In this document: positions 1 to 64,000 of the stretch, one piece after another
Layout: each line of letters opens with the position of its first letter
Position numbering within the stretch: position 1 is the first letter of the stretch
Origin: Chthoniobacterales bacterium
GTDB taxonomy: Bacteria; Verrucomicrobiota; Verrucomicrobiia; Chthoniobacterales; DASVRZ01
Length of the DNA stretch: 64,000 bases
Reading direction: 5' to 3'
NCBI GenBank assembly: GCA_039930045.1
Contig: JBDSQB010000017.1
Coordinates: 1 to 64,000 of the forward strand
Program-made: the position numbers and the translations under genes
Notes under the pieces: model-generated
The model's input: the letters and a program-made list of their open reading frames with translations, nothing else
Database searches by the model: none
What the model was told of the DNA's origin: nothing

Positions 1-88
1 ACGCGTCTCGCGTGTTCCCTTTTGCGTCTCGCGAAAGAGCTCGTCCCAGCCATCGGACGAGACGTCCGCTGGAACACGCGAGACGCGT
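1..88. repeat. Palindromic hairpin repeat, cut by window edge
   Basis: ACGCGTCTCGCGTGTTCC at 1-18 is the exact reverse complement of 71-88. A second stem, CTCGTCC (40-46) with GGACGAG (55-61), lies in the loop, and the 10-mer GCGTCTCGCG recurs at 24-33. The whole could fold as a nested cruciform. It ends about 110 bp upstream of the protease start. The left edge may be truncated by the window, so the true size is unknown. It resembles an intergenic palindromic repeat rather than a terminator, because no T-run follows. Confidence 0.75.
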
Positions 89-197
89 GCGCTCCCGGGA
101 AACTTCTGCTCCATATCCTTTCCAAAAAAACCCGCCTCAACATTTTCCCGCCGACGCTTGTCGAATGGAGCACATTGCCTGATTTTTCCCTCACCTC

Positions 198-1673
198 ATG
201 AAAAGATTTCTCCTCTTCGTCCTCCTGCTCGGCCTAGGGCTCGGCTATTTCTATTACCAGAAACAAGGTCAGCTCACGCGGCATTCCACCAACTGGCGGC
301 CGGAGAAATTTACCCCCGCCGACAAGCCGAAGCTCGGGGAAGGCGACCTCGAGATCCTCTCGCGACTCGACTCGGAATACAAAAAACTCTCCAGCGCCGT
401 CGTGCCGTCCGTGGTCAGCATCACCACGTCGCGACGCATCGAGCAGCAGCAAATCGACCCGCTGGAATTTTTCTTCGGACGCCGCCGCCAGGGACGCACC
501 CGGCAGCAGGTGCAATCGTCGCTCGGCTCCGGCTTCATCGTCAGCAAGGAAGGCCACATCGTGACGAATAATCACGTGATCGAAAACATGGACGAGATCC
601 AGGTGCAACTCGCCGACGGCCGCACCGCTCCCGCGAAAATCCTCGGAGCCGACCCCGTGACCGACCTCGCGGTGCTGAAGATCGAACTGCCAAACATCAC
701 GCCGCTCGCCATGGGCAACTCCGACGAAGTCGAGGTCGGCCAGCTCGTTTTTGCCATCGGCAACCCCTATGGATTGCAGGAAAGTGTGAGTCAGGGAATT
801 ATCAGCGCCAAAGGACGCAAGGCGACTTCCGACAGTATGGTCGAGGCGTTTCAGACCGATGCGGCGGTCAATCGCGGCAACTCTGGCGGGCCGCTGGTGA
901 ACATTCGCGGCGAGGTCATCGGCGTGAATAGCTCGATCTTTTCCGAGTCGGGCGGCAACCAGGGCATCGCGTTTGCCATTCCCTCGAACACGGTGAAAAA
1001 CACAGTCGAAAGCGTCATTTCCCGGGGAAAAGTCGTGCGCGGCTACCTCGGCGTCACCATGCAAGTCGTCTCCCCCGAGCTTGCCAGCCAGGTGGGCGCG
1101 ACCGGGCTCGATGGCGTGATCGTCGAGGAAGTGATGGACGGTTCGCCCGCCGACATCGCCGGGGTGCAGCCGGGGGACATCATTAAAAAATTCAACGGCA
1201 AGGAGATCGCCGACCCGGTGGCGCTGCGCAACAACGTCTCGCAAATGCCCATCGACTCGAAGGTCGAGTTGGTGGTGTTGCGCGATAATCAGGAGAAAAA
1301 ACTGACCGCCAAGATCCTCGAGCAACCGGAGAATTACGCCGCGCTGGCGGCTCGTCAACGGCGGGCGCCCGCTCCGGTCAATCCGCGTTCGTCCGCCACT
1401 CCGAATGTGCCCGCACCGGCGCAGGCGATGGTCGGCATCGAAGTCGCCGATGCCGAGGATGGCGGCGGCGTGGTGGTGACGGCAGTGGATGAAAACACGC
1501 CTGCCGGTCGGAAGTTGAAGGAGGGCGACGTGATCCAGGAGATTAACCGCAACCCGATTCATTCGGTGGATGAATACCGCGCGCTGGTCAGCACGCTCGA
1601 TCCGAATGCGAGTCAGGTCCTGTTCGTCGTGCGCGGACGCCAGAGATCGTTCGTGGTCGTGCCTGCCAGATAA
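198..1673 (+). CDS. DegP/HtrA family serine protease with two PDZ domains
   Basis: Periplasmic quality-control protease, 491 residues. An N-terminal hydrophobic segment (residues 4-20) acts as signal or anchor. The trypsin-like domain carries the full catalytic triad: H126 in TNNHVIE, D156 in DPVTDLAVL and S229 in NRGNSGGPL. PDZ1 covers about 280-370 and PDZ2 about 410-490, joined by a Pro/Ala-rich linker. A Gln/Arg-rich loop near residues 84-107 matches the LA-loop position of DegP. The length is usual for DegP/DegQ. It is followed by an intergenic repeat array and appears monocistronic. Which of DegP, DegQ or MucD it matches best cannot be decided by eye. Confidence 0.95.
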   Translation: MKRFLLFVLLLGLGLGYFYYQKQGQLTRHSTNWRPEKFTPADKPKLGEGDLEILSRLDSEYKKLSSAVVPSVVSITTSRRIEQQQIDPLEFFFGRRRQGRTRQQVQSSLGSGFIVSKEGHIVTNNHVIENMDEIQVQLADGRTAPAKILGADPVTDLAVLKIELPNITPLAMGNSDEVEVGQLVFAIGNPYGLQESVSQGIISAKGRKATSDSMVEAFQTDAAVNRGNSGGPLVNIRGEVIGVNSSIFSESGGNQGIAFAIPSNTVKNTVESVISRGKVVRGYLGVTMQVVSPELASQVGATGLDGVIVEEVMDGSPADIAGVQPGDIIKKFNGKEIADPVALRNNVSQMPIDSKVELVVLRDNQEKKLTAKILEQPENYAALAARQRRAPAPVNPRSSATPNVPAPAQAMVGIEVADAEDGGGVVVTAVDENTPAGRKLKEGDVIQEINRNPIHSVDEYRALVSTLDPNASQVLFVVRGRQRSFVVVPAR

Positions 1674-1721
1674 AGAAAGATTGAGCGGGTTTCGCAGGTT
1701 TGCGATGCAGAAAGGGTCGTT

Positions 1722-2014
1722 TATTGAAATCCGGCCCAAATCTATTGAAATTGCGACGCAAACTATCGAAATTCGCGGCCAGTCTATTGAATTTCTAGTC
1801 GTGGCGATTGAACTTTGAGACATCGCTGTTGAAAATTCCCGCGCGTCCATTGAAAATTCTTCTGTCGCCATCGAAAATACTGGCAGCTCCATTGAAATGG
1901 AACTCGTGGCGATTCAAATGGGACGTGTTGCGATTGAAATTCGCGACGACTCCATTGAAATCGGCCCGCGTCCATTGAAAATTCCCTCGGCTCCATTCGA
2001 TTTGGGTATGCTCG
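1722..2014. repeat. Degenerate 21-bp tandem array, about 14 units (locus 1)
   Basis: The core YATTGAAAT recurs with starts at 1722, 1743, 1764, 1785, 1806, 1827, 1848, 1869, 1890, 1911, 1932, 1953, 1973 and 1994. Spacing is exactly 21 bp except for one 20-bp step. Each unit has an AT-rich core followed by a GC-rich, poorly conserved half. Because 21 is divisible by three, reading frames through it give heptapeptide repeats (plus strand I-E-I/N-x-x-x-S/A), but the plus frame is stopped at 1816-1818 and shifted by the 20-bp unit, so I do not call a gene. It fills the gap between the HtrA protease and the cyclase. Confidence 0.88.
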
Positions 2015-2085
2015 CCTGAATTTTGCCGATCTGGCGGCAGGAAATCGGGCTCGTCAACGGCGGTTTGCGCGTTTAATTCAGAGGG

Positions 2086-4293
2086 GTGGCTGCCAAACAC
2101 CTGCGTCGTTCCTTCTGGCTGGCGGGGATTTGCGGCGGCATCGGGCTGCTCGTGATCGCGTTTTACTGGTCGCAATTTGTCACCATCGCCGTTCTGGGGC
2201 CACGTCTCGGAAACCAGCCCACTTTCATTCGGCTCTACACGTTTTGGCGGCACGTTTTCCCGGATATCCTGGTCTCGTGGGAGAACTCGACCAACGACCG
2301 GTTCGTTCGCATCGGGAAAAAAGCGCCTGTCACCGATCAGCTTGTCGCCATCGGAATCGACGACGCCTCGACTTCGATCAACGAGATTGATCTCCAAGAT
2401 TTCGCCGGGGAAATGGACCCGGCGGGCAGCGATTATCGCGCGCTGGAATTGATGACTCACCCCTGGCCGTGGTCGCGCGAGGTTCATGCGCTGGTGCTGG
2501 ATAAATTGGTGCGCGCCGGTGCAAAGGTGGTGGTTTTCGATTTGGTTTTTGGCAGCGAGACGACGGCCGATCCGGGCTTCAGGCTTATGCTGGAGAAGTA
2601 CCGGGACCACGTCGTGGTCGGGAGCAATTTCGACAAATTGATCAAGCCCGACGGCCAGCAAACCTGGACGCAGACGATGCCGAGCGACTCGCTCATTCCG
2701 CAGACGACGCCGGTGGACGACCGGGTGGGTTTTGTGAATTACAGCGGCGAACTCGATGGCGTGGTCCGCAGTGCGCTATTTCGGACGACGCTGGAGATTT
2801 ACAACGGCTATCGATTTGAGCCCGGACAGGAGATTTACCAATCGCTCGCCGCCCGCACGCTGGCGAAGGCGGGTTTGGCCGACAAGATTCCGCACGGACT
2901 CGGCGATTATCCGATTCATTTCGCCGAGCCGAATACACCGCGACTCCGCCCGCGTCCGATCTATCAGCTTTTCGTGCCGCGCTATTGGAGCCGCAACTTC
3001 AAGGACGGCGCGGTCTTCAAGGACAAAATCGTCATCATCGGCCCGTATGCGCGGGTGATGCACGACGAGATGCGCACGCCGTTCGATGCCGTTCCCGGCC
3101 CGCACATGCATCTCCAGGTGCTAAATGCGGCACTCAAAAACGGCTTCGTCACGCGCATTTCTTCCTGGGCCGCGACGCTCTTGATCGCACTGGCGGCGGC
3201 GCTGGCGTTTGCGATTAGCTGTGTTTTTCACAAACCGGTGCGGCAGTTTCTCTCGTTGCTGGCCGGGAGCGGCGGCTTCGTCGGGCTCTCGTGGATTTTC
3301 TATAACGAGTTCCATTGTTATCCGATCACCATCGCGCCCCTGCTCGCTCTGAACGGCGGCGGGATCGTGTCGATCGTTTACCAGTTCGTCGTCGAACAAC
3401 TGGAGCGCGCCCGCACCCGGCGCACCCTGGAACGCTACGTCTCGCGCAATCTCGTGAGCGAGTTGCTGGACAATCCCGGCGAGTTTATGGGAGTCAAACG
3501 CACCCCGGTGACGGTCCTCTTTTCCGATCTGCGCGGGTTCACTTCGATGACGGAAAATGCCGACGCCGCCCAGCTCGTGGTCCAGCTCAATGAATATCTC
3601 ACTGAGATGGTGAAATGCGTTTTTGCCCATGATGGCACGCTCGATAAATTCATTGGCGACGCCGTCATGGCTGTTTGGGGAAACGTGAAAAGCCACGGCA
3701 ACGCGGAAGACGCCCGGCGTGCGGTGCTCTCCGCTCTCGACATGCGCGTGGCGCTGAAAAAACTGAACGAGCGCTGGCGGGCGGCGGGACTGCCGGAGTT
3801 TCGTTTCGGCATCGGCTTGAACCACGGCGAAGTCATTCGCGGCGACATCGGTTCGCCCGAGAAAAGCGAATTCACCGTCATCGGCGACCCGATCAACCTC
3901 GCGTCGCGCATGGAAGGTCTCACAAAAAACTACGGCATCGATATCCTCATCGGCGAGGACGTGGCGGGGCTGGTGCGAGATCGATTTGTCCTGCAAAGCA
4001 TCGACCGCGTGCGGGTGAAAGGGAAAGGCGCGCCGACGGAAGTGTTCGCGGTGCATCAGCCTTCCGACGCGCCGATGCCCCCGAAGTTGGCGAGTTATCT
4101 GGATCGATTTGGCGACGCGATCCATCTCTATCGCGCGGGGCAATTCATCGAATCTCTTATTCATTTCACCGAGACTCTGCTGGAAAACCCGGGCGACCCG
4201 GTCTGCGAACTTTATCTAAGTCGCTGCGAGGCATTCATGGCGAATCCACCCGGCCCCGACTGGGACGGCGTCTTTACGATGAAGACAAAGTAG
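2086..4293 (+). CDS. Adenylate cyclase with CHASE2 sensor domain
   Basis: Membrane-bound class III nucleotide cyclase, 735 residues, GTG start. One N-terminal membrane segment (about 10-38) is followed by an extracytoplasmic CHASE2 domain (about 60-345), then three hydrophobic segments (about 358-435) and a C-terminal cyclase domain (about 470-645). The metal-binding aspartates D481 (LFSDLRGF) and D525 (FIGDAVMA) are present. K521 and the Asp in GDPINLAS fit ATP rather than GTP as substrate. It probably makes cAMP in response to an unknown envelope signal. The upstream 21-bp array may contain its promoter region. The 3' end overlaps the convergent DUF1802 gene by 20 bp. Confidence 0.93.
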   Translation: MAAKHLRRSFWLAGICGGIGLLVIAFYWSQFVTIAVLGPRLGNQPTFIRLYTFWRHVFPDILVSWENSTNDRFVRIGKKAPVTDQLVAIGIDDASTSINEIDLQDFAGEMDPAGSDYRALELMTHPWPWSREVHALVLDKLVRAGAKVVVFDLVFGSETTADPGFRLMLEKYRDHVVVGSNFDKLIKPDGQQTWTQTMPSDSLIPQTTPVDDRVGFVNYSGELDGVVRSALFRTTLEIYNGYRFEPGQEIYQSLAARTLAKAGLADKIPHGLGDYPIHFAEPNTPRLRPRPIYQLFVPRYWSRNFKDGAVFKDKIVIIGPYARVMHDEMRTPFDAVPGPHMHLQVLNAALKNGFVTRISSWAATLLIALAAALAFAISCVFHKPVRQFLSLLAGSGGFVGLSWIFYNEFHCYPITIAPLLALNGGGIVSIVYQFVVEQLERARTRRTLERYVSRNLVSELLDNPGEFMGVKRTPVTVLFSDLRGFTSMTENADAAQLVVQLNEYLTEMVKCVFAHDGTLDKFIGDAVMAVWGNVKSHGNAEDARRAVLSALDMRVALKKLNERWRAAGLPEFRFGIGLNHGEVIRGDIGSPEKSEFTVIGDPINLASRMEGLTKNYGIDILIGEDVAGLVRDRFVLQSIDRVRVKGKGAPTEVFAVHQPSDAPMPPKLASYLDRFGDAIHLYRAGQFIESLIHFTETLLENPGDPVCELYLSRCEAFMANPPGPDWDGVFTMKTK

Positions 4294-4843
4294 CCCGCAA
4301 CTCCGCAAGCCGGGCTGCATGTTCCTCATCGCTCAAGACCGGAGTCCAAGTGATGTCTTCCGGCACATCGGGCAGCTCAAGCCAGCTCCGGCAACCACCA
4401 TATTTCGACTCATCGGGAAATTGCCATGGGCGGCTCGCCTTCCAGACACGGAGAAAGGCTACATTCACGCCGTCAGACTGCATCGTTTGGCCCGGTTTGG
4501 GATCGTAAATAAAGCGGTCCTCCACCACCGCCGGTTGCAGGATGTGGTGCGGCTCGAGTTGCATCAGAATGGCGCGATCCGTGATCAGTTCCGTCCATTC
4601 CACCACGGCCCAGAGCTGAATGGTCACCAGCCCCTCCTCCAGCACCGGAGCAGGCGTCTCGGCCGGCAGCCGGGTCTTGGCGAGTTGCTCGTGAAAGAGT
4701 GTCGGATAGAGAACGAACGCATCGTGCTTGAAGCGAAACCCGTCGCGACCCTCCGCGATCCCGCCCTTGCGAAGGATGAGACTCGTCGTCCCATCCGCCA
4801 GCGCCGCGCAAACCAGCGCCCATTCCTTGAATCCGTTCGTCAT
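4274..4843 (-). CDS. DUF1802 family protein
   Basis: Soluble protein of 189 residues. The opening (FKEWALVCAALADG, then LILRKGGIAEG and FKHDAFVLYPT) is the signature of DUF1802, a family known from cyanobacteria and other bacteria, with no assigned function. It contains no signal peptide or membrane segment. Its stop lies inside the last codons of the convergent cyclase. The intergenic space to the next gene (4844-4919) is divergent and should contain promoters for both this gene and the PHP gene. Confidence 0.8.
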   Translation of the reverse strand: MTNGFKEWALVCAALADGTTSLILRKGGIAEGRDGFRFKHDAFVLYPTLFHEQLAKTRLPAETPAPVLEEGLVTIQLWAVVEWTELITDRAILMQLEPHHILQPAVVEDRFIYDPKPGQTMQSDGVNVAFLRVWKASRPWQFPDESKYGGCRSWLELPDVPEDITWTPVLSDEEHAARLAELRATLSSS

Positions 4844-4919
4844 ATCGCATGATTGACGCAGTTTCCCTTTCGGTGCAACCTCCTCAACGGATGAGCCCCT
4901 GCTTTTTCGTTGTAAATTT

Positions 4920-5627
4920 ATGGCGCTAAAAATCGACCTGCACTCTCATTCCCATTATTCGGGCGACGGCGTGAGCAGCCTGGAGGACATGATCGCCTCC
5001 GCCAAACGCAAGGGTCTCCAAGGTTTCGCCATCACCGACCACAACACGTGCGACGCCGTCAAATACCTCATCGACAAAGGCTTGATGCGCGAGGACGGCC
5101 TGCCAGTAAATAATTTTCTGATCATTCCCGGAGTCGAAGTCACCACCGCCGAGGGCCACCTGCTTTGCATTGGAGCCACCCTGCCCTATCTCAAAGGCAA
5201 ACCGGCTCTCGACGTCTGTGAACTCATTCACGAGGCGGGCGGCCTGGCCATTCCGCCGCATCCGTTTGATCTCTTTCGAGCCGGGATTCGGTCCAATGTG
5301 CTCGATGTTTTGCCGATCGACGCACTGGAGGTTTTCAACGCCGCCAGCACGCTGAAGCGCTACAATCACAACGCCTTTGCCTACGCCCAAGCCCGCAAGC
5401 TGCCCATGACCGCCGCCAGCGACGCGCACCACGAGGCCGCCATCGGCACCGCTTACACCATCCTGAAGACCACCGATTTCTCCGTAGCGGGGATCATTGA
5501 GCAGATTACCAAGGGCAACGACCTCAACCAGAGCTATCTGACTCCCAAGGAGAACTTCAAAAAGACCTGGGGCAACTGGTTCCGCTTTCGCAAAAAGAAA
5601 AAATACGAAGGCAGTGGACGCGCCTAG
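4920..5627 (+). CDS. PHP-domain metal-dependent phosphoesterase
   Basis: PHP proteins use a cluster of metal ions to hydrolyse phosphoesters. Residues 5-12 (DLHSHSHYS) give the first histidine metal ligands; later ITDHNT, PGVEVTT, IPPHPF and SDAHH supply the remaining ones. At 235 residues it is a stand-alone PHP domain like the YciV/TrpH group, with a lysine-rich C-terminus. Substrate is unknown. It overlaps the downstream MFS gene by 14 bp, so the two are probably cotranscribed. Confidence 0.9.
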   Translation: MALKIDLHSHSHYSGDGVSSLEDMIASAKRKGLQGFAITDHNTCDAVKYLIDKGLMREDGLPVNNFLIIPGVEVTTAEGHLLCIGATLPYLKGKPALDVCELIHEAGGLAIPPHPFDLFRAGIRSNVLDVLPIDALEVFNAASTLKRYNHNAFAYAQARKLPMTAASDAHHEAAIGTAYTILKTTDFSVAGIIEQITKGNDLNQSYLTPKENFKKTWGNWFRFRKKKKYEGSGRA

Positions 5628-6948
5628 CGCCGAGATGCCTCCGGGCATGCGGCACGGCTATCAGTTCGCCTTCTGCAACGCGATCAACTTCCAGATCGCC
5701 ACCGGCACGCCGGTCATCCTTTACGCCAAGAGCCTCGGCGCTTCCGCCACCGTCCTCGGTATTCTCTCGGCGCTTCTTTCTCTCTTCACTTTTCTCCAGC
5801 TTTTTGCGGGCGGATACCTTGCGAAATTCGGCTACCGGAAGTTCATGCTCGGGGGCTGGGGCCTGCGAACGACCATGGTATTCGCCTTGTCCGTCGTGCC
5901 GCTGCTCAGCTTCATCGACGCACCCACCAAAGTCGCTCTCGTCCTCCTGTTGCTCGTTGTTTTTGCCATTATGCGCGGCATCGCCATGGGAGTCTGGCTC
6001 CCTTGGATTACCGAATTGCTCCCGGTCAATCAGCGGGGAGCCTATCTTTCCCGTGAACAAATGTCCGTTCACAGTGGCAGTCTCGCAGCCCTCGGATTCA
6101 GTGCCATCACCCTGCAATTCCTCCCCCACCCGGCTCGTTATTCCGTGGTTTTTCTGCTCAGCGCCTTCGCCGGCGTCACTTCGCTTTTTGCCCTGCGGAA
6201 AATGCCCGATGCCGAAATGGGAAATGCCGTCAGCACGTCGTCGCACCCCGTTCCGTGGAAGGCCATCGTCCAGTTTCCCCCTTTCCAGAAGCTCCTTCTC
6301 TTCACCGGATTCTGGTGCGTGGCCACGAGCAGCCTGGGCACGTTCACCGTCGCCTACACCCGCGAAAGCCTCCATTTTCCTGAAAGTCGCATCATCTATC
6401 TGTCGCTCTGCACCTTCGCTGGCGCACTCGCAACGCTCCCTTTTACCGCGCGCCTTTTGCATCAGGTGGGAGCGAAGAACGCCCTGCGCCTGAGCACGTT
6501 TCTCACCGCCGTCACCGTGGCCGGCTGGCTCGGCCTCGCGGCCAACATTCTGCCCGGCACTTGGTGGATGGTAGCCCTCCTCAACGGCCTTTTTGGCATG
6601 ACGACCTCAAACTTTGCCGTCGCCAACGCCACTCTCGCCATGGGCGTGATGCCCCCGATGGGCCGCAACCATTTTTTCGCCCTCTTCACCGTGACCACCA
6701 GCGCGCTGACCGGGTTTGCGCCGATCTTTTTCGGCATTTTACTCGACGCCTTCCGGCAAACGGCGGGTCAGATCGGCGCGTGGTCGGTCAACCACTACTC
6801 GCTCTATTTCCTCCTCATCGCCGCGTTGATCCTCGTCACTACCCTGCTGGTTTCGGTCCTGCACGAGCACGAACTGGGAAAACTCAACCGCCGCGACTTC
6901 GCCATTTTCGGGAGTTTGCGCCGTTTGGGACGCCTCTTTGGCCGATAA
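5614..6948 (+). CDS. MFS transporter
   Basis: Inner-membrane transporter of the major facilitator superfamily, up to 444 residues with about twelve hydrophobic segments and a central hydrophilic loop near residues 190-210. The GTG at 5614 allows overlap with the PHP gene; an ATG at 5635 is an alternative start. The substrate cannot be read from the sequence. The coupling with a phosphoesterase hints at uptake or export of a phosphorylated or sugar-like compound, but this is only inference. Confidence 0.85.
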   Translation: MDAPSAEMPPGMRHGYQFAFCNAINFQIATGTPVILYAKSLGASATVLGILSALLSLFTFLQLFAGGYLAKFGYRKFMLGGWGLRTTMVFALSVVPLLSFIDAPTKVALVLLLLVVFAIMRGIAMGVWLPWITELLPVNQRGAYLSREQMSVHSGSLAALGFSAITLQFLPHPARYSVVFLLSAFAGVTSLFALRKMPDAEMGNAVSTSSHPVPWKAIVQFPPFQKLLLFTGFWCVATSSLGTFTVAYTRESLHFPESRIIYLSLCTFAGALATLPFTARLLHQVGAKNALRLSTFLTAVTVAGWLGLAANILPGTWWMVALLNGLFGMTTSNFAVANATLAMGVMPPMGRNHFFALFTVTTSALTGFAPIFFGILLDAFRQTAGQIGAWSVNHYSLYFLLIAALILVTTLLVSVLHEHELGKLNRRDFAIFGSLRRLGRLFGR

Positions 6949-7028
6949 CACTGCAACTCGCGGCTTTCCATTCCAACCACGCCCAGGGTCGGTTTGCAGG
7001 CGCTGGAAGGCCGCCCGAGAGCCGTGAC

Positions 7029-8123
7029 TTACAACCGGTGCGAGAAATCGTCTCCCGGCTTCACCGATTTTACAAACGCCACGAGCAGGGCGATCACTTT
7101 TTCCACGTCGTCGAGGCTCGCCATTTCCACGATGCTGTGCATGTAGCGCAATGGCAGACTGATGAGTGCGCTGGGAACGCCGTCGCGGGAATTGAAGATC
7201 ACATCGGTGTCCGTGCCGCTGTAACGCGAGCTGCTTTCGTGCTGGATCGGGATGCCCGCAGCCTCGGCGCACTCCAGCAGGCGCGCGATGACGACGGGGT
7301 GATTGCAAGTCCCATGCGTGATGGACGGGCCGCCGCCGAGGACGCATTCGCCATGGACGGCCTGGTCGATGCCCGGGGTGTCGGTGGCGTGGGTGACGTC
7401 GAGCACGATGCAAATATCCGGCGCCAGCCGGTGGGCGATCATGCGCGCGCCGTTGCCACCGATCTCCTCCTGCACGGCGTTGACGGCGTAAACGGTGGAC
7501 GCCAGCGAGCCGCGCTCAGCCGCCAGCCGCTCGAAGACTTGGGTGAGAATGAAACCGCCGATGCGGTTGTCGAGGGCGCGCCCGACGATGCGGTTTTTGC
7601 CGAAGGGCAGGGCCGAGTCGCTGTAAACCGCCGGGTGGCCGACGCGGATGCCGAGTTCCTTGACCTCGTCGGCGTTGCTGGCCCCGATATCGACGTAAAG
7701 CTCGTGAATCTTCGGCGCTTTTTCGTCGGACAAATCTTTCCGCAGATGGATGGCGGTGTTGCCGATGATGCCGAGGACGGGGCCTTTATCGCCGAGGAGT
7801 TGCACACGGCGTCCCCGGGCTGTGGCGGTGTCGGAGCCGCCGACGCGGTCGAGGCGCAGGTAGCCTTCCTTGGTCACTTGCTTGACGATGAACCCGATCT
7901 CGTCGGCGTGCGCCTCCAGCATGATGCTTTTTGACTGAGACTGGCCCTGACTCGGCTGGCCATCGAGTGTGGCCCAGGTGGTGCCGTAAACGTCGTTTTC
8001 CACCGAGTCGGCGAAGGGTCGAATGTAACCCGCCCATTTCCGCTGGCCGGGCATTTCAAACCCGGTCGGGCTCGGAGTGTCGAGGAGATCGTAAAGAAAG
8101 TCGCGTGCGGCAGGTGTCATCAT
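7029..8123 (-). CDS. M42 family metallopeptidase (aminopeptidase)
   Basis: Cytoplasmic dinuclear-metal aminopeptidase of the M42 (FrvX/YsdC, glutamyl aminopeptidase) family, 364 residues. Visible metal and catalytic motifs are AHADEIG (H72, D74), RALDNRIGG (D185), QEEIGGNGA (E219/E220) and LDVTHA (D242). A short Gln/Ser-rich insertion (about 56-66) sits just before the first motif and looks like a surface loop. Two tandem ATG codons open the gene; the first is used here. It stands alone on the minus strand, converging with the MFS gene. Confidence 0.93.
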   Translation of the reverse strand: MMTPAARDFLYDLLDTPSPTGFEMPGQRKWAGYIRPFADSVENDVYGTTWATLDGQPSQGQSQSKSIMLEAHADEIGFIVKQVTKEGYLRLDRVGGSDTATARGRRVQLLGDKGPVLGIIGNTAIHLRKDLSDEKAPKIHELYVDIGASNADEVKELGIRVGHPAVYSDSALPFGKNRIVGRALDNRIGGFILTQVFERLAAERGSLASTVYAVNAVQEEIGGNGARMIAHRLAPDICIVLDVTHATDTPGIDQAVHGECVLGGGPSITHGTCNHPVVIARLLECAEAAGIPIQHESSSRYSGTDTDVIFNSRDGVPSALISLPLRYMHSIVEMASLDDVEKVIALLVAFVKSVKPGDDFSHRL

Positions 8124-8209
8124 GGGCGGGACCTTAGCTCACGAACCCTCGCGAATCGACTCGGAAAAGCGGGATGATGTCTGGGGGAGTAGCGTTTCCA
8201 GCGGATGAT

Positions 8210-9112
8210 TTACCGCAGGTGGCTCGGGTATTTTCCAGCGTTCACCAGCGCCTGGATGCTGGCGACGGTTTCGGCCTTGTCCTCGGGATAGGTGATGCCG
8301 AACCAGGGCGAACCCGACGGGCGCACGCGGCAGGTGGCTTTGCCTTCCTTGATGAGCACATCGACCGCTGTGGGAATGTAAAACTCGGCCTTCGGATTGC
8401 CGATGTTGTCCGCGAGGAAATCGCTGAAGAGCCGCCAGAGATCGTCCAATACCTCAGCGCCGAAGCCCCACATGTTCATGGAAACGACGTCATTCGGGTT
8501 CAATGGCACGGGCGTCCCGCTGTCGAGGGCTTGCGCGCCGCCGGCACCGTCGGGTTCGATCTTGGTCAGCTCGACGACATCGCTGAGGTTGCCCGCCGCA
8601 TCGACCTGGCAAAGACCGCGCGAGACGGTACCGTTGGGCGAGAGGGTTTTCAGGAGGTTAAATCCGACGAGGCACTGGGTGTTGAGCGGGAGGGTGCGGA
8701 GGTTGTCGGCGAGGACGCGATAGGAGTCCTCCCCGTAGAAATCGTCGGCATTGATGACGCCAAAGGGGCCGCTAATCACCTTGCGCCCGGCGAGGACGGC
8801 GTGCGAAGTGCCCCAGGGTTTTTTGCGATCTTCAGGAACGGAGAAGCCCTCGGGCAGGTCGGTCATTTCCTGAAAGACGAAATCCACCTGCAAGTCCGGC
8901 GTGAGAAACTCCGCAAAATGCTCGCGCAACGGCTGCTCGAGTTCGGGTCGAATGACCATGACGACGCGATCAAACCCGGCGCGCAGCGCGTCGAAGATCG
9001 AGTAATCGAGGATGACTTCGCCATTCGGGCCGACCGGAGCGATTTGTTTAAACCCGCCAAACCGGCTTCCGAGGCCGGCGGCGAGAACGAGGAGCGTAAG
9101 GGGTTGTGACAT
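8210..9112 (-). CDS. Sugar-phosphate nucleotidyltransferase family protein
   Basis: 300-residue protein whose N-terminus (LVLAAGLGSRFGGFKQ) matches the nucleotide-binding signature of NTP_transferase enzymes, which couple sugar 1-phosphates to NTPs. Further family features are PVGPNGEVILDYS and the NADDFYG acceptor motif at about residue 125. No acyltransferase or CBS tail is present, so it is a minimal catalytic domain. The substrate is unknown. It lies 86 bp downstream of the position where the M42 gene begins, in the same direction. Confidence 0.85.
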   Translation of the reverse strand: MSQPLTLLVLAAGLGSRFGGFKQIAPVGPNGEVILDYSIFDALRAGFDRVVMVIRPELEQPLREHFAEFLTPDLQVDFVFQEMTDLPEGFSVPEDRKKPWGTSHAVLAGRKVISGPFGVINADDFYGEDSYRVLADNLRTLPLNTQCLVGFNLLKTLSPNGTVSRGLCQVDAAGNLSDVVELTKIEPDGAGGAQALDSGTPVPLNPNDVVSMNMWGFGAEVLDDLWRLFSDFLADNIGNPKAEFYIPTAVDVLIKEGKATCRVRPSGSPWFGITYPEDKAETVASIQALVNAGKYPSHLR

Positions 9113-9314
9113 AGGGATGGGTGAAAGGGAGAAATGATGCCTCGCCGCAGCAACTGAGTAAAGCTTCGAGAGAAGTTGCCGCTCGTTTCAGGTAGCGATT
9201 GCTGCTGCGAGCCTCCAAGGCTTGGTATCAGGAATCCGCGGAATCAGCTTCAACGATGCCCTTGCCCATCGGCCAACTTAAGAGCTTCTCTGTAACTTTG
9301 CTCTGGAGTGCTGC

Positions 9315-10112
9315 TTAGTAAGCCCTCGCGGCGGGCGCGGAGAGTATTTGCATGTGCTTGACGTAAGCCTGCAAGGGACCCGCCAGTTCCGTCGGCAAAG
9401 CAAGCGGGCTCGTGGGAGGAGTGCCGTATTGGTAGGTGCGCTTTTCATGCCCAAACTGCACGAAAACGGGAAGCCGGGTTGCGAGATCAATGCAAGCCGT
9501 CGCCGCCACCATTACTTTATCCGCGTGCGGCTGCCCGAAGTCCTTTGCGATCTGGATATCCGCTTGCTCATCGACCTTGGCCCTGACGCTCAGGGGACTG
9601 ACAGTTCCGTTGAAAATGATGCAGTCATTCCCTTGGTATTTGACGATGCCCGAATACGTTTTTTGTGAGAGCCAGTCGAGACCTGCAAAATCAGTAGAGG
9701 CGAAATTGATGGAGAAAATGTCGCCGCCTCCGTAGTCGGAACAGATCGTGGGATTGGAGGTGCCGGGAGCCTGCACAATTCGCGCACCGGAATAGTGCCA
9801 GATCTGACGCCGCTGCCCGTTCGCTTCGACATTTTGCTCAACAATCGTGGTGCCAGTCTTCACTACCGTCGAGACACTCAACACAGGCTCATTCTCCTTT
9901 TTACCGCCTTCGCCGGTTGTAGCGGTTGCGGAAGGTGCCGTCTGCTCAATAACGTGCCCCTTGAATGTAACGGTCCATGTTGAGAAATCGGGAGCCCTCT
10001 TCAGCAAAGGGCCGGAAGGCAAAGGCGGAAGACTGGGCATGGGGGTCGGTGCCTGGCCCATTACGAAAGATGCCCAACCGAAAATAAGCGTGAGAGCGAC
10101 TTTAGTTTTCAT
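9315..10112 (-). CDS. Secreted hypothetical protein, last gene of the Verru_Chthon cassette operon
   Basis: 265 residues with a clear signal peptide (MKTKVALTLIFGWASFVMG, cleavage near AQA) and a Pro-rich start of the mature part. It contains no cysteine pair or lipobox. The start ATG overlaps the stop of cassette protein A as ATGA, so translation is coupled to the operon. No family is recognised. The position as fifth gene suggests an exported partner of the pseudopilin-like proteins, but that is inference from context only. Confidence 0.72.
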   Translation of the reverse strand: MKTKVALTLIFGWASFVMGQAPTPMPSLPPLPSGPLLKRAPDFSTWTVTFKGHVIEQTAPSATATTGEGGKKENEPVLSVSTVVKTGTTIVEQNVEANGQRRQIWHYSGARIVQAPGTSNPTICSDYGGGDIFSINFASTDFAGLDWLSQKTYSGIVKYQGNDCIIFNGTVSPLSVRAKVDEQADIQIAKDFGQPHADKVMVAATACIDLATRLPVFVQFGHEKRTYQYGTPPTSPLALPTELAGPLQAYVKHMQILSAPAARAY

Positions 10113-13100
10113 TCTTTTACCACTTCAATTTGCTTGTCGATGACCTGGCCGGTCAGCCGGTCGATTGCCACGTGAACCCAGTAGCGTTGCTCGCCTTCGA
10201 CGACGAATTTGTCGAGAGCAGTGGCCGATTGCGGATAACGTCCGGTCTGAGCCACCACGTCGATCATCAAGTTCCAGACCCGCGTCTGTCCGACACTCGC
10301 CAAGGCCCGGATCGGAGCCTCTCGGAAACGCTGAACCTGGCTCATGCTCGTTTTCAGCGAGGCATTTGAGATGCTGACGTAAGCGTCGCCAAGCGTTCCA
10401 CCTGATGGAGTCGCAGTAGCGCCGCTAAATCCGATGTAAGATTGCTGTCCATCTTTGTATCCATCGATTCCGGAATTAAACGGCAAATCTATTCCCCACT
10501 TATTGGCGGAATTGCTCGGTTGATACGATGCAATCCCATAGGTGGTTCCCGACGCAGGGACAGCGCTCTTCCATTTACCTATGAGCTCGGAGACATTCTG
10601 AAGCGGGCCGTAGTTGATGGTATCGGCTGTGCGCGCGGTGAGCGCGGTTCCAATGGCTGTGGATAATGTTGGTGCAACCGAGCCAACTGTGGCGTCCGTC
10701 ACCTTCGGATCGTCAACGTAGGCACCGGCGACGATCGCCGCCAGAACGGGAGCTTGGCGTGTGTTGAGATTTACCTTGCCGGCAATGAGGCCATTCGAGT
10801 CGCTTGTTTCATTGATGCAGAACAGATCGAGCAAGGCTGCGTCTCCGCTCTCCGGCGTGAAGAAATCGAGGTTCTTCCAAGGCACATCGCGGAAGACGTA
10901 GCTCAGCTCTGCGACCGTCCGGAAAGGACGGTGGAGCAACAACGGACGGCTTTGGGACTGGGTGAATGGTGTTTTGCTGGCCGGATACACCGACGGAGAG
11001 CCGGAATATCCATTGATGCTCGATGTCGGCAATCCCACGGGAGTAGTCGCGCTGTTGCCGCTGCTGGAGGGCACATAAGCTCCTGTCGCGCGGCGAACCA
11101 CACCGTCTGCGTCGGCATAGTAGCATGGCTGGACGTCCGCCTCGCCGGAGATTGTCTTATAGAAAGGAGCGCTGGGATTATTCTGCGCATACATCCCCGG
11201 AGCGAACATGTAAATGTCCATCACCCGACCACCGTTATTGTCCAGGATTGCAGGGACAGTCCACCCGGCAGAAAAGGAAGGATATGGGATGTCTTTCGTG
11301 CCGAAGGGGAGGCCCAGAAGGGTTTGGTTGTTACCGGGCCGCCCACCTAGAGGCTGGTTGGCTAAATCCAGATTGGCAAAGCCAAAGCCAACGGAGTTAT
11401 CCTGCCGAATAGGATAAGTGATCCCAACAGTCGTCGTTGCCCCGGTTGATTCGAATATCCAACCGGTATCGGCTGGGGCCTTGCCGAACGCCGCGCCGGA
11501 TTTCGCGCCATTAAAAGTATCCATGATTAATCCGAATCGCGCGGTGCGCGGATCGATGGCGGAAGCCCAGCTATAGGCATTCCATCCGTCCGCGCCTTTG
11601 ACTACACAGGAGGAAAATCCTGGGCCGGCGTTTTGATTCCAGTTATTTTGAAAACTGGTCAGCCCACAACTCGTCCGTCCATACTTCATGTCATAAGTAA
11701 TCCACGTGCCACTGCCGGCGGGATACTCATATTGAAGGCGATAAGTAAAATAGACCCGGTTGTCCCCGGTTCCTTGGGCGAGGGCGATATAGCCGGTTGA
11801 GGAGTAAACAGTGGTAGTAGGAGCCGGGGCTGGGAAAGAAAACGCCAGAGGCATTGGTCCCAAAACGAGGGGAGCCAGGTCGGTTCCTTTCGGAATCGAC
11901 GAGCCGGCAAGAGGATTATCGTCGATGGATTTGATATTCGCCGCAGGGTTTGCGCCGCTCAGCGCGCTCACCCGCGTCGCATTTCCGGGGGCAGTGGTAT
12001 CGAAAATAAGCGTCGGCTCGCGATAGAGTGTGCCATTACTGTCGTTGAACGTCACGGCATCATAAATAGCCGTTCCGGGCCCTCCATTGAGTATATCAGC
12101 GCTCTTTCCCACCGCCACGTCGCTGTCTGTTGAATACTTTGCGTTGGGAGGTCCCAATCCATCGCTGCTGACGGCGCTGGCCGTCGTGCTTTTGGAACCT
12201 GCCGCAAAACGACAGATCTGCAGATCACCACTGCCGGGGGGTGACAAGGGATCATTGCTGTCGATGACGACTCTGAATTTTGCCGGGCGAAGGACGCCTG
12301 GCGTGCCATTGGGATCATACGGATTCCACACGCCCGGAACCTGGACGATATAGGCATTTCCGGGCTCGGTAAGCGTCACCAATTGCGCTGTCGGGGCTTG
12401 ATGGGGCGAACCGTCAACAGCCTGGTTGCCGCCCAGTGGGTGTGCCGGAGCCGGTGCCAGCGTTCGGATCACGCCATTGAAAACGTAGTTAAGATAAGGA
12501 AGATCAGTGACCCCTTGGAATTCCCACCCAGTCTTGCCGTCAAAGGAGCGGCCGCTAGCATCGTCGAAAGCAATTCGAATCGGATAACTCGTCGGATTGA
12601 TTTCACTTAGAATGTTGGCCCCAATTTGAATGACATGATAATCCACCGAGCTATCGAAAGCGTAGCGCAGGTTAAGCGGAATTTGCGAACCATTAACATT
12701 ATAGCCATTTGGAACGGAGGAAACGTCGGTTCCCGAAGTCGTAGCTGCTTTACCAAGTGACCCGACAGAAATCCCGGCTTTGAGCAGCTCAAAGAAATTG
12801 GGCTCGCGCCCAGAATCCTGAACATACTTGGTGGAATCCGCAGCCGAAACACTGGCAGGCCTGCCGACGAACTTGATAATGCGATTGGACGCCGCCGTGC
12901 CTCTATGGATGTCGTAAGTCCACCTGCTATTCGTTAAGTCCCAAGTCAGGCCGAAATAATTCTGAATATTTGTAGCGGTGCCTTGCTGGAGATAAGTCCA
13001 GGGAATGCCATTGTTAATAATCGCCTGGATATCCGCATCGCTCTGAGTCCGAGATGCGCTAGGACCTTTGTAAGTGATCCAGGCAAGGCGTTGGAGGGAA

Positions 13101-14392
13101 AAACGTTTTTTGACAAACGGTTCGCCTACGACAGCATTATCTCCAAACCCGGTTGACTTCGACGAGTCGTATCGCTGAAAAGTCGTCGTTGCTCGGACTG
13201 CGGGGAAGCTCGGGTTGATGAGTTTGTCACCGCCGACAGTATTGTTGCCGCCGAGATTTGCAGCAAGGACGACCGGGGCTGTGCTGCTCGGCAACTGCAC
13301 GGGCGAAATATAAGAAGGCTGGTTAATGTCGCGGCTAAAGTGGGTGAGATACTGAAGAGGGGATGAACTCCCCGAAGGGCTAAGAACGCGGCGAAGTGCG
13401 AGAAGTTCTTGCCGACTTGTGATTAGTTGGTCTGTCCGCTCTTTCCAGACTGCGGTATTTACTTTCAAAAAACCTGAGTTGTTCGATAAAACCAAATTGA
13501 AATAGTCCGCTCCCGCTGTTGCTGGAAACGTTGCTGCGGTAAATCCGGAAAATGCCCCACCCATTTTTAAAGAGGCGTAATTTCTCCAACCGACTAAATC
13601 ATTAACAAAGCCGGAAGAGGTGGTCGTGAGTCCGATTTGGGCTAAGTCGGCGTAAGCCAAGGAGGATTTGCTAGCAGCCTGCGTTGTAGAACTTATGGAA
13701 GGGTAGCCAGCGACGTTCAAGTCGAGGAGTCCACCTTCGTCGTAAACCGCATAGGCGTATCGCCCCACCACTTTTGGAAAATCGGTGGTGGTAATCGTTT
13801 TGGGACCTTCTGTAGAAGTAACGAAGACCCAGTCTGGCGGGACAAAAGCTGCTGCCGGAGTAGTGTCAGTAGGAGTTCCGGGAGTTAATTGAGGAATAAG
13901 ATAATGCTTGTTCCAGCGCGCAAAACTAATCTGTCCCTTTTTTGCCACAGTCGTTGCATCCACTGGAGAAGAACTAAGATCCACGGCGCGGCTCTTGATT
14001 CCCGGGCTAGCCATCGTATCTGATTTAACACTTCGACGAACCAAGTTAGGGATTGGATCGACACCTGCAACTAGCGCCGGATTTCCACTCCTTGCAGGCA
14101 GCATGTTTGCCGCCGCAGTGGGGACATAGAGTGGAATGTTTCCTGCGGGTGTGGGGGAAGACCCGGCGACGATCTCTTGCTTGAGATCGCCGATAATGAT
14201 GTCGGCGGCACTTTGGGCAAAGGTATCGGCGTTGCCGCCATTATAGCTGCTGTTGGAAAGCTGGCGGTCGGTCATCGAGCGCGAAAAATAAGCCACGACC
14301 AGCCCTGTGAGCAGGACGATGAAGCAGAGGATGATGACGAGCGCCACGCCTTGCCGCTGACGCTGGGCAGAAGAATGAGAGGAAGCTTTCAT
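10109..14392 (-). CDS. Verru_Chthon cassette protein A
   Basis: Very large envelope protein of 1427 residues. The N-terminal basic patch and single membrane helix (VALVIILCFIVLLTGLVVAYF at about 16-36) are followed by a long extracytoplasmic region rich in Ser, Thr, Gly and Asn. This matches cassette protein A, described from Verrucomicrobium spinosum and Chthoniobacter flavus, which always sits with three prepilin-like genes. I start at the ATG at 14392, which makes an ATGA overlap with cassette gene C; the frame is open further upstream but that part lies inside gene C. Architecture recalls PilX/GspK-type minor pseudopilins. The function is unknown. Confidence 0.85.
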   Translation of the reverse strand: MKASSHSSAQRQRQGVALVIILCFIVLLTGLVVAYFSRSMTDRQLSNSSYNGGNADTFAQSAADIIIGDLKQEIVAGSSPTPAGNIPLYVPTAAANMLPARSGNPALVAGVDPIPNLVRRSVKSDTMASPGIKSRAVDLSSSPVDATTVAKKGQISFARWNKHYLIPQLTPGTPTDTTPAAAFVPPDWVFVTSTEGPKTITTTDFPKVVGRYAYAVYDEGGLLDLNVAGYPSISSTTQAASKSSLAYADLAQIGLTTTSSGFVNDLVGWRNYASLKMGGAFSGFTAATFPATAGADYFNLVLSNNSGFLKVNTAVWKERTDQLITSRQELLALRRVLSPSGSSSPLQYLTHFSRDINQPSYISPVQLPSSTAPVVLAANLGGNNTVGGDKLINPSFPAVRATTTFQRYDSSKSTGFGDNAVVGEPFVKKRFSLQRLAWITYKGPSASRTQSDADIQAIINNGIPWTYLQQGTATNIQNYFGLTWDLTNSRWTYDIHRGTAASNRIIKFVGRPASVSAADSTKYVQDSGREPNFFELLKAGISVGSLGKAATTSGTDVSSVPNGYNVNGSQIPLNLRYAFDSSVDYHVIQIGANILSEINPTSYPIRIAFDDASGRSFDGKTGWEFQGVTDLPYLNYVFNGVIRTLAPAPAHPLGGNQAVDGSPHQAPTAQLVTLTEPGNAYIVQVPGVWNPYDPNGTPGVLRPAKFRVVIDSNDPLSPPGSGDLQICRFAAGSKSTTASAVSSDGLGPPNAKYSTDSDVAVGKSADILNGGPGTAIYDAVTFNDSNGTLYREPTLIFDTTAPGNATRVSALSGANPAANIKSIDDNPLAGSSIPKGTDLAPLVLGPMPLAFSFPAPAPTTTVYSSTGYIALAQGTGDNRVYFTYRLQYEYPAGSGTWITYDMKYGRTSCGLTSFQNNWNQNAGPGFSSCVVKGADGWNAYSWASAIDPRTARFGLIMDTFNGAKSGAAFGKAPADTGWIFESTGATTTVGITYPIRQDNSVGFGFANLDLANQPLGGRPGNNQTLLGLPFGTKDIPYPSFSAGWTVPAILDNNGGRVMDIYMFAPGMYAQNNPSAPFYKTISGEADVQPCYYADADGVVRRATGAYVPSSSGNSATTPVGLPTSSINGYSGSPSVYPASKTPFTQSQSRPLLLHRPFRTVAELSYVFRDVPWKNLDFFTPESGDAALLDLFCINETSDSNGLIAGKVNLNTRQAPVLAAIVAGAYVDDPKVTDATVGSVAPTLSTAIGTALTARTADTINYGPLQNVSELIGKWKSAVPASGTTYGIASYQPSNSANKWGIDLPFNSGIDGYKDGQQSYIGFSGATATPSGGTLGDAYVSISNASLKTSMSQVQRFREAPIRALASVGQTRVWNLMIDVVAQTGRYPQSATALDKFVVEGEQRYWVHVAIDRLTGQVIDKQIEVVKE

Positions 14393-15345
14393 GGATGGGC
14401 GGAGGTGGGGGAATTCAGATAAAAAGTGCGGCCATAAACACGGATGGCAGACGCTGCCACACGGGGAATGGCGCTGGCGTTCACGGCGGCCTGCCATTGG
14501 GCCTCCAATTCACCGGGTTTAAGAGTAGTGGAGAAGTCGTTCATCTGGTCGGCGAGGGTTTTTAATTGGGTATCAGTGACCAGGACGCGGCTTTTTGGGT
14601 CGATCACCGCGATCGCGACACCGATGGCCGCGACATCCTGAAGGCCGTTGATACTTGTGTGACTGGCTCGGGTATCCCAAGGCGTGTCGCTAAGGATGGA
14701 GGCATTGGCTCCCTGGCCTTTTAAGACATAGTAGTATTCGAAGCGAAAGACTTGCGGCCCGATTTGTTCATAGTCTCCTTGTGGATCGTCCGTCATGTTA
14801 GCGGCTTGAGGCCAGGCTGGAGCATAAACGGCAGCTACAGGGCTGGGCGCAGGCGATGGGATTGGCAATGGAGCCGCGAGCGGAATAGGCAGGAAAACGA
14901 CTGGCGTGTCTGTGGCAGAGACTCCATTCCAGACGAGCCCTTTGCCGAGGCGCTCCAGCCGGAAGGAGGTAGTATTTTTTCGGTAAGCCACCAGTGACAC
15001 TGGGCTTGGAGAACCGTTGCTCGGATAGTACCCTGACACCTCACTATAAAAAGCGAGTTGGTCGTCGCTGTTTTTCTGATCATTCGAGGCCGGGCGTCCC
15101 TTTAAATAATAATCAACGTCCGAGCGTTTTACCATGGCTCCAATATCCATGCTCATGCGGTCCAGCAAAGCGCGAGCCGCAGCATCGGTATCCATGTGCT
15201 TGTTGCCCAGGTTAATGACCGTGGTCGTCGCACTAAAGAGTTGCATGATCAAAACCAGCAGGATGGTCAGGACCGACATCGAAACTAAAACCTCCACCAA
15301 GGTGAAGCCCGCGCCTCGGCTGGAGTTAGAGGGGATTCTTTTCAT
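14389..15345 (-). CDS. Verru_Chthon cassette protein C (prepilin-like)
   Basis: 318 residues. A type IV prepilin methylation motif GFTLVEVLVSM follows a 12-residue basic leader ending in Gly, with the hydrophobic helix continuing to about residue 37. The mature region includes DTDAAARALLDRMSMDIG, a PilW/GspJ-like pattern. Cleavage should need a PilD-type peptidase encoded elsewhere. It is coupled to gene B (1 bp gap) and gene A (4 bp overlap). Confidence 0.85.
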   Translation of the reverse strand: MKRIPSNSSRGAGFTLVEVLVSMSVLTILLVLIMQLFSATTTVINLGNKHMDTDAAARALLDRMSMDIGAMVKRSDVDYYLKGRPASNDQKNSDDQLAFYSEVSGYYPSNGSPSPVSLVAYRKNTTSFRLERLGKGLVWNGVSATDTPVVFLPIPLAAPLPIPSPAPSPVAAVYAPAWPQAANMTDDPQGDYEQIGPQVFRFEYYYVLKGQGANASILSDTPWDTRASHTSINGLQDVAAIGVAIAVIDPKSRVLVTDTQLKTLADQMNDFSTTLKPGELEAQWQAAVNASAIPRVAASAIRVYGRTFYLNSPTSAHP

Positions 15346-15346
15346 C

Positions 15347-15838
15347 TCAATTGCGGTCTAACGCGGCAAATGCCTGCACAAATCCATTAGGGTTACCCGT
15401 GGAGGGATCAATCGCGGGTGGCCAGCTTACTTTGATATTGATCCCCGTGGCCGATCTGACTCCTGAGCCTGCAGGAGCTGCTAGAAAATTTAATGTGGTG
15501 CGATATCGACCCAGATTGGCCGAGGCGACTTGCTTGCGATCGCTGTCAAAATACAAGGTTTGGGTCGCAGGCGAGTTGCTGGCCGGAATGGAAATGGAAT
15601 AGAGACTGGATGTGGCCGCAGTGCCTGGAGGAGAAGTCGGCGGAGTGGCGCGCAGATCGGAAACGACTGTGGCTATAATCGCGTTGGCCGAAGTTTGCTC
15701 CACGGCAGATTGATTGCTCTTCAGGGCTACAGGCAACAAACCAAAGATGGCCATCAAGCAGAAGCCGGCAATGCCCACGGCGACAGCGACCTCGACCAGG
15801 GAGAACGCAGAAGTGCGTTGGAAAAATTTGTGGTTCAT
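15347..15838 (-). CDS. Verru_Chthon cassette protein B (prepilin-like)
   Basis: 163 residues. The prepilin signal appears as AFSLVEVAVAVGIAGF at about 11-26, with Ala instead of the usual Gly before Phe, followed by LLPVALKSNQSAVEQT, a GspI/PilV-like stretch. This is the short member of the four-gene cassette. The start overlaps the stop of gene D by 4 bp (ATGA). Confidence 0.85.
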   Translation of the reverse strand: MNHKFFQRTSAFSLVEVAVAVGIAGFCLMAIFGLLPVALKSNQSAVEQTSANAIIATVVSDLRATPPTSPPGTAATSSLYSISIPASNSPATQTLYFDSDRKQVASANLGRYRTTLNFLAAPAGSGVRSATGINIKVSWPPAIDPSTGNPNGFVQAFAALDRN

Positions 15839-16674
15839 CGGCGATAGATCTTCACGTTTCCAGCAATGCCAGTGAATTGAATGGCCACCACGTTTTTACT
15901 GGCAGTGTCCGGTATGATGCCGTGGGTAGGAATGATGCCGATTTCCGCACAACGCTTGGGAGTATAGGTGCTATTGATTTGAGCCTCGCCACGCGGGTTA
16001 AATCGAATCGTTTTGTAGAAGGTATATCCCTGGGAAACAAAGGGACGGCGAGTGACTTCAGTTCCCTCACTGCTGATGCGCGTCTGGCTACTAAACGGAC
16101 CTTGCAAAGTGTTGTTATACGGAAGCGAAGAACGGCTCCCCAAGGCATTAGGATCTTGAGTAGGATCCGGGGCGCCGATATCCACCAGATGAATGTTCTC
16201 GAGTTTAATATTTTTGTTAATTTGATAGAACCTTGTTGGGTCAAGAACAGAAGTTCCACTCACACTATCATTAACAATAGTCGTGCCATCTTTGGAGGCA
16301 ATGGCGGCCATGATGACTCGCCCTTTGCCAGGGTAGGGTGGAGTCGGACTTGGCGTGGCGGGAAGAGCTGAAAGAGCCGTATTGTTCTCTTCGTAAAAGC
16401 CGACCCATGTGTAGGTATTGTTCGCCAAGGCGAAGGCGCGTGCATTCTCAACCAAACCGGAAATATCATAGGCCGCACTGGTCACATCACCAGCTCCCTT
16501 TAATTTGAGAAGGGTTGGACCCGCCAACGCCATGATCAAGATAACGATCGCCAACACAGCGAGCAATTCGACCAGCGTGAATCCAGGAATTTTACGATGG
16601 CAACGATCTGGACTCACCACGCTGCGAAGACAATGCTGCGCCAATCTTGCCTGGGGGACATTTTTCACATCCAA
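15835..16674 (-). CDS. Verru_Chthon cassette protein D (prepilin-like)
   Basis: First gene of the operon; 279 residues if the TTG at 16674 is used. The motif GFTLVELLAVLAIV (about residues 31-44) is a type IV prepilin cleavage and methylation site, and GLVENARAFALANN follows as in GspH-like pseudopilins. A 30-residue leader is long; tandem GTG codons at 16620 and 16617 would give a more usual leader of about 12 residues, so the start is uncertain. The gene is divergent from the GPH transporter. Confidence 0.8.
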   Translation of the reverse strand: MDVKNVPQARLAQHCLRSVVSPDRCHRKIPGFTLVELLAVLAIVILIMALAGPTLLKLKGAGDVTSAAYDISGLVENARAFALANNTYTWVGFYEENNTALSALPATPSPTPPYPGKGRVIMAAIASKDGTTIVNDSVSGTSVLDPTRFYQINKNIKLENIHLVDIGAPDPTQDPNALGSRSSLPYNNTLQGPFSSQTRISSEGTEVTRRPFVSQGYTFYKTIRFNPRGEAQINSTYTPKRCAEIGIIPTHGIIPDTASKNVVAIQFTGIAGNVKIYRR

Positions 16675-16689
16675 AATCTATGTCTTTAC

Positions 16690-16695
16690 ATTATA
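16690..16695 (-). promoter_or_regulatory. Candidate -10 box (TATAAT) of the cassette operon
   Basis: A perfect TATAAT hexamer lies on the minus strand upstream of cassette gene D in the 142-bp divergent gap. No convincing -35 box is found 16-18 bp further up. If used, transcription would start near 16683, only about 9 nt before the TTG at 16674, which again favours the GTG starts near 16620. Confidence 0.35.
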
Positions 16696-16816
16696 GATAC
16701 AAGTCGCAAGTGAATTACCCGGTTAACTCATCTTATGGTGGTTAAAAAGTGTCGCGGCTTCTATACATTTCTCTTAGTTACAGTGATCTCCCCTAACAAC
16801 GTGTCTCCCCTTATCC

Positions 16817-18346
16817 ATGACCGCTAGTTCTTCGACGGCATCGTCCCACCAGCCTTATGTGGCTTCGCGCCAGGAAATTTTCGCTTGGGCCATTGGTGGC
16901 ATCGCGACCAATGTCCTCATCTGCCTCTATGGGCAGGCCATGAATTTCTTCACCGTCGGCTTCGGCTGGAGCGCGGCGGTGGTCGGCACCGCCATGGCGT
17001 TTCCCCGGATCATCGACGCCATCATTGATCCCTTCATGGGGCAGCTTTCCGATAAAACCAACACCCGATGGGGCCGACGCAAGCCCTTTCTCGTTATCGG
17101 CTCCGTCCTCGCCAGCCTCTTCATTTTCGCTCTTTGGTGGGGCGACAGCAGTTGGAGCAAAAACGCCCAGCTCGCCTATCTCGCCATCCTGGGCACCCTC
17201 TTTTACATTTCCTGGGGCGTTTACGCGATGGCTTGGACGGCACTCGGCTATGAGTTGACCGACGACTACAACGAGCGTTCCCGCATCGCCGCGTTCTCCG
17301 GCTATTTCACGACCGGCGTGCTGCTTCTCAACGCCTGGACCTACTGGTTTGCCTTGCGCCCGATTTTCCACCATGGCGTGATCGCCACGATCCGGGATCT
17401 ATTCTCACGAGGAATGGATTTCGCCCATATGAACGGCGTTCTCGCGGCAGCCTTCAAGACCGTCCAGGGCGCGCCAGCCAATGAGGTGAACGGCATCCGC
17501 TGGATCGCCGGCGTCGTCGTTCTGGCCGCCCTCGCCTCCGCCTTTTACACCACGCGAAACTGCACGGAGCGCTTCAAGCAAACAGCCAAACTCAACCACA
17601 CTCCCATCCTCACGGCTCTGGGAGAGACCTTCAAAAACCGGCCGTTCGTCGTCCTGATGCTCTATAAATTGTTCCAGCTTTTCGGGGAACGCGTTTTCCA
17701 AGGTCTCCTCTTCTACATCGGCATCTATTACATCTTCAGCGGCGACAAAAATGCCGCCGGCGCACTCACGGGCAACGCCGGTCTCTACGCCTGCATCCTC
17801 GGCTTCTGCGTGCTCCCGCTCATCCGCCCGATCAGCGTGAAACTCGGCAAACGCGCCGGGCTCATTATTCCATCGCTGATCGCCCTCATGCTGCTGCTCT
17901 GCCAGCCGCTCCTCCTCACGCCCGCGCACCCGTGGCTTTTCCTTGTGCCGCTCCTCATCCTTTCGCCGCTCTCGGTGATCAGCGCCACCATGATGAACGC
18001 CATTGTGCCCGACATCTGCGACCTCGATGAAATGGAGCATGGCGAACGCCGCGAGGGCCTTTTCACCTCCGTGATGGCCTTCATGAACAAACTGGAAATC
18101 TCCCTTTCCGTGCTCATCGTCGGCTGGCTGGTCAACTTCTCCGGAGTCGATCCTAAGACCACCTTCCAGCACCCGGAGGTCTTGCAAAAACTCCTCTGGC
18201 TCGCCATCGGGCCCGGCATTTTCTTCACCTTCTGCGCCCTCGTCATGTCGTGCCTCTTTAAGCTCAACGAGGAATCCATGAACGGCGTCCGCAAGGCTCT
18301 CGAAAACCGCCGCGCCGCCAAAGCCAAAGAAACCGTAATGGCCTGA
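16817..18346 (+). CDS. GPH-family sugar/cation symporter (MFS, MelB-like)
   Basis: Inner-membrane symporter of the glycoside-pentoside-hexuronide:cation family, 509 residues and about twelve hydrophobic segments. Family features are the DAIIDPFMGQLSDKTNTRWGRRKPF loop at about 68-92 (shown in part: DPFMGQLSDKT) and a second-half motif MMNAIVPDICDLDE near 395. It probably imports a glycoside or sugar together with Na+ or H+. The sugar is unknown; no glycosidase is nearby. Divergent from the cassette operon. Confidence 0.9.
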   Translation: MTASSSTASSHQPYVASRQEIFAWAIGGIATNVLICLYGQAMNFFTVGFGWSAAVVGTAMAFPRIIDAIIDPFMGQLSDKTNTRWGRRKPFLVIGSVLASLFIFALWWGDSSWSKNAQLAYLAILGTLFYISWGVYAMAWTALGYELTDDYNERSRIAAFSGYFTTGVLLLNAWTYWFALRPIFHHGVIATIRDLFSRGMDFAHMNGVLAAAFKTVQGAPANEVNGIRWIAGVVVLAALASAFYTTRNCTERFKQTAKLNHTPILTALGETFKNRPFVVLMLYKLFQLFGERVFQGLLFYIGIYYIFSGDKNAAGALTGNAGLYACILGFCVLPLIRPISVKLGKRAGLIIPSLIALMLLLCQPLLLTPAHPWLFLVPLLILSPLSVISATMMNAIVPDICDLDEMEHGERREGLFTSVMAFMNKLEISLSVLIVGWLVNFSGVDPKTTFQHPEVLQKLLWLAIGPGIFFTFCALVMSCLFKLNEESMNGVRKALENRRAAKAKETVMA

Positions 18347-18474
18347 GACACTCCGGGCCAGCGAACCGCCGCCAAATTCGAGTTGCATTCGACTCAGCCG
18401 GGCAGCCCTGCAAAAAAGGATTGCAAACCCCGGTGAGCCCCTTATTTTCTCGCTCGATTTTACCCACTCAATTT

Positions 18475-18708
18475 ATGGCAGACCTAGCGAACAAATACGA
18501 AGACAACGTCACCGGCAAATACTACGTGGACGACCAATGCATCGACTGCGATCTCTGCCGCGAGACCGCACCGGCCAACTTCACCCGCAACGACGACGGC
18601 GGCCATTCCTACGTGCATAAGCAGCCCGAGACTCCCGAGGAGGAGGCGCTCTCCAAGGAAGCCATGGAAGGCTGCCCGGTCGAGGCCATCGGCAACGACG
18701 GCGTCTAA
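18475..18708 (+). CDS. Ferredoxin, single Fe-S cluster
   Basis: 77-residue soluble electron carrier. The cluster motif is CIDCDLC (CxxCxxC) at residues 22-28, with the fourth cysteine in GCPVEAIG near residue 67, and an acidic overall charge. It holds one cluster, like monocluster ferredoxins of the Fer4_15 type. The ATG at 18475 is preferred because residues encoded before it do not belong to the family. A terminator follows directly. Confidence 0.9.
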   Translation: MADLANKYEDNVTGKYYVDDQCIDCDLCRETAPANFTRNDDGGHSYVHKQPETPEEEALSKEAMEGCPVEAIGNDGV

Positions 18709-18730
18709 CTCCCGCTCACATGAAAATTTG

Positions 18731-18767
18731 AAACCCTCATTCCTTCGGGAAATGGGGGTTTTCTTTT
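18731..18767 (+). terminator. Rho-independent terminator after ferredoxin
   Basis: AAACCCTCATTCC, loop TTCG, then GGAAATGGGGGTTT form an imperfect stem, followed by a T-rich tract (TTTTCTTTT). It ends only about 5 bp before the start of the DciA-like gene, so that gene needs its own promoter or read-through. Confidence 0.75.
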
Positions 18768-18771
18768 GCCG

Positions 18772-19131
18772 ATGAATCCGAAATTGCGCGCCGAACTGCT
18801 GGCGGACTTCCGCGGTTATTGGGAACCCAAGAAACGTCCCGACCGCTGCGTCACCGTGGGCAATGTTCTCGGGCCGCTCATGAAAAAACTCGGCCTCGGC
18901 GACCGGCTCGACGAGGCGGAAATCACCCGCACGTGGGGCGAGCTTGTCGGTGATTTCCTTGGAAGTCACTCGAAGCCGCACCGGCTGAAGGACGGCGTGC
19001 TCTGGGTCCGGGTCATCCAGCCGACGCTGCTCTACGAGCTCGACCGCGTCTGGAAACCCGAGGTTTTGCGCAAGCTGAAGGCCAAATACGGACCCAAGAA
19101 AATTAAGGATGTGCGTTTCTGCGCCGGATGA
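18772..19131 (+). CDS. DUF721 / DciA-like protein
   Basis: 119-residue small basic protein. The pattern VLGPLMKKLGLGDRLDEAEITRTW, given here in part (VLGPLMKKLGL), then VGDFLGSHSKPHRLKDGVLWV matches DUF721. In bacteria lacking DnaC/DnaI this family includes DciA, the ancestral loader of the replicative helicase DnaB. The ATG at 18772 is chosen; a TTG two codons upstream is less likely because it overlaps the terminator. Assignment to DciA itself rather than another DUF721 protein is probable but not proven. Confidence 0.8.
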   Translation: MNPKLRAELLADFRGYWEPKKRPDRCVTVGNVLGPLMKKLGLGDRLDEAEITRTWGELVGDFLGSHSKPHRLKDGVLWVRVIQPTLLYELDRVWKPEVLRKLKAKYGPKKIKDVRFCAG

Positions 19132-19139
19132 AATGGAAC

Positions 19140-20240
19140 TTAGCGGATATCGTTCGTGGGCTTGAAGTCCTTGTCGTAAACGTTTGTGTCGCGCATCGAA
19201 GTCACCACAGGCAGAGCCTTTTCCAATGAGGGCGACGAGGTTTTTGACAGAACGTTTTTGCCGGACGCGTCACATACGTCGAGAATCCAGCCGCCGTATT
19301 TGTAGCCGAATCGCGCGTCGGTCGTGTCATAAGCGGTGTCAAATTCATCTGTGGTGAATTCTTTTTCCGTGCGTGGAGCGAGTTTCAGATCGAACGAGCC
19401 GCGGCCCAGCAGCTTACGATGTCCCCTGTAAAGAATGCTGTCGGCAAAAATAAAGACCGTGGCTTTCAACGGCTCCGTGGCGAGCTGCGGATCGGTGTTC
19501 GAGATTTTTGCCTTCAAACGGATGTGGTCGATTTTATCGTCGTAGTCGCCTCCCTCGATGCGGCTTCGGCGAAGACGGACCATTTCGACCAGCAGCTTTG
19601 ATGGAGCTATAAAACCGGATGGTTTTACAGGGGCGGATATTGTGGAAACGGAAGTAGCTGCCGTCCTTCCGGGAGTGCTCGCGGCATTCAAATTCGTTTT
19701 GCCAATCATAGTCGCGACGGGGGCCACACCCTCTGCGGCAGGACGCAGCTTTTCGGCACGTGCCAGCAGATCGGTGGAGGTCGCCGGGATGGTGGTGGGG
19801 GTGTTGTTGAAGCTCACTTCAAGACCTTGGAGGGTCGGGCGGATGACTTGCACGACGGAGCCGGCAGGCCTCGTTGCGGCTCCCACTATTTTACCATCCA
19901 GCATTAGCGGAAATTGGGCGGGCCTAGTGAGCACCACTTCCTTGGGCCAAAGAGATCGATCCCGCACCACATCCGACAAGGTCAGTGGAGCGCGCGCGAT
20001 AGGTGTCGGTGTGGCAATGGGAGTCGGAGTCTCCTCCACGCGAGGCGTTTCTTCCGGCGTCGGAGTCGGAGAAGCCTCGAGAATCGGTTTTTCGATGATC
20101 GGCACCGGTGTCGGCGTCTCCTCAGATGGCGGAACAGATGGTTGCCGGGTGCAAGAAGTAAAAAAAAGGCTATTCGCCAATAACAAAGCCAACCATGGAA
20201 GCCCCTTTCGATAATCACCGACAAGTAGCTTACTGATCAT
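19140..20240 (-). CDS. Proline/threonine-rich lipoprotein, function unknown
   Basis: 366 residues from the ATG at 20240. A signal peptide with lipobox-like LFFTSC (Cys about residue 30) predicts a lipoprotein. A Pro/Thr/Glu-rich linker (about 34-85) resembles a wall- or envelope-spanning stretch. The C-terminal half is an ordinary mixed region with FGYKYGGWILDV near the end. No family recognised. It converges with the DciA-like gene. Confidence 0.75.
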   Translation of the reverse strand: MISKLLVGDYRKGLPWLALLLANSLFFTSCTRQPSVPPSEETPTPVPIIEKPILEASPTPTPEETPRVEETPTPIATPTPIARAPLTLSDVVRDRSLWPKEVVLTRPAQFPLMLDGKIVGAATRPAGSVVQVIRPTLQGLEVSFNNTPTTIPATSTDLLARAEKLRPAAEGVAPVATMIGKTNLNAASTPGRTAATSVSTISAPVKPSGFIAPSKLLVEMVRLRRSRIEGGDYDDKIDHIRLKAKISNTDPQLATEPLKATVFIFADSILYRGHRKLLGRGSFDLKLAPRTEKEFTTDEFDTAYDTTDARFGYKYGGWILDVCDASGKNVLSKTSSPSLEKALPVVTSMRDTNVYDKDFKPTNDIR

Positions 20241-20375
20241 GAAAGAACGTTTATAGCCCGCGATTGATACGAACAAGTATTAGTTGAAATCTCTCCTGCT
20301 GATTTGGGTGTCAAAATTCCTGCGACCCATAGGATTTGCGTCGTATTTTCCCTTTGTCATAAACACGATGCAGGC

Positions 20376-21341
20376 ATGATCAAAAACGTCATCCTCGATT
20401 GGTCCGGCACGGTGGTGGACGATTTGCGCCCGGTCGTCCAGGCGACCAACGCCGTCTTTGCTGAGTTCGAGTTGCCCTCGATCACGCTGGAAGAATTTCG
20501 CGCCGAATTCTGCCTTCCGATGGATCCGTTTTACGAAAAACGCATGTCGGCACACTCGATGGACGTCATCAATGAGGCCTATCACCGCCACTTCGTCCCC
20601 TTCGCCGAGGCCGTCGAACCGCTGCCGAACTCGCGCGCCTTCCTCGAATTTTGCCAGAAAACGGGCCGCCGCCTTTTCGTTCTCAGCACCATCAGCCCGA
20701 GCCATTTCGAGCATCAGGCGGGCAAATTTGGCTTCACGGAATTTTTTGAGCGGAGTTACACCGGAATCATCGACAAACGCCACGAGATCGGAGAAATCCT
20801 CCGCGTTCACGGGCTTCAGGCGCACGAGACGCTTTTCGCTGGCGACATGGTCCACGATGTCGCCACGGCGCATCACGCCGGAGTGCTGGCCGTCGCGTTG
20901 CTCAGCGGGTTTGACGATCACGCCAAGCTCGCCGCCGCCGGTCCCGATGTCATCGTTCGTGACCTCGGCGACCTGCAAATCCTCATGGAATCCATCGGAA
21001 ATGAGCGGAGTTGCATTCGTATCGACGGCCTGCAAATTGACGCCCGCGTCGGCGTGCCTGACGAGGAAATCGCCCATCCGCAGCGCCTCCTCCTCGACAT
21101 TGCGATCCAACCCAAATCACTTTTTTCCGACATGCGCGACGACGTTTGCAACACCGTCGATTACGCCGCCGTCTGCGAAGCGATCCGCCATTTTGCCACG
21201 AGCAGCCAATGGCGTCTCATCGAAACTCTCGCTGCGGATGTGAGAAAACAAATCCTGACTTTTCCCAACGTCGCCTCCGCCCGCGTGAAAGTCCGCAAAT
21301 TCATTCTGCCCTACACCGAGCAGGTCAGCGTGGAAATTTAA
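20376..21341 (+). CDS. Fusion of HAD-superfamily phosphatase and dihydroneopterin aldolase (FolB)
   Basis: 321 residues in two domains. The N-terminal HAD domain (1-205) has nucleophile D8 in LDWSGTVVD, T105, K134 and the GDMVHD motif (D157, D161). The usual second Asp of DxD is Ser10, as in phosphonatase-type HADs (DxAGT). The C-terminal domain (212-321) is FolB-like, with Glu230/231, Tyr263, Glu283 and Lys308 at the positions expected for the aldolase active site. FolB makes 6-hydroxymethyl-dihydropterin in folate synthesis. The fused phosphatase may supply the dihydroneopterin dephosphorylation step; this is inference. A hypothetical gene follows after 6 bp. Confidence 0.9.
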   Translation: MIKNVILDWSGTVVDDLRPVVQATNAVFAEFELPSITLEEFRAEFCLPMDPFYEKRMSAHSMDVINEAYHRHFVPFAEAVEPLPNSRAFLEFCQKTGRRLFVLSTISPSHFEHQAGKFGFTEFFERSYTGIIDKRHEIGEILRVHGLQAHETLFAGDMVHDVATAHHAGVLAVALLSGFDDHAKLAAAGPDVIVRDLGDLQILMESIGNERSCIRIDGLQIDARVGVPDEEIAHPQRLLLDIAIQPKSLFSDMRDDVCNTVDYAAVCEAIRHFATSSQWRLIETLAADVRKQILTFPNVASARVKVRKFILPYTEQVSVEI

Positions 21342-21347
21342 CCTTTT

Positions 21348-21671
21348 ATGAGCCATCGAAATACGACCGTTTTGTTCAAAAACCTCCTCGTCTCCCTGCG
21401 CGATGACAACCATTCGCAGTTTCTAGCCGACGCCGACTCGGGATTTCGAAGTGCCATCACCGCTGAAATCTTCGGGCGCGTTTCTGCCGATCTTCAGCCC
21501 CGATTAGCCTCTGGCTGCGATGAGATTTTTCTGGGCGAACTCCAGGATCGCGGCGCTCAAGTTTTTATCTGGAAACTCTCTTTCAGCGATGGCGGCGACG
21601 ATCTGCTCGCCAGAATGGGCGTGCGGGAAAGCAAAGTCAGCGGCTTTAAGATCACCTCTGCATTCGCCTGA
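21348..21671 (+). CDS. Hypothetical protein downstream of HAD-FolB
   Basis: 107-residue soluble protein without signal or membrane segments, starting 6 bp after the HAD-FolB stop and so very probably cotranscribed. It contains conserved-looking FLGELQDRGAQVFIWKL. No family recognised. It converges with bioB, with a 9-bp gap. Confidence 0.65.
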   Translation: MSHRNTTVLFKNLLVSLRDDNHSQFLADADSGFRSAITAEIFGRVSADLQPRLASGCDEIFLGELQDRGAQVFIWKLSFSDGGDDLLARMGVRESKVSGFKITSAFA

Positions 21672-21680
21672 AACTCCGCT

Positions 21681-22649
21681 CTAAACGGCTGTTGCACTCA
21701 CCGTTTCTTCTGCAAACGGCTGCTGCGGAATGAGGTCCAGCTTCGCGAGTAAATCGAGGTCGGCGTCTTTGCCGGGGTTGGCGGCGGTAAGGAGTTTGTT
21801 GCCGTAGAAAATGGAGTTCGCGCCCGCAAAGAAACACAGCGCCTGGCCCTCGGGTGTGAGCCGGGTGCGACCGGCGCTGAGGCGGACTTTGGCTTTCGGC
21901 ACGGCGATCCGTGTGACGGCGATAAGGCGGACGAGTTCGAAAATGTCCACCGGTGGCTGGGTCTCCAGCGGCGTACCGGGCATGGACATGAGGCAATTGA
22001 TCGGCACGCTCTCCGGGGGTGGATTGAAACTGCAAAGGGTCTCCAGCATTTTCAGCCGGTCGGTGATGGTTTCGCCCAAGCCGATGATGCCGCCGCAGCA
22101 GACGGCCATCCCGGTTTTTTGCACGCTGCCGATGGTGTTGAGCCGGTCCTGAAAGGTGTGCGTGGTGACGATCTCCGGGTAAAAATCCTCGGACGTGTCG
22201 ATGTTATGATTGTAAGCCGTCACGCCCGCGTCCTTCAGCCGCTCAGCCTCGCGGTCGGTGAGGTTACCGAGGGTCACGCAGACTTCCATGCCGAGTTTGC
22301 TGACTTCGCGAATCGAATCCAGCACCTGCTCGAAGCGCGAGTCGCCGTCGCGGACGCCCTTCCAGGCGGCTCCCATGCAAAAACGAGTCGAGCCATTTTC
22401 CTTCGCCTGCCGGGCAATCGGCAGTATCTGCTCGGTGGTCATCAGGCGCTCGGCCTGCACACCAGTCGTGTAGCGCGCGCTCTGGGCGCAGTAGCCGCAA
22501 TCCTCCGAGCAGCCGCCCGTTTTGATCGAAAGCAGCGTGCAAAGCTGCACCTCGTTGCCGGTCCAATGCTCCAGATAAACGTCGCGGCTTTGCGAGATGA
22601 GCTGGAAAAAGGGTTGGTGGTAGAGGCGTTCGAGGTCGGCGAGTTTCAT
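21681..22649 (-). CDS. bioB: Biotin synthase
   Basis: Radical SAM enzyme that inserts sulphur into dethiobiotin in the last step of biotin synthesis. 322 residues, normal length. The [4Fe-4S] cysteines are C47, C51 and C54 in GCSEDCGYC, and YNHNIDTSE plus the C-terminal GRTRLTPEGQ are typical BioB motifs. The ATG at 22649 is used; a TTG seven codons upstream is possible. No other bio gene is in the window. A spaced inverted repeat lies just upstream of the start. Confidence 0.96.
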   Translation of the reverse strand: MKLADLERLYHQPFFQLISQSRDVYLEHWTGNEVQLCTLLSIKTGGCSEDCGYCAQSARYTTGVQAERLMTTEQILPIARQAKENGSTRFCMGAAWKGVRDGDSRFEQVLDSIREVSKLGMEVCVTLGNLTDREAERLKDAGVTAYNHNIDTSEDFYPEIVTTHTFQDRLNTIGSVQKTGMAVCCGGIIGLGETITDRLKMLETLCSFNPPPESVPINCLMSMPGTPLETQPPVDIFELVRLIAVTRIAVPKAKVRLSAGRTRLTPEGQALCFFAGANSIFYGNKLLTAANPGKDADLDLLAKLDLIPQQPFAEETVSATAV

Positions 22650-22663
22650 GCGAGTGGAATAGT

Positions 22664-22715
22664 AGAACAAGCTTTCAGCCTGTTGGCAGTCAAAAAAACA
22701 AGAGGGACTTGTTCT
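22664..22715. promoter_or_regulatory. Spaced inverted repeat upstream of bioB
   Basis: AGAACAAG (22664-22671) and CTTGTTCT (22708-22715) are exact complements separated by 36 bp, in the gap between bioB and the neighbouring secreted-protein gene. It could be an operator or a terminator-like stem for the upstream gene. It does not resemble the classical BirA box. Confidence 0.35.
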
Positions 22716-22718
22716 CTT

Positions 22719-23435
22719 CTACTGCCCCACCCAGTTGCCGCCGGGTGTGGAAATAATGGGCAACGTCTCCGTCATATATTGCGTTTTCCCGTTGGCCCCG
22801 ATCATCTTCACGCCGGTTGCCGCCTTGAATTTCTGCGACATGCTTTCGCCGGTGTGGCAGCCCCAGCTTTTCACATAGGCGCCGTTCGCGAAAATGCCGC
22901 GGTTGAGCTTTACCAAGTCGGTCTCGTGCAGCCAAACCTTCGATGCGCTGTCGATCTCGTTGCTGTAATCAAAGAGGAAACACGCCTTGTTCGAGTGCCC
23001 GAAATACTCAAAGCCCGCGAGCCGCCCGGCGTTGCGGTTGTTCAGGTAATTGATCACCTCCGACTGCTTGTCGAAGAGCACCAGCTTCACATGAAACGCC
23101 TTGGGAATCGATCGGATGATCCCAAACAGATCGCCCTCGTGCATCAGCGCCTCGCGGCGTTTGTAGGCGGGCGCATAGACCATCCATGTGATCGGCATGT
23201 TGGGATACTGCGTGCGCAATTCCTCGATCCGAATGCGACTCGCCCGGATGAAATTCAGCCACCAATTATCGTGCGGCTCGCGCTTGTATTTCTCCCACAT
23301 CATCACGGAAACGCCGCCGGTAACGATCACGTATTCGCCGTTGGGCAGATTGGCCGGGACGCTGTCTTGGGCGCGAAGTTCAGTAAACGTGCTGAGAAAA
23401 AAAGCCGCGATCAGCAGGAGCAAAGTGGGACGCAT
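22719..23435 (-). CDS. Secreted protein with caspase-like (clan CD) His/Cys pattern
   Basis: 238 residues with an N-terminal signal peptide (cleavage near RAQ, residues 21-23). H147 in FEYFGHSNK follows a hydrophobic strand, and C193 in KSWGCHTGES follows another, about 45 residues later. This order and context resemble the catalytic dyad of clan CD cysteine peptidases (caspase, CHAT, gingipain families). The fit is from motif shape only. It is transcribed toward bioB. Confidence 0.55.
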   Translation of the reverse strand: MRPTLLLLIAAFFLSTFTELRAQDSVPANLPNGEYVIVTGGVSVMMWEKYKREPHDNWWLNFIRASRIRIEELRTQYPNMPITWMVYAPAYKRREALMHEGDLFGIIRSIPKAFHVKLVLFDKQSEVINYLNNRNAGRLAGFEYFGHSNKACFLFDYSNEIDSASKVWLHETDLVKLNRGIFANGAYVKSWGCHTGESMSQKFKAATGVKMIGANGKTQYMTETLPIISTPGGNWVGQ

Positions 23436-23556
23436 GAGGCGGCATTATAGACCACATCCGAGCCTCGGCGAAAGTGGGAAAGTGATCCGACTTCCATCGC
23501 CATGACGAAGTTCCGGTTTGACGCTTGGGCCATCCCTCTATTGATTCTGCGGCTCC

Positions 23557-24798
23557 ATGGCATTCCTCAACGACAACTACCTCAAACTCCGCGCCGGCTA
23601 CCTTTTTCCCGAAATCTCCCGGCGCGTCACGGCTTTCTGCGAGAAAAACCCGGACGCCGCCAAACGTCTCATCCGTTGCGGTATCGGCGACGTCACCGAG
23701 CCGCTCCCGCTCGCCGTCCGCGAGGCCATGCACCTCGCCATCGACGAACTCGGCGCGCGCGAAACCTTCCGTGGCTACGGCCCTGAGCAGGGCTACGAAT
23801 TTCTCCGCCACGCCATCGCCGAAAACGACTTCCGCGCCAAAGGAATCGAAGTCGCCGACGACGAAATCTTTATCAGCGACGGCTCGAAATGCGACTGCGG
23901 CAACATCCTCGACATCCTCGGCGGCCAAAATCGCATCGCCATCACCGACCCCGTTTACCCCGTCTATGTGGACACCAACGTCATGGCCGGCCACACCGGA
24001 GTTGCAGACGAATCGGGCGCTTACGCCGGCCTCGTTTACCTGAAATGCACTGCCGAAAATGGCTTCGTCCCCGAGCCGCCCGCCGAGGCCGTGGATGTCG
24101 TTTACCTCTGCTTCCCCAACAACCCCACGGGCGCAGTCGCCAGTCGAGCCCAACTCGAATCCTGGGTCGCCTACGCGCTGAAACACGACACGCTCCTCCT
24201 CTTCGACGCCGCCTACGAGGCCTACATTTCCGACCCCGCGATTCCGCATTCCATCTACGAGATTCCCGGCGCGCGCAAATGTGCCATCGAGTTCCGCAGT
24301 TTCTCCAAAAACGGCGGCTTCACCGGCACGCGCTGCGCGTTTACCGTCGTGCCCAAAACGCTCCTCGCCAGCACCGCCACCGGCGAAAAACTTCCGCTCC
24401 ACCCGCTTTGGTCGCGCCGTTCCAGCACGAAATTCAACGGCGTCAGCTACCCCGTGCAACGCGGAGCCGAGGCCCTCTATTCGACCGCAGGTAAGGCGCA
24501 AGTCGCCGCGCTCATTGAGCATTACATGGGCAACGCCGAGATCCTAACCACCACCGCCCGCGACGCTGGCATGACCGTCTTCGGCGGCGTCAATGCCCCC
24601 TACATCTGGGTGCGCACCCCCAATGGCGAAAGCTCGTGGGAAATCTTCGATCACTTCCTGCAAAACCTGAACGTCGTCATCACCCCCGGAGCCGGCTTCG
24701 GGAGCAATGGCGAGGGTTACTTCCGCATCAGCGCCTTCAACAGCCGCGCCAATGTCCTCGAAGTCGCCCGCCGAATAAAGGCGAACGCGGTGGGGTAA
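23557..24798 (+). CDS. dapL: LL-diaminopimelate aminotransferase
   Basis: PLP enzyme converting tetrahydrodipicolinate directly to LL-diaminopimelate for lysine and peptidoglycan, the short route used by Verrucomicrobia, Chlamydiae and plants. 413 residues, normal length. Landmarks are [10 protein letters not shown] at the N-terminus, [34 protein letters not shown] and the PLP lysine in [14 protein letters not shown]. The ATG at 23557 matches the family start. It is monocistronic. Confidence 0.97.
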
Positions 24799-24814
24799 AG
24801 GCGGCGATCCAGCA

Positions 24815-25276
24815 TCAGAGCGAGACTGTTTGCCGTGCTGCTTTGGCAGATTGCCTCCGAAGATACAGATGCAGGCTGAGCGCGGTCATTAACCAGACGG
24901 CCCCTGCGGTGACGGTCCAGATGATTCTAAGCTGAGTCAGAGTCGTATCACCCAAGAGATACCAGCCGTCGCTATCACCCGCGGCATGATCGAGCAGGTA
25001 GCGCCCAATCGGCAGAAACGAAGTCCAGATCGGCGCGTCGTCCTGCACGCTGAAGCGATCCTTTGTTAGGAGCAGCCACGCACCATTACCGACAACGCTC
25101 CAGGAAAAGAGAAAGAGGTTAAATAAAGCAAAGCATCTGAGGACGAGCTTGAGCGGTTTTCCGAAGACGTTTCTCTCAAAGAGTAAGAACGGAATCATCA
25201 ACCCCAGCGCAAAGAGCACCTGGTAAAAACCTGCGAAGGCCATGTCGAAGCAAAGTTCTTCTGCAAAGTCTCTCAT
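24815..25276 (-). CDS. Hypothetical membrane protein
   Basis: 153 residues with four hydrophobic stretches (about 12-33, 42-62, 85-100 weak, 115-137). No family recognised. It follows another small membrane protein on the same strand by 18 bp, so the two may be an operon. Both look lower in GC than their neighbours by eye. Confidence 0.6.
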   Translation of the reverse strand: MRDFAEELCFDMAFAGFYQVLFALGLMIPFLLFERNVFGKPLKLVLRCFALFNLFLFSWSVVGNGAWLLLTKDRFSVQDDAPIWTSFLPIGRYLLDHAAGDSDGWYLLGDTTLTQLRIIWTVTAGAVWLMTALSLHLYLRRQSAKAARQTVSL

Positions 25277-25294
25277 GTGGAGCTGCGGTCGTGG

Positions 25295-25699
25295 TTAGTG
25301 TGCCCGAGTGAGAAGTGGTGCAGCAAGCAGGACCGTGGTGGATACCATTGTCACAGTGACAAGGACGAAAATATAAAAGAGAAGCGTAAGGCTCATCACC
25401 ACTGGGCTACGATATCTTGGCCAGGCTTTGTAATAGCGCTCCATGACGATAAGCAAAGCGACAGCCAAGTATAAAAGTATCCGCCCATGATAGGAGAGAG
25501 CATACGAAGTATCCATGAGCCATTGAGCTTTGGAGTGAGTTAGCCCAGCCAGTTTCCAGACTTGCTCCATCTTCGGGAACAGAAAGACAAGGGTGAATCT
25601 CCAGATCGCCAGCGACGGAAACAGCAGGGCGAAAGCGTATAGATAGGTGCGCCAAGGCGAGGCACTGATGGGCAAAGGAGGAGGGATCTGCTCGTTCAT
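25295..25699 (-). CDS. Hypothetical membrane protein
   Basis: 134 residues with a Pro-rich N-terminal tail (EQIPPPLPISASPWR) and three hydrophobic segments (about 18-42, 72-87, 100-128). The N-terminal tail is of the kind seen in many small Verrucomicrobia membrane proteins. No function can be assigned. It lies immediately upstream of the 153-residue membrane protein gene. Confidence 0.6.
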   Translation of the reverse strand: MNEQIPPPLPISASPWRTYLYAFALLFPSLAIWRFTLVFLFPKMEQVWKLAGLTHSKAQWLMDTSYALSYHGRILLYLAVALLIVMERYYKAWPRYRSPVVMSLTLLFYIFVLVTVTMVSTTVLLAAPLLTRAH

Positions 25700-25774
25700 T
25701 TTAATTACGGAATAAATGGATCGTAGGCTGGCATCGAACTTGGGAACGAGAGCTACGTTAAACTCAAACGACCT

Positions 25775-26422
25775 TCAACTCCGCGTCAGCACGATGTGAC
25801 TCGCTCGCTCCGACGCCACATGCTGGGTGCAAGTGTAGCCCAACTCCGCAAGATTGATCCCCTCGAACAACCGCTCACCCGCGCCCAATACGACCGGTGC
25901 GATGGCGATATGGAGTTCATCAATGAGACGTTCCTGCAGGTATTGCCGGATCGTCGCCGCGCCTCCGCCGATGCGCACATCCTTACCGTCCGCCGCCTCG
26001 CGAGCGCGTTCCCATGCGGCGCGAATGCCGTCCGTCACGAAATGAAACGTCGTGCCTCCCTCCATCACGAGTGGCGGACGGGGGTAATGAGTGAGCACGA
26101 AGACTTGTGTATGGTAAACCGGGTTCTCACCCCACCATCCTCGCCAGCTCTCATCGGGCCAGGGGCCGCGCACGGGGCCAAACATATTTCGGCCCAAAAT
26201 CCAGGCACCCACATTGTGGAAACCGCGCGCGGCAAAATCGTCGTCGATCCCCTTCTCCCCGTCGTCCTTGCCGAAGAGCTTCGTCTGGAATGTGCGGGTC
26301 GGTAAAAGCCATTCATGCAGGCTAGGTCCGCCGACTCCCAGCGGATTCTCCAGGCTTTGATCCGGGCCTGCGCCAAAGCCATCAATCGAAATGGTGAAGC
26401 TGGCTACACGGAGTTTAGTCAT
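25775..26422 (-). CDS. Dihydrofolate reductase / RibD C-terminal family protein
   Basis: 215 residues from the ATG at 26422. It opens with a DHFR-like strand (LRVASFTISIDGFGAG) and has ILGRNMFGPVRG and VRIGGGAATIRQYLQERLIDELHIAIAPVVLG, shown in part as GGGAATIRQYL, which is typical of the RibD C-terminal domain. These stand-alone proteins are NADPH-dependent reductases of unknown substrate. It does not replace FolA with any certainty. Confidence 0.85.
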   Translation of the reverse strand: MTKLRVASFTISIDGFGAGPDQSLENPLGVGGPSLHEWLLPTRTFQTKLFGKDDGEKGIDDDFAARGFHNVGAWILGRNMFGPVRGPWPDESWRGWWGENPVYHTQVFVLTHYPRPPLVMEGGTTFHFVTDGIRAAWERAREAADGKDVRIGGGAATIRQYLQERLIDELHIAIAPVVLGAGERLFEGINLAELGYTCTQHVASERASHIVLTRS

Positions 26423-26472
26423 TGGATTGTTTTTTGGGTCGCAGTGTTCTGACAAGCGTGCTGAGTCGCCTT

Positions 26473-26510
26473 AAACAAGGAATAGGCGAATCCTTGTTTC
26501 GTCTATTCCT
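26473..26510. repeat. Two overlapping, mutually exclusive hairpins
   Basis: AAACAAGGA (26473-26481) pairs exactly with TCCTTGTTT (26491-26499). AGGAATAGGCGAA (26478-26490) pairs with TTCGTCTATTCCT (26498-26510) with one G-U. The two stems share bases and cannot form together. It lies just upstream of the first GTTCCCAA palindrome. Confidence 0.7.
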
Positions 26511-26534
26511 AATGTCTGGAGAATGGATATTCCC

Positions 26535-26561
26535 CTCGTTCCCAAGTTGCACTTGGGAACG
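26535..26561. repeat. GTTCCCAA palindromic repeat, copy 1
   Basis: CGTTCCCAAGT, loop TGC, ACTTGGGAACG: a perfect 11-bp stem at 26537-26561, preceded by CCT. The following 26562-26600 contains GGCAC and GTGCC arms as a second small hairpin. Same orientation as copy 2. Confidence 0.8.
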
Positions 26562-27130
26562 CACTTGTTTGGCACGGAGGCTCGTTCGGGTGTGCCAGAA
26601 TAGGGGTAATGGCTTCTGGCAAAACGCAAGGAGACTGCAATGAAGGCGGAGGAGTCTCGCGATGGACGTGAAATGCCGTGATGCAGCGAAACGGGTTGGT
26701 GGCAAAAGTTCAAATCGCGAATTGTCTCTGTGGTTTTACAACGTACTGAAAACTGGACTGTAAATGAGCGAAACGGAGCCCGTTTCGACCTCGACAGATA
26801 TATTTGGGCGGAAAAAATGGCGACGGAACTCTCAATGGGCCGGGAATCCTCATCGTTGCGAAGATTCTGCGCGATTCTCATCTGTGTTTGCAGCCGTGAG
26901 AACAGAATCGGGCAAACATCGCGATGTTTGGGCGAAACGGGCCCCGTTGAGACTGAATATTGCGCGAAATGGTCGTCAGGAGATAAATCTTGGGCAATCC
27001 AGTGCCCATTTCACGGATATTTGGCGGCGTGGCATCGTTACTGCAACCGCTTGACTGGAAAATACAAAGTCAGACAGATCGGCGCAAGGCCGCAGGTATC
27101 CGCATGGAGTGTGGCGGCCTGTTTTTCCTC

Positions 27131-27182
27131 CTCGTTCCCAAACTCCGTTTGGGAATGCCTTGTCCTCGAAACTCTGTTTCGG
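27131..27182. repeat. GTTCCCAA palindromic repeat, copy 2 (double hairpin)
   Basis: GTTCCCAAAC, loop TCC, GTTTGGGAAT at 27134-27156, then a second hairpin CGAAAC-TCT-GTTTCG at 27167-27181. The double-hairpin form with a CTTGTCC linker looks like a widespread REP-type element in environmental bacteria. Same orientation as copy 1. Confidence 0.8.
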
Positions 27183-27303
27183 CTGGGAGACGGTATCTGC
27201 GGGGAAACAGGACCCGAGTCGGACGAATCGCAGATAGCCTCGCCAATCTGCCCCACCGAGGCAAATCGTTGTCCACCATTTCTTCGCAATAATTCCCCGA
27301 GCA

Positions 27304-27336
27304 AGTGCGTTCCCAAACGGGAGATTGGGAACGAGG
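27304..27336. repeat. GTTCCCAA palindromic repeat, copy 3 (inverted)
   Basis: CGTTCCCAA (27308-27316) and TTGGGAACG (27325-27333) form a stem. The flanking AAGTGCG and AGGG show that this copy is inverted relative to copies 1 and 2, so the gene-free zone is bounded by copies facing each other. Confidence 0.75.
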
Positions 27337-27363
27337 GTTCAAAGACTTCCTAACCGATTCCGC

Positions 27364-28200
27364 TCAAAGTCCGATGCGGATGATGCTGGGGTGGCCGACT
27401 TGCAGGTGCAGGGAACGCTCCAATACCGGGAGGAAGGCGATGGAGTTGTCGGTGAGGCTCACTTGCAAGGTTCCCGCCTGGTTCGCCGGGGCGGCGAGGT
27501 GTTTTTCCTGCAACAATCGACTCAAACTCGACGCGCAGTTTTCCGCCGAATCGACGATGTGCACGCCGGGGCCGGCGATGCGGGAAATGGCCGCGCCGAG
27601 CAGCGGATAATGCGTGCAACCGAGGACGAGCGTGTCGATTTGCGAGTCGAGTAAGGGCCGAATGTAACGCTCGATCGCGGCGTCGGTCAGCGGGTCGTCG
27701 AGCCAGCCTTCCTCGATCATGGGGACGAGCACCGGGCAGGCGTGGCTGATGGTTTTCGCCTCTGGCGAGAGGGCGCGAATGGCGAAATCATACGCGCGGC
27801 TGAGGACGGTGGCGCGGGTGCCAATGATGCCGATGCGTCCGTTGCGGGTGGCGCGGACGGCGGCCTCGGCTCCGGGCTGGATCATGCCGACGATGGGGAC
27901 GTCGAGCGTTTCCCGCAGGGTGCCGACGGCGAGGGCGGACGCGGTGTTGCAGGCGACGACGATGGCTTTGCAGCGTTGCGCGAGGAGAAACTGGCAGATC
28001 TCCTGGGAGTAGCGGGTGACGGTTTCCTGGCTTTTGCCGCCGTAAGGGACTCGCGCGGTGTCGCCCACGTAGAAGATGTGTTCGCTGGGCAGATGCTGGC
28101 GGAGGGCGGCGACGACGGTGAGCCCGCCGATGCCTGAGTCGAAGACGCCTATGACGGATGAGTGGTGGTGCGGGGGGAGATCAGGGCTGGGCGGCGGCAT
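27364..28200 (-). CDS. murI: Glutamate racemase
   Basis: Makes D-glutamate for peptidoglycan. 278 residues from the ATG at 28200. D21 in GVFDSGIGG, the catalytic C84 in VVACNTAS and the second catalytic C195 in VLGCTHYP are all present, as is GDTARVPYG. The frame is open upstream but that part lies inside the amidase gene, with which it overlaps by 20 bp. The pair forms a cell-wall operon. Confidence 0.96.
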   Translation of the reverse strand: MPPPSPDLPPHHHSSVIGVFDSGIGGLTVVAALRQHLPSEHIFYVGDTARVPYGGKSQETVTRYSQEICQFLLAQRCKAIVVACNTASALAVGTLRETLDVPIVGMIQPGAEAAVRATRNGRIGIIGTRATVLSRAYDFAIRALSPEAKTISHACPVLVPMIEEGWLDDPLTDAAIERYIRPLLDSQIDTLVLGCTHYPLLGAAISRIAGPGVHIVDSAENCASSLSRLLQEKHLAAPANQAGTLQVSLTDNSIAFLPVLERSLHLQVGHPSIIRIGL

Positions 28201-29344
28201 GAGGTTCGGACTGGACGAGAGTGGTGGGTTTGTCGGGAGTTGGCAAGCGGGCGGGCGGCGGAGAAACGGGCGAAATGGCAGGCGGCGTGGCGGCGGGCGG
28301 CGGCTGCGCGGCGAGAGTCGGAGCGGGCGTCGCGGCTGGCGGCGGCGGTAAGGGGAGTTCCATTGCATTCTCCGGCACGGCGGCGATGTAGCGGACGATG
28401 CCGGCGGCGATGGATTCCGCGAGCGCCTGCCGATAATCGGCATGCGAAATGGCGAATGCGTCCTGCCCGGCGAGGTAGCCGCCCTCGATCAGGACGCCGG
28501 GCATGTGGATGCCTTTTAAGACGTGAAATCGCGCCCGGCGGATGCCCCGATCCGGCGAATGGACGCGCGGCAAGATGCAACCGTGGATGGCAGTGGCGAG
28601 CGCGGCGTTCTCCGAATCGTGGGCGTTGCCGGGCCAGGAAACCCAGTCGAGGAGCGTCGGCGGGTTGTCGGTGGAGGGCACACCCGCCGGGGTGAGCGCG
28701 TAAGTTTCGATGCCACGGGTGAGCGCACCGGCATTGAAATGGATGCTGATAAAGAGCGCGTCGGCGTTCCGGTTGGCCGCAGCGACGCGGTCGTCGAGGG
28801 GAATGTAACTGTCGTCGCGGCGGGTGAGGACGACGTTTAAGCCGCGGGCGCGCAGGAGGGGAGCGGCGCGCTGGGCGACGTCGAGCGCGTAGGTTTTTTC
28901 CGATCCATAATAGGACCACGTGCCCTGGTCGTTGCCGCCGTGGCCCGCGTCGAGGACGATGGTGCGAACCGCCCCGCCGCAGATGCAGCTCGGTCGCAGG
29001 ACGGGGTCGATGGTGGTGGAGAGGTCGAGCCGCGATAGCCATGTGACTCCGCCCTCTTTCAACACGGGCAGGCTGAGGTGGAAGCGGAGGTTATTGAGGT
29101 AAAGCTCGCGGGTGCCGATCTGGGCGAGGAGGATTTTGTTGGGTTTAACGAACTTGATCCACTCGGCGGTGGTGGTGCCGAAGGTGAAATCGTAGAACGT
29201 CTGCACCTCCGACATGGGGACGTATTCGCGGTCTTGGATCGTCTGGAGTGTCCAGGCCGGGAGTTCCATGCGACTCACGGCGAAGAGGCCGAAGATGGCG
29301 GCGAGGTTCCGCAGCCAATGGATCGGACATTTCCCGGCGCTCAT
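28181..29344 (-). CDS. N-acetylmuramoyl-L-alanine amidase (Amidase_3)
   Basis: Zinc amidase that cuts the lactyl-amide bond of peptidoglycan, 387 residues. Zinc ligands H135 (LDAGHGG), E149 (SEKTYA) and H202 (SIHFNA), and catalytic E287 (LIEGGYL), are all visible. A basic/hydrophobic N-terminus (about 8-24) is a weak export signal, followed by an AMIN-like region (about 40-110). The C-terminus is a Pro/Ala-rich low-complexity tail. It is cotranscribed with murI. Confidence 0.93.
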   Translation of the reverse strand: MSAGKCPIHWLRNLAAIFGLFAVSRMELPAWTLQTIQDREYVPMSEVQTFYDFTFGTTTAEWIKFVKPNKILLAQIGTRELYLNNLRFHLSLPVLKEGGVTWLSRLDLSTTIDPVLRPSCICGGAVRTIVLDAGHGGNDQGTWSYYGSEKTYALDVAQRAAPLLRARGLNVVLTRRDDSYIPLDDRVAAANRNADALFISIHFNAGALTRGIETYALTPAGVPSTDNPPTLLDWVSWPGNAHDSENAALATAIHGCILPRVHSPDRGIRRARFHVLKGIHMPGVLIEGGYLAGQDAFAISHADYRQALAESIAAGIVRYIAAVPENAMELPLPPPPAATPAPTLAAQPPPAATPPAISPVSPPPARLPTPDKPTTLVQSEPHAAAQP

Positions 29345-29436
29345 CGGCTTTTAAAGTCAGCGGAGCGGCCCGTTTTGACAAGGGGGAATCCATTTGCATT
29401 CGACTCTGACTCGTTGCACGTTGCCCGTCCTTTTAT

Positions 29437-30807
29437 ATGACGCTGACCGAAAAAATCATTGCCAAAGCGAGTGGCAAATCCTACGTCGAACCCGGCGACA
29501 ATGTCTGGGTGAATGTCGATGTCCTGCTCACCCACGACGTCTGCGGACCCGGCACGATCGGGGTGTTTAAGCGCGAATTCGGCAAGACCGCCAAGGTCTG
29601 GGACAAGAACAAGATCGTCATCATTCCCGACCACTACATTTTCACGCAGGACAGCATGTCGAACCGCAATGTGGACATCCTGCGCGACTTCGTCCGCGAA
29701 CAGGGCCTGCCCTATTTCTACGACGTGATCGACGACCCGGACGGTCATTGGAAGTTTGATGCGAGTCAGGGTCAACTCAAGAAACAATACGGCTCGCAGT
29801 TTGCCGGCGTCTGCCACACGGCGTTGCCAGCGAAAGGTCACACCCGGCCCGGCGAGATTCTCTTCGGCACCGACTCGCATACCTGCATGGCGGGGGCGTT
29901 TGGGGAATTTGCCACCGGCATCGGCAACACCGACGCGGGCTTCATTTTGGGCACGGGCAAGTTGCTCATCAAGGTCCCGGAAACGATGCGCTTCTATCTC
30001 GAAGGCACGTTGTCTCCCGGTGTGATGGCGAAGGACGTGATTCTGCACGTGATCGGCGAGATCGGCTTCGACGGCGCGACTTATCGTGCGATGCAATGGG
30101 AAGGTCCCGGCGCGAACGCGATGAATATGGACGACCGCATGACGATCGCCAACATGGCGATCGAAGCGGGTGGCAAGAATGGGATTTTTGCGCCAGACGA
30201 AACGACGTTCGCCTACGTGAATGAGCGGACCGCTGCCAATGGAACGAAGGCCGATTACGACCCGGTGTTTCTCGATAAGGAACAGAAGTTCGTCTATGAC
30301 AAGGCGTTCGATCTTTCCAAGCTGGAGCCGACCGTCGCGATGCATCCCGATCCGGGTCAACGCGAGCTCGCGAAGAACCTCGGCAACATCCACTTGGACC
30401 GCGCTTACATCGGCTCCTGCACCGGCGGCAAGACGAGCGATTTCCTCGCCTTCGCCCACATCGTCAACGGCAAATCCGTGAAGATCGACACCTTCGGCGT
30501 CCCCGCGACTCCGGGCGTCGTGCAGGAGTTGCAGACGACTCGCTGGAACGGCGTGACGGTCTGGGATATTTTGACGAATTCCGGCGTGCTCATGACCGAA
30601 AACGCCTCCTGCGCCGCCTGTCTGGGCGGTCCGGTGGATACGTTTGGCCGCATGAACAAGCCGATGAATTGCATCAGCGCGACGAACCGCAATTTCCCCG
30701 GTCGCATGGGCAGCAAGGAGAGCAAGGTTTTCCTCGCCAGCCCCTATACCGTCGCCGCGTCCGCACTCACGGGTCACATCACCGATCCTCGGGAGTATTT
30801 GTCCTAA
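29437..30807 (+). CDS. leuC: 3-isopropylmalate dehydratase large subunit
   Basis: Isomerises 2- to 3-isopropylmalate in leucine synthesis together with LeuD. 456 residues. [4Fe-4S] ligands are C328 in GSCTGGKTSDF and C392, C395 in SCAACLGG. GTDSHTCMAGAFG is a second family mark. Homoaconitase-type relatives share these motifs, but the nearby leuD-like gene supports LeuC. A lipoprotein gene lies between leuC and leuD. Confidence 0.94.
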   Translation: MTLTEKIIAKASGKSYVEPGDNVWVNVDVLLTHDVCGPGTIGVFKREFGKTAKVWDKNKIVIIPDHYIFTQDSMSNRNVDILRDFVREQGLPYFYDVIDDPDGHWKFDASQGQLKKQYGSQFAGVCHTALPAKGHTRPGEILFGTDSHTCMAGAFGEFATGIGNTDAGFILGTGKLLIKVPETMRFYLEGTLSPGVMAKDVILHVIGEIGFDGATYRAMQWEGPGANAMNMDDRMTIANMAIEAGGKNGIFAPDETTFAYVNERTAANGTKADYDPVFLDKEQKFVYDKAFDLSKLEPTVAMHPDPGQRELAKNLGNIHLDRAYIGSCTGGKTSDFLAFAHIVNGKSVKIDTFGVPATPGVVQELQTTRWNGVTVWDILTNSGVLMTENASCAACLGGPVDTFGRMNKPMNCISATNRNFPGRMGSKESKVFLASPYTVAASALTGHITDPREYLS

Positions 30808-30816
30808 CCAAGTCGT

Positions 30817-31344
30817 ATGCGTCGTTTGTCCATTCAACTGACCGCCCTTTGCGGCGTGCTAACACTCGGCGGTTGCGCGTGGTTTTCCGATCCCGCCAAG
30901 TCGGATGCAACTCCCGCGACTGCCAGCGCTGCGTCGGATGCTAACAAAAACTACTGCATCGTAAAAGCGGACTTCACCCCGCTCTATCGCACCGGTCCGC
31001 AGCAGCCCAACGGTCCCGACCAGAGCCTGCCAAAGAACACACTGGTCACCTTGCTTAAGCGCAGCTTCGGTTTCAGCCGTGTGCAACTCGAAAACGGCAT
31101 CAACGGCTACGTCGCCACTGAGGATCTCGGCCCGGCTCCCGCCGAATTGATCAATCCGCCGAAGCCGACGATCAATACTAACATCGAGAACAACAGCGCC
31201 ATCGTCGAACATTACTCCGCCGAGAAAGCCGAGCATTCCGCCGCCGTCAGCACCGGCAACGCCGAGGCCGCGCCTGAGCTGCCCGAGCCGCGCCTCGAAC
31301 CCGAGCCGACTCCCGTCATCGCCAAACCCGACTTCCGCTACTAA
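30817..31344 (+). CDS. SH3-like lipoprotein between leuC and leuD
   Basis: 175 residues. Signal peptide and lipobox LTLGGC (Cys20) predict a lipoprotein. Residues about 45-108 (IVKADFTPLYRTG ... GFSRVQLENGINGYVATEDL, given in part) fit a bacterial SH3 fold. The C-terminal half is rich in Pro, Glu and Ala. It starts 9 bp after leuC and ends 4 bp before leuD, so it is certainly in the operon, yet has no obvious leucine role. Confidence 0.8.
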   Translation: MRRLSIQLTALCGVLTLGGCAWFSDPAKSDATPATASAASDANKNYCIVKADFTPLYRTGPQQPNGPDQSLPKNTLVTLLKRSFGFSRVQLENGINGYVATEDLGPAPAELINPPKPTINTNIENNSAIVEHYSAEKAEHSAAVSTGNAEAAPELPEPRLEPEPTPVIAKPDFRY

Positions 31345-31348
31345 CATT

Positions 31349-31891
31349 ATGGCTCATACCATCACCAGCCCCATCTACGTCGTTCAGGATAACATCGACA
31401 CCGACCAGATCATTCCCGCGCAGTATCTAACATTGGTTCCTACCATTCCCGATGAATACGAGAAGCTCGGCTCCTATGCTTTGATCGGACTTCCCGACGC
31501 GCTTTATCCCGAGCGTTTCGTGCAGGAAGGCCAGACACAGACTCCCTACAAAATCGTCGTCGCTGGGAAAAATTTCGGCTGTGGCAGTTCCCGCGAGCAC
31601 GCTCCGATTGCGATGGGCGCGGCGGGCGTCGAAGCTGTCGTGGCGACCTCGTTTGCGCGCATCTTTTTTCGCAATTGCGTCGCGACCGGCGAGCTCTATC
31701 CCTACGATTGCCCGGACCGTCTCTGCGATCTTTTGAAGACGGGCCAAATCGGCACGCTCGACTTCGACAAGGACACGCTCACCGTCGGCGACCTCGTGGT
31801 GCAGCTCAAACCCCTCGGTGAAGTTCGCCCCGTGATCGACGCAGGCGGCCTCTTCAACTACGCCCGCGCCAGCGGGATGATTCCGGCCTGA
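31349..31891 (+). CDS. leuD: 3-isopropylmalate dehydratase small subunit
   Basis: Swivel domain subunit that completes the LeuC active site, 180 residues. [14 protein letters not shown] and [14 protein letters not shown] are the family signatures, and [14 protein letters not shown] closes the protein. Start is 4 bp after the lipoprotein stop. Confidence 0.95.
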
Positions 31892-31958
31892 TTTCGAGGT
31901 TGGTAGATTTTCAGAGATAGATTCATCCGTTCAGCGAAGCGGAGCGAATTGATCTCGT

Positions 31959-32198
31959 ATGAAAACTCTCACTGAACTCAAAGTCACCCCAGAAAATCTC
32001 AAGTCGGCCTCCGATCTGTCGCTTTTTCTCGGTTTCGCATCGATCATCCTGTCCATTGTGACCTGGTTTACCGCCAAAGAAGAAAACCGCGCCCACGGCG
32101 AGCGCTTCGGGATCTTTGTCGGCCTCTGGGTTCCGAGCTTCTTTATTCTCTCCAATCGACTCTCCCGCAAAGCTGAGGAACTCGCTCAGCCGGAGTAG
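31959..32198 (+). CDS. Small two-TM membrane protein
   Basis: 79 residues with two hydrophobic segments (about 20-40 and 50-65) joined by a charged loop (AKEENRAHGERF). No family recognised. It lies downstream of leuD by 67 bp in the same direction. Confidence 0.55.
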   Translation: MKTLTELKVTPENLKSASDLSLFLGFASIILSIVTWFTAKEENRAHGERFGIFVGLWVPSFFILSNRLSRKAEELAQPE

Positions 32199-32275
32199 GT
32201 TAGGAATCGCAGATTCTTTTCCATCCAGCGAAACTCGGCTGGACATCTGCGCCTCTCGCTCGTTAAGTCCTCTGC

Positions 32276-32581
32276 ATGGGACACGACATCAATCTGAGTG
32301 GCGGCGACATCACGATGATCAAAAACATCGGACTCTCCGGCTCGGCCATCAGCGGCCAGATTCTGATCGAGCGTTGCGCGGGGATGGGTGACGCGGAGAT
32401 TATCGAGTCGCTCAAGGACCTCATCGCGCTTGGCTATGTCGTCGCGGACAACGAGACATTTCACAGCAGCAGCGACATTGCCAAAGTCCAGTTTCGCGTG
32501 AACACCTCCTATGCGCGCGACCTCAAGGAGGCGCTCGATCCGCAGCCGAAGAAGGTCGAGCGCCGCCAGCGCCGCACGTGA
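32276..32581 (+). CDS. Hypothetical protein
   Basis: 101-residue soluble protein with Gly-rich start (GHDINLSGGDITMIKNIGL) and basic tail. The region DAEIIESLKDLIALGYVVADN suggests a small winged-helix-like fold, though this is weak. The stop overlaps the GTG of the DUF4105 gene (GTGA), so it is coupled to it. Confidence 0.6.
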   Translation: MGHDINLSGGDITMIKNIGLSGSAISGQILIERCAGMGDAEIIESLKDLIALGYVVADNETFHSSSDIAKVQFRVNTSYARDLKEALDPQPKKVERRQRRT

Positions 32582-33702
32582 TTTCCCGCTGGCTGGCCGG
32601 GCTGTTGGCGGCCATCGTTTTACTAACCAACGCCAGCGCGGCGCACGTCCTTTCCGACGAAGCCACCGCAGCCCTCTGGACGGTTGGACCCGGCGACGAA
32701 CTCTATGCGGCCTTCGGTCACAGCGCGCTGCGGATCACCGATCCGGTGATTGGGTTTGATCGCATTTACAATTTCGGGACGTTTGATTTCGCGACTCCCA
32801 ACTTCTACCTGAAGTTCATCCACGGCGACTTGGATTACTATCTAACTGCCGCCATCGCACCGGAAATCATCGAGGAATATCGCGATCACCATCAGTTGGT
32901 AGTCGAGCAGCAGTTGAATCTAACTCCGGCGGAGCTGGATCAATTATTCCTCGCGATGGAATCCAACCTTCAGCCGGGGAACGCCGCCTATCGTTACGAT
33001 TTCGTCCGCGATAACTGCACGACTCGCATCCGCGACGCCGTCGCCAAAGTGGCCAAAGTCCAGTGGCAGCCGCTCGCCAGCAACTCCCCCACCCTTCGCG
33101 AAATGGTCCAGCCCTATGTGGCGGATCGTCCCGCGATCCAGACCGGCATCAATCTCCTCTTCGGTGCTAACATGGATCATCCCGCAACCAGTCAGGAGGC
33201 GATGTTTCTGCCCGAGGACATGAAGCTGGCCTTCGACCGCGCGACTATTAACGATGGTCGCAGGTTAGTACGCAGCACGCAGATCTTGTTAGATGGCCCG
33301 AAGCTTCCCGCACCGGTGACCAATTGGCTCGTGTTAGGAACCTATCTCGCCGCCGTGCTGGCCATGGTCGCGCTCATCCGCAACAGCCGCTGGCCGCTCT
33401 GGCTCGACGTGATTTTATTCATCCTCACTGCACTGATCGGTTGCGCGATCGCCTTCGTCTGGTTCGGCACGCGCCATTGGGTTTTGCACGACAACTGGAA
33501 CCTGCTCTGGGCCTGGCCGACGCATCTCATCATCTGGTTTTTCCCGCAGCGCATTCGGCGAAAATACTGGATCGCGTATGCCGTCTTTGTCCTCGCCGCC
33601 GCCCTCTGGATTCCGCTGCAACTCACCTTCGTCGGCGTGAAACTACTGCTCGCGTTTCGCGCCTTGAAGATGGACGCTCCATCGCGTACTAACCAGCGAT
33701 GA
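32578..33702 (+). CDS. DUF4105 membrane protein
   Basis: 374 residues, GTG start overlapping the previous stop. A signal peptide (1-21) leads to an exported DUF4105 domain (about 35-200) with the conserved FGHSALRI and RYDFVRDNCTTRIRD motifs, whose His and Cys suggest a thiol-dependent NlpC/P60-like hydrolase. Three to four membrane segments follow (about 245-355). Its exact substrate is unknown. ATGA overlap with the TPR gene. Confidence 0.85.
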   Translation: MISRWLAGLLAAIVLLTNASAAHVLSDEATAALWTVGPGDELYAAFGHSALRITDPVIGFDRIYNFGTFDFATPNFYLKFIHGDLDYYLTAAIAPEIIEEYRDHHQLVVEQQLNLTPAELDQLFLAMESNLQPGNAAYRYDFVRDNCTTRIRDAVAKVAKVQWQPLASNSPTLREMVQPYVADRPAIQTGINLLFGANMDHPATSQEAMFLPEDMKLAFDRATINDGRRLVRSTQILLDGPKLPAPVTNWLVLGTYLAAVLAMVALIRNSRWPLWLDVILFILTALIGCAIAFVWFGTRHWVLHDNWNLLWAWPTHLIIWFFPQRIRRKYWIAYAVFVLAAALWIPLQLTFVGVKLLLAFRALKMDAPSRTNQR

Positions 33703-35486
33703 CCACCCCCTCATTCCAGAAAATCGTCCCGCGCGTTGAGAACGAGGACGAGCGCACGCCGGAGGAAATCGCCGAGAAACGTCGCAAGCGCATCTGGATC
33801 ATCTGCATGTGCGTGATCATCGTGGCCGGCGTCATCGTCGCCTTCAACGCCCGCTCTATTTCCCGCGGGATCAAGGGTTGGCAGGCGGAGCGCGCGGCGC
33901 GGGAGGCGGAGAAATTTCTCGCCGCCAAGGATTACAAATCCGCCCAGGGCAAAGTGCAGGACGCACTTGCACTCAGCCCGCAAAACCCGGCCGCCATGCT
34001 CACTGCGGCCCATTTCCTCACCACGGCAGGCGCTCACAAGGACGCCATCGCCTTCTGGGTAAAACTCGAGGAAAAGGGGCCGCTGTCTCCCGCCGATCAG
34101 CGGCAATACGCCACCTCGCTGCTCGCCACCGGCGACCTTTTGCAGGCGGGCAATCACGCGAAACTTTCGTGGCCCGCAGGTCAGCCCGGCCAGCCGGATG
34201 ACTGGATGCTGGCGCTCAATCTCGCCCTCCAACGGCGCGATGAAACTGCCGCCGTGGACCTTGCGCAAAAACTCATGGCCAGCACATCGGCCACGGCGGA
34301 TCAACGTCTGAAGGCGGCGACCTTGATGACTTCCTCGTCCAATCCGGGCCAGCGCACGGAGGCTTGGAAACTGATCGAAACCCTCAGCCGCGATAAGACT
34401 GAAACTGGACTCGAGGCGCTCGTCACTTTGGCGCGTCGTGCAGCCTCGGTGCATTCGAAACAAACTCCGCTGTCCGAGGGAGAAACGGCGCTGTCGCCGC
34501 AGGAAGTAGCCGATGCGATTGAGGCCAACCCAAAGGCGCAGGCCAAGCATTTGCTTTTCGCGATGGACCTGCGACTGCTCGTCGAGCCGTTGCGCAAGGC
34601 CGAGATGATCACGTCCGCTGAGGAAAAATTCACTGGCAACGACGACGACCTCGAGGCGCTGACCGCCTGGCTTTACGGCAAGGGCGAATTCCGCAAGGTG
34701 CTCGTGCATTTGCCCGCCGACGTGGCCGCGCACCGGCGCTCGCTCTTTTTGCAAAGCCTCGACGCCCTCGCCGCGATGGGCCGCTGGAAGGAAGTCGCCG
34801 GCGCAATCAACGGCGCGAGCTTCGCCCTCGACAAGGTCACGGCGGAAATGTATCTGGCCCGCTGCTCGAAGGAACTCGGCGAAACGTCCGGTGCCGATTC
34901 GCACTGGCGCACCGCCCTTGACGCCGCCAATGGCAACGCGCAGCAGCTCGCCCTCGTCGCCGATTACGCCGCGCGCGCCGGAAATATCGCCATCGCCAAG
35001 GCGGGTTTTCAAGCCGCCACCGAGGCGCGCGACGACTTCCTGCCCGCCTATCAGCGCCTGCTCGCCTTCGCCCAAGCCGAGGGCGACACGACTGGGTTGA
35101 ATACGACTTTGAAACGCATGTCCGCCCGCTGGCCCGACGAGGCGGCGGTCCGCAACGACCTCGCCTACACCGATTTGCTGCTTCAGAAAAACATCGAGGC
35201 ATCGACCAAAATTGCCGAGCAACTCTTTGCCAAGGAGCCGAACAGCCTGCCGCATCGGATCACACTCTCACTCGCTCGCTTGCGCACGGGAAACGCAGCA
35301 GAAGCGGCCCAGGTTTTGGATAAACTGACCGGCAACCTCGGCCCGCTGGAAGGCCGCAAACGCGCCGTGCAAGCCGCCGCGCTCTGGGCCAACGATCAGA
35401 AATCTCAAGCCAAATCCGTGCTCCAAGACGTGAAAGTGGACCAGCTTCTCCCCGAGGAACGCGCCTTGGTGAGCGGAGTTCAATAG
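33699..35486 (+). CDS. Membrane-anchored TPR protein
   Basis: 595 residues. A basic N-terminal tail, one membrane helix (about 32-49) and then alpha-helical tetratricopeptide repeats to the end, for example AEKFLAAKDYKSAQGKVQDALALSPQNP near 68-95, given in part. Likely a scaffold at the cell envelope. It is the last gene of a coupled run 32276-35486. Confidence 0.8.
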   Translation: MTTPSFQKIVPRVENEDERTPEEIAEKRRKRIWIICMCVIIVAGVIVAFNARSISRGIKGWQAERAAREAEKFLAAKDYKSAQGKVQDALALSPQNPAAMLTAAHFLTTAGAHKDAIAFWVKLEEKGPLSPADQRQYATSLLATGDLLQAGNHAKLSWPAGQPGQPDDWMLALNLALQRRDETAAVDLAQKLMASTSATADQRLKAATLMTSSSNPGQRTEAWKLIETLSRDKTETGLEALVTLARRAASVHSKQTPLSEGETALSPQEVADAIEANPKAQAKHLLFAMDLRLLVEPLRKAEMITSAEEKFTGNDDDLEALTAWLYGKGEFRKVLVHLPADVAAHRRSLFLQSLDALAAMGRWKEVAGAINGASFALDKVTAEMYLARCSKELGETSGADSHWRTALDAANGNAQQLALVADYAARAGNIAIAKAGFQAATEARDDFLPAYQRLLAFAQAEGDTTGLNTTLKRMSARWPDEAAVRNDLAYTDLLLQKNIEASTKIAEQLFAKEPNSLPHRITLSLARLRTGNAAEAAQVLDKLTGNLGPLEGRKRAVQAAALWANDQKSQAKSVLQDVKVDQLLPEERALVSGVQ

Positions 35487-35489
35487 CAC

Positions 35490-38447
35490 TCAGGGCCGCG
35501 TCTCGACCCGGTAAAAACGCTTCGTTAGCGTGTCCATTGTGGAGGGATCGATCACGTCCAGCGTGGCGCCGGTGCCGGGAATCTCCGACTGCAACGGCTG
35601 CCACGAACCGGTGAGATCGTCGGTAAACTCCACTTTGTAAAAACGATCCAGAGCGGTCGGAAACTGAATGTGAAAGCCACTCGCATCCGCGAAAAACTGG
35701 CTGATCCCGGGACGACTTTCAGTGTTATGCGGGTCGGTGCCGGCGAGAAATTCCTGGGCGTTGGTGAAACCGTCGCCGTCGTCATCGAGCGCAGCATCGG
35801 CGGCGTCACTCGAGTTTAACTGCTGCTCCGCCTCCCAAAAGTTCGGCATTCCATCGGAGTCGGAGTCGTATGCGAAGATTTTTCCGGTCGCCGGATTCGA
35901 CACCAACTCAGCGGAAACGACATTCGCAAGCTGCACGAGAAAGCTCGCCGACGGACGGCTCAGGATTCCGCCATGCACCGTCACGTTCAGCGTTTGCGTC
36001 GTGCTTCCGGCGGGAAACGTGACCGCGCCATTCGCGGCGTCGTAGTTGATTCCAGCCAAAGCCGTCGCGTCCAAAGTCGAGAAATCGACTGTCACCTCGC
36101 GGATCGCCGGATCGGAAAGACTCAGGGAAAACGTGGCCACCGCGTCCGTGCCGGGGGCGGTTTCCGCGACGGTGGCGTTGGCGATGCACAGGATCGGAAG
36201 TGCGCTACCGACGGCGCGCCGGGCGTTCACGCGGCCGTAGCCGTAGAGGGGATTTCTCCCGTTGGCGTCGTAGGCGACCCCGCCGATTTGGTCGCAAGTC
36301 TGGTGCAGCAGCGTGCGGACTTCGAGTGCGGTCAGACTCGGATTTTCCGAAATCATCAGCGCGGCGATCCCGGCAGCGAGCGGCGTTGCGGCGGACGTGC
36401 CCCCGAAGTTCATTTTGTAATCCTGCGCCGTCCAGCCCACCGCGCCGACCGGATCGAGCGTGGCAATGTCATTCCAACCGCCGTTGCTCGGGGCGACGAA
36501 ATCAATTTTTCCACCGTATTCGCTGTAGTCGCTCCGCAAGTCCGCATCGGTCGAGGCACCGACCGCGATGGCACTCGCGTAGCTCGCCGGATAGGTCGTG
36601 TCGGTGGTGACATCCGGCACGCCATTGAGCGGCCCGGCCCCGGCGATGATCTGGAAACTGGCATTCAACAGGACGAAATAGAGGCCGGCATCCGGGTCCG
36701 ATGGAATCGAAACCGACGTCGCAAACGCCAGCGTTTCCTGTCCGGTCAACGCCACATACGGGCTCGCCAGCACGGCCAACTGTTTCGCCTTCAGCTTCGG
36801 CGACACCGCCGACCAGAAACCGCCCGTGCCGGTGAGCGCATTTTCAAAAGACAGGCTCCAGTTAGACGTGACTCCGAAGCTGCTCAACACGAACCAGCCG
36901 GGGACATCGCCCTCGAAATCCTCGTCCGGCAGCTTCGCGGTCAGGTGCGTGTAGCCGTCGCTGCCGAGCAGGCAGACATTGTCCACGCGCACCGCGTTTT
37001 CGCCGCCACTCGCAGCGCCCTGCAAATAGGCAAACCCGATGGAGTAGTTGCCGCCGAAGCCATTCAGGAAAATCCGCGCGCGCCCGCCGCCCTCATACCA
37101 CGTGCTCGCCGCGTTGCCGGTGGCGAAAAACGACGGGCAGCCCTTGCCGCTGCGGCCCTGAGTCGCCGCGTAGTCGAGCGCGGCCTCAATGTAGGGACTC
37201 GGACTGCCACCGCCCCAGCTATTGCTCAGGACATCGGCAAAATGCGCGGCGTAAAGCAGCGCGTCGCCAATGATCTGGTCGGTGGTAAAATCGCCGCTGT
37301 CGTCCGCGATCTTCACCGGGAGAATGGTGCAACCCGGCGCGATGCCAGCCGTCGGCGCGCCGGAGCCAAAGCTCGACGCAGCGATTCCAGCGCAACCCGT
37401 CCCGTGGCCGTTCGTGCCGATGGGAGTCGGATTGTTATCATTGTTCGCGAAGTCCCAGCCGTGCACATCGTCGATGAGACCGTCGCCATCGTCGTCGATG
37501 CCGTTGGTTTCCTTGCCGTCGCCGGACTCGCCGGGATTGGTGAAAATGTGCAGCGCCGGATGCGTCAGATCGACGCCGTCGTCGATGATCGCGATCACGG
37601 TCGAGGCCTTTCCCGTCGTCCGGTCCCAAGCCTGGGTCGCCTGCACGTCGGCTCCGGCGACGGCGTGATTCTGGCCCGTGTTGGCGAGCGCCTGCTGGTC
37701 GGGGAAAAATGGATTCGCCGGCTCCAGTTCGCGTCGGATCTCGCGGACAAAATTGGGCTGCGCCCAGACCACGTCGCCCGAGGCGGCGGCCCGACGGCAG
37801 AGCGCGAGTGGATCGGCGCGACGGGCGCTTTTGATCCGCAGACAATGCACATGGAGCGGATTCGGCGTCGGGCTGGGGACGAGTTCCATTCCATTCTGGC
37901 GCGCCCAAGCGGTGATTTGAGTTGCAGTGAAATGAGGCGCAAAACGCACGAGCAATTCATCGGTCAGAATCATGCGCCGATGCGTTTTGCGATCCACCAG
38001 CACGGGAAACGCGCGGCTCACCGCTGGCTCCGCGAGCATTTTTGCGGTGTCCATTGTCTCCGCTGCGTTGCGCGCCCGGAGGATTTGCAGCCGCCGCCCG
38101 CCCCGCAGCCGCACCTCGCCGATCTGCGTGTGCAACGGCACGCCACGGCGCGCGCGGAGTTTCTTGAGACCAGCAGTCGTGGTGACCTCCGGCGCAAATT
38201 CGACCGCCGTGCTGGTGGCCGAGCGCAGCAAACTCACCCGGCTCTGGCCCGGAGTGAGATAGAAATCTCCGGCATCAGTTAGTTTCTCCGGGCTGATCGC
38301 CGTCGCCGGAAGCACCTTTGGCAAATCCGCCCACTGCGTTCCAGCGGGCACGGAGCGAAATTGCAGATCGACCGCTCCCGCATGGGCGAAAAAAGCAGCA
38401 CATGCCAGCAGAACAAGCAGCCTAAAAGAACGGCGGGGAGAGAGCAT
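35490..38447 (-). CDS. Secreted subtilisin-like (S8) protease with Calx-beta and TSP3-like C-terminus
   Basis: 985 residues with signal peptide (about 1-25), N-terminal propeptide-like region and S8 domain. Catalytic residues are D289 (AIIDDGVD), H348 (NGHGTGC) and S685 (FGGTSAATP). An insertion of roughly 180 residues between His and Ser (about 445-625) contains EDFEGDVPGW and WSLSFENA, typical of a beta jelly roll. A Calx-beta module follows (about 745-850), then DSDSDGMPNFWE and DDDGDGFTNAQEF, calcium-binding TSP3-like motifs, and a short beta C-terminus. Ends 3 bp after the convergent TPR gene. Confidence 0.92.
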   Translation of the reverse strand: MLSPRRSFRLLVLLACAAFFAHAGAVDLQFRSVPAGTQWADLPKVLPATAISPEKLTDAGDFYLTPGQSRVSLLRSATSTAVEFAPEVTTTAGLKKLRARRGVPLHTQIGEVRLRGGRRLQILRARNAAETMDTAKMLAEPAVSRAFPVLVDRKTHRRMILTDELLVRFAPHFTATQITAWARQNGMELVPSPTPNPLHVHCLRIKSARRADPLALCRRAAASGDVVWAQPNFVREIRRELEPANPFFPDQQALANTGQNHAVAGADVQATQAWDRTTGKASTVIAIIDDGVDLTHPALHIFTNPGESGDGKETNGIDDDGDGLIDDVHGWDFANNDNNPTPIGTNGHGTGCAGIAASSFGSGAPTAGIAPGCTILPVKIADDSGDFTTDQIIGDALLYAAHFADVLSNSWGGGSPSPYIEAALDYAATQGRSGKGCPSFFATGNAASTWYEGGGRARIFLNGFGGNYSIGFAYLQGAASGGENAVRVDNVCLLGSDGYTHLTAKLPDEDFEGDVPGWFVLSSFGVTSNWSLSFENALTGTGGFWSAVSPKLKAKQLAVLASPYVALTGQETLAFATSVSIPSDPDAGLYFVLLNASFQIIAGAGPLNGVPDVTTDTTYPASYASAIAVGASTDADLRSDYSEYGGKIDFVAPSNGGWNDIATLDPVGAVGWTAQDYKMNFGGTSAATPLAAGIAALMISENPSLTALEVRTLLHQTCDQIGGVAYDANGRNPLYGYGRVNARRAVGSALPILCIANATVAETAPGTDAVATFSLSLSDPAIREVTVDFSTLDATALAGINYDAANGAVTFPAGSTTQTLNVTVHGGILSRPSASFLVQLANVVSAELVSNPATGKIFAYDSDSDGMPNFWEAEQQLNSSDAADAALDDDGDGFTNAQEFLAGTDPHNTESRPGISQFFADASGFHIQFPTALDRFYKVEFTDDLTGSWQPLQSEIPGTGATLDVIDPSTMDTLTKRFYRVETRP

Positions 38448-38484
38448 GTGGCGTGAGGAAACGGTCCGGCCAATGGAAGCGAAG

Positions 38485-38566
38485 TGCCTGGGAAAGGACT
38501 TGAACCTTCACTCCTTTCGGAACCAGATCCTAAGTCTGGCGCGTCTGCCAATTTCGCCACCCAGGC
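38485..38566 (-). tRNA. tRNA-Leu (anticodon UAG)
   Basis: Minus-strand cloverleaf with acceptor stem GCCTGGG/CCCAGGC plus discriminator A, anticodon stem CCAGA/TCTGG around loop CTTAGGA (anticodon UAG), a long class II variable arm, and a T-arm with GGTTCAAGTCC. CCA is not encoded. It reads CUA (and perhaps all CUN) leucine codons. Confidence 0.95.
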
Positions 38567-38696
38567 TTGAGTCGCAGCGGGATCAATACCGTTAGCCCCG
38601 AAAGTTGGCAACTGCTTTCTCCGGCTCCCGCCGTGCAGGATCTTCCTGCGGAGAAGGTTTTTGACGAGCCGACCCTCCACCGCTATGCAACCCAGC

Positions 38697-38966
38697 ATGT
38701 GCCGCAACATCAAACCGCTCTTTAACTTCGCACCGCCCGTCACCGACGACGAAGTCCGCGCCGCGTCCCTGCAATTCGTCCGCAAAATTACCGGCTTCCA
38801 TTATCCCTCGAAAGCCAACGAAGCCGCCTTCCACGCCGCCGTCGAAGAAATCGCCCACCTCTCCGGCCACCTGCTCAGTAGCCTGCACCCCGTCGCCCCG
38901 CCCAAAGACCGCGCCGAAGAAGCCGCCAAAGCCAAAGCGCGTTCTGCAAAACGATTCGCCGCATAA
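38697..38966 (+). CDS. DUF2277 family protein
   Basis: 89 residues from the ATG at 38697. The start CRNIKPLFNFAPP, then AASLQFVRKITGF and the Ala/Lys-rich end AKARSAKRFAA are the family pattern. Soluble, function unknown. Downstream of the tRNA on the opposite strand. Confidence 0.9.
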   Translation: MCRNIKPLFNFAPPVTDDEVRAASLQFVRKITGFHYPSKANEAAFHAAVEEIAHLSGHLLSSLHPVAPPKDRAEEAAKAKARSAKRFAA

Positions 38967-39068
38967 AAACCTAACTCGCTCCACCAAAGGGCCGCCCGAG
39001 TAAGTGGCGCAGCGACCGAATTGGCGAAACCTATTGAAACGCCCACGCGCCTCTGCAACTTTCCGAGC

Positions 39069-39470
39069 ATGGCAAAAATCCTCGGCTTCCATCACACCGC
39101 CATCCGCTCCGCAGACTTCGACCGGAGCATCGCCTTCTACACCGAAGTGCTGGGCCTCCAAGTCAAGATCACCTGGGGGGCCGAGAACGAGCGCGCCGCC
39201 ATGATCGACGCGGGCGATGGAAATTACATCGAAGTCTTCGAGCGCGGCGCGGCCACCGTCCCTTCGGAGGCCACCATCCTCCACTTTGCACTCCGCACGG
39301 ACGATTGCTCGGCGATGCTGGAAACCGTGCGGTCGGCTGGGGCAGAAATCACCATGGAGCCCAAGGAAATCACCATCGCCTCGAACATCGGCCCGGTGCC
39401 GGTGAAAATCGCCTTCTTCAAAGGCCCCGACGGCGAAATCGTGGAGCTGTTTGAGAATGCCGTGCTGTAG
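39069..39470 (+). CDS. VOC superfamily (glyoxalase-like) protein
   Basis: 133-residue single-chain protein with two beta-alpha-beta-beta-beta modules. GFHHTAIRSADFDRSIAFY opens the fold; metal ligand positions are His9, Glu near residue 55 (NYIEVFE) and Glu near 127 (EIVELFE). Substrate unknown; lyase or dioxygenase-like VOC proteins share these features. Start ATG at 39069. Confidence 0.88.
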   Translation: MAKILGFHHTAIRSADFDRSIAFYTEVLGLQVKITWGAENERAAMIDAGDGNYIEVFERGAATVPSEATILHFALRTDDCSAMLETVRSAGAEITMEPKEITIASNIGPVPVKIAFFKGPDGEIVELFENAVL

Positions 39471-39515
39471 ACGCGGACTTCGGGGACTGACAGCAATACG
39501 TTTTAATCTGCATCC

Positions 39516-39527
39516 AGAATCGATTCT
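39516..39527. promoter_or_regulatory. AGAATCGATTCT palindrome at left end of the accessory island
   Basis: Perfect 12-bp palindrome just past the 3' end of the SLATT gene. The half-sites AGAATC and GATTCT also make up the spaced palindrome at the other end of the island (42400-42423). Could be part of a terminator, an operator or a site of insertion. Confidence 0.4.
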
Positions 39528-39533
39528 TTTAGC

Positions 39534-40187
39534 CTATTTACTCACAGGGAAAGTAAAGTATGCGAAGAGAGCGAATAGTAGAGGAGGCATGGCCATACAC
39601 ATGTAATAAAAGAGGTATTCTCGGGTGAAGAGGCTGGCATGTGTGTAGAAGACATCCCACTTCGATAGAGCATGATCGTCATAGTTCGGTTTGGACGCCC
39701 GAAAGCAGGCGAAGTCCACATCGTCGTGATTATCGGAACGTTGCAGGATGTCATCATACCGCTTTGAGAGATTCTCTACACTCGTCAGAAAATCGGAGCC
39801 CTTCTCATTACCATAGCGTGTTTTCAATGCGCGAAGCTCTTTATATAACTCTGCAATTTGGAGGCCGCTTTGATGAAAGGTGTAAGCACGCACGCTATAG
39901 TTCTGCGATGCCTCAAGCTGACTAACTACCAGAATGATGATCGAAAGAGCCGAACTGATGAAAAGAATCACCTGGCTAGTGCTGCCTAATGAGAACTGCG
40001 GCAGCATTGTGGTAATTAGAGAAAAGATCATCACATAGGCCGAGAGGAGTGATACGGCCCTTGTGGATAGCTCATGCTTCTTGCGGAGTCGCGAAGCTGC
40101 GTTGAAGCGGCTTTTGTAAGTGGACCAAAGCTTATAATTAAGCTCACGGTCATAAGTGCCTTGCGCGTAAAGTGGAATGTTACTCAT
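39534..40187 (-). CDS. SLATT-domain two-TM protein (putative defence effector)
   Basis: 217 residues. After a basic stretch (YKSRFNAASRLRKKHELSTRA, shown in part), two adjacent hydrophobic helices (about 47-64 and 70-92) and a helical cytoplasmic part with ELYKELRALKTRYG match SLATT domains, predicted pore-forming effectors in CBASS, RT-associated and other conflict systems. A third hydrophobic segment (about 190-213) is near the C-terminus. Base composition is AT-richer than flanking genes. It follows the nuclease gene by 25 bp. Confidence 0.75.
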   Translation of the reverse strand: MSNIPLYAQGTYDRELNYKLWSTYKSRFNAASRLRKKHELSTRAVSLLSAYVMIFSLITTMLPQFSLGSTSQVILFISSALSIIILVVSQLEASQNYSVRAYTFHQSGLQIAELYKELRALKTRYGNEKGSDFLTSVENLSKRYDDILQRSDNHDDVDFACFRASKPNYDDHALSKWDVFYTHASLFTREYLFYYMCMAMPPLLFALFAYFTFPVSK

Positions 40188-40212
40188 CAGAGATGCAATT
40201 TGTTAGATTGAA

Positions 40213-41022
40213 TCAAGACAAGTTGCGCGCCTCTGCCGCCTCTCGATAACGACTAAGCTCCTCTGTGGACAATTGCTCTTGAGGGACAAGCTGATAATGC
40301 CTTTCTTCGCGAACGCTCACCCCGGCTTCCGTATCTTCAAATTCAAAGAGCGCGATTACTTTGTCCGACATAAATTGTGCTGCTAAAGGACGGCAAATGA
40401 GCAATGGAAATTTTTCAGCACATGCTGCGATATCCTGTTCTATTTGCACTGCACTGAGACGATCTCGGCCACCTTTGGCTTGTATTGGTAAAACGTAATG
40501 GCATCCCCTGCGATCCAACCCTACATAGAGTTCATCAATTTCCACTTGTCCTATATCAGCGACAGCAGTCCGAAGATGGTTCTGCAAGGAATAACAAGTG
40601 ATGCCCGTGAAGATATCGACGAGCCGATTATATCTTAGCTTCGCCAGCAAAGCTTGTTCGTCTCCTAGTGCGTAGCGGGAAATAACTCCTGGAGTAGAAT
40701 CTGGAACTTTAATCACACTTAGAGCGGGATTGGCCTTTAATGTCCACTGTGCTGCCAGCACAAATCGATAACGACTGTTACCAATCTTTCTAAGTATCCA
40801 TTCCTTTTTAGCAGGTGCAGTTGACCTGATTTCCTCAGGGAAAGGTTGGCGGAACCGAAAGGAGTAAACTACATCACCAATGTTCTTCGGTCTCTCCAAC
40901 CCAAGGGTGGATGCAGCCTGAACAATCTCTTCACGATCAAACTCCAGTGAGGTCAGACCTTCGCTGTAGTGTGACTTAAATATGTGGACGATGATTTGAG
41001 CGTATTGCTTTTTAGTAGCCAT
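40213..41022 (-). CDS. Putative PD-(D/E)XK-type restriction endonuclease
   Basis: 269 residues from the ATG at 41022, which has a GGA ribosome site 9 nt upstream; an ATG at 41037 overlapping the methyltransferase is possible. The N-terminal part (about 1-95) looks like a helical/winged-helix DNA-binding region. The nuclease core is EIDELYVGLD (E161, D163) followed after 17 residues by PIQAKGG (Q181, K183), a D-Xn-QxK active site, and an alpha helix with QIEQD. It is coupled to the methyltransferase and thus probably its restriction partner. Confidence 0.72.
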   Translation of the reverse strand: MATKKQYAQIIVHIFKSHYSEGLTSLEFDREEIVQAASTLGLERPKNIGDVVYSFRFRQPFPEEIRSTAPAKKEWILRKIGNSRYRFVLAAQWTLKANPALSVIKVPDSTPGVISRYALGDEQALLAKLRYNRLVDIFTGITCYSLQNHLRTAVADIGQVEIDELYVGLDRRGCHYVLPIQAKGGRDRLSAVQIEQDIAACAEKFPLLICRPLAAQFMSDKVIALFEFEDTEAGVSVREERHYQLVPQEQLSTEELSRYREAAEARNLS

Positions 41023-41023
41023 A

Positions 41024-42358
41024 TTATTTTTTCCCATTCCATTGGAGCACCAGGACTTCCTCGCGAAGTTGCTCCCTCGTAGCAGTGGCCAGACGGGTCC
41101 GGAAGAGATCCAGATTGATCACCTCATAACCAAGTTGCTCTGCAATCGAGCCTAACAACTGGCCCGTGCGAATCATCACTCGCAAGTAAGATGCTTGATC
41201 GCCGACCACATACGCCAGTTGAGCTCCGGGACGTAAAAGAGGCCTTAACTCGGAAAAGTGCCGGGCCATCCCTCCGAAGTAAAGTTTGGTCACACGAGCA
41301 TAGAGTCGCTCAAAGCCACTGGTCTTTCCCATTTCAATCCGCCGCCGCTCTATCTCTTGAGCGATACGTTCTATCTCGGGATATTGAGCCACCCAGCGAT
41401 CATCATCGTCTCCTTTATAGACGCCCCGAGTATTCGAGCGAAGCATGGTGCGCTTAAGATCACGCAACGTGGAGCGGTTATGAAAGAATCCTAGTATCAC
41501 ACTCTCGAGTCGTGTGGTTCGGGTGTAATCCTTTTCATTAGGATATGGAGGCGAAGTAATGATCGCATCAATGGAAGATGATTTTAGCAACGAGGGCGCG
41601 GTGCGTGCATCTGCATGAAGAACGCGTGCCGCCACTTTGGGCAGCGACTTAAGCAAGCGAATGTCATGCGCCATCTGACAAATTCGAGAAAGCCAGGTGG
41701 ATACAACGGGGGCATCATCTTTAGCCGGTCCGATGCCTACTTCTGGGCCAAAGTGGAGATTGCTAATGGTAGTAACTAACGAGCGGGCCAGAGCCAGACG
41801 AAAATGCGCTACGAATTTGCCTGACTTATCAATGCAGTCGAGCAGCACCAGAGTCTTGTGAAGCGGCAGAGGGCTAATGGAGTTTGCCAGTAACAGTTTC
41901 GCAGCATCAGTCGATAAATGCCTGAGCAAGATTGCTGGTGAACTTTCCCGCAGCAAACAAGGCTGTGGATCGTCCGTGATTCCTTCTCGCTCGAGTATTT
42001 CCAGTGATCTCTCGGCGATTCTGGCAGCCGCTAACTCCATTTGATCAGGATCAGGAGACCAATCGATTTTTGTGTTGCTGGCGAAGAAAGCCATTGGATG
42101 CGCTTCAATTCCCACGCCCCGCAGTCCGAGTTTTTGACATTCAACAACCGTTGTTCCTGTGCCGCAAAAAGGATCGAGCACCACTGCTTTACTACCCAGA
42201 CCGAACCGCTCCACGTACTGACGCACCAGATGCGGCGGATAGGACAACACAAACCTGTACCAATCGTGCGCCGGACGGTCGCCTGCCTCAAGGCGATTGG
42301 AGTCGCTCCGCAGCGCCGGCTGAATCCTGAGCGGGGCAACGTAAGCGGTCGATTTCAT
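41024..42358 (-). CDS. Site-specific DNA methyltransferase (amino-MTase)
   Basis: 444 residues from the ATG at 42358. SAM-binding motif I is LDPFCGTGTT (61-70) and catalytic motif IV is ITSPPYPN (267-274), so it is an N6-adenine or N4-cytosine methyltransferase. Motif I comes before IV and they are separated by about 200 residues, an unusually long spacing. A start at 42400 is possible, with the palindrome overlapping its ribosome site. It is the first gene of a three-gene minus-strand operon. Confidence 0.88.
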   Translation of the reverse strand: MKSTAYVAPLRIQPALRSDSNRLEAGDRPAHDWYRFVLSYPPHLVRQYVERFGLGSKAVVLDPFCGTGTTVVECQKLGLRGVGIEAHPMAFFASNTKIDWSPDPDQMELAAARIAERSLEILEREGITDDPQPCLLRESSPAILLRHLSTDAAKLLLANSISPLPLHKTLVLLDCIDKSGKFVAHFRLALARSLVTTISNLHFGPEVGIGPAKDDAPVVSTWLSRICQMAHDIRLLKSLPKVAARVLHADARTAPSLLKSSSIDAIITSPPYPNEKDYTRTTRLESVILGFFHNRSTLRDLKRTMLRSNTRGVYKGDDDDRWVAQYPEIERIAQEIERRRIEMGKTSGFERLYARVTKLYFGGMARHFSELRPLLRPGAQLAYVVGDQASYLRVMIRTGQLLGSIAEQLGYEVINLDLFRTRLATATREQLREEVLVLQWNGKK

Positions 42359-42399
42359 CGCGATCATCTGTAGCAATGAACACGAACTGCAGAAAGACA

Positions 42400-42423
42400 T
42401 TTAGAATCCGCTTAGATTCTAAA
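42400..42423. promoter_or_regulatory. Spaced palindrome upstream of the methyltransferase
   Basis: TTTAGAATC (42400-42408) and GATTCTAAA (42415-42423) are exact complements with a 6-bp spacer. A TATAGA-like -10 lies next to it on the minus strand. It fits an operator for autoregulation. Each arm contains a GANTC pentamer, so self-methylation control is conceivable. Confidence 0.55.
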
Positions 42424-42470
42424 TCTATAAGCTTCCAGCCTTTGGCGTCTCGCTGAGCCGGGAGAATGCG

Positions 42471-43193
42471 TTATAACCCCATCTCTCTCAGCAAGTCAGG
42501 GCGTTTGCGGAGGGTGACTCTGGCGATGCCTTTGAATTCTTTCATCCACTCTTTCAAGGCGTTGTAGGTGGTGGTGACGGCTTGGAGGTCGCTGAGGTCG
42601 TCCTCGGGTTCGTCGGGTTCGGGAGCGGGGTCGGGTTCTTCTTCGCCGAGGTCGGGTTCGGTGAGTTTGCCGAGGGCCACGATGAGGGTGTCGAGCCGGG
42701 CGGGGGTGTAGCCGCGAAGGGTGAGTTTGGCGGTGTGCGGCGCTTTTTTGCCGGCGGCGTAGGAGGCTCCGGCGGCGGCGACGAATTTGCCAAAGTCGTC
42801 GGGCATGTCGCCGGTGACGCCGAGGGCCACGCGGTCGCCCTGCCCGGGGAAGGCGGCGCGGGCGATGCCGCGAAAGTCGGTGTAGTCTTCGCGGGCGTCG
42901 GCGATGGCTTGCTTGCGCAGGGAGGTGTGGCTGCGGTCGGCGCCGATGCCGGGGAGCTGTTTGTTGAAGGCTTCTCTGGCGGCCGCTTGCAGGACGATGC
43001 CTTCTTGAATGGCGGCGGCGGTGTAGCCGGGGTCGATGAGTTTCGCGGCGATCTCAGGATTTTGGAGAGCGGTGTTGAGGGTGGCCAGCGAGTCGGTGAT
43101 GTAGGCGCCGATGGCTTGGTTTTGCACGGAGCGTTTGCGCTTGGGTTTGTTGTTGTTGTCGTCAGGAGTAGGAGTGGGATTTTCGTTGGCCAT
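42471..43193 (-). CDS. Hypothetical protein, Ala-rich with acidic linker
   Basis: 240 residues. Disordered charged N-terminus (NENPTPTPDDNNNKPKRKR), then helical Ala-rich parts (AAAREAFNKQLPG, RKQAIADAREDY), a Glu/Asp/Pro linker (about 181-200) and a conserved-looking end FKGIARVTLRKRPDLLREMGL, shown in part. No family name known to me. The 21-bp array lies upstream of its start. Confidence 0.65.
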   Translation of the reverse strand: MANENPTPTPDDNNNKPKRKRSVQNQAIGAYITDSLATLNTALQNPEIAAKLIDPGYTAAAIQEGIVLQAAAREAFNKQLPGIGADRSHTSLRKQAIADAREDYTDFRGIARAAFPGQGDRVALGVTGDMPDDFGKFVAAAGASYAAGKKAPHTAKLTLRGYTPARLDTLIVALGKLTEPDLGEEEPDPAPEPDEPEDDLSDLQAVTTTYNALKEWMKEFKGIARVTLRKRPDLLREMGL

Positions 43194-43336
43194 GATGTTT
43201 TATTGAGAGGTTGCGAGTGAAATGCGGGAGGTGGAGAAATGGGTCCAACTCCTCTAACGGGACTGAGAACGCCGATCTTTTGCTTCGTTGAATAGAAAAT
43301 TATCTCGTCATCGGGCTGTTTTTTGGCTGAAAGGCA

Positions 43337-43567
43337 GCTAAAAAGCCGGTCGGGAGTCTTATGCAGACCGGTGGAGCCTCTAAAAAGTCGCGGGGCGCTG
43401 CTAAATAGTCGCGGGAAGACGCTAATTAGTGGCGCGGACTCACTAAAAAGCGGCGGAGAGGTCTTAAATAGTCGCGTGGAGGCGCTAAAAAGCAGCGGGG
43501 CGACGCTAAATAGTGGCGTGGAGGTGCTAAATAGCGGCGCTGCACTGCTAAAAAGCAGCCAGCATTC
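43337..43567. repeat. Degenerate 21-bp tandem array, 11 units (locus 2)
   Basis: Units start at 43337 and every 21 bp to 43547 without any indel. The core is GCTAAAWAG followed by a G/C-rich half such as TSGCGKGG. Substitutions vary from unit to unit but the period is exact. A plus-strand frame (43323-43637) reads heptads beginning L-K/N-S through the array, but this follows from the 21-bp period, so it is not called as a gene. The array lies between two minus-strand genes. Confidence 0.9.
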
Positions 43568-43633
43568 GTTGTCGCGCCGGAGAAACGATCACGGGACGGA
43601 GCCGGATCGGTTCGTTTTGAGCGGACTTCCGTT

Positions 43634-44269
43634 CTAATGCAGGTATTTCAGCGCGACGAAGCCGAGGACGAGCAGGATCAACATGCCGAAGAGAACGAGG
43701 TCGAGGTATTTCTCCAGAAAGGGACGAATCTTGACCCCAAAGTAGCGGATGAGCGCGGCAACGAGAAAGAAGCGTCCGGCCCGGCAGAAGATGGAGGCGA
43801 GGATGAGCGATTCGAGCGGGTATTTGAAGGCGCCGGCGGCGATGGTGACGAGTTTGTAGGGGATCGGGGTGAAGCCTTTGGCGACGATGAGCCAGAAGCC
43901 GTTTTGCTGGAGCCAGGCACCCATTTTGTTGAAGGCAGCCTCGTGGAAACCGGGGATGTGGCCGAAGAAAAATCCTTTCACCATGTCCCAGAGATAGAAG
44001 CCGATGGCCCAGCCGAGGATGCCGCCGAGGACGGAAGCCAGCGTGCACCAGAGGGCGTATTGCCACCATTTCTTGGGCGTGGAAAAGCACATGGCCATGA
44101 GCAGCACGTCGGGCGGGATGGGGAAGAACGACGACTCGGCAAAGGAGATGGCGAAGAGCGCAGGCAGGGCGTATTTCGTTTCCGACCAGTGCATGGTCCA
44201 GTCGTAGAACCGGCGGACGAGGTTGCGCTTCGGAAGATGATGTTCGACGACGTCGGGTGAGGTGATCAT
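43634..44269 (-). CDS. YqaA/DedA-like (VTT domain) membrane protein
   Basis: 211 residues from the ATG at 44269. The VTT features are the re-entrant ESSFFPIPPDVLLMAM and the second half KGFTPIPYKLVTIAAGAF, each with conserved Pro pairs, plus several membrane helices. Such proteins act in membrane lipid or ion homeostasis; the exact role of YqaA types is unknown. The frame extends upstream but without membrane or family signals. Confidence 0.88.
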   Translation of the reverse strand: MITSPDVVEHHLPKRNLVRRFYDWTMHWSETKYALPALFAISFAESSFFPIPPDVLLMAMCFSTPKKWWQYALWCTLASVLGGILGWAIGFYLWDMVKGFFFGHIPGFHEAAFNKMGAWLQQNGFWLIVAKGFTPIPYKLVTIAAGAFKYPLESLILASIFCRAGRFFLVAALIRYFGVKIRPFLEKYLDLVLFGMLILLVLGFVALKYLH

Positions 44270-44398
44270 GCGCGTGCAGTGGAGCAGCTTTTGCGGCGGG
44301 AGGCAACTGCGGGGTGGCGCGCGGGCCAGGTGATGGGGCGAGAAATTATATTTACCGGAATGAATTGACCGTGTCCGAGTCAATATCCACGCTGGGCC

Positions 44399-45061
44399 AT
44401 GAAAAATAATCTCCTCCTGTGGTGTCTCGCTTGGTTTGTGTGCATGCCGGGTCTTTTACACGCAGGCGGGAATACGACTCCCACCAACCTCGGCACGCAG
44501 GTGGCCTTTGTGAATACGAGCATCACTTTTAGCCAGCACGATGGGAGGGTGACGGTTCCCTTTCAAGTGACTGGCAATCCGCTGCCGAGTTCCGCGTTCA
44601 CGGCCGACTTGGTGGCGTTCCGATTTCAAGATGTGACCACGAACAGCGGGGACTACGAGGAATACGGCAACTTCGACACGCAGGGCACGGCGGGAAATCT
44701 GGAGCTGCCGCTGTTTATCAAATATACAGGCAGCGTCGTCGATAAGACGTTTCTGATCACGATCGACACGGGGCTGCTGGTGGGCAATTACACCGTGGGG
44801 ACGCCGAGCACAATCACGGTGACGATCCTGGGGGAGCCCCGATTTTTCATTCGAGCGCTGGCCAGTCCCTCCAGCAAAGGGCGGGTCTCGCGTTCGGCGT
44901 ATCACACGGTCGGCAGGACGGTGGTGCTGCGGTCAACGCCGAAACCCGGATTCAAATTTATAGGCTGGAGAGAGAACGGAAAGTATGTGAGCTACGCGCC
45001 GAGCTACGTCTTTACGGCAGAACGCGACCGGTATCTGAGGGCAAGATTTAGCAATCGCTAA
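44399..45061 (+). CDS. Secreted protein with Calx-beta-like and InlB-type repeat regions
   Basis: 220 residues with signal peptide (cleavage near LHAGG, about residue 22). Residues 30-150 form a beta-rich stretch similar to a Calx-beta domain; residues about 160-215 (GRVSRSAYHTVGRTV, GFKFIGWRENG, FTAERDRYLRARF) are a bacterial InlB B-repeat-like module. Probably surface-exposed. Function unknown. Confidence 0.7.
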   Translation: MKNNLLLWCLAWFVCMPGLLHAGGNTTPTNLGTQVAFVNTSITFSQHDGRVTVPFQVTGNPLPSSAFTADLVAFRFQDVTTNSGDYEEYGNFDTQGTAGNLELPLFIKYTGSVVDKTFLITIDTGLLVGNYTVGTPSTITVTILGEPRFFIRALASPSSKGRVSRSAYHTVGRTVVLRSTPKPGFKFIGWRENGKYVSYAPSYVFTAERDRYLRARFSNR

Positions 45062-45144
45062 CGAGAAGCATTTCCAGAAACGAACGTCGGCGGATAGCGC
45101 CCGTCCGCTTTGAACAAGAGGTGGTCCGGACTGTCCAATCTGCC

Positions 45145-46062
45145 ATGTCTTCAGCAGCCAACATTTTTGAGGACAGCGCGGGTGCTTTGGATTCATTTGA
45201 CTTGGCGACCGGCGAGGCTGGTGCGACCGTTTGCGCGTCTCCCATGTATCGCTCCATCGCCGCCGCAACGACTTTTTCGCCACGCTTCCACGCTGTTCTC
45301 GGCGAGGCTGGGCGGATTGCGGAATATTTCAGGGGCGAGTTGCAGTTGATTCACGTGGGCGAGGAGACGCCGGAGAAAAAGTCGCGCATTGCCGACGGCC
45401 TCGCGCAGTTGAAACTGGCGGCGGAAACGATCATCCATTGGGCCCCGGGCGATCCGGCGACGATGATTTGCAAGCTGGCGGCGGAGTTTGGCTGCGATCT
45501 GGTGGTGGCCGGCGCGGTGCAGGGAGCGGCGGACGGCGGCACGGGCTACCGGCCGTTTGCCAATGACATCGCGCGCAAGCTCATCGCCGAGGCGCCGTTC
45601 GATTTGTTTCTCTTTTTGCAGCCGCAGGAAACCCACCAATCGCTCCAGTGCCCGGCGGTGCTGGTGGATTTCAGCGAGACTTCTGCCGAGGCGTTGCGCC
45701 AGACCGTGCAAGTGGCGAAGATGCGCGGTGCGGAAAAAGTCACCGCAATCCAGGTGCTCACGACTTTCGACGAGCATCGTCTGCGCAGCTCCGGGTTCCA
45801 GGGAAATGCCGACGAGCGGCTCGATCAATTTGTCCTCGATTCCACGCCGCTCGATGTGCCGGTGGAGACGCTCTGCATTCGCGGAAACACCGGATTTGCC
45901 GCCTGCGAACATCTTCAGTCCATCGGTGCCGATCTGCTCGTGGTGCCCACCGGGATGCCGGGAAAATCGGACCCGGTGCTGAGCCCGAGCCTCGACTGGC
46001 TCTATCAAGTCATCCCCTGCAATCTGTGGGTGATGCGCGATAAAAAGGCACGGTCGAGTTAG
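45145..46062 (+). CDS. Universal stress protein with tandem Usp-like domains
   Basis: 305 residues from the ATG at 45145; a GTG at 45121 is an alternative. Two Usp-like repeats occupy about 35-165 and 170-300, with DLVVAGAVQG and DLLVVPTGMPGKSD as ATP-loop-like segments. Canonical GxxGxxxxxxxxGS is only partly kept, so ATP binding is uncertain. It converges with the glycosylase gene with a 4-bp overlap. Confidence 0.8.
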   Translation: MSSAANIFEDSAGALDSFDLATGEAGATVCASPMYRSIAAATTFSPRFHAVLGEAGRIAEYFRGELQLIHVGEETPEKKSRIADGLAQLKLAAETIIHWAPGDPATMICKLAAEFGCDLVVAGAVQGAADGGTGYRPFANDIARKLIAEAPFDLFLFLQPQETHQSLQCPAVLVDFSETSAEALRQTVQVAKMRGAEKVTAIQVLTTFDEHRLRSSGFQGNADERLDQFVLDSTPLDVPVETLCIRGNTGFAACEHLQSIGADLLVVPTGMPGKSDPVLSPSLDWLYQVIPCNLWVMRDKKARSS

Positions 46063-46658
46063 ACTCGATTCTTCCAGGCCGGGTGCTTCGCGATGAGAGC
46101 CAGCGCCTCTTGGAGCAAGGTCTTGCCCGGCTCCATGCGATGCCACGGCGAAGCGCCGGACGGATGCGGCAGCGGGATCACGTCCACCTTTCCGCTCGGC
46201 AGATCGACCCGGAAACTTTTCCCAATCGTCTCGGACAACGGCGACTCGGGGAGAAATTGCCGGATCGCCAGCTTGCCGATGGGGAGGATCAATTTCGGCT
46301 TTAGAATCGCGAACTCGCCCTCCAGCCAGCGGCGGCAGGTGGCGATTTCCAGTGGATCGGGCACGCGGTCGCCACCCTGCTTCGTCTTGCCCGGAAAACA
46401 ACGGCAGACCGCCGCCATGTAAACCGTCCGCCGAAACTCCTCCTCGTCCACGCCGCAGCTCTCGGAGAACCACTTGAACAACGTCTTGCCCGCCGTCCAG
46501 GCGAAGGGTTTGCCGGCTAGCGGCTCCTTCGTTCCGGGTGCCTGGCCGACGGAGATCACCTTGGAAAAAACCGCGCCGCCGGAGACGCCGGGGCGGATCA
46601 TTTTCGGGCAAAGCGTGCAGGCGCGAATGCTCTCGACGAGCTCCTGGAGGTCGCTCAC
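46059..46658 (-). CDS. Uracil-DNA glycosylase family protein (Fe-S type)
   Basis: 199 residues from the GTG at 46658, which overlaps the stop of the TIM-barrel gene as GTGA. Cluster cysteines are C14 and C17 in ACTLCPKM, and probably C87 (RCFPGK) and C108 (ATCRRW). VGQAPGTKEPLAGKPF (38-52) and the HPSG box near the end are the family 4/5 active-site motifs. It removes uracil from DNA in base-excision repair. Confidence 0.88.
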   Translation of the reverse strand: MSDLQELVESIRACTLCPKMIRPGVSGGAVFSKVISVGQAPGTKEPLAGKPFAWTAGKTLFKWFSESCGVDEEEFRRTVYMAAVCRCFPGKTKQGGDRVPDPLEIATCRRWLEGEFAILKPKLILPIGKLAIRQFLPESPLSETIGKSFRVDLPSGKVDVIPLPHPSGASPWHRMEPGKTLLQEALALIAKHPAWKNRV

Positions 46659-47398
46659 GAGAGGAGTTGGAGTAAAATGGCGGCGTCGGCGAGGAACGCT
46701 TCCGGAGAGTCGGCGGCGACAAACTCCATCAGCGCAAACCGGTCGCCCGGCAGGGTGTTCACCAGCACCAGATACGACTTCCATTCCGATGCGCCGTCGG
46801 CCAGCGGCAGGCGCGAGAAATCTTTCGCCCATTGGAAAACGTGGAGATTGCTAACGCGCGGCAGCAGTTTTTCCAATCCCTCGCGCCGATAGTCCACGTC
46901 GAAAAGCGTCTTCGGCTGCCAGATGATCGAGACTCCGGGCACGGCGTCGAGCAGGCGCAGCGCGGCCTCATTGCCATCGGTGAGCGTGCCGTCGTGAAAC
47001 TCCAGCGCGATGGAAACATCGTTCTCCGCGCCCAGAGCGACGCAGGTTTTCAGGTCGTCCACAATCGACGCGACGAGTTCCGGCGACGCTTCAACGGAAG
47101 GCACGTTACCCGCCCAGACACGGATCGTTTTTGCGCCCAGAGCGACGGCGCTGCGCAGGGTCGCGTCGAAGCTCACATCCGTGCCCGCCGCGCGATAATA
47201 CGAGCCGTAGGAGGACACTTGGAGTCCGGCGGCGGCGGTGAGATCGCGCACGCGTTTCGCCGCGTCCTCGTCGCCATGCGGCACGTGAATGTCCCCTCCC
47301 CACTCGATGGCGCGCAGGCCGGCGGCAGAGCCGAGTTCGATTATTTTCTGCGGTTCAAACTGGCGAAAAGTAACAGAGCAGAGGCCGGGCAGAATCAT
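46655..47398 (-). CDS. Sugar phosphate isomerase/epimerase family TIM-barrel protein
   Basis: 247 residues of AP-endonuclease-2 (xylose isomerase-like) TIM-barrel type. GLCSVTFR, AIEWGGDIHVPHGD and IALEFHDGTL hold likely metal-binding acidic and His residues. The substrate is unknown. Coupled to the glycosylase (4-bp overlap) and to the DUF3820 gene (ATGA overlap). Confidence 0.85.
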   Translation of the reverse strand: MILPGLCSVTFRQFEPQKIIELGSAAGLRAIEWGGDIHVPHGDEDAAKRVRDLTAAAGLQVSSYGSYYRAAGTDVSFDATLRSAVALGAKTIRVWAGNVPSVEASPELVASIVDDLKTCVALGAENDVSIALEFHDGTLTDGNEAALRLLDAVPGVSIIWQPKTLFDVDYRREGLEKLLPRVSNLHVFQWAKDFSRLPLADGASEWKSYLVLVNTLPGDRFALMEFVAADSPEAFLADAAILLQLLS

Positions 47399-47709
47399 GG
47401 ATGGATCATGGGCTTTTCTGACGCCGGGCGCAACGAGGTTCGACCGCCCCGTCGTCTTCGCGTCGCATCGAAAATCTCATCGCAGCCATCGACCTTGAGC
47501 TGGTGCACGATCTTCAGCAGCTCGCCGAGGCGTCCTTTCGGAAAGCCTTTTTTCGCAAACCACTCGAGGTATTCCACGGGGAGATCGTAGAGCGGCACGC
47601 CCACGGGCGGGAAAAATTTCGGGCCAAATTTCCCGAACGGCATGCGCCCCCCGATGATCTCGGAAAGATCTTCGCGAATCCAGTCGGCGATGTTTTCTTC
47701 GAGCGACAT
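47395..47709 (-). CDS. DUF3820 family protein
   Basis: 104 residues. GGRMPFGKFGPKFFPPVGVPLYDLPVEYLEWF, quoted in part as MPFGKFG and YLEWFAKKG, is the DUF3820 core seen also fused to exonucleases. The C-terminal basic tail is less ordered. First gene of the three-gene run with the TIM barrel and glycosylase. Confidence 0.85.
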   Translation of the reverse strand: MSLEENIADWIREDLSEIIGGRMPFGKFGPKFFPPVGVPLYDLPVEYLEWFAKKGFPKGRLGELLKIVHQLKVDGCDEIFDATRRRRGGRTSLRPASEKPMIHP

Positions 47710-47749
47710 TCGAGTTCAATCCTAATGGGTTTTGCCGCAAAGTAACGCG

Positions 47750-48502
47750 ATGTTTCCCCGGATATTTCGTTCGCTCGGATGGATGTTAGTCGCGCTCGCG
47801 GCGCTCTTCGCCGTCGGCCTGCTGGCGCTGCATCGCGGCGAAACGATCAACGCCGTCTGGCTCGTCGTCGCCGGCGTTTGCACGATGATGATCGCCTACC
47901 GTTTCCACAGCAAATGGCTCGCCGTGAAAGTGCTCGAAGTCGATGAACACCGCGCGCCGCCAGCGGTGCGTTTGCGCGATGGGAAAGACTTCGTGCCCAC
48001 GCATCGCTGGATGGTTTTCGGCCACCACTTCGCGGCGATTGCCGGTCCGGGTCCGCTCGTGGGTATCACTTCGCGATCATGTTCGAGGCGTTGTTCATTC
48101 TAACCACGATTGACGCCGGAACGCGCCGTACTAGCGTTTTGCCTTGGCACCACGCTGCTCATCAAAATGGGGAAGACGCGTTATCTCTGGGTGACGTTAG
48201 TACCGCTCGTTTTCATGGTCGCGGTGACGTTCGCCGCAGGCTGGGAGAAATTGTTTTCGCCTGATCCGCGAATCGGATTTCTGGCGGGCGCAAATCTGAA
48301 TCTGCAAAAGATCGGCGACTTGAAAGCGGCGACCGTCGCCTTGAATTATCGGATCGACGCCGTGGTCACCGCCGGGTTTTTGCTGGCGACTTTGATCGTA
48401 ATCACCGGCTGCGCGTGGACTTGGATTCGACTCCTCACCGGCGGCCTGCATTCGCCGATGAACGAGAGCCCGTCCGTGCGGCTCAGCGCTCTGGCGGAGT
48501 AG
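47750..48502 (+). pseudogene. cstA: Carbon starvation protein CstA remnant (two internal deletions)
   Basis: The N-terminus from 47750 carries the CstA start ([32 protein letters not shown]). The frame then breaks near 48062, where another frame continues with [21 protein letters not shown], a motif from the far C-terminal half of intact CstA. Near 48125 the original frame resumes with [20 protein letters not shown] and runs to the natural C-terminus. The whole central transport region, several hundred residues, is missing, so the peptide transporter is dead. It converges with the kinase gene with a 20-bp overlap. Confidence 0.88.
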
Positions 48503-50513
48503 CGATGCAGCGGCTGGCGACGTTCAGCAAATCCGTGGGATCGACCGGTTTCGAGAGGAAAACATTAAAGCCACAAGCGAGTGCTCGGTCGCGATCTTCG
48601 GGCCGCGCAAAGGCCGTGAGCGCTATCGCCGGGATCGCTCCATTTTTGGTCGCAGGCCAGCGACGCAGCTTCTCAATGAGCGCGAAACCGTCCATCTCCG
48701 GCATGCCGATGTCGCTGATGATAAGGTCGAAACTCCGCTTCTCGAGTTCGGCCAGCGCCTCCGCTCCCGAGCCGGTCGCGTGAACCGTGGCACCTTCTTT
48801 TTTTAGAACTTGCGTGAGCAGCGCCAGCGAGTCGGCGTCGTTTTCCACCAGCAAAACGCGCGTCCGATCCAGACCCGCCCACGGCCTTGGCAGGGCTGCT
48901 ACCGGTTCGACGAGTGGACTGGAAGCCAGCTCGGACATGGAGGTGCGGCTGGTTTCTTCCGAGGCGGCGGGCAGGCGCAGGCGGAAGGTGGAGCCGAGGC
49001 CGTCGCCAGCGCTTTCCGCCGAGACGCTGCCGCCGTGGATTTCGGCGAGATTTTTGACAATCGCCAAGCCGAGTCCGAGTCCACCGTGTTTGCGGGTGAT
49101 GGACGAATCGGCCTGCCGGAAACGGTCGAAAACGTGCGGCAAAAACTCGGGCGAGATTCCAGCTCCGGAGTCGGTGACGCTGATTTCCACACTGTCCCCG
49201 GCGTTCTCCAGGCGGATCTCGACGCGGCCATCGACGGGCGTGAATTTGATCGCGTTGGTGAGCAAGTTCCAGATGATTTGCTGGAGACGCGACGGGTCGC
49301 CCATCACGAGGTGGGCGTTGGCGTCGAGGTGCGCTTCGAAGGTAATGTTCTTTGGCTGCGCGGACAATCGGACCGAGTCGAGTGCGGCCTGGATCACGTC
49401 GCGCAAATGGATGCGCTGAACGACGAGGCCGATCTTGCCGGTGATGATTTTGTTCATGTCGAGCAAGTCGTCCACGAGCTGGCTTTGCACGCGGGTGTTG
49501 CGCTCGATAACGGCGAGTCCCTGCTGGCGCTGCTCCTCGTCGGTCTCGTTTTTTAGCAAATGCGTCCAGCCGAGAATGGCGTTGAGCGGCGTGCGCAACT
49601 CATGCGAAAGCGTGGCGAGAAATTCGTCTTTCATGAGCCCGGCGCGCTCGGCCTCGGAGCGGGCGTGGCGTTCTCCGGCGAGAAGGCGCTCGCGTTCGTG
49701 CTCGATAAGTTTCCGCTCGGTAATGTCCTGCACGGTGCCGAGCATGACGGTGACTTTCCCATCGGAATCGTACTCGGCCCGGCCCCGGGCGGAGACCCAG
49801 GCCTCGCGTCCGCCGTCGTGGAGAACGCGATACTCAATGTCGTAATCGCCGTGCTGCTCGACGGCAGTTTGCACAGCGAGAACGGCGCGCTCGCGATCGT
49901 CGGGATGCAGCTTGGTGAGAATATTCGCCCACGTCTCGATCTTGCCCGGCGGCAGGCCAAAGATTTCGCAGCCGCGCTCCGAAAACACCGTAAGATCGGT
50001 CGCCGGATTCCAGCTCCAGTCGCCGAGGCGCGAGTGCTCCATGGCGAGTTTGAGCTGGGTCGTGGAAGCTTGGAGCGCGGTGGCGGCGCGTTTGCGTTCC
50101 TCGATTTCGCGCTTCAACTGGTTGTTTAGCAGGGCCGCTCCCGGCAATGCCAGCGCGTGGGGCAGCGAGCGCAAAATGAGGATGACAGTGGACCACGAGG
50201 CGAGCGCGGTGATGAATTTTACCAAGGCCGACAGGCGATACCACGGATGCCAGAAGATCGTGGCGTCGATGAGATGCGTGAGCCCGCAGGAAAGGATGAA
50301 CGCGGCGAAAAACCAGTAGAGCGTCGGGAAAACGATTTTTTGCCGCCGGACAAAAATGAAGAAAACGATAGCCAGCGGGATCGCCACGTAGGCCGCGAAA
50401 ATGGCGAGATCGGAAAGTATGTAAAGCCAGCCGAGGAAGTCGGACCAGTTTCCGCAATGCCAGCGGGCTGGAAAGTCAGTCGTATCGAACAGCTTACGAA
50501 AAAATTCTTCCAT
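48483..50513 (-). CDS. Hybrid histidine kinase with ethylene-receptor-like N-terminus
   Basis: 676 residues. Three membrane helices (about 28-55, 62-84, 95-115) contain D35, C76 and H80 in SCGLTHLID; C-x3-H matches the Cu(I) ligands C65/H69 of ETR1. A PAS/PAC domain follows (about 148-270), then HisKA with SHELRTPLN, a HATPase with GGLGLGLAIVKN, and a C-terminal receiver with phosphoacceptor in IISDIGMPEMDG. So it could sense ethylene or a similar ligand and relay phosphate inside one chain. No cognate regulator is adjacent. Confidence 0.9.
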   Translation of the reverse strand: MEEFFRKLFDTTDFPARWHCGNWSDFLGWLYILSDLAIFAAYVAIPLAIVFFIFVRRQKIVFPTLYWFFAAFILSCGLTHLIDATIFWHPWYRLSALVKFITALASWSTVILILRSLPHALALPGAALLNNQLKREIEERKRAATALQASTTQLKLAMEHSRLGDWSWNPATDLTVFSERGCEIFGLPPGKIETWANILTKLHPDDRERAVLAVQTAVEQHGDYDIEYRVLHDGGREAWVSARGRAEYDSDGKVTVMLGTVQDITERKLIEHERERLLAGERHARSEAERAGLMKDEFLATLSHELRTPLNAILGWTHLLKNETDEEQRQQGLAVIERNTRVQSQLVDDLLDMNKIITGKIGLVVQRIHLRDVIQAALDSVRLSAQPKNITFEAHLDANAHLVMGDPSRLQQIIWNLLTNAIKFTPVDGRVEIRLENAGDSVEISVTDSGAGISPEFLPHVFDRFRQADSSITRKHGGLGLGLAIVKNLAEIHGGSVSAESAGDGLGSTFRLRLPAASEETSRTSMSELASSPLVEPVAALPRPWAGLDRTRVLLVENDADSLALLTQVLKKEGATVHATGSGAEALAELEKRSFDLIISDIGMPEMDGFALIEKLRRWPATKNGAIPAIALTAFARPEDRDRALACGFNVFLSKPVDPTDLLNVASRCIATPPER

Positions 50514-50620
50514 GGGGGAGTCAGGGTCGAATGGACCAGGTCTGGCTCCAATCGACTGACACCTAACTCTGGAAGCTAGATTCGTCTAGTTTTTTGCAAG
50601 AAATGTAAAGTGAGCCCGGT

Positions 50621-51034
50621 TCAATCCGCATCGTCCGCCGACTCGACTTCCCGCTCCTCGCTCGCCAGATCATCCTCGGCGACGAGACGGCGCTCGTGCT
50701 CGGCTTCCTCGACGCCTTCCTGCACGAGAATCTCCGAAAAACTACTCTCGTTCTCCAGTGGCGTCCGGGGAACCGCCGTCCCGCTGCTCGTGGGCGGTTC
50801 GTCCCAGGCTGCGAGATCGACCAGCGCCGGATCGACGACTTCGGGCTCGATGCTCGGGTGCCAGGTGCCGCCGAGTTCCTGAGTAGCGGTTTGCAGGTCG
50901 ATCTCGTTCCAAGTGCCGCGTCCGTCCATGCGGGCGAGTTCCCCGGCGCGGGTTTCGATGGTTTCGCGGCTGATTTCTCCCGCGCCGGCACCGCGCACTT
51001 CGAAGCGGTCGAGATGAGGTTGCTCGTTGTCCAT
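50621..51034 (-). CDS. Hypothetical acidic protein
   Basis: 137 residues, strongly acidic, no signal or membrane segment. Contains GGTWHPSIEPEVVDPALVDLAAWDE, cited in part (TWHPSIEPEVVDP), and ends in a Glu/Asp-rich tail. No family known. It follows the glycine-zipper stress protein gene by 3 bp and probably belongs to the same operon. Confidence 0.6.
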   Translation of the reverse strand: MDNEQPHLDRFEVRGAGAGEISRETIETRAGELARMDGRGTWNEIDLQTATQELGGTWHPSIEPEVVDPALVDLAAWDEPPTSSGTAVPRTPLENESSFSEILVQEGVEEAEHERRLVAEDDLASEEREVESADDAD

Positions 51035-51037
51035 GCG

Positions 51038-51583
51038 CTAGCTATTGGTGGTGATGCGATCGTTCTTTTCGACGTTGTGCATGTAGGTCGTGGAAATGTC
51101 CTCAGCGCCGTCGTTCTTGAACAACTCCTTCGCACGCTCCAGCTCCTTGTCGTCGTGCGCGTGGACGGAGATGAGGTAGTGGCCATTCTTTAATTTCTCC
51201 TCGTAGAGACGCGCCTCAAACTCCGGGATGCCCGCCCCGACGAGTCCGCCGACGATGCCGCCGGTGGCCGCGCCGATGCCGAGTCCGCTGAGCGCTCCCA
51301 TGATCGGACCGGCGGCGATGAATGGGCCTACGCCGGGAATGGCGAGCGCGCCAATGCCGGCAAGCAGACCGAGAACCCCGCCGATCACGCCACCTGTGGA
51401 GGCTCCGGTGGCGATGCCCTCGGGGGCTTTGGTTTCCTTGACGTGACCGAAGTCGTGCCGGCCCTCGGTGTCGGGCGCGAGGATGGAGATGTCGCTCGTG
51501 GGAAATCCGCTTTCCTGGAGATCGATGACGATGGTGTTGGCCTGGTCGAAGTTTTTGGCGATGCCGAATACTGCCTTGTTCAT
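51038..51583 (-). CDS. General-stress-protein-like with glycine zipper
   Basis: 181 residues. An N-terminal ferredoxin-like part (AVFGIAKNFDQANTIVIDL) resembles the GSP17M/YflT type; a Gly/Ala-rich hydrophobic centre (about 58-118) with many GxxxG steps is a membrane-inserting glycine zipper; the C-terminus (YLISVHAHDDKELERAKELF) is a second small fold. Likely a stress protein acting at membranes. Confidence 0.7.
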   Translation of the reverse strand: MNKAVFGIAKNFDQANTIVIDLQESGFPTSDISILAPDTEGRHDFGHVKETKAPEGIATGASTGGVIGGVLGLLAGIGALAIPGVGPFIAAGPIMGALSGLGIGAATGGIVGGLVGAGIPEFEARLYEEKLKNGHYLISVHAHDDKELERAKELFKNDGAEDISTTYMHNVEKNDRITTNS

Positions 51584-51627
51584 AATGTTAGTTTTTCTAG
51601 TTGGATTGGAGTTGGGGTTGAATGGAG

Positions 51628-52086
51628 TTAGTCCTTTTTGACTTCGAGTTCGTTCTTCAGTTCCTTGATGCCTTGAACGCCCTTGGCGGTGGCGGCGATT
51701 TTGTTTTTCTCGTCCTCGGAATTGACCGTGCCGCGCAGGGTCACCGCGCCCTGAATGGTGATGACTTTGATGTTCTTGGCGTTCATGGAAAGGGCGTCGT
51801 CCTTCACGAGCGAGCGGCGAATGGCGGCGGTGAGCTGGATGTCCTCGGGCGTATTCGACTGGTCCTCGGGCGTGAGCGTTTCGCCGGATTTGTCGCGCTG
51901 GTTTTGCGCGGTGTTGTCCTTGTCCTTAGGGGCGTCCGGCTGGTCCTCGGCGGATTTATCCGCGCTGGAAACGCCGGGCGCGGTGGTATCGCTATTGGTG
52001 GTGGGAACGGCTTTGTTGGTGTTGTCCTCGGCGTAAACGACGCCTACCAGAGACAGGGCCACCAGAGTGCTCAAGAGAGTTTTCAT
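51628..52086 (-). CDS. BON-domain secreted protein
   Basis: 152 residues from the ATG at 52086. Signal peptide ends near VYAED (about 19). A long Thr/Asp-rich linker (about 22-80) leads to a BON domain (about 84-150) with the pattern VITIQGAVTLRGTVNSEDEK. BON proteins such as OsmY bind membranes under stress. Upstream of the two other stress-like genes. Confidence 0.85.
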   Translation of the reverse strand: MKTLLSTLVALSLVGVVYAEDNTNKAVPTTNSDTTAPGVSSADKSAEDQPDAPKDKDNTAQNQRDKSGETLTPEDQSNTPEDIQLTAAIRRSLVKDDALSMNAKNIKVITIQGAVTLRGTVNSEDEKNKIAATAKGVQGIKELKNELEVKKD

Positions 52087-52340
52087 GGGTGATGTGGGGT
52101 TGGGCAAACGAACGTCGCTCGCCTGCCTAGGTAACGATGTCTCCGCGCGATCCGGTTGTATGAGCGCGAATTTTTTAATGGTTAGAAGCGGCTGCGGATT
52201 TTTTCTGCGACTTAATGGATTTCCTGCTGGCTATAAATAAGCACTGGCGTCATGCTCCTCGGCGTCTGGAACCAAGCTTCCTGATTTTGTCCCGTTTTCT
52301 TATGACTCTGCACCCCATCAGCCGTCGCTGTTAGATCAGC

Positions 52341-54635
52341 ATGAAAGTCATCCCCCAACTTCTCCGGGCCCTCCTCGTCGCCGAGTCCAACGAGGATGCG
52401 ACACCCTTGATTGAGGCTTTAAAGCGCGGCGGTTATGAGCCGGATTGGGAGCGGGTCGAGACCGAGACCGCCCTGCGCAAGGCGCTGGTCTCGAAGGAAT
52501 GGGACGTGGTTTTTTGCGATTACTCCATGCCGGACTTGGACGCGCGGCGGACGTTGCGCATCCTTCGCGAGACGGGCGACACGCTCACGGCGATTGTCGT
52601 TTCGGGCCAGGCGGGCGAGGAAGTCGCGGTCGAGGCGATGCGGCTGGGCGCGAATGATTTCGTTCTCAAAAACAACATCGAACGCATCGTCCCGGCCATT
52701 GAACGCGAACTCGCTGCGTCGATCCTTCGCCGCGAACGCCAGGCCGCCACTATCGCGCTACGCGAAAGCGAGGAGCGCCACCGGGTGCTCTTCGACCGGA
52801 GCCCGCTGCCGATGTGGGTCTATGATCCGAAGACGCTGAATTATCTGGCCGTGAACGAAATGGCCGTGCGCGAATACGGGTACACCCGCGAAGAATATCT
52901 CGCGATGAGCCTGCGGGATTTGCGCCTGCCCGAGGACGTGGCCGAGCTGTTGCAGTCGTTTTCCTCCATGAAAAACGACTCGGATTATCTGCCCCAGGCC
53001 ACGCGCCGCCATCGCAAAAAAGACGGCACCATCATCATCGTGGAAATCGCCGACCAGGCGATCACCTTCAATGGCGTCACCGCCCGCGTCGTGCAGGCGG
53101 CGGACATCACCGAGGCACGCCGGGCCGCCGACCAGATCCGGGAGCAGGCCGCCCTGCTCGACCACGCGCAGGACGCCATCGTCGTGCAGAATCTCGAGGG
53201 CGATATCACGTATTGGAACAAAAGCGCCGAGCGCGTCTTCGGCTGGACAGCGGAGGAGGCTCTGGGCCGCAAAGCCCCGGAATTGCTCTACGAGAATCCA
53301 GTCATTTACCACGAGGCCTTCGACGCCACGCTGCTGGACGGCGACTGGGTTGGCGAAGTACGCAAGCTCACCAAGACCGGCGGTCAGGTGCTCGTCGCAG
53401 CCCGTTGGACTCTCCTGCGCAACGACTCGGGCGAGCCGCAGGCCGTGCTGGTGATCAACACCGACGTCACCGAAAAGAAACAGATGGAGGTCCAGTTCTT
53501 TCGCGCCCAGCGCATGGGCAGCATCGGCACCCTCGCCGGCGGCATCGCGCACGACCTCAATAACGTCCTCGGCCCCATCATCATGGGCGTCGATCTCATG
53601 AAAGTCCGCGCCACCGATCCACAGGACATCAACATTCTCAACCTCATGGAAATGAGCGGCCAGCGCGGAGTGGACCTCGTGCGGCAAGTGCTCTTTTTCG
53701 CCCGCGGCATCGAGGGACGGCGCGGCTCGGTGAGTGCGATCCAACTCGTTCGCGACCTCGAAACCATCGCCTGCGAGACGTTTCCCAAATCCATCACCAT
53801 CGAAGTCGAAGCTCCCGAGGACACGTGGAATATGCCGGGCGACAAAACGCAGTTTCACCAGGTGCTGCTGAATCTCTGCGTGAATGCCCGCGACGCGATG
53901 CCTGCTGGCGGACGCCTGCGCATCAGCGCGCACAATCGCCAGATCGACGAACAATTTGCCGCCACGCAGCTCACCTGCCACCCGGGCTCCTACGTCGCAC
54001 TCGAAGTCAGCGACACCGGCATCGGCATGGCACCCGAGGTCGTCGCGCGGATGTTCGAGCCGTTTTTCACCACCAAGGAACTCGGCCACGGCACCGGGCT
54101 TGGGCTTTCCACGACCGACTCAATCATCAAAAATCACGGCGGCTTCGTCATCGTGCAGAGCGAGCCGGGTAAGGGCACCACGTTTCAAGTCTTTCTGCCT
54201 GCCGAAATAGCCCCCATTGAAATAGGAGACCCGGCCATTCCATTGGATCTCCCCCGTGGCAACGGCGAGCTTATTCTCATCATCGACGACGAGGCATCCA
54301 TCCGCTCCATCACCGGGGAAACGCTGGCCGCCTTCGGCTATCGCACGCTCAGCGCGAGCGACGGCGCGGAAGGTGTGGCCACCTATGCGCAGCACGCGGG
54401 CGAGATCGCCGTCGTGCTGACCGACATGATGATGCCCGTGATGGGTGGCGCGGCGACGGTGCGCGTGTTGCTCCGGCTCGATCCGCAGGTGCAGATCATC
54501 ATCGCCAGCGGGTCGAGTTCGAAAACCATGGAAGCCGAGGTCGCCGAGATGGGGGTGAAGTTTTTCATGCCCAAACCCTACAACGCCGAGACCCTCCTCC
54601 AGACGCTGCACCAGTTGCTGCATCCGAAGGATTGA
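52341..54635 (+). CDS. Hybrid histidine kinase: REC-PAS-PAS-HisKA-HATPase-REC
   Basis: 764 residues, cytoplasmic. N-terminal receiver (1-125) with acceptor Asp in VVFCDYSMPDLD, first PAS (about 143-260) with GYTREEYLAMSLRD, second PAS (about 265-385) with GWTAEEALGRK, then HisKA with GIAHDLNNVLGPI, a HATPase with GTGLGLSTTDSIIKNHGG, quoted in part, and a C-terminal receiver (about 640-760) with VLTDMMMPVMGG. An NtrB-like kinase of unknown signal. No partner adjacent. Confidence 0.93.
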   Translation: MKVIPQLLRALLVAESNEDATPLIEALKRGGYEPDWERVETETALRKALVSKEWDVVFCDYSMPDLDARRTLRILRETGDTLTAIVVSGQAGEEVAVEAMRLGANDFVLKNNIERIVPAIERELAASILRRERQAATIALRESEERHRVLFDRSPLPMWVYDPKTLNYLAVNEMAVREYGYTREEYLAMSLRDLRLPEDVAELLQSFSSMKNDSDYLPQATRRHRKKDGTIIIVEIADQAITFNGVTARVVQAADITEARRAADQIREQAALLDHAQDAIVVQNLEGDITYWNKSAERVFGWTAEEALGRKAPELLYENPVIYHEAFDATLLDGDWVGEVRKLTKTGGQVLVAARWTLLRNDSGEPQAVLVINTDVTEKKQMEVQFFRAQRMGSIGTLAGGIAHDLNNVLGPIIMGVDLMKVRATDPQDINILNLMEMSGQRGVDLVRQVLFFARGIEGRRGSVSAIQLVRDLETIACETFPKSITIEVEAPEDTWNMPGDKTQFHQVLLNLCVNARDAMPAGGRLRISAHNRQIDEQFAATQLTCHPGSYVALEVSDTGIGMAPEVVARMFEPFFTTKELGHGTGLGLSTTDSIIKNHGGFVIVQSEPGKGTTFQVFLPAEIAPIEIGDPAIPLDLPRGNGELILIIDDEASIRSITGETLAAFGYRTLSASDGAEGVATYAQHAGEIAVVLTDMMMPVMGGAATVRVLLRLDPQVQIIIASGSSSKTMEAEVAEMGVKFFMPKPYNAETLLQTLHQLLHPKD

Positions 54636-54685
54636 GAGTCGAAGCCGGGCGACTGCTTTCCAGGGAGTGGCAGTCGAGTTAGGTT

Positions 54686-56131
54686 CTAATCTTTCTCATC
54701 CCACCCGGAGTCGGGCATGTCGTCGGGGCTGGGGAGTGTGGCGATGGTTTTGCCGTCCTGATCGTAGGCGACGATGCAACCGCCCGCCTCGGTGGCTCCG
54801 GCGATGAGGCCGTTGGTGCCGCCCCATTTCAGGTTGAGACCGCCGCCGTCGAGCTTGCTTTGCAAAGTGGCGCGCTCGATGCCGAGTTCGCTTAAAACCG
54901 TCAGGCGTCCGCCTTCCTCGCCGGTGCCGAGGCCGAGTTGCGTGGTACCGTCGCTGCCTGCGAAGAGGCCGACGCCGCCGTTGGGTCCAGCGTAGAGATT
55001 GATCGCGGGGGTGTTGTCGGGGTTGGTGAGGAGGAAGCCGATGTGGTTTTTGTCGGCGGTGGGTCCGATGACGGCCTGGATGTGCTCCTGGTGCGAGAGG
55101 AAAAAGGAGCCGCCCTCGGCGCTGACTTGCAACGCTGCCCGGTGTTCCCCTCCGCTGGCGACGAAGCCGGCGCCGTTTGCGGTGGCGGTGACAACGGCTT
55201 TTCCGCTGCCGCTGCCGTGGGTGAGTTCGATGTGACCCGACTCGTTTTTGATATGGAGCTGGGCCATGGCCCCGGTTTTTGTGGAGGTGATTTCCACGAG
55301 GCCGCCATTTGCGTCGCTGCCGAGTTCGAGGACGACCTTTCTCTCGCCGGTGCCGAAGCGCATGTTGCCGCTGCCGTCGGGCAGGGCCATCATGCTGATG
55401 CCGTTGCCACCGCGATCTCCGGCGTCCTCGCCCATGAAAACCATGCTGCCGCTCTTCGAGGCCATGAGAGTGATGCCAGCGTCCTTGCTGCCCGGCGGAT
55501 AAAGCAGCAAGCCGTTGCCGGAGGGCGACGGTATGAGGATAATGGCGCGGTCGCCCTCTGCGCTGGTGACGCCAATGGTGCCGGCGTTTTCGTTGGTGGT
55601 GCTCATGCGGGCGATCATGTGCATCTCGGCGTTGAGGATGCCGACCTCGCCTTTTTCGTTGCCGGAATGCATGACGACACGCGGTGAGCCGTCCGGTGCG
55701 CAGACGCTCACGACTCCTGCGTCGGCGATGCCCTTGATGCCGGCCCGTGGAATGCCGCCGGGCGAATGCACGAGGAGGTTGCCGTGCCCATCGGGATCGG
55801 TCTGCATGTGGACGGTGGCGTGCCCGTCGTTGCCGTAAAGGGTGATTTCGCCAAAGTTTTCCGCGGCGCGGAGGACTAGCCGGCGTTTCTCGTCGTCGCC
55901 GCGAAAAACGAGATAGGGTCCGCTGTCAGCGACTCCAAAGTAAGCGAGGGTGCGGCGTTCCTGGTCGAGAATGTTCAGGCTGTGCGTGTGGAGATCGTTG
56001 CAGGTGATGGCGCGGCGGGTGATTTTTCCCTCGTCGTCCTTGGTGATGTGGAGGATGCCGTTGAGCAGCGTGCGCAACTCGGCAACTTCGGCTTTCAGTT
56101 TCTCAAACTCAGCGGGATCGACGGTGTTCAT
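54686..56131 (-). CDS. Repetitive beta-structured protein, function unknown
   Basis: 481 residues. An N-terminal coiled-coil (about 6-30) precedes a long Gly/Ala-rich region of short strands, such as VVEITSTKTGA and HIELTHGSGSG, suggestive of a beta-helix or fibre. No signal peptide. It resembles trimeric fibre or tail-like proteins in layout but has no recognised family. Isolated on the minus strand next to the kinase. Confidence 0.65.
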   Translation of the reverse strand: MNTVDPAEFEKLKAEVAELRTLLNGILHITKDDEGKITRRAITCNDLHTHSLNILDQERRTLAYFGVADSGPYLVFRGDDEKRRLVLRAAENFGEITLYGNDGHATVHMQTDPDGHGNLLVHSPGGIPRAGIKGIADAGVVSVCAPDGSPRVVMHSGNEKGEVGILNAEMHMIARMSTTNENAGTIGVTSAEGDRAIILIPSPSGNGLLLYPPGSKDAGITLMASKSGSMVFMGEDAGDRGGNGISMMALPDGSGNMRFGTGERKVVLELGSDANGGLVEITSTKTGAMAQLHIKNESGHIELTHGSGSGKAVVTATANGAGFVASGGEHRAALQVSAEGGSFFLSHQEHIQAVIGPTADKNHIGFLLTNPDNTPAINLYAGPNGGVGLFAGSDGTTQLGLGTGEEGGRLTVLSELGIERATLQSKLDGGGLNLKWGGTNGLIAGATEAGGCIVAYDQDGKTIATLPSPDDMPDSGWDEKD

Positions 56132-56237
56132 GAGAATGCCAGATGTAGGCTGCGCGCGGAGTTTGGTCGAAGAGATTCGGGGGTATTTTCAACTTTCATC
56201 GAACATAACGAGTCAGATCGCACTCTAACTCCTCGCT

Positions 56238-56933
56238 ATGTTTTACGGACTCTTTCTCTTTGCTGGAACCATGCTGCTGTCGCTCTGGGCGATGTGGCGG
56301 GTGAAAAGCGTTTACAATCGCTACAGCCAGATGCGCTGCGCCTCGGGCGTGACGGGGGCGCAAGTCGCGCAAGCCATTCTTACGAAATCCGGGATCAGCG
56401 ATGTGGAAATCGTGCCACTGAATGAGCAGATGGGCGACCATTACGATCCAACTCAAAAACGGCTCGTGCTCTCCGAGGCGAACTATTACGGACAGTCGCC
56501 TGCGGCTCTCGGCGTGGCGGCGCACGAGTGCGGCCACGCGATTCAACATCAGCAGGCCTACGCGCCGCTGCATCTGCGGATGGCGGCGGTGACGGCGACG
56601 AATTTTGCGAGTCAGATTGTCATGATCCTGCCACTGATCGGCTTGATGACCGGAATGTTTCGCGGGCAGACGATGATCCTCATTATGGCCATTGCCTGGG
56701 GCGTGATCATGGTCTTCAACCTCATCACGCTGCCAGTCGAGTTTGATGCGTCTCGCCGCGCAAAAATCCTGCTGGGCGACATGGGTTACATCGGCACGGC
56801 GGACGAAATGCTGGGCGTCAAACGCGTTCTCAACGCCGCAGGCTGGACCTACGTGGCGGCGTTCATAACGTCGCTCGCCTACTTCCTCTGGTATCTGCTG
56901 CCGATGCTGACTGGCGGACGGCGCAACAACTAA
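56238..56933 (+). CDS. Zinc metallopeptidase, YugP-like
   Basis: 231 residues. An N-terminal hydrophobic helix, then the zinc motif AAHECGHAIQH (HExxH variant, H-E-C-G-H) near residues 94-104, a third ligand candidate Glu in LPVEFDASRRA, and two more membrane helices. Belongs to the DUF/YugP membrane peptidase family of unknown substrate. Confidence 0.9.
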   Translation: MFYGLFLFAGTMLLSLWAMWRVKSVYNRYSQMRCASGVTGAQVAQAILTKSGISDVEIVPLNEQMGDHYDPTQKRLVLSEANYYGQSPAALGVAAHECGHAIQHQQAYAPLHLRMAAVTATNFASQIVMILPLIGLMTGMFRGQTMILIMAIAWGVIMVFNLITLPVEFDASRRAKILLGDMGYIGTADEMLGVKRVLNAAGWTYVAAFITSLAYFLWYLLPMLTGGRRNN

Positions 56934-56974
56934 CAGCCGACTAACATTTCGATCTAACTCGACTCACGGCCGAG

Positions 56975-57991
56975 TTAGACTTCCACGGTGTCGCCAAACT
57001 CGATGCCCAAGTTTTTGGCCAGCCGGGTGAGCGTGGGGGAGATCGGGCGCTTTCTCGAAAGCACCTTCTCAAGATCGACCAATGTTACTTTTCCATCGCG
57101 CAACGACGTCATCGTGCCGGTCTCGCTTTGCAGCAAACCCATCACCGCCAGCTCGCCCATGCGCGTGGCCAGCATTCGATCGTAATGACTCGGGCTTCCC
57201 CCGCGCTGGACGTGACCCAGCACCGTGCGGCGCACTTCCTGTTGCAGCATGTTTTCACCGCCGACTTCCTTCATTTTATTGATGAGTTCCTCGGCAGAGC
57301 AAACGCCCTCGGCGAGAATGATGAGACTGCTTTTTTGCCTTTTGGCGTAGCGCTTCGCCAGCATCTCCAGAATGCGCGGCATATTATAGCGATACTCGGG
57401 AATAACGGCCACCTCGGCCCCGCATGAAATGGCGGTGGTGAGCGCCAGATAACCGCTCCCCCGGCCCATGACCTCGACGAGAAAGCAGCGGCTGTGCGAG
57501 CGGGCGGTGTCTTTGATCTTGTCGATCATCTCGACAATCGTGTTGCAGGCTGTATCCACGCCGACGCCCATTTGAGTTCCATAGATATCGTTGTCGATCG
57601 TGCCGGGAATGCCGACGATGGGAAATCCGAGTTGCGTGAGCTTGAGCGCGCCAGTCAATGATCCATCACCGCCGATAACGACCAATCCCTCGACGTTTTG
57701 CGCGCGCAATTTCCGCACCGCCTCCGCCTGCCCCTCGGGCGTCATCATGCGCTGGCAGCGGCTGGTATGCAGGACGGTGCCGCCACGCTCAAGGAGTCCG
57801 CTCAAAGTCTCACTGGTTAGATCCACAATTTCGTCGTCGAAAATACCGTCATAGCCATTCTGATAACCCAGGGCGCGGTAGCCCTGGCGGATCGCGATGT
57901 GGGCAACGGCGCGCACGGCTGGGTTCATGCCGGGCGAATCGCCGCCGGATGTTAGGACGGCGATGGAGCGGGCGTGTTGGGATAGATTCAT
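56975..57991 (-). CDS. pfkA: ATP-dependent 6-phosphofructokinase
   Basis: Glycolytic enzyme, 338 residues. VLTSGGDSPGMN at the N-terminus, VVIGGDGSLTGA and GIPGTIDND are the family signatures; the Gly in GGDGS and Gly-Thr (not Lys) in PGTIDND indicate ATP rather than pyrophosphate. GRGSGYLAL and HVQRGGSPS complete the fructose-6-phosphate site. The last 40 residues contain a short C-terminal extension. Confidence 0.95.
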   Translation of the reverse strand: MNLSQHARSIAVLTSGGDSPGMNPAVRAVAHIAIRQGYRALGYQNGYDGIFDDEIVDLTSETLSGLLERGGTVLHTSRCQRMMTPEGQAEAVRKLRAQNVEGLVVIGGDGSLTGALKLTQLGFPIVGIPGTIDNDIYGTQMGVGVDTACNTIVEMIDKIKDTARSHSRCFLVEVMGRGSGYLALTTAISCGAEVAVIPEYRYNMPRILEMLAKRYAKRQKSSLIILAEGVCSAEELINKMKEVGGENMLQQEVRRTVLGHVQRGGSPSHYDRMLATRMGELAVMGLLQSETGTMTSLRDGKVTLVDLEKVLSRKRPISPTLTRLAKNLGIEFGDTVEV

Positions 57992-58337
57992 GGCAGAAAT
58001 AAAAGCGGCGAAATGAGAGAGATTTGTTTGAACAGTGGCTTGGTTAGGTGGTCAAAGAATACAGGTTAAGGCGATTCGGGTCGTAGCACGTTTATTTTAG
58101 TGTTTCCTTGGTTTCATCGTGCGCGGCCCGAATCAATTTTCGAAGCGGATGTTGGAGGAACTCGGGAGAGTGTCAAGACTGGTGATGCGTGCTTCTCGCA
58201 TCCATTTTCCCGTGGTGCTGGATTTGGTTCAGACTGCTGGTTACTGGTCGCGCGTTCTGGCGATTATTGGGCAACGGCGGATTTCCTTGCCCCGGCAGCA
58301 CGGATGGCACGCGCGCTGCTATTCCTAGAGTACCAAG
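57992..58337. other. Gap without a supported gene
   Basis: 346 bp between pfkA and the 79-residue gene. Frames of 70-90 codons exist on both strands but lack recognisable motifs or ribosome sites. Promoters for pfkA (minus) are expected in the right-hand part of 58000-58090, but no clear box pair is visible. Confidence 0.5.
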
Positions 58338-58577
58338 ATGAAAGTCTCTTGGATCGAAAATCAAAAAGATAGCGAACTCATTCGTGCCTGGGTCGAACTC
58401 GTCGATCCGGTCTGCAAAAACGAAGGCGAAACCTGGCAATACATGGCCTCCGAACACCACGGCCACTGGCAGCATGTTTTCCGGCATCGCTGCCATCCGG
58501 CCACGGGCGAAGTTATGTTTGTCCGCGTGCCTGCCGACGCGAAATGGCAGCCCGGCTGGTGCCAGGAAGTCGAGTGA
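58338..58577 (+). CDS. Small hypothetical protein
   Basis: 79 residues, soluble, rich in Trp, His and Glu (e.g. ASEHHGHWQHVFRHRC). No family recognised. It could be a small orphan gene; the start ATG at 58338 lacks a strong ribosome site (CCAAG). Confidence 0.5.
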   Translation: MKVSWIENQKDSELIRAWVELVDPVCKNEGETWQYMASEHHGHWQHVFRHRCHPATGEVMFVRVPADAKWQPGWCQEVE

Positions 58578-58590
58578 GTTTGAGCGTAAT

Positions 58591-59643
58591 CTAACTGTCT
58601 GTCCTGCCCGGCTCGCGCAGAATCAGGAGCGACGTCGCCGTGTCCAGGGCGCGTTGCAAAGTCCGGTCGAGCAAAGGCGTGGGATCGGACGGTTGCCGGC
58701 CCGCTTTCTCCGCCTTGCGAGCCTGATAGTTATCCAACTCCGGGTTTCTCCCCGCGACAAGCGAAGCCTCGTTCATGTGCGGGCGCTCGATCTCAAAAAT
58801 GAACGACGCGATACCCTCTTTTTCGCTCCGAGTGAGAATCTCGCGTTCCTCATTCAGATCAGCACTAACCGCAAGATCGGGCGCAACGCCATTTTGCAAA
58901 AAATCCCCCGGCAGCCCCGGCAGCACAATCCGGCCCACGGCGATTTCCAGATTCACCCGGTCATTTACGAGCAAGGAGGTAAACTCCAGCGCCTCACCCT
59001 TCGTTTTTTTCCCCACGATCAAGGCGTGCGCCTGCTGCCGCAACGCCGCGGCCACGACCTCCGCAGGACCGTTGGTATCCTCATTCACGAGAACGACGAG
59101 GATGCCGTTAAAGAGCGCCTCGCCTTGGCCAGCGAAGTTTTTTCCGGTGTTCGATCCGCTGCCGACGAGGCTGAAAAGACTCTTCCCGCCGCCGGTGAAC
59201 AGCCCAATCGCCTGGGCCGCCTGCTCATAGCCAGCGCTGCCGCGGGTCGCCCGCAGATCGAGGATCGTCGCCGGTGTCTTCGGCGCTTTTCGCAGCGAAT
59301 CTGCCAGTTGCGAGATGTTGTCTTCGGACAAATCGCCGAGCCGCGCATACAAGATCGAGCGCGGCAGGATTTCCTCCTTGAAGTTGACTCCGATGGCAAT
59401 CTCACCAGACCCCTCGCGGGCGGTGAGACGGGCATTTCTGCCGAGCTTTTGCAGCACGCCTTGCAGTCGCGCGCGCTCGAGTTCCGCAGGGTCGATGCCG
59501 CCGGATTTGGAGATCAGGGAATTCAGTTTTTCCCAAGTGGATTTCACCTCGGCTGGCGTGAGTTGGTCGATCACGGGCCGGATATCCTCCGCAGCCAGCC
59601 AGCCGGTGAGACCCAGAAAAAGGAGCGAAAAAAGGAGTTTCAT
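58591..59643 (-). CDS. S41 peptidase-like protein, active site replaced
   Basis: 350 residues with signal peptide (about 1-18). The C-terminal processing peptidase fold is visible: ILDLRATRGSAG matches LDLRxNxGG, and LVNEDTNGPAEVVAAAL matches the region around the catalytic Ser (TASASE). At the Ser position there is G192, and at the catalytic Lys (GKG) the sequence reads GEA (E217). So it looks like a pseudoprotease, perhaps scaffold or inhibitor. Secreted; function unknown. Upstream of purD's 3' end on the same strand (28 bp gap). Confidence 0.8.
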   Translation of the reverse strand: MKLLFSLLFLGLTGWLAAEDIRPVIDQLTPAEVKSTWEKLNSLISKSGGIDPAELERARLQGVLQKLGRNARLTAREGSGEIAIGVNFKEEILPRSILYARLGDLSEDNISQLADSLRKAPKTPATILDLRATRGSAGYEQAAQAIGLFTGGGKSLFSLVGSGSNTGKNFAGQGEALFNGILVVLVNEDTNGPAEVVAAALRQQAHALIVGKKTKGEALEFTSLLVNDRVNLEIAVGRIVLPGLPGDFLQNGVAPDLAVSADLNEEREILTRSEKEGIASFIFEIERPHMNEASLVAGRNPELDNYQARKAEKAGRQPSDPTPLLDRTLQRALDTATSLLILREPGRTDS

Positions 59644-59671
59644 GGCAATGCAACCCGGTTGCAGGGGCAGT

Positions 59672-60925
59672 TTAGATCGACTTCAACCCGATGTCTTGAC
59701 GGTAAAATTGTCCGTCGAAATGGATTTTCGCCACCGCCTGATACGCCTTTTCGCGGGCTGATTTTACATCCGCCGCAAGCGCCGTAACTCCCAGAACGCG
59801 TCCGCCGGAGGTGACCACCGTCTCGCCCGCACGCTGGGTTCCCGCGTGAAAAACGAGCGCGCCACTGGCCTCCGCATCGGCGATCCCACTGATCGGCAAT
59901 CCTTTTGGATAATTTCCCGGATAGCCGCCCGAGGCCATCACCACGCAAACGGCGGCGCGGGAATCCCAGTCGAGTTCCATTTCATTCAGGCGACCGTCGA
60001 TGGTGGCTTCCAGCAGATCGACGAGATCGGACTGCAAGCGCGGCAGCAAGACCTGCGTCTCCGGGTCGCCGAAACGACAGTTAAACTCCAGCACTTTCGG
60101 TCCGTCTGCCGTGATCATCAGCCCCGGAAAAAGCATTCCTTTAAACTCGATTCCGTCGGCCTGAATGCCCGCGATGAAGCGATCCATCACCTCGCGCCGC
60201 ACGCGTTCCTGCATCGCCGCGTCCAGGATCGGCACCGGACTGCACGTTCCCATGCCGCCGGTATTCGGGCCAGCGTCGCCATCGAAGGCGCGCTTGTGAT
60301 CCTGCGCCCCCGGAAACAAGAGATACGATTTTCCATCCACCAGCGCGTGAATCGAGCATTCCTCGCCCGTTAGAAATTCCTCGATCACCACCGAAGCGCC
60401 GGATTCGCCAAACTCCCGCAGCTCCATCATTCGATGAATCGCGTCCTCTGTTTCCGCCGCTGTCTGCGCAATAATGACACCCTTGCCGAGCGCCAGACCG
60501 TCGGCCTTGATCACGACTGGAAGGCCCAGTTGCGAGGCAAATGACCGCGCCGCCGCCGGATCGGTGAATTGACCGGACCGCGCCGTCGGGATGCCATGAC
60601 GCTCCATAAATTCTTTGGCAAAAATTTTCGAAGATTCCAGACGCGCAGCGGCCTGCCGCGGCCCGAATACTCTTAACCCCGCCTCTATAAAAAGGTCCAC
60701 GATGCCCCCAGCCAATGCATCATCTGGTCCGACTACCGTCAAATCCACCCCCTCAGAAACCGCGTAATCCCGCAACTTTATCAAATCTGATACACTTATA
60801 TGCGAATTATTTGCCGTCCCACCATTTCCTGGCAGACAAATCACCTCAGTTACACGTGGTGATTGTTTTATTTTCCATGCGAGCGCGTGCTCACGTCCGC
60901 CTCCTCCTACGATTAGTATTTTCAC
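59672..60925 (-). CDS. purD: Phosphoribosylamine-glycine ligase
   Basis: Second step of purine synthesis (GAR synthetase). 417 residues from the GTG at 60925; an ATG at 60961 is also open. ILIVGGGGREHALAW at the start, GVIIAQTAAETEDA, RFGDPETQVLLPRL and GNTGGMG-like NTGGMGTCS are family motifs of the ATP-grasp enzyme. Confidence 0.96.
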   Translation of the reverse strand: MKILIVGGGGREHALAWKIKQSPRVTEVICLPGNGGTANNSHISVSDLIKLRDYAVSEGVDLTVVGPDDALAGGIVDLFIEAGLRVFGPRQAAARLESSKIFAKEFMERHGIPTARSGQFTDPAAARSFASQLGLPVVIKADGLALGKGVIIAQTAAETEDAIHRMMELREFGESGASVVIEEFLTGEECSIHALVDGKSYLLFPGAQDHKRAFDGDAGPNTGGMGTCSPVPILDAAMQERVRREVMDRFIAGIQADGIEFKGMLFPGLMITADGPKVLEFNCRFGDPETQVLLPRLQSDLVDLLEATIDGRLNEMELDWDSRAAVCVVMASGGYPGNYPKGLPISGIADAEASGALVFHAGTQRAGETVVTSGGRVLGVTALAADVKSAREKAYQAVAKIHFDGQFYRQDIGLKSI

Positions 60926-61051
60926 TCGGCAAAACCGTATTTGCGGCATCCGAAAAGCCAAGCCCGAAGCGAGTTTCTTTCAAAAGAAAACAGCCCGCCG
61001 CCCTCTCCTGTGCCACATTGGGCACCCCCTCTGCTAAAGAAAGAAGTGACT

Positions 61052-61399
61052 ATGGACCTCTATGAAGCAAAATCCGACCGCGGCCTCGAAAGGCGTGTGG
61101 ATGAAGGGGATTTGAGGAATCTGTATCGCGCCGGGTATCTGCACCTCGACTCGCAGGTCCGCCGCTCCGGTTCACCCAACTGGTTCCGGGTCGATGAGAT
61201 GTTTCCTAATTTTTCGCGCATTCCCTCGGGGAAAAAATACAGCGCCAATTTCAAGGCCAAGGCTCCAGGGACGAACATGCGCAAGGCCGTCGGCATCATC
61301 CTGCTCATCCTCATCGTCGCCGTTTTGCTGGCGCGCTTTTCCCAGAAAATCTCCACGCAGCAGATGTACTCCGCCCCGCTTCAGGATTCGTCGCGCTGA
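61052..61399 (+). CDS. GYF_2-like tail-anchored small protein
   Basis: 115 residues from the ATG at 61052. Residues about 17-50 (NLYRAGYLHLDSQVRRSG, NWFRVDEMFP) resemble a GYF_2 peptide-binding module; one C-terminal membrane helix (about 77-94) suggests a tail anchor. Overlaps the 3' end of thiD by 19 bp. Confidence 0.7.
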   Translation: MDLYEAKSDRGLERRVDEGDLRNLYRAGYLHLDSQVRRSGSPNWFRVDEMFPNFSRIPSGKKYSANFKAKAPGTNMRKAVGIILLILIVAVLLARFSQKISTQQMYSAPLQDSSR

Positions 61400-62175
61400 G
61401 GAAAGTGATTCAGCGCCATCAGAGTCGAGTTCCAGCGAAATGACTGGCGGATCGCGCTGGTGATGTAGCTTTTGGCGACTTCCACCGCCTGCGGAAGTTC
61501 TTGGCCCAAGGCGAGTTGCGCGGTAATGGCCGCCGAATACGTGCAGCCCGTTCCGTGGGTCGTCACACCCTCGACAAACGGCGCCTCGTAGCGCCAGACC
61601 TCGTTTCCGCTGATCAGCAAATCGACCGCTGAGCCGCCGGGCAGATGGCCGCCTTTCATCAGGATCGCGGTGCCAAACTCGGCGCTGAGCGCTTTTCCCG
61701 CGAGTTCCATTTGATTCACGCTGGTGATTTTTCCCTGACCCCAGAGAACGGTGGCTTCGTCCAGATTCGGGGTGATCAGCGTCGCCCTCGGCAGCAGTTT
61801 TGTGCGATACGCCTCGACCGCCGACGCCTGCAACAACGTGTCGCCCGAAGTCGCGACCATCACCGGATCGACCACGAGTGGAATGGAACTCGACTGCAAC
61901 GCGGCGACGACGGCCTCGATGATTTCCGTCGAAAAGAGCATCCCGGTTTTCAGCGCGGTGACCGGGAAATGTTCCAAGCTGAGGGCGATTTGCTCGGCGA
62001 CGATCCGAGTTTCAATCGATTGGATCGCCGTCACGCGACCCGGCACTTCGGCGACCACGCAGGTCACGGCGGTGAGCCCGTAAACGCCGAAATGGGAAAA
62101 CGTCTTCAAGTCCGCCTGAATGCCCGCCCCGGCGGAATTATCCGAGCCGGCAATAGTCAGCGCGACCGGCGTCAT
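61381..62175 (-). CDS. thiD: Hydroxymethylpyrimidine/phosphomethylpyrimidine kinase
   Basis: Thiamine synthesis enzyme of the ribokinase family, 264 residues. TIAGSDNSAGAGIQADLKTF at the N-terminus (part quoted) and THGTGCTYSAAITA near residue 213 form the substrate and ATP sites; VVDPVMVATSG is also typical. ATGA overlap with the upstream cyclo-ligase gene. Confidence 0.95.
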   Translation of the reverse strand: MTPVALTIAGSDNSAGAGIQADLKTFSHFGVYGLTAVTCVVAEVPGRVTAIQSIETRIVAEQIALSLEHFPVTALKTGMLFSTEIIEAVVAALQSSSIPLVVDPVMVATSGDTLLQASAVEAYRTKLLPRATLITPNLDEATVLWGQGKITSVNQMELAGKALSAEFGTAILMKGGHLPGGSAVDLLISGNEVWRYEAPFVEGVTTHGTGCTYSAAITAQLALGQELPQAVEVAKSYITSAIRQSFRWNSTLMALNHFPQRDES

Positions 62176-62711
62176 GGGAAACTCCTCGCCTCCGTGACGA
62201 CGAAATCCATTCGCCGGTCGTGGAGTTCCATCGGGATCTGCGGAACGATTTGAAAGTCGAAGCAGACGCCCACCGTGACCACTGCCGGATGCGCCGCGAG
62301 CCAGCGGTCGTAGAAGCCTTTGCCGCGCCCGAGGCGACTTCCATTGGGTTCAAAGGCCATTCCCGGAACCAGCACCAGATCGGGCACGCGCGGTTCGTCA
62401 CCGGTCGGCTCGTGCAGGTTCCAGGCGCCGGGTTGCAGATCCGAATGCGACTCGACCACGAGGAAATGCAGATCATCGCCCGCCACTTTCGGGTAAAGAA
62501 ACGTCTTCCCGCCGCAATGCAGATCGGACCACAGGATCGTGGTTTCCATCTCGTCGGAGCGGCCCGCGAAAAGCCCGATGACCTCCGCTTTTTGCCACGC
62601 AGCGAGCGCGCTCAGCCGGGCGGCGAGGGCATGCGAGGCGGCGATCCGGTGATCGGAATCAAACTCGCCCAGCGTGCGGCGCATCGTCTGGCGCAGGAGC
62701 GATTTCGTCAT
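62172..62711 (-). CDS. 5-formyltetrahydrofolate cyclo-ligase
   Basis: 179 residues from the ATG at 62711. Converts 5-formyl-THF to 5,10-methenyl-THF. The motifs LVLVPGMAFEPNGSRLGRGKGFYDRW (part: GSRLGRGKGFYD) and VGVCFDFQ are the MTHFS signature. The open frame upstream is antisense to the MBL gene. Cotranscribed with thiD. Confidence 0.92.
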   Translation of the reverse strand: MTKSLLRQTMRRTLGEFDSDHRIAASHALAARLSALAAWQKAEVIGLFAGRSDEMETTILWSDLHCGGKTFLYPKVAGDDLHFLVVESHSDLQPGAWNLHEPTGDEPRVPDLVLVPGMAFEPNGSRLGRGKGFYDRWLAAHPAVVTVGVCFDFQIVPQIPMELHDRRMDFVVTEARSFP

Positions 62712-62771
62712 CTGCCGGTAAACTAATTGCGCGGGCGGCGTTTGCGAATATCCTTTTCGCCTGTCCCGGCA

Positions 62772-63692
62772 ATGAACGAATTTCCGTCTCCTGGCTCCTC
62801 CGATTCCACCCCCAAACGCAAGGTGGGCCTGCGTCCCGGCAAAGGCTGGAACAAGCGCAATTTCCTCACGGAAGTCTTTCTGCCGACGCTCCTCTCGAAG
62901 CGCGAGGGAATGCCCGAAACGGTGATCTTTCCGGCGCTGCGGGAGAATGAAATCGGCATCACCTGGATCGGGCACGCGTCGTTTCTCATTCAGACCGCCG
63001 GGGTGAACATCCTGATCGATCCGAACTGGGCGAGCTGGCTGAAAGTCGTCAAGCGGATCAAGCATCCGGGCGTCCATTTGCACGATTTGCCGGACATCGA
63101 TCTCGTCCTCGTCACGCACGCCCACTTCGATCATCTCGACCGGAAAAGTCTCCGCGCCGTGGCGGCGGATCAGCCCATCGTGGTGCCGTTTGAGGTGGGA
63201 AACCTGGTGCACGACCTGGGTTTCAACCGGGTGCACGAGCTGCATTATTGGGAAACGATGACCCACGGGCCGCTGGAAATTTCCCTGACGCCGTGCCATC
63301 ACTGGGGCGCGCGAATGCTCCACGACTCGCATCGCGGCTTTGGCGGGTTTCACATCAAAATTGGCGACCGGAGCATCTTCCACTGCGGCGACACCGCGTA
63401 TTTCGATGGGTTTGCGGAGATCGGCGAGCGGTGTCCCATCGAGATCGCGCTGCTGCCGATCGGGGCCTACGACCCGCCGAGCGGGCGCGAGGTCCACATG
63501 AATCCCGAGGAGGCCGTGAAGGCGTTTCAAGAACTCGGCGCGCGGACTTTGATCCCGATGCACTACGGGAGTTTTCGGCTGAGTTACGAGCCCGTGCACG
63601 AGCCACCGGAGCGCCTGCTGCAAGAGGCGAGTCGCATGGGGATCGCAGAGAAAATCTGCATCATGCGCGAAGGCCAGCCGATGGTGTTTTAG
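62772..63692 (+). CDS. MBL-fold metallo-hydrolase (NAPE-PLD/UlaG-like)
   Basis: 306 residues from the ATG at 62772. Metal motifs are THAHFDHLD (HxHxDH), HHWG and GDTAYF, plus IGHASFLIQ near the start. It matches the family of NAPE-hydrolysing phospholipase D-like and UlaG-like MBL proteins. Actual substrate unknown. A VOC gene fragment follows. Confidence 0.9.
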   Translation: MNEFPSPGSSDSTPKRKVGLRPGKGWNKRNFLTEVFLPTLLSKREGMPETVIFPALRENEIGITWIGHASFLIQTAGVNILIDPNWASWLKVVKRIKHPGVHLHDLPDIDLVLVTHAHFDHLDRKSLRAVAADQPIVVPFEVGNLVHDLGFNRVHELHYWETMTHGPLEISLTPCHHWGARMLHDSHRGFGGFHIKIGDRSIFHCGDTAYFDGFAEIGERCPIEIALLPIGAYDPPSGREVHMNPEEAVKAFQELGARTLIPMHYGSFRLSYEPVHEPPERLLQEASRMGIAEKICIMREGQPMVF

Positions 63693-63702
63693 GCGTCACG
63701 CC

Positions 63703-63813
63703 CCTTCTCGCGTCACCCCCGCCGGTGGACACGTCGTCCGCGAAAAATTCTCCATCGGCGACTACGACCACATCGCCCTGGTCACCGACCCCGATGGCAA
63801 CATGTTCGGCTGC
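63703..63813 (+). pseudogene. C-terminal fragment of a VOC (glyoxalase-like) gene
   Basis: In the frame starting TPAGGHVVREKFSIGDY and continuing HIALVTDPDGNMFG, this is the last third of a VOC protein, with no start codon or N-terminal module. It lies just after the MBL gene and is probably a relic of a deleted gene; the frame stays open past the fragment end but without homology. Confidence 0.65.
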
Positions 63814-63865
63814 ACTCGATGGAATAGGTTCGCAGCCTCTGTGACTCGTCATTTAGTTTGCTCCC

Positions 63866-64000
63866 ATGCGCTACTTGATGAACCAAAAACTCTTCTGCCT
63901 CGGCGACGACTTCACCATTCGCAACGAGGCGGGCGAGGACGTCTATCTCGTCGATGGCAAAGCCTTTAGCTTCGGCGACAAACTCTCTTTCCTCGATATG
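63866..64000 (+). CDS. LURP-one-related (YxjI) family protein, 5' part
   Basis: The first 45 residues read MRYLMNQKLFCLGDDFTIRNE and VDGKAFSFGDKLSFLD, the usual opening of LURP-one/YxjI beta-barrel proteins related to phospholipid scramblases. The gene runs out of the window. Start ATG at 63866. Confidence 0.82.
   Translation, partial: MRYLMNQKLFCLGDDFTIRNEAGEDVYLVDGKAFSFGDKLSFLDM

Follow-up and report, generated by a model that had tools for sequence, protein, structure and literature searches.

The window analyzed here, a stretch of 64,000 nucleotides from a Chthoniobacterales bacterium (contig JBDSQB010000017.1), contains a gene that encodes a HAD hydrolase and dihydroneopterin aldolase (FolB) in a single reading frame, from the ATG at 20376 to the TAA at 21339-21341. 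The genes and features of the locus, with positions in the window, are the following:

19140..20276, minus strand: upstream neighbor, an uncharacterized proline/threonine-rich protein, on the strand opposite to the fusion gene
20376..21341, plus strand: complete HAD-FolB fusion gene, 321 aa and a TAA stop; homologues share the start Met
20376..20990, plus strand: HAD hydrolase domain with a phosphoglycolate-phosphatase-like fold and a C1 cap (residues 1-205), from the Pfam HAD_2 and structure matches
20397..20411, plus strand: HAD motif I, D8-W9-S10-G11-T12; D8, W9, G11, and T12 in 80/80 sequences, S10 in 79/80
20688..20690, plus strand: HAD motif II, T105; Thr or Ser in 79/80 sequences
20775..20777, plus strand: HAD motif III, K134; 80/80 sequences
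20844..20858, plus strand: HAD motif IV, D157-M-V-H160-D161; D157, M158, H160, and D161 in 80/80 sequences
20991..21014, plus strand: inter-domain linker of ~8 residues (about 206-213), the gap between the domain borders
21015..21338, plus strand: FolB (dihydroneopterin aldolase) domain, residues 214-321, Pfam FolB E 1.2e-21
21066..21299, plus strand: FolB catalytic residues E231, Y263, E283, and K308 (codons at 21066, 21162, 21222, and 21297), invariant
21681..22670, minus strand: downstream neighbor, biotin-synthase-like, named from sequence, with a radical-SAM cysteine motif recognized by eye

That one gene encodes both a HAD and a FolB domain, as an earlier note on this DNA proposed, is borne out by the Pfam matches to both within the one open frame. 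The HAD_2 match spans residues 5-174 (E 7.6e-15, above the Pfam cut-off), and the FolB domain scores 77.8 bits against a cut-off of 31.8. The same domain exceeds the cut-off of TIGR00526 (62.4 vs 45.05) and falls just under that of the TIGR00525 equivalog (66.9 bits vs 72.15), as do the stand-alone folB products of two relatives, at 71.3 and 69.3. A profile built from these FolB domains finds dihydroneopterin aldolases of solved structure, with 3o1k as the best match (E 2.3e-21). Residues E231, Y263, E283, and K308 do not vary among 27 fused homologues or across the FolB alignment; E231, Y263, and K308 correspond to the catalytic Glu, Tyr, and Lys of FolB structures. The AlphaFold2 model of the fusion has a mean pLDDT of 92.3 across both domains and a pTM of 0.66, so that the relative placement of the domains is unsure.

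A frameshift or assembly artefact can be ruled out as the origin of this gene because full-length homologues (about residues 1-320) recur, at 35-49% identity. Indeed, the fusion is a single ORF in 26 other genomes of the class that were read. Both neighboring genes are on the other strand; hence, the fusion gene is not part of a longer operon, and in the window's genome, the fusion itself is the only tie between the HAD and FolB. No promoter or terminator was predicted around the gene.

Association of the HAD family with folB

Homologues were sought in 286 genomes of the class, which yielded full-length matches to the fusion and many more to the HAD alone. One locus per genome was then read in 90 HAD-carrying class genomes, including that of the window, with the architecture assigned by the best domain scores. 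This survey of fusion and adjacency, which the earlier note had suggested as a check, shows that folB is either fused to the HAD gene or located directly downstream, on the same strand, in 83 of the 90 genomes. The architectures include 27 HAD-FolB fusions, 19 cases of a HAD gene followed by a separate folB, 36 HAD-NUDIX fusions followed by folB, and one HAD-NUDIX-FolB fusion. In each of the 83 linked loci, the folB domain lies 9 to 1326 bases past the HAD domain, downstream and on the same strand. At the remaining 7 of the 90 loci, there is no folB in the stretch read, and all seven genomes carry it elsewhere. In three loci (L037, L040, and L042), the folB start and the preceding stop overlap as ATGA, an arrangement that suggests coupled translation.

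A NUDIX domain is the third recurrent component. HAD-NUDIX fusions are present in 43 of the 90 HAD-carrying genomes, including the one triple fusion, in which Pfam identifies HAD, NUDIX, and FolB within one 528-codon ORF (528 aa; L066). Pfam detects NUDIX after the HAD in 7 of the 8 HAD genes tested, at about 1e-21 to 1e-24. The Nudix box GX5EX7REUXEEXGU is intact in the linked domains, with its G, E, R, E, E, and E invariant in the 25 sequences compared, and the predicted structure of the linked NUDIX has a pLDDT of 90. The fold does not settle the substrates of Nudix enzymes. Against the NudB equivalog NF006961, the linked NUDIX domains score 33.2 and 26.9 bits (cut-off 103); because homology is a poor guide to Nudix annotation (PMC1971073), these low scores do not decide the substrate.

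A quickly computed tree was made from 80 HAD domains, with SH-aLRT as the sole measure of support; the window's sequence has a long branch in it. The HAD-FolB label requires 5 changes on this tree, at least 3 of these changes being forced by well-supported branches. Thus, gain or loss of the fusion occurred several times. The genus f11 includes a genome with the HAD-NUDIX fusion followed by folB (L037) that is placed among three HAD-FolB genomes (L003, L004, and L006), so that the NUDIX domain is gained or lost while the HAD stays with FolB. Many genomes of the class, in families f2, f6, f8, f10, f22, and others, encode FolB yet lack this HAD, and no HAD or NUDIX of the linked type was found beside folB at the loci of such genomes (L197-L214). 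Dephosphorylation of dihydroneopterin in these genomes therefore needs another enzyme.

Several genomes of the class depart from these arrangements in other ways. Two Akkermansia-like genomes (G100 and G134), from the genus that includes HAD-FolB carriers such as L007 and L023, lack both FolB and the HAD and keep FolE2 and FolK; G100 encodes a pterin-binding protein of FolP size, and G134 only one of MetH size. The joint loss of the HAD and FolB in these two genomes was discarded as evidence, the two domains being encoded by one gene in that genus. Replacement of FolB by PTPS-III was considered for both and is not supported: the single PTPS of each has the CxxxHGH motif that a queuosine-type enzyme would show. 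A second kind of FolB fusion, to a cpYpsA SLOG domain, occurs in two genera of family f18 (L300, 1414-2526, minus strand; L301, 868-1848, plus strand; L299, L302, and L304), with E about 1e-52 to 1e-54 for PF12694 in the two loci tested and the HAD located elsewhere in the genome.

Active site and boundaries of the HAD family

The HAD half of the fusion belongs to a tightly conserved family. In the alignment of 80 HAD sequences, position 10 of motif I is Cys in the one sequence that does not have Ser, and residues N25, F41, F45, L47, and P48 of the cap region are invariant as well. R42 and Y53 are further conserved residues of the cap. By its fold, the nucleophile D8, and the conserved motifs II-IV, the domain is a member of the HAD superfamily in the broad sense. 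In motif I, however, the second Asp, which is the usual general acid-base of these enzymes (PMC8069645), is exchanged for Ser. Judged by this motif, the domain is outside the canonical DxDxT/V phosphatases, and therefore, standard phosphomonoesterase chemistry cannot be assumed for it. The FolB part has all four catalytic residues in place; if the apparently complete active site of the earlier note was meant to include the HAD part, it is not canonical there. Some HAD enzymes that lack the second Asp are active.

The nearest solved structure is 2ah5 (Z 26.6, rmsd 1.9 over 204 aligned residues). Phosphoglycolate-phosphatase-like HADs (2ah5, 2hsz, and 2nyv) share the fold and the cap type with the window's domain and provide the best matches in both structure and sequence, but the window's family differs from them by the Ser in motif I and is a tight family of its own, scoring at best 45 bits against the cut-off of 225 of the phosphoglycolate phosphatase equivalog. 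Across 388 genomes of the phylum, the orthologues score at least 249 bits and the next-best HADs at most 108, which leaves a clean gap, and every ortholog found belongs to one class. In a scan beyond the phylum, the best 80 of 519 matches are nearly all titled Verrucomicrobia and subgroups, and a tblastn search against plasmids produced no match. Some residues differ between the NUDIX-linked and NUDIX-free HAD proteins, a difference that is confounded with the tree.

The pterin branch and the predicted step of the HAD

The genome that contains the window (3.52 Mb, 99.9% complete) was searched family by family for the folate pathway. The HAD-FolB fusion is its sole FolB, and FolE2, FolK, and FolP are present. 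FolE (GTP cyclohydrolase I) was found neither in this genome nor in most of the relatives tested, but given that FolE2 is present, the substrate can be made nonetheless. The pterin branch is present in this organism, with entry via GTP cyclohydrolase IB (FolE2). When both enzymes were sought in ten genomes of the class, nine proved to have FolE2 without FolE (the FolE2 loci are L256-L278), and one (G009) to have FolE without FolE2. G009, in which FolE takes the place of FolE2, lacks the HAD; three PTPS domain matches lie in one 423-codon ORF adjoining its folE (L295-L297 and L245; C21:27625-29375).

The NUDIX type that is linked to the HAD in relatives was not found in the window's genome, where the best match reaches 34 bits compared to 220 in a carrier genome. 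The other tested genomes in which the HAD is fused to FolB or directly precedes folB also lack it, with the best other matches at no more than 56 bits against 220. The five NUDIX proteins that Pfam finds in the window's genome resemble RppH, a KsgA-NUDIX protein, MutT, and two ADP-ribose-type hydrolases, and no recognizable dihydroneopterin triphosphate pyrophosphatase or NudB-like protein was found among these five. A dedicated NudB, which the earlier note took as an argument against its proposal, is thus missing from the five, and the presence of NudB would not refute a monophosphatase role anyway. The KsgA/RsmA rRNA dimethyltransferase of this genome is fused to a YfcD-like NUDIX domain (L033, C4, 574-1920, plus strand).

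Two dephosphorylations precede FolB, and Nudix hydrolases convert dihydroneopterin triphosphate to the monophosphate (PMC1971073, PMC5526541). Because a Nudix enzyme fits the first of the two, the HAD is left with the second, and because Nudix makes the monophosphate, NUDIX, HAD, and FolB match three consecutive steps. We therefore predict, from linkage, conservation, and domain make-up, that the HAD is a dihydroneopterin-monophosphate phosphatase that produces dihydroneopterin, and consider this assignment to be correct with a probability of about three in four. It is supported by the class-wide adjacency to folB, the repeated fusion, and the existence of HAD-NUDIX and HAD-NUDIX-FolB proteins. 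Against it stand the Ser in motif I, the many FolB-encoding class genomes that lack this HAD, and the failure to recognize a dihydroneopterin triphosphate pyrophosphatase in the window's genome. The core of the earlier proposal, a HAD that removes phosphate from a dihydroneopterin phosphate ahead of FolB, is strongly supported by the same findings, except that the triphosphate need not be the HAD substrate.

Under this prediction, FolE2 would convert GTP to dihydroneopterin triphosphate, from which a pyrophosphatase of the Nudix type would generate dihydroneopterin monophosphate; about half of the relatives read have this NUDIX fused to the HAD. The HAD would then take off the last phosphate via a phospho-aspartate intermediate, with D8 as the nucleophile, T105, K134, and the metal-binding D157/D161. 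The FolB domain would cleave dihydroneopterin to 6-hydroxymethyl-dihydropterin and glycolaldehyde, yielding the product for FolK. The order of pyrophosphate removal, removal of the last phosphate, and aldol cleavage is the one to which the gene linkage points. We infer the substrate and the activity of the HAD as well as the order of the steps; a hand-over of its product to FolB (channelling) is a possibility that the physical linkage raises.

The strongest competitor is a HAD of wider range that, in lineages without a NUDIX partner, also acts on the tri- or diphosphate. Cleavage of an anhydride provides a good leaving group and makes a general acid less necessary, as would suit a Ser at the position of the second Asp; moreover, the linked NUDIX is absent from the window's genome and from the other tested genomes with the HAD-FolB fusion or with folB directly after the HAD, and there is no NudB type among the five NUDIX proteins of the former. 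However, the Ser is equally common in the NUDIX-fused HADs, so it is not an adaptation to the loss of NUDIX, and Nudix hydrolases are versatile, such that one of the five could take dihydroneopterin triphosphate. We consider the wider range unlikely. Comparably doubtful is its fullest form, namely, that in the Nudix-less lineages a dedicated, class-specific Ser-site HAD would perform the whole dephosphorylation of the triphosphate and hand the product to its own FolB, with the triple polypeptide of one lineage performing three consecutive steps.

Alternatively, the HAD could be a pyrophosphatase that removes the PPi of the Nudix step, thereby driving the pathway toward its product. Its structural neighbors include HAD inorganic pyrophosphatases of Bacteroides (3qut and others, Z about 22), and there is a weak profile match to PpaX. 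However, the PpaX score is 26 bits vs a cut-off of 218, and where NUDIX is absent, the HAD is kept with FolB as its fusion partner instead of an enzyme that releases pyrophosphate, which renders this role very improbable. Even less can be said for a phosphonatase-like enzyme or a hydrolase of a side product, such as glycolaldehyde phosphate if FolB cleaves the monophosphate directly. The motif of phosphonoacetaldehyde hydrolase is D-x-A-G-T. The D-W-S-G-T of the window's HAD resembles it, and the phosphonoacetaldehyde hydrolase 1rql is a structural neighbor (Z 21.3); yet the phosphonatase profile scores 26.7 bits vs 220 and covers only residues 2-45, and there is no conserved cap Lys, K134 being the sole invariant one. 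Assignment of the HAD as PhnX was rejected on these grounds, and such a role would also leave the NUDIX partner unexplained. A catalytically dead HAD that merely binds pterin or regulates FolB, to which the loss of the second Asp in motif I might point, is just as improbable, since the nucleophile and the residues of motifs II-IV are invariant or nearly so across the class, whereas a dead domain would be expected to have lost them in some lineages.

Returning to the dihydroneopterin-monophosphate phosphatase, the step that it would fill has long been attributed to a non-specific phosphatase, in sources from 2007-2019 (PMC1971073, PMC5372827, PMC6451014), and a 2026 review has an 'unidentified phosphatase' in its figure of the pterin pathway (PMC13259868).

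Known relatives of the arrangement and implications

A search of largely open-access literature found no description of folate-synthesis proteins in which HAD is fused to FolB, to NUDIX, or to both. For Parachlamydia sp. UWE25, Table 2 of PMC1971073 lists FolQ and FolB as a fusion, and hence, fusion of a dephosphorylating step of the pterin branch to FolB is not itself new. In that table entry, however, the partner of FolB is a Nudix enzyme (FolQ/NudB) for the first step, whereas the partner in the window is a HAD, most likely for the second step, with NUDIX as an optional third component. The HAD as a fusion partner of FolB appears to be new.

A HAD of the same fold is also fused to the enzyme of an adjacent step in MtlD of Acinetobacter baumannii, the mannitol-1-phosphate dehydrogenase/phosphatase (7ocs; Z 21.8 over 207 residues against the window's HAD), which differs from the fusion described here in partner, pathway, and substrate. 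Riboflavin synthesis, another vitamin pathway that starts from GTP, likewise has HADs at an orphan dephosphorylation (YigB and others), but these are described as non-specific (PMC12051542), unlike the HAD of the window, which represents a single family linked to the pathway gene across the class.

With a conserved family linked to folB, a single purified protein would be enough to put the old orphan monophosphate step to the test. The exchange of the usual catalytic Asp for Ser offers a natural test of how HAD phosphatases can work without that Asp, and the members of the HAD family are candidates for the annotation of folate synthesis in Verrucomicrobiia.
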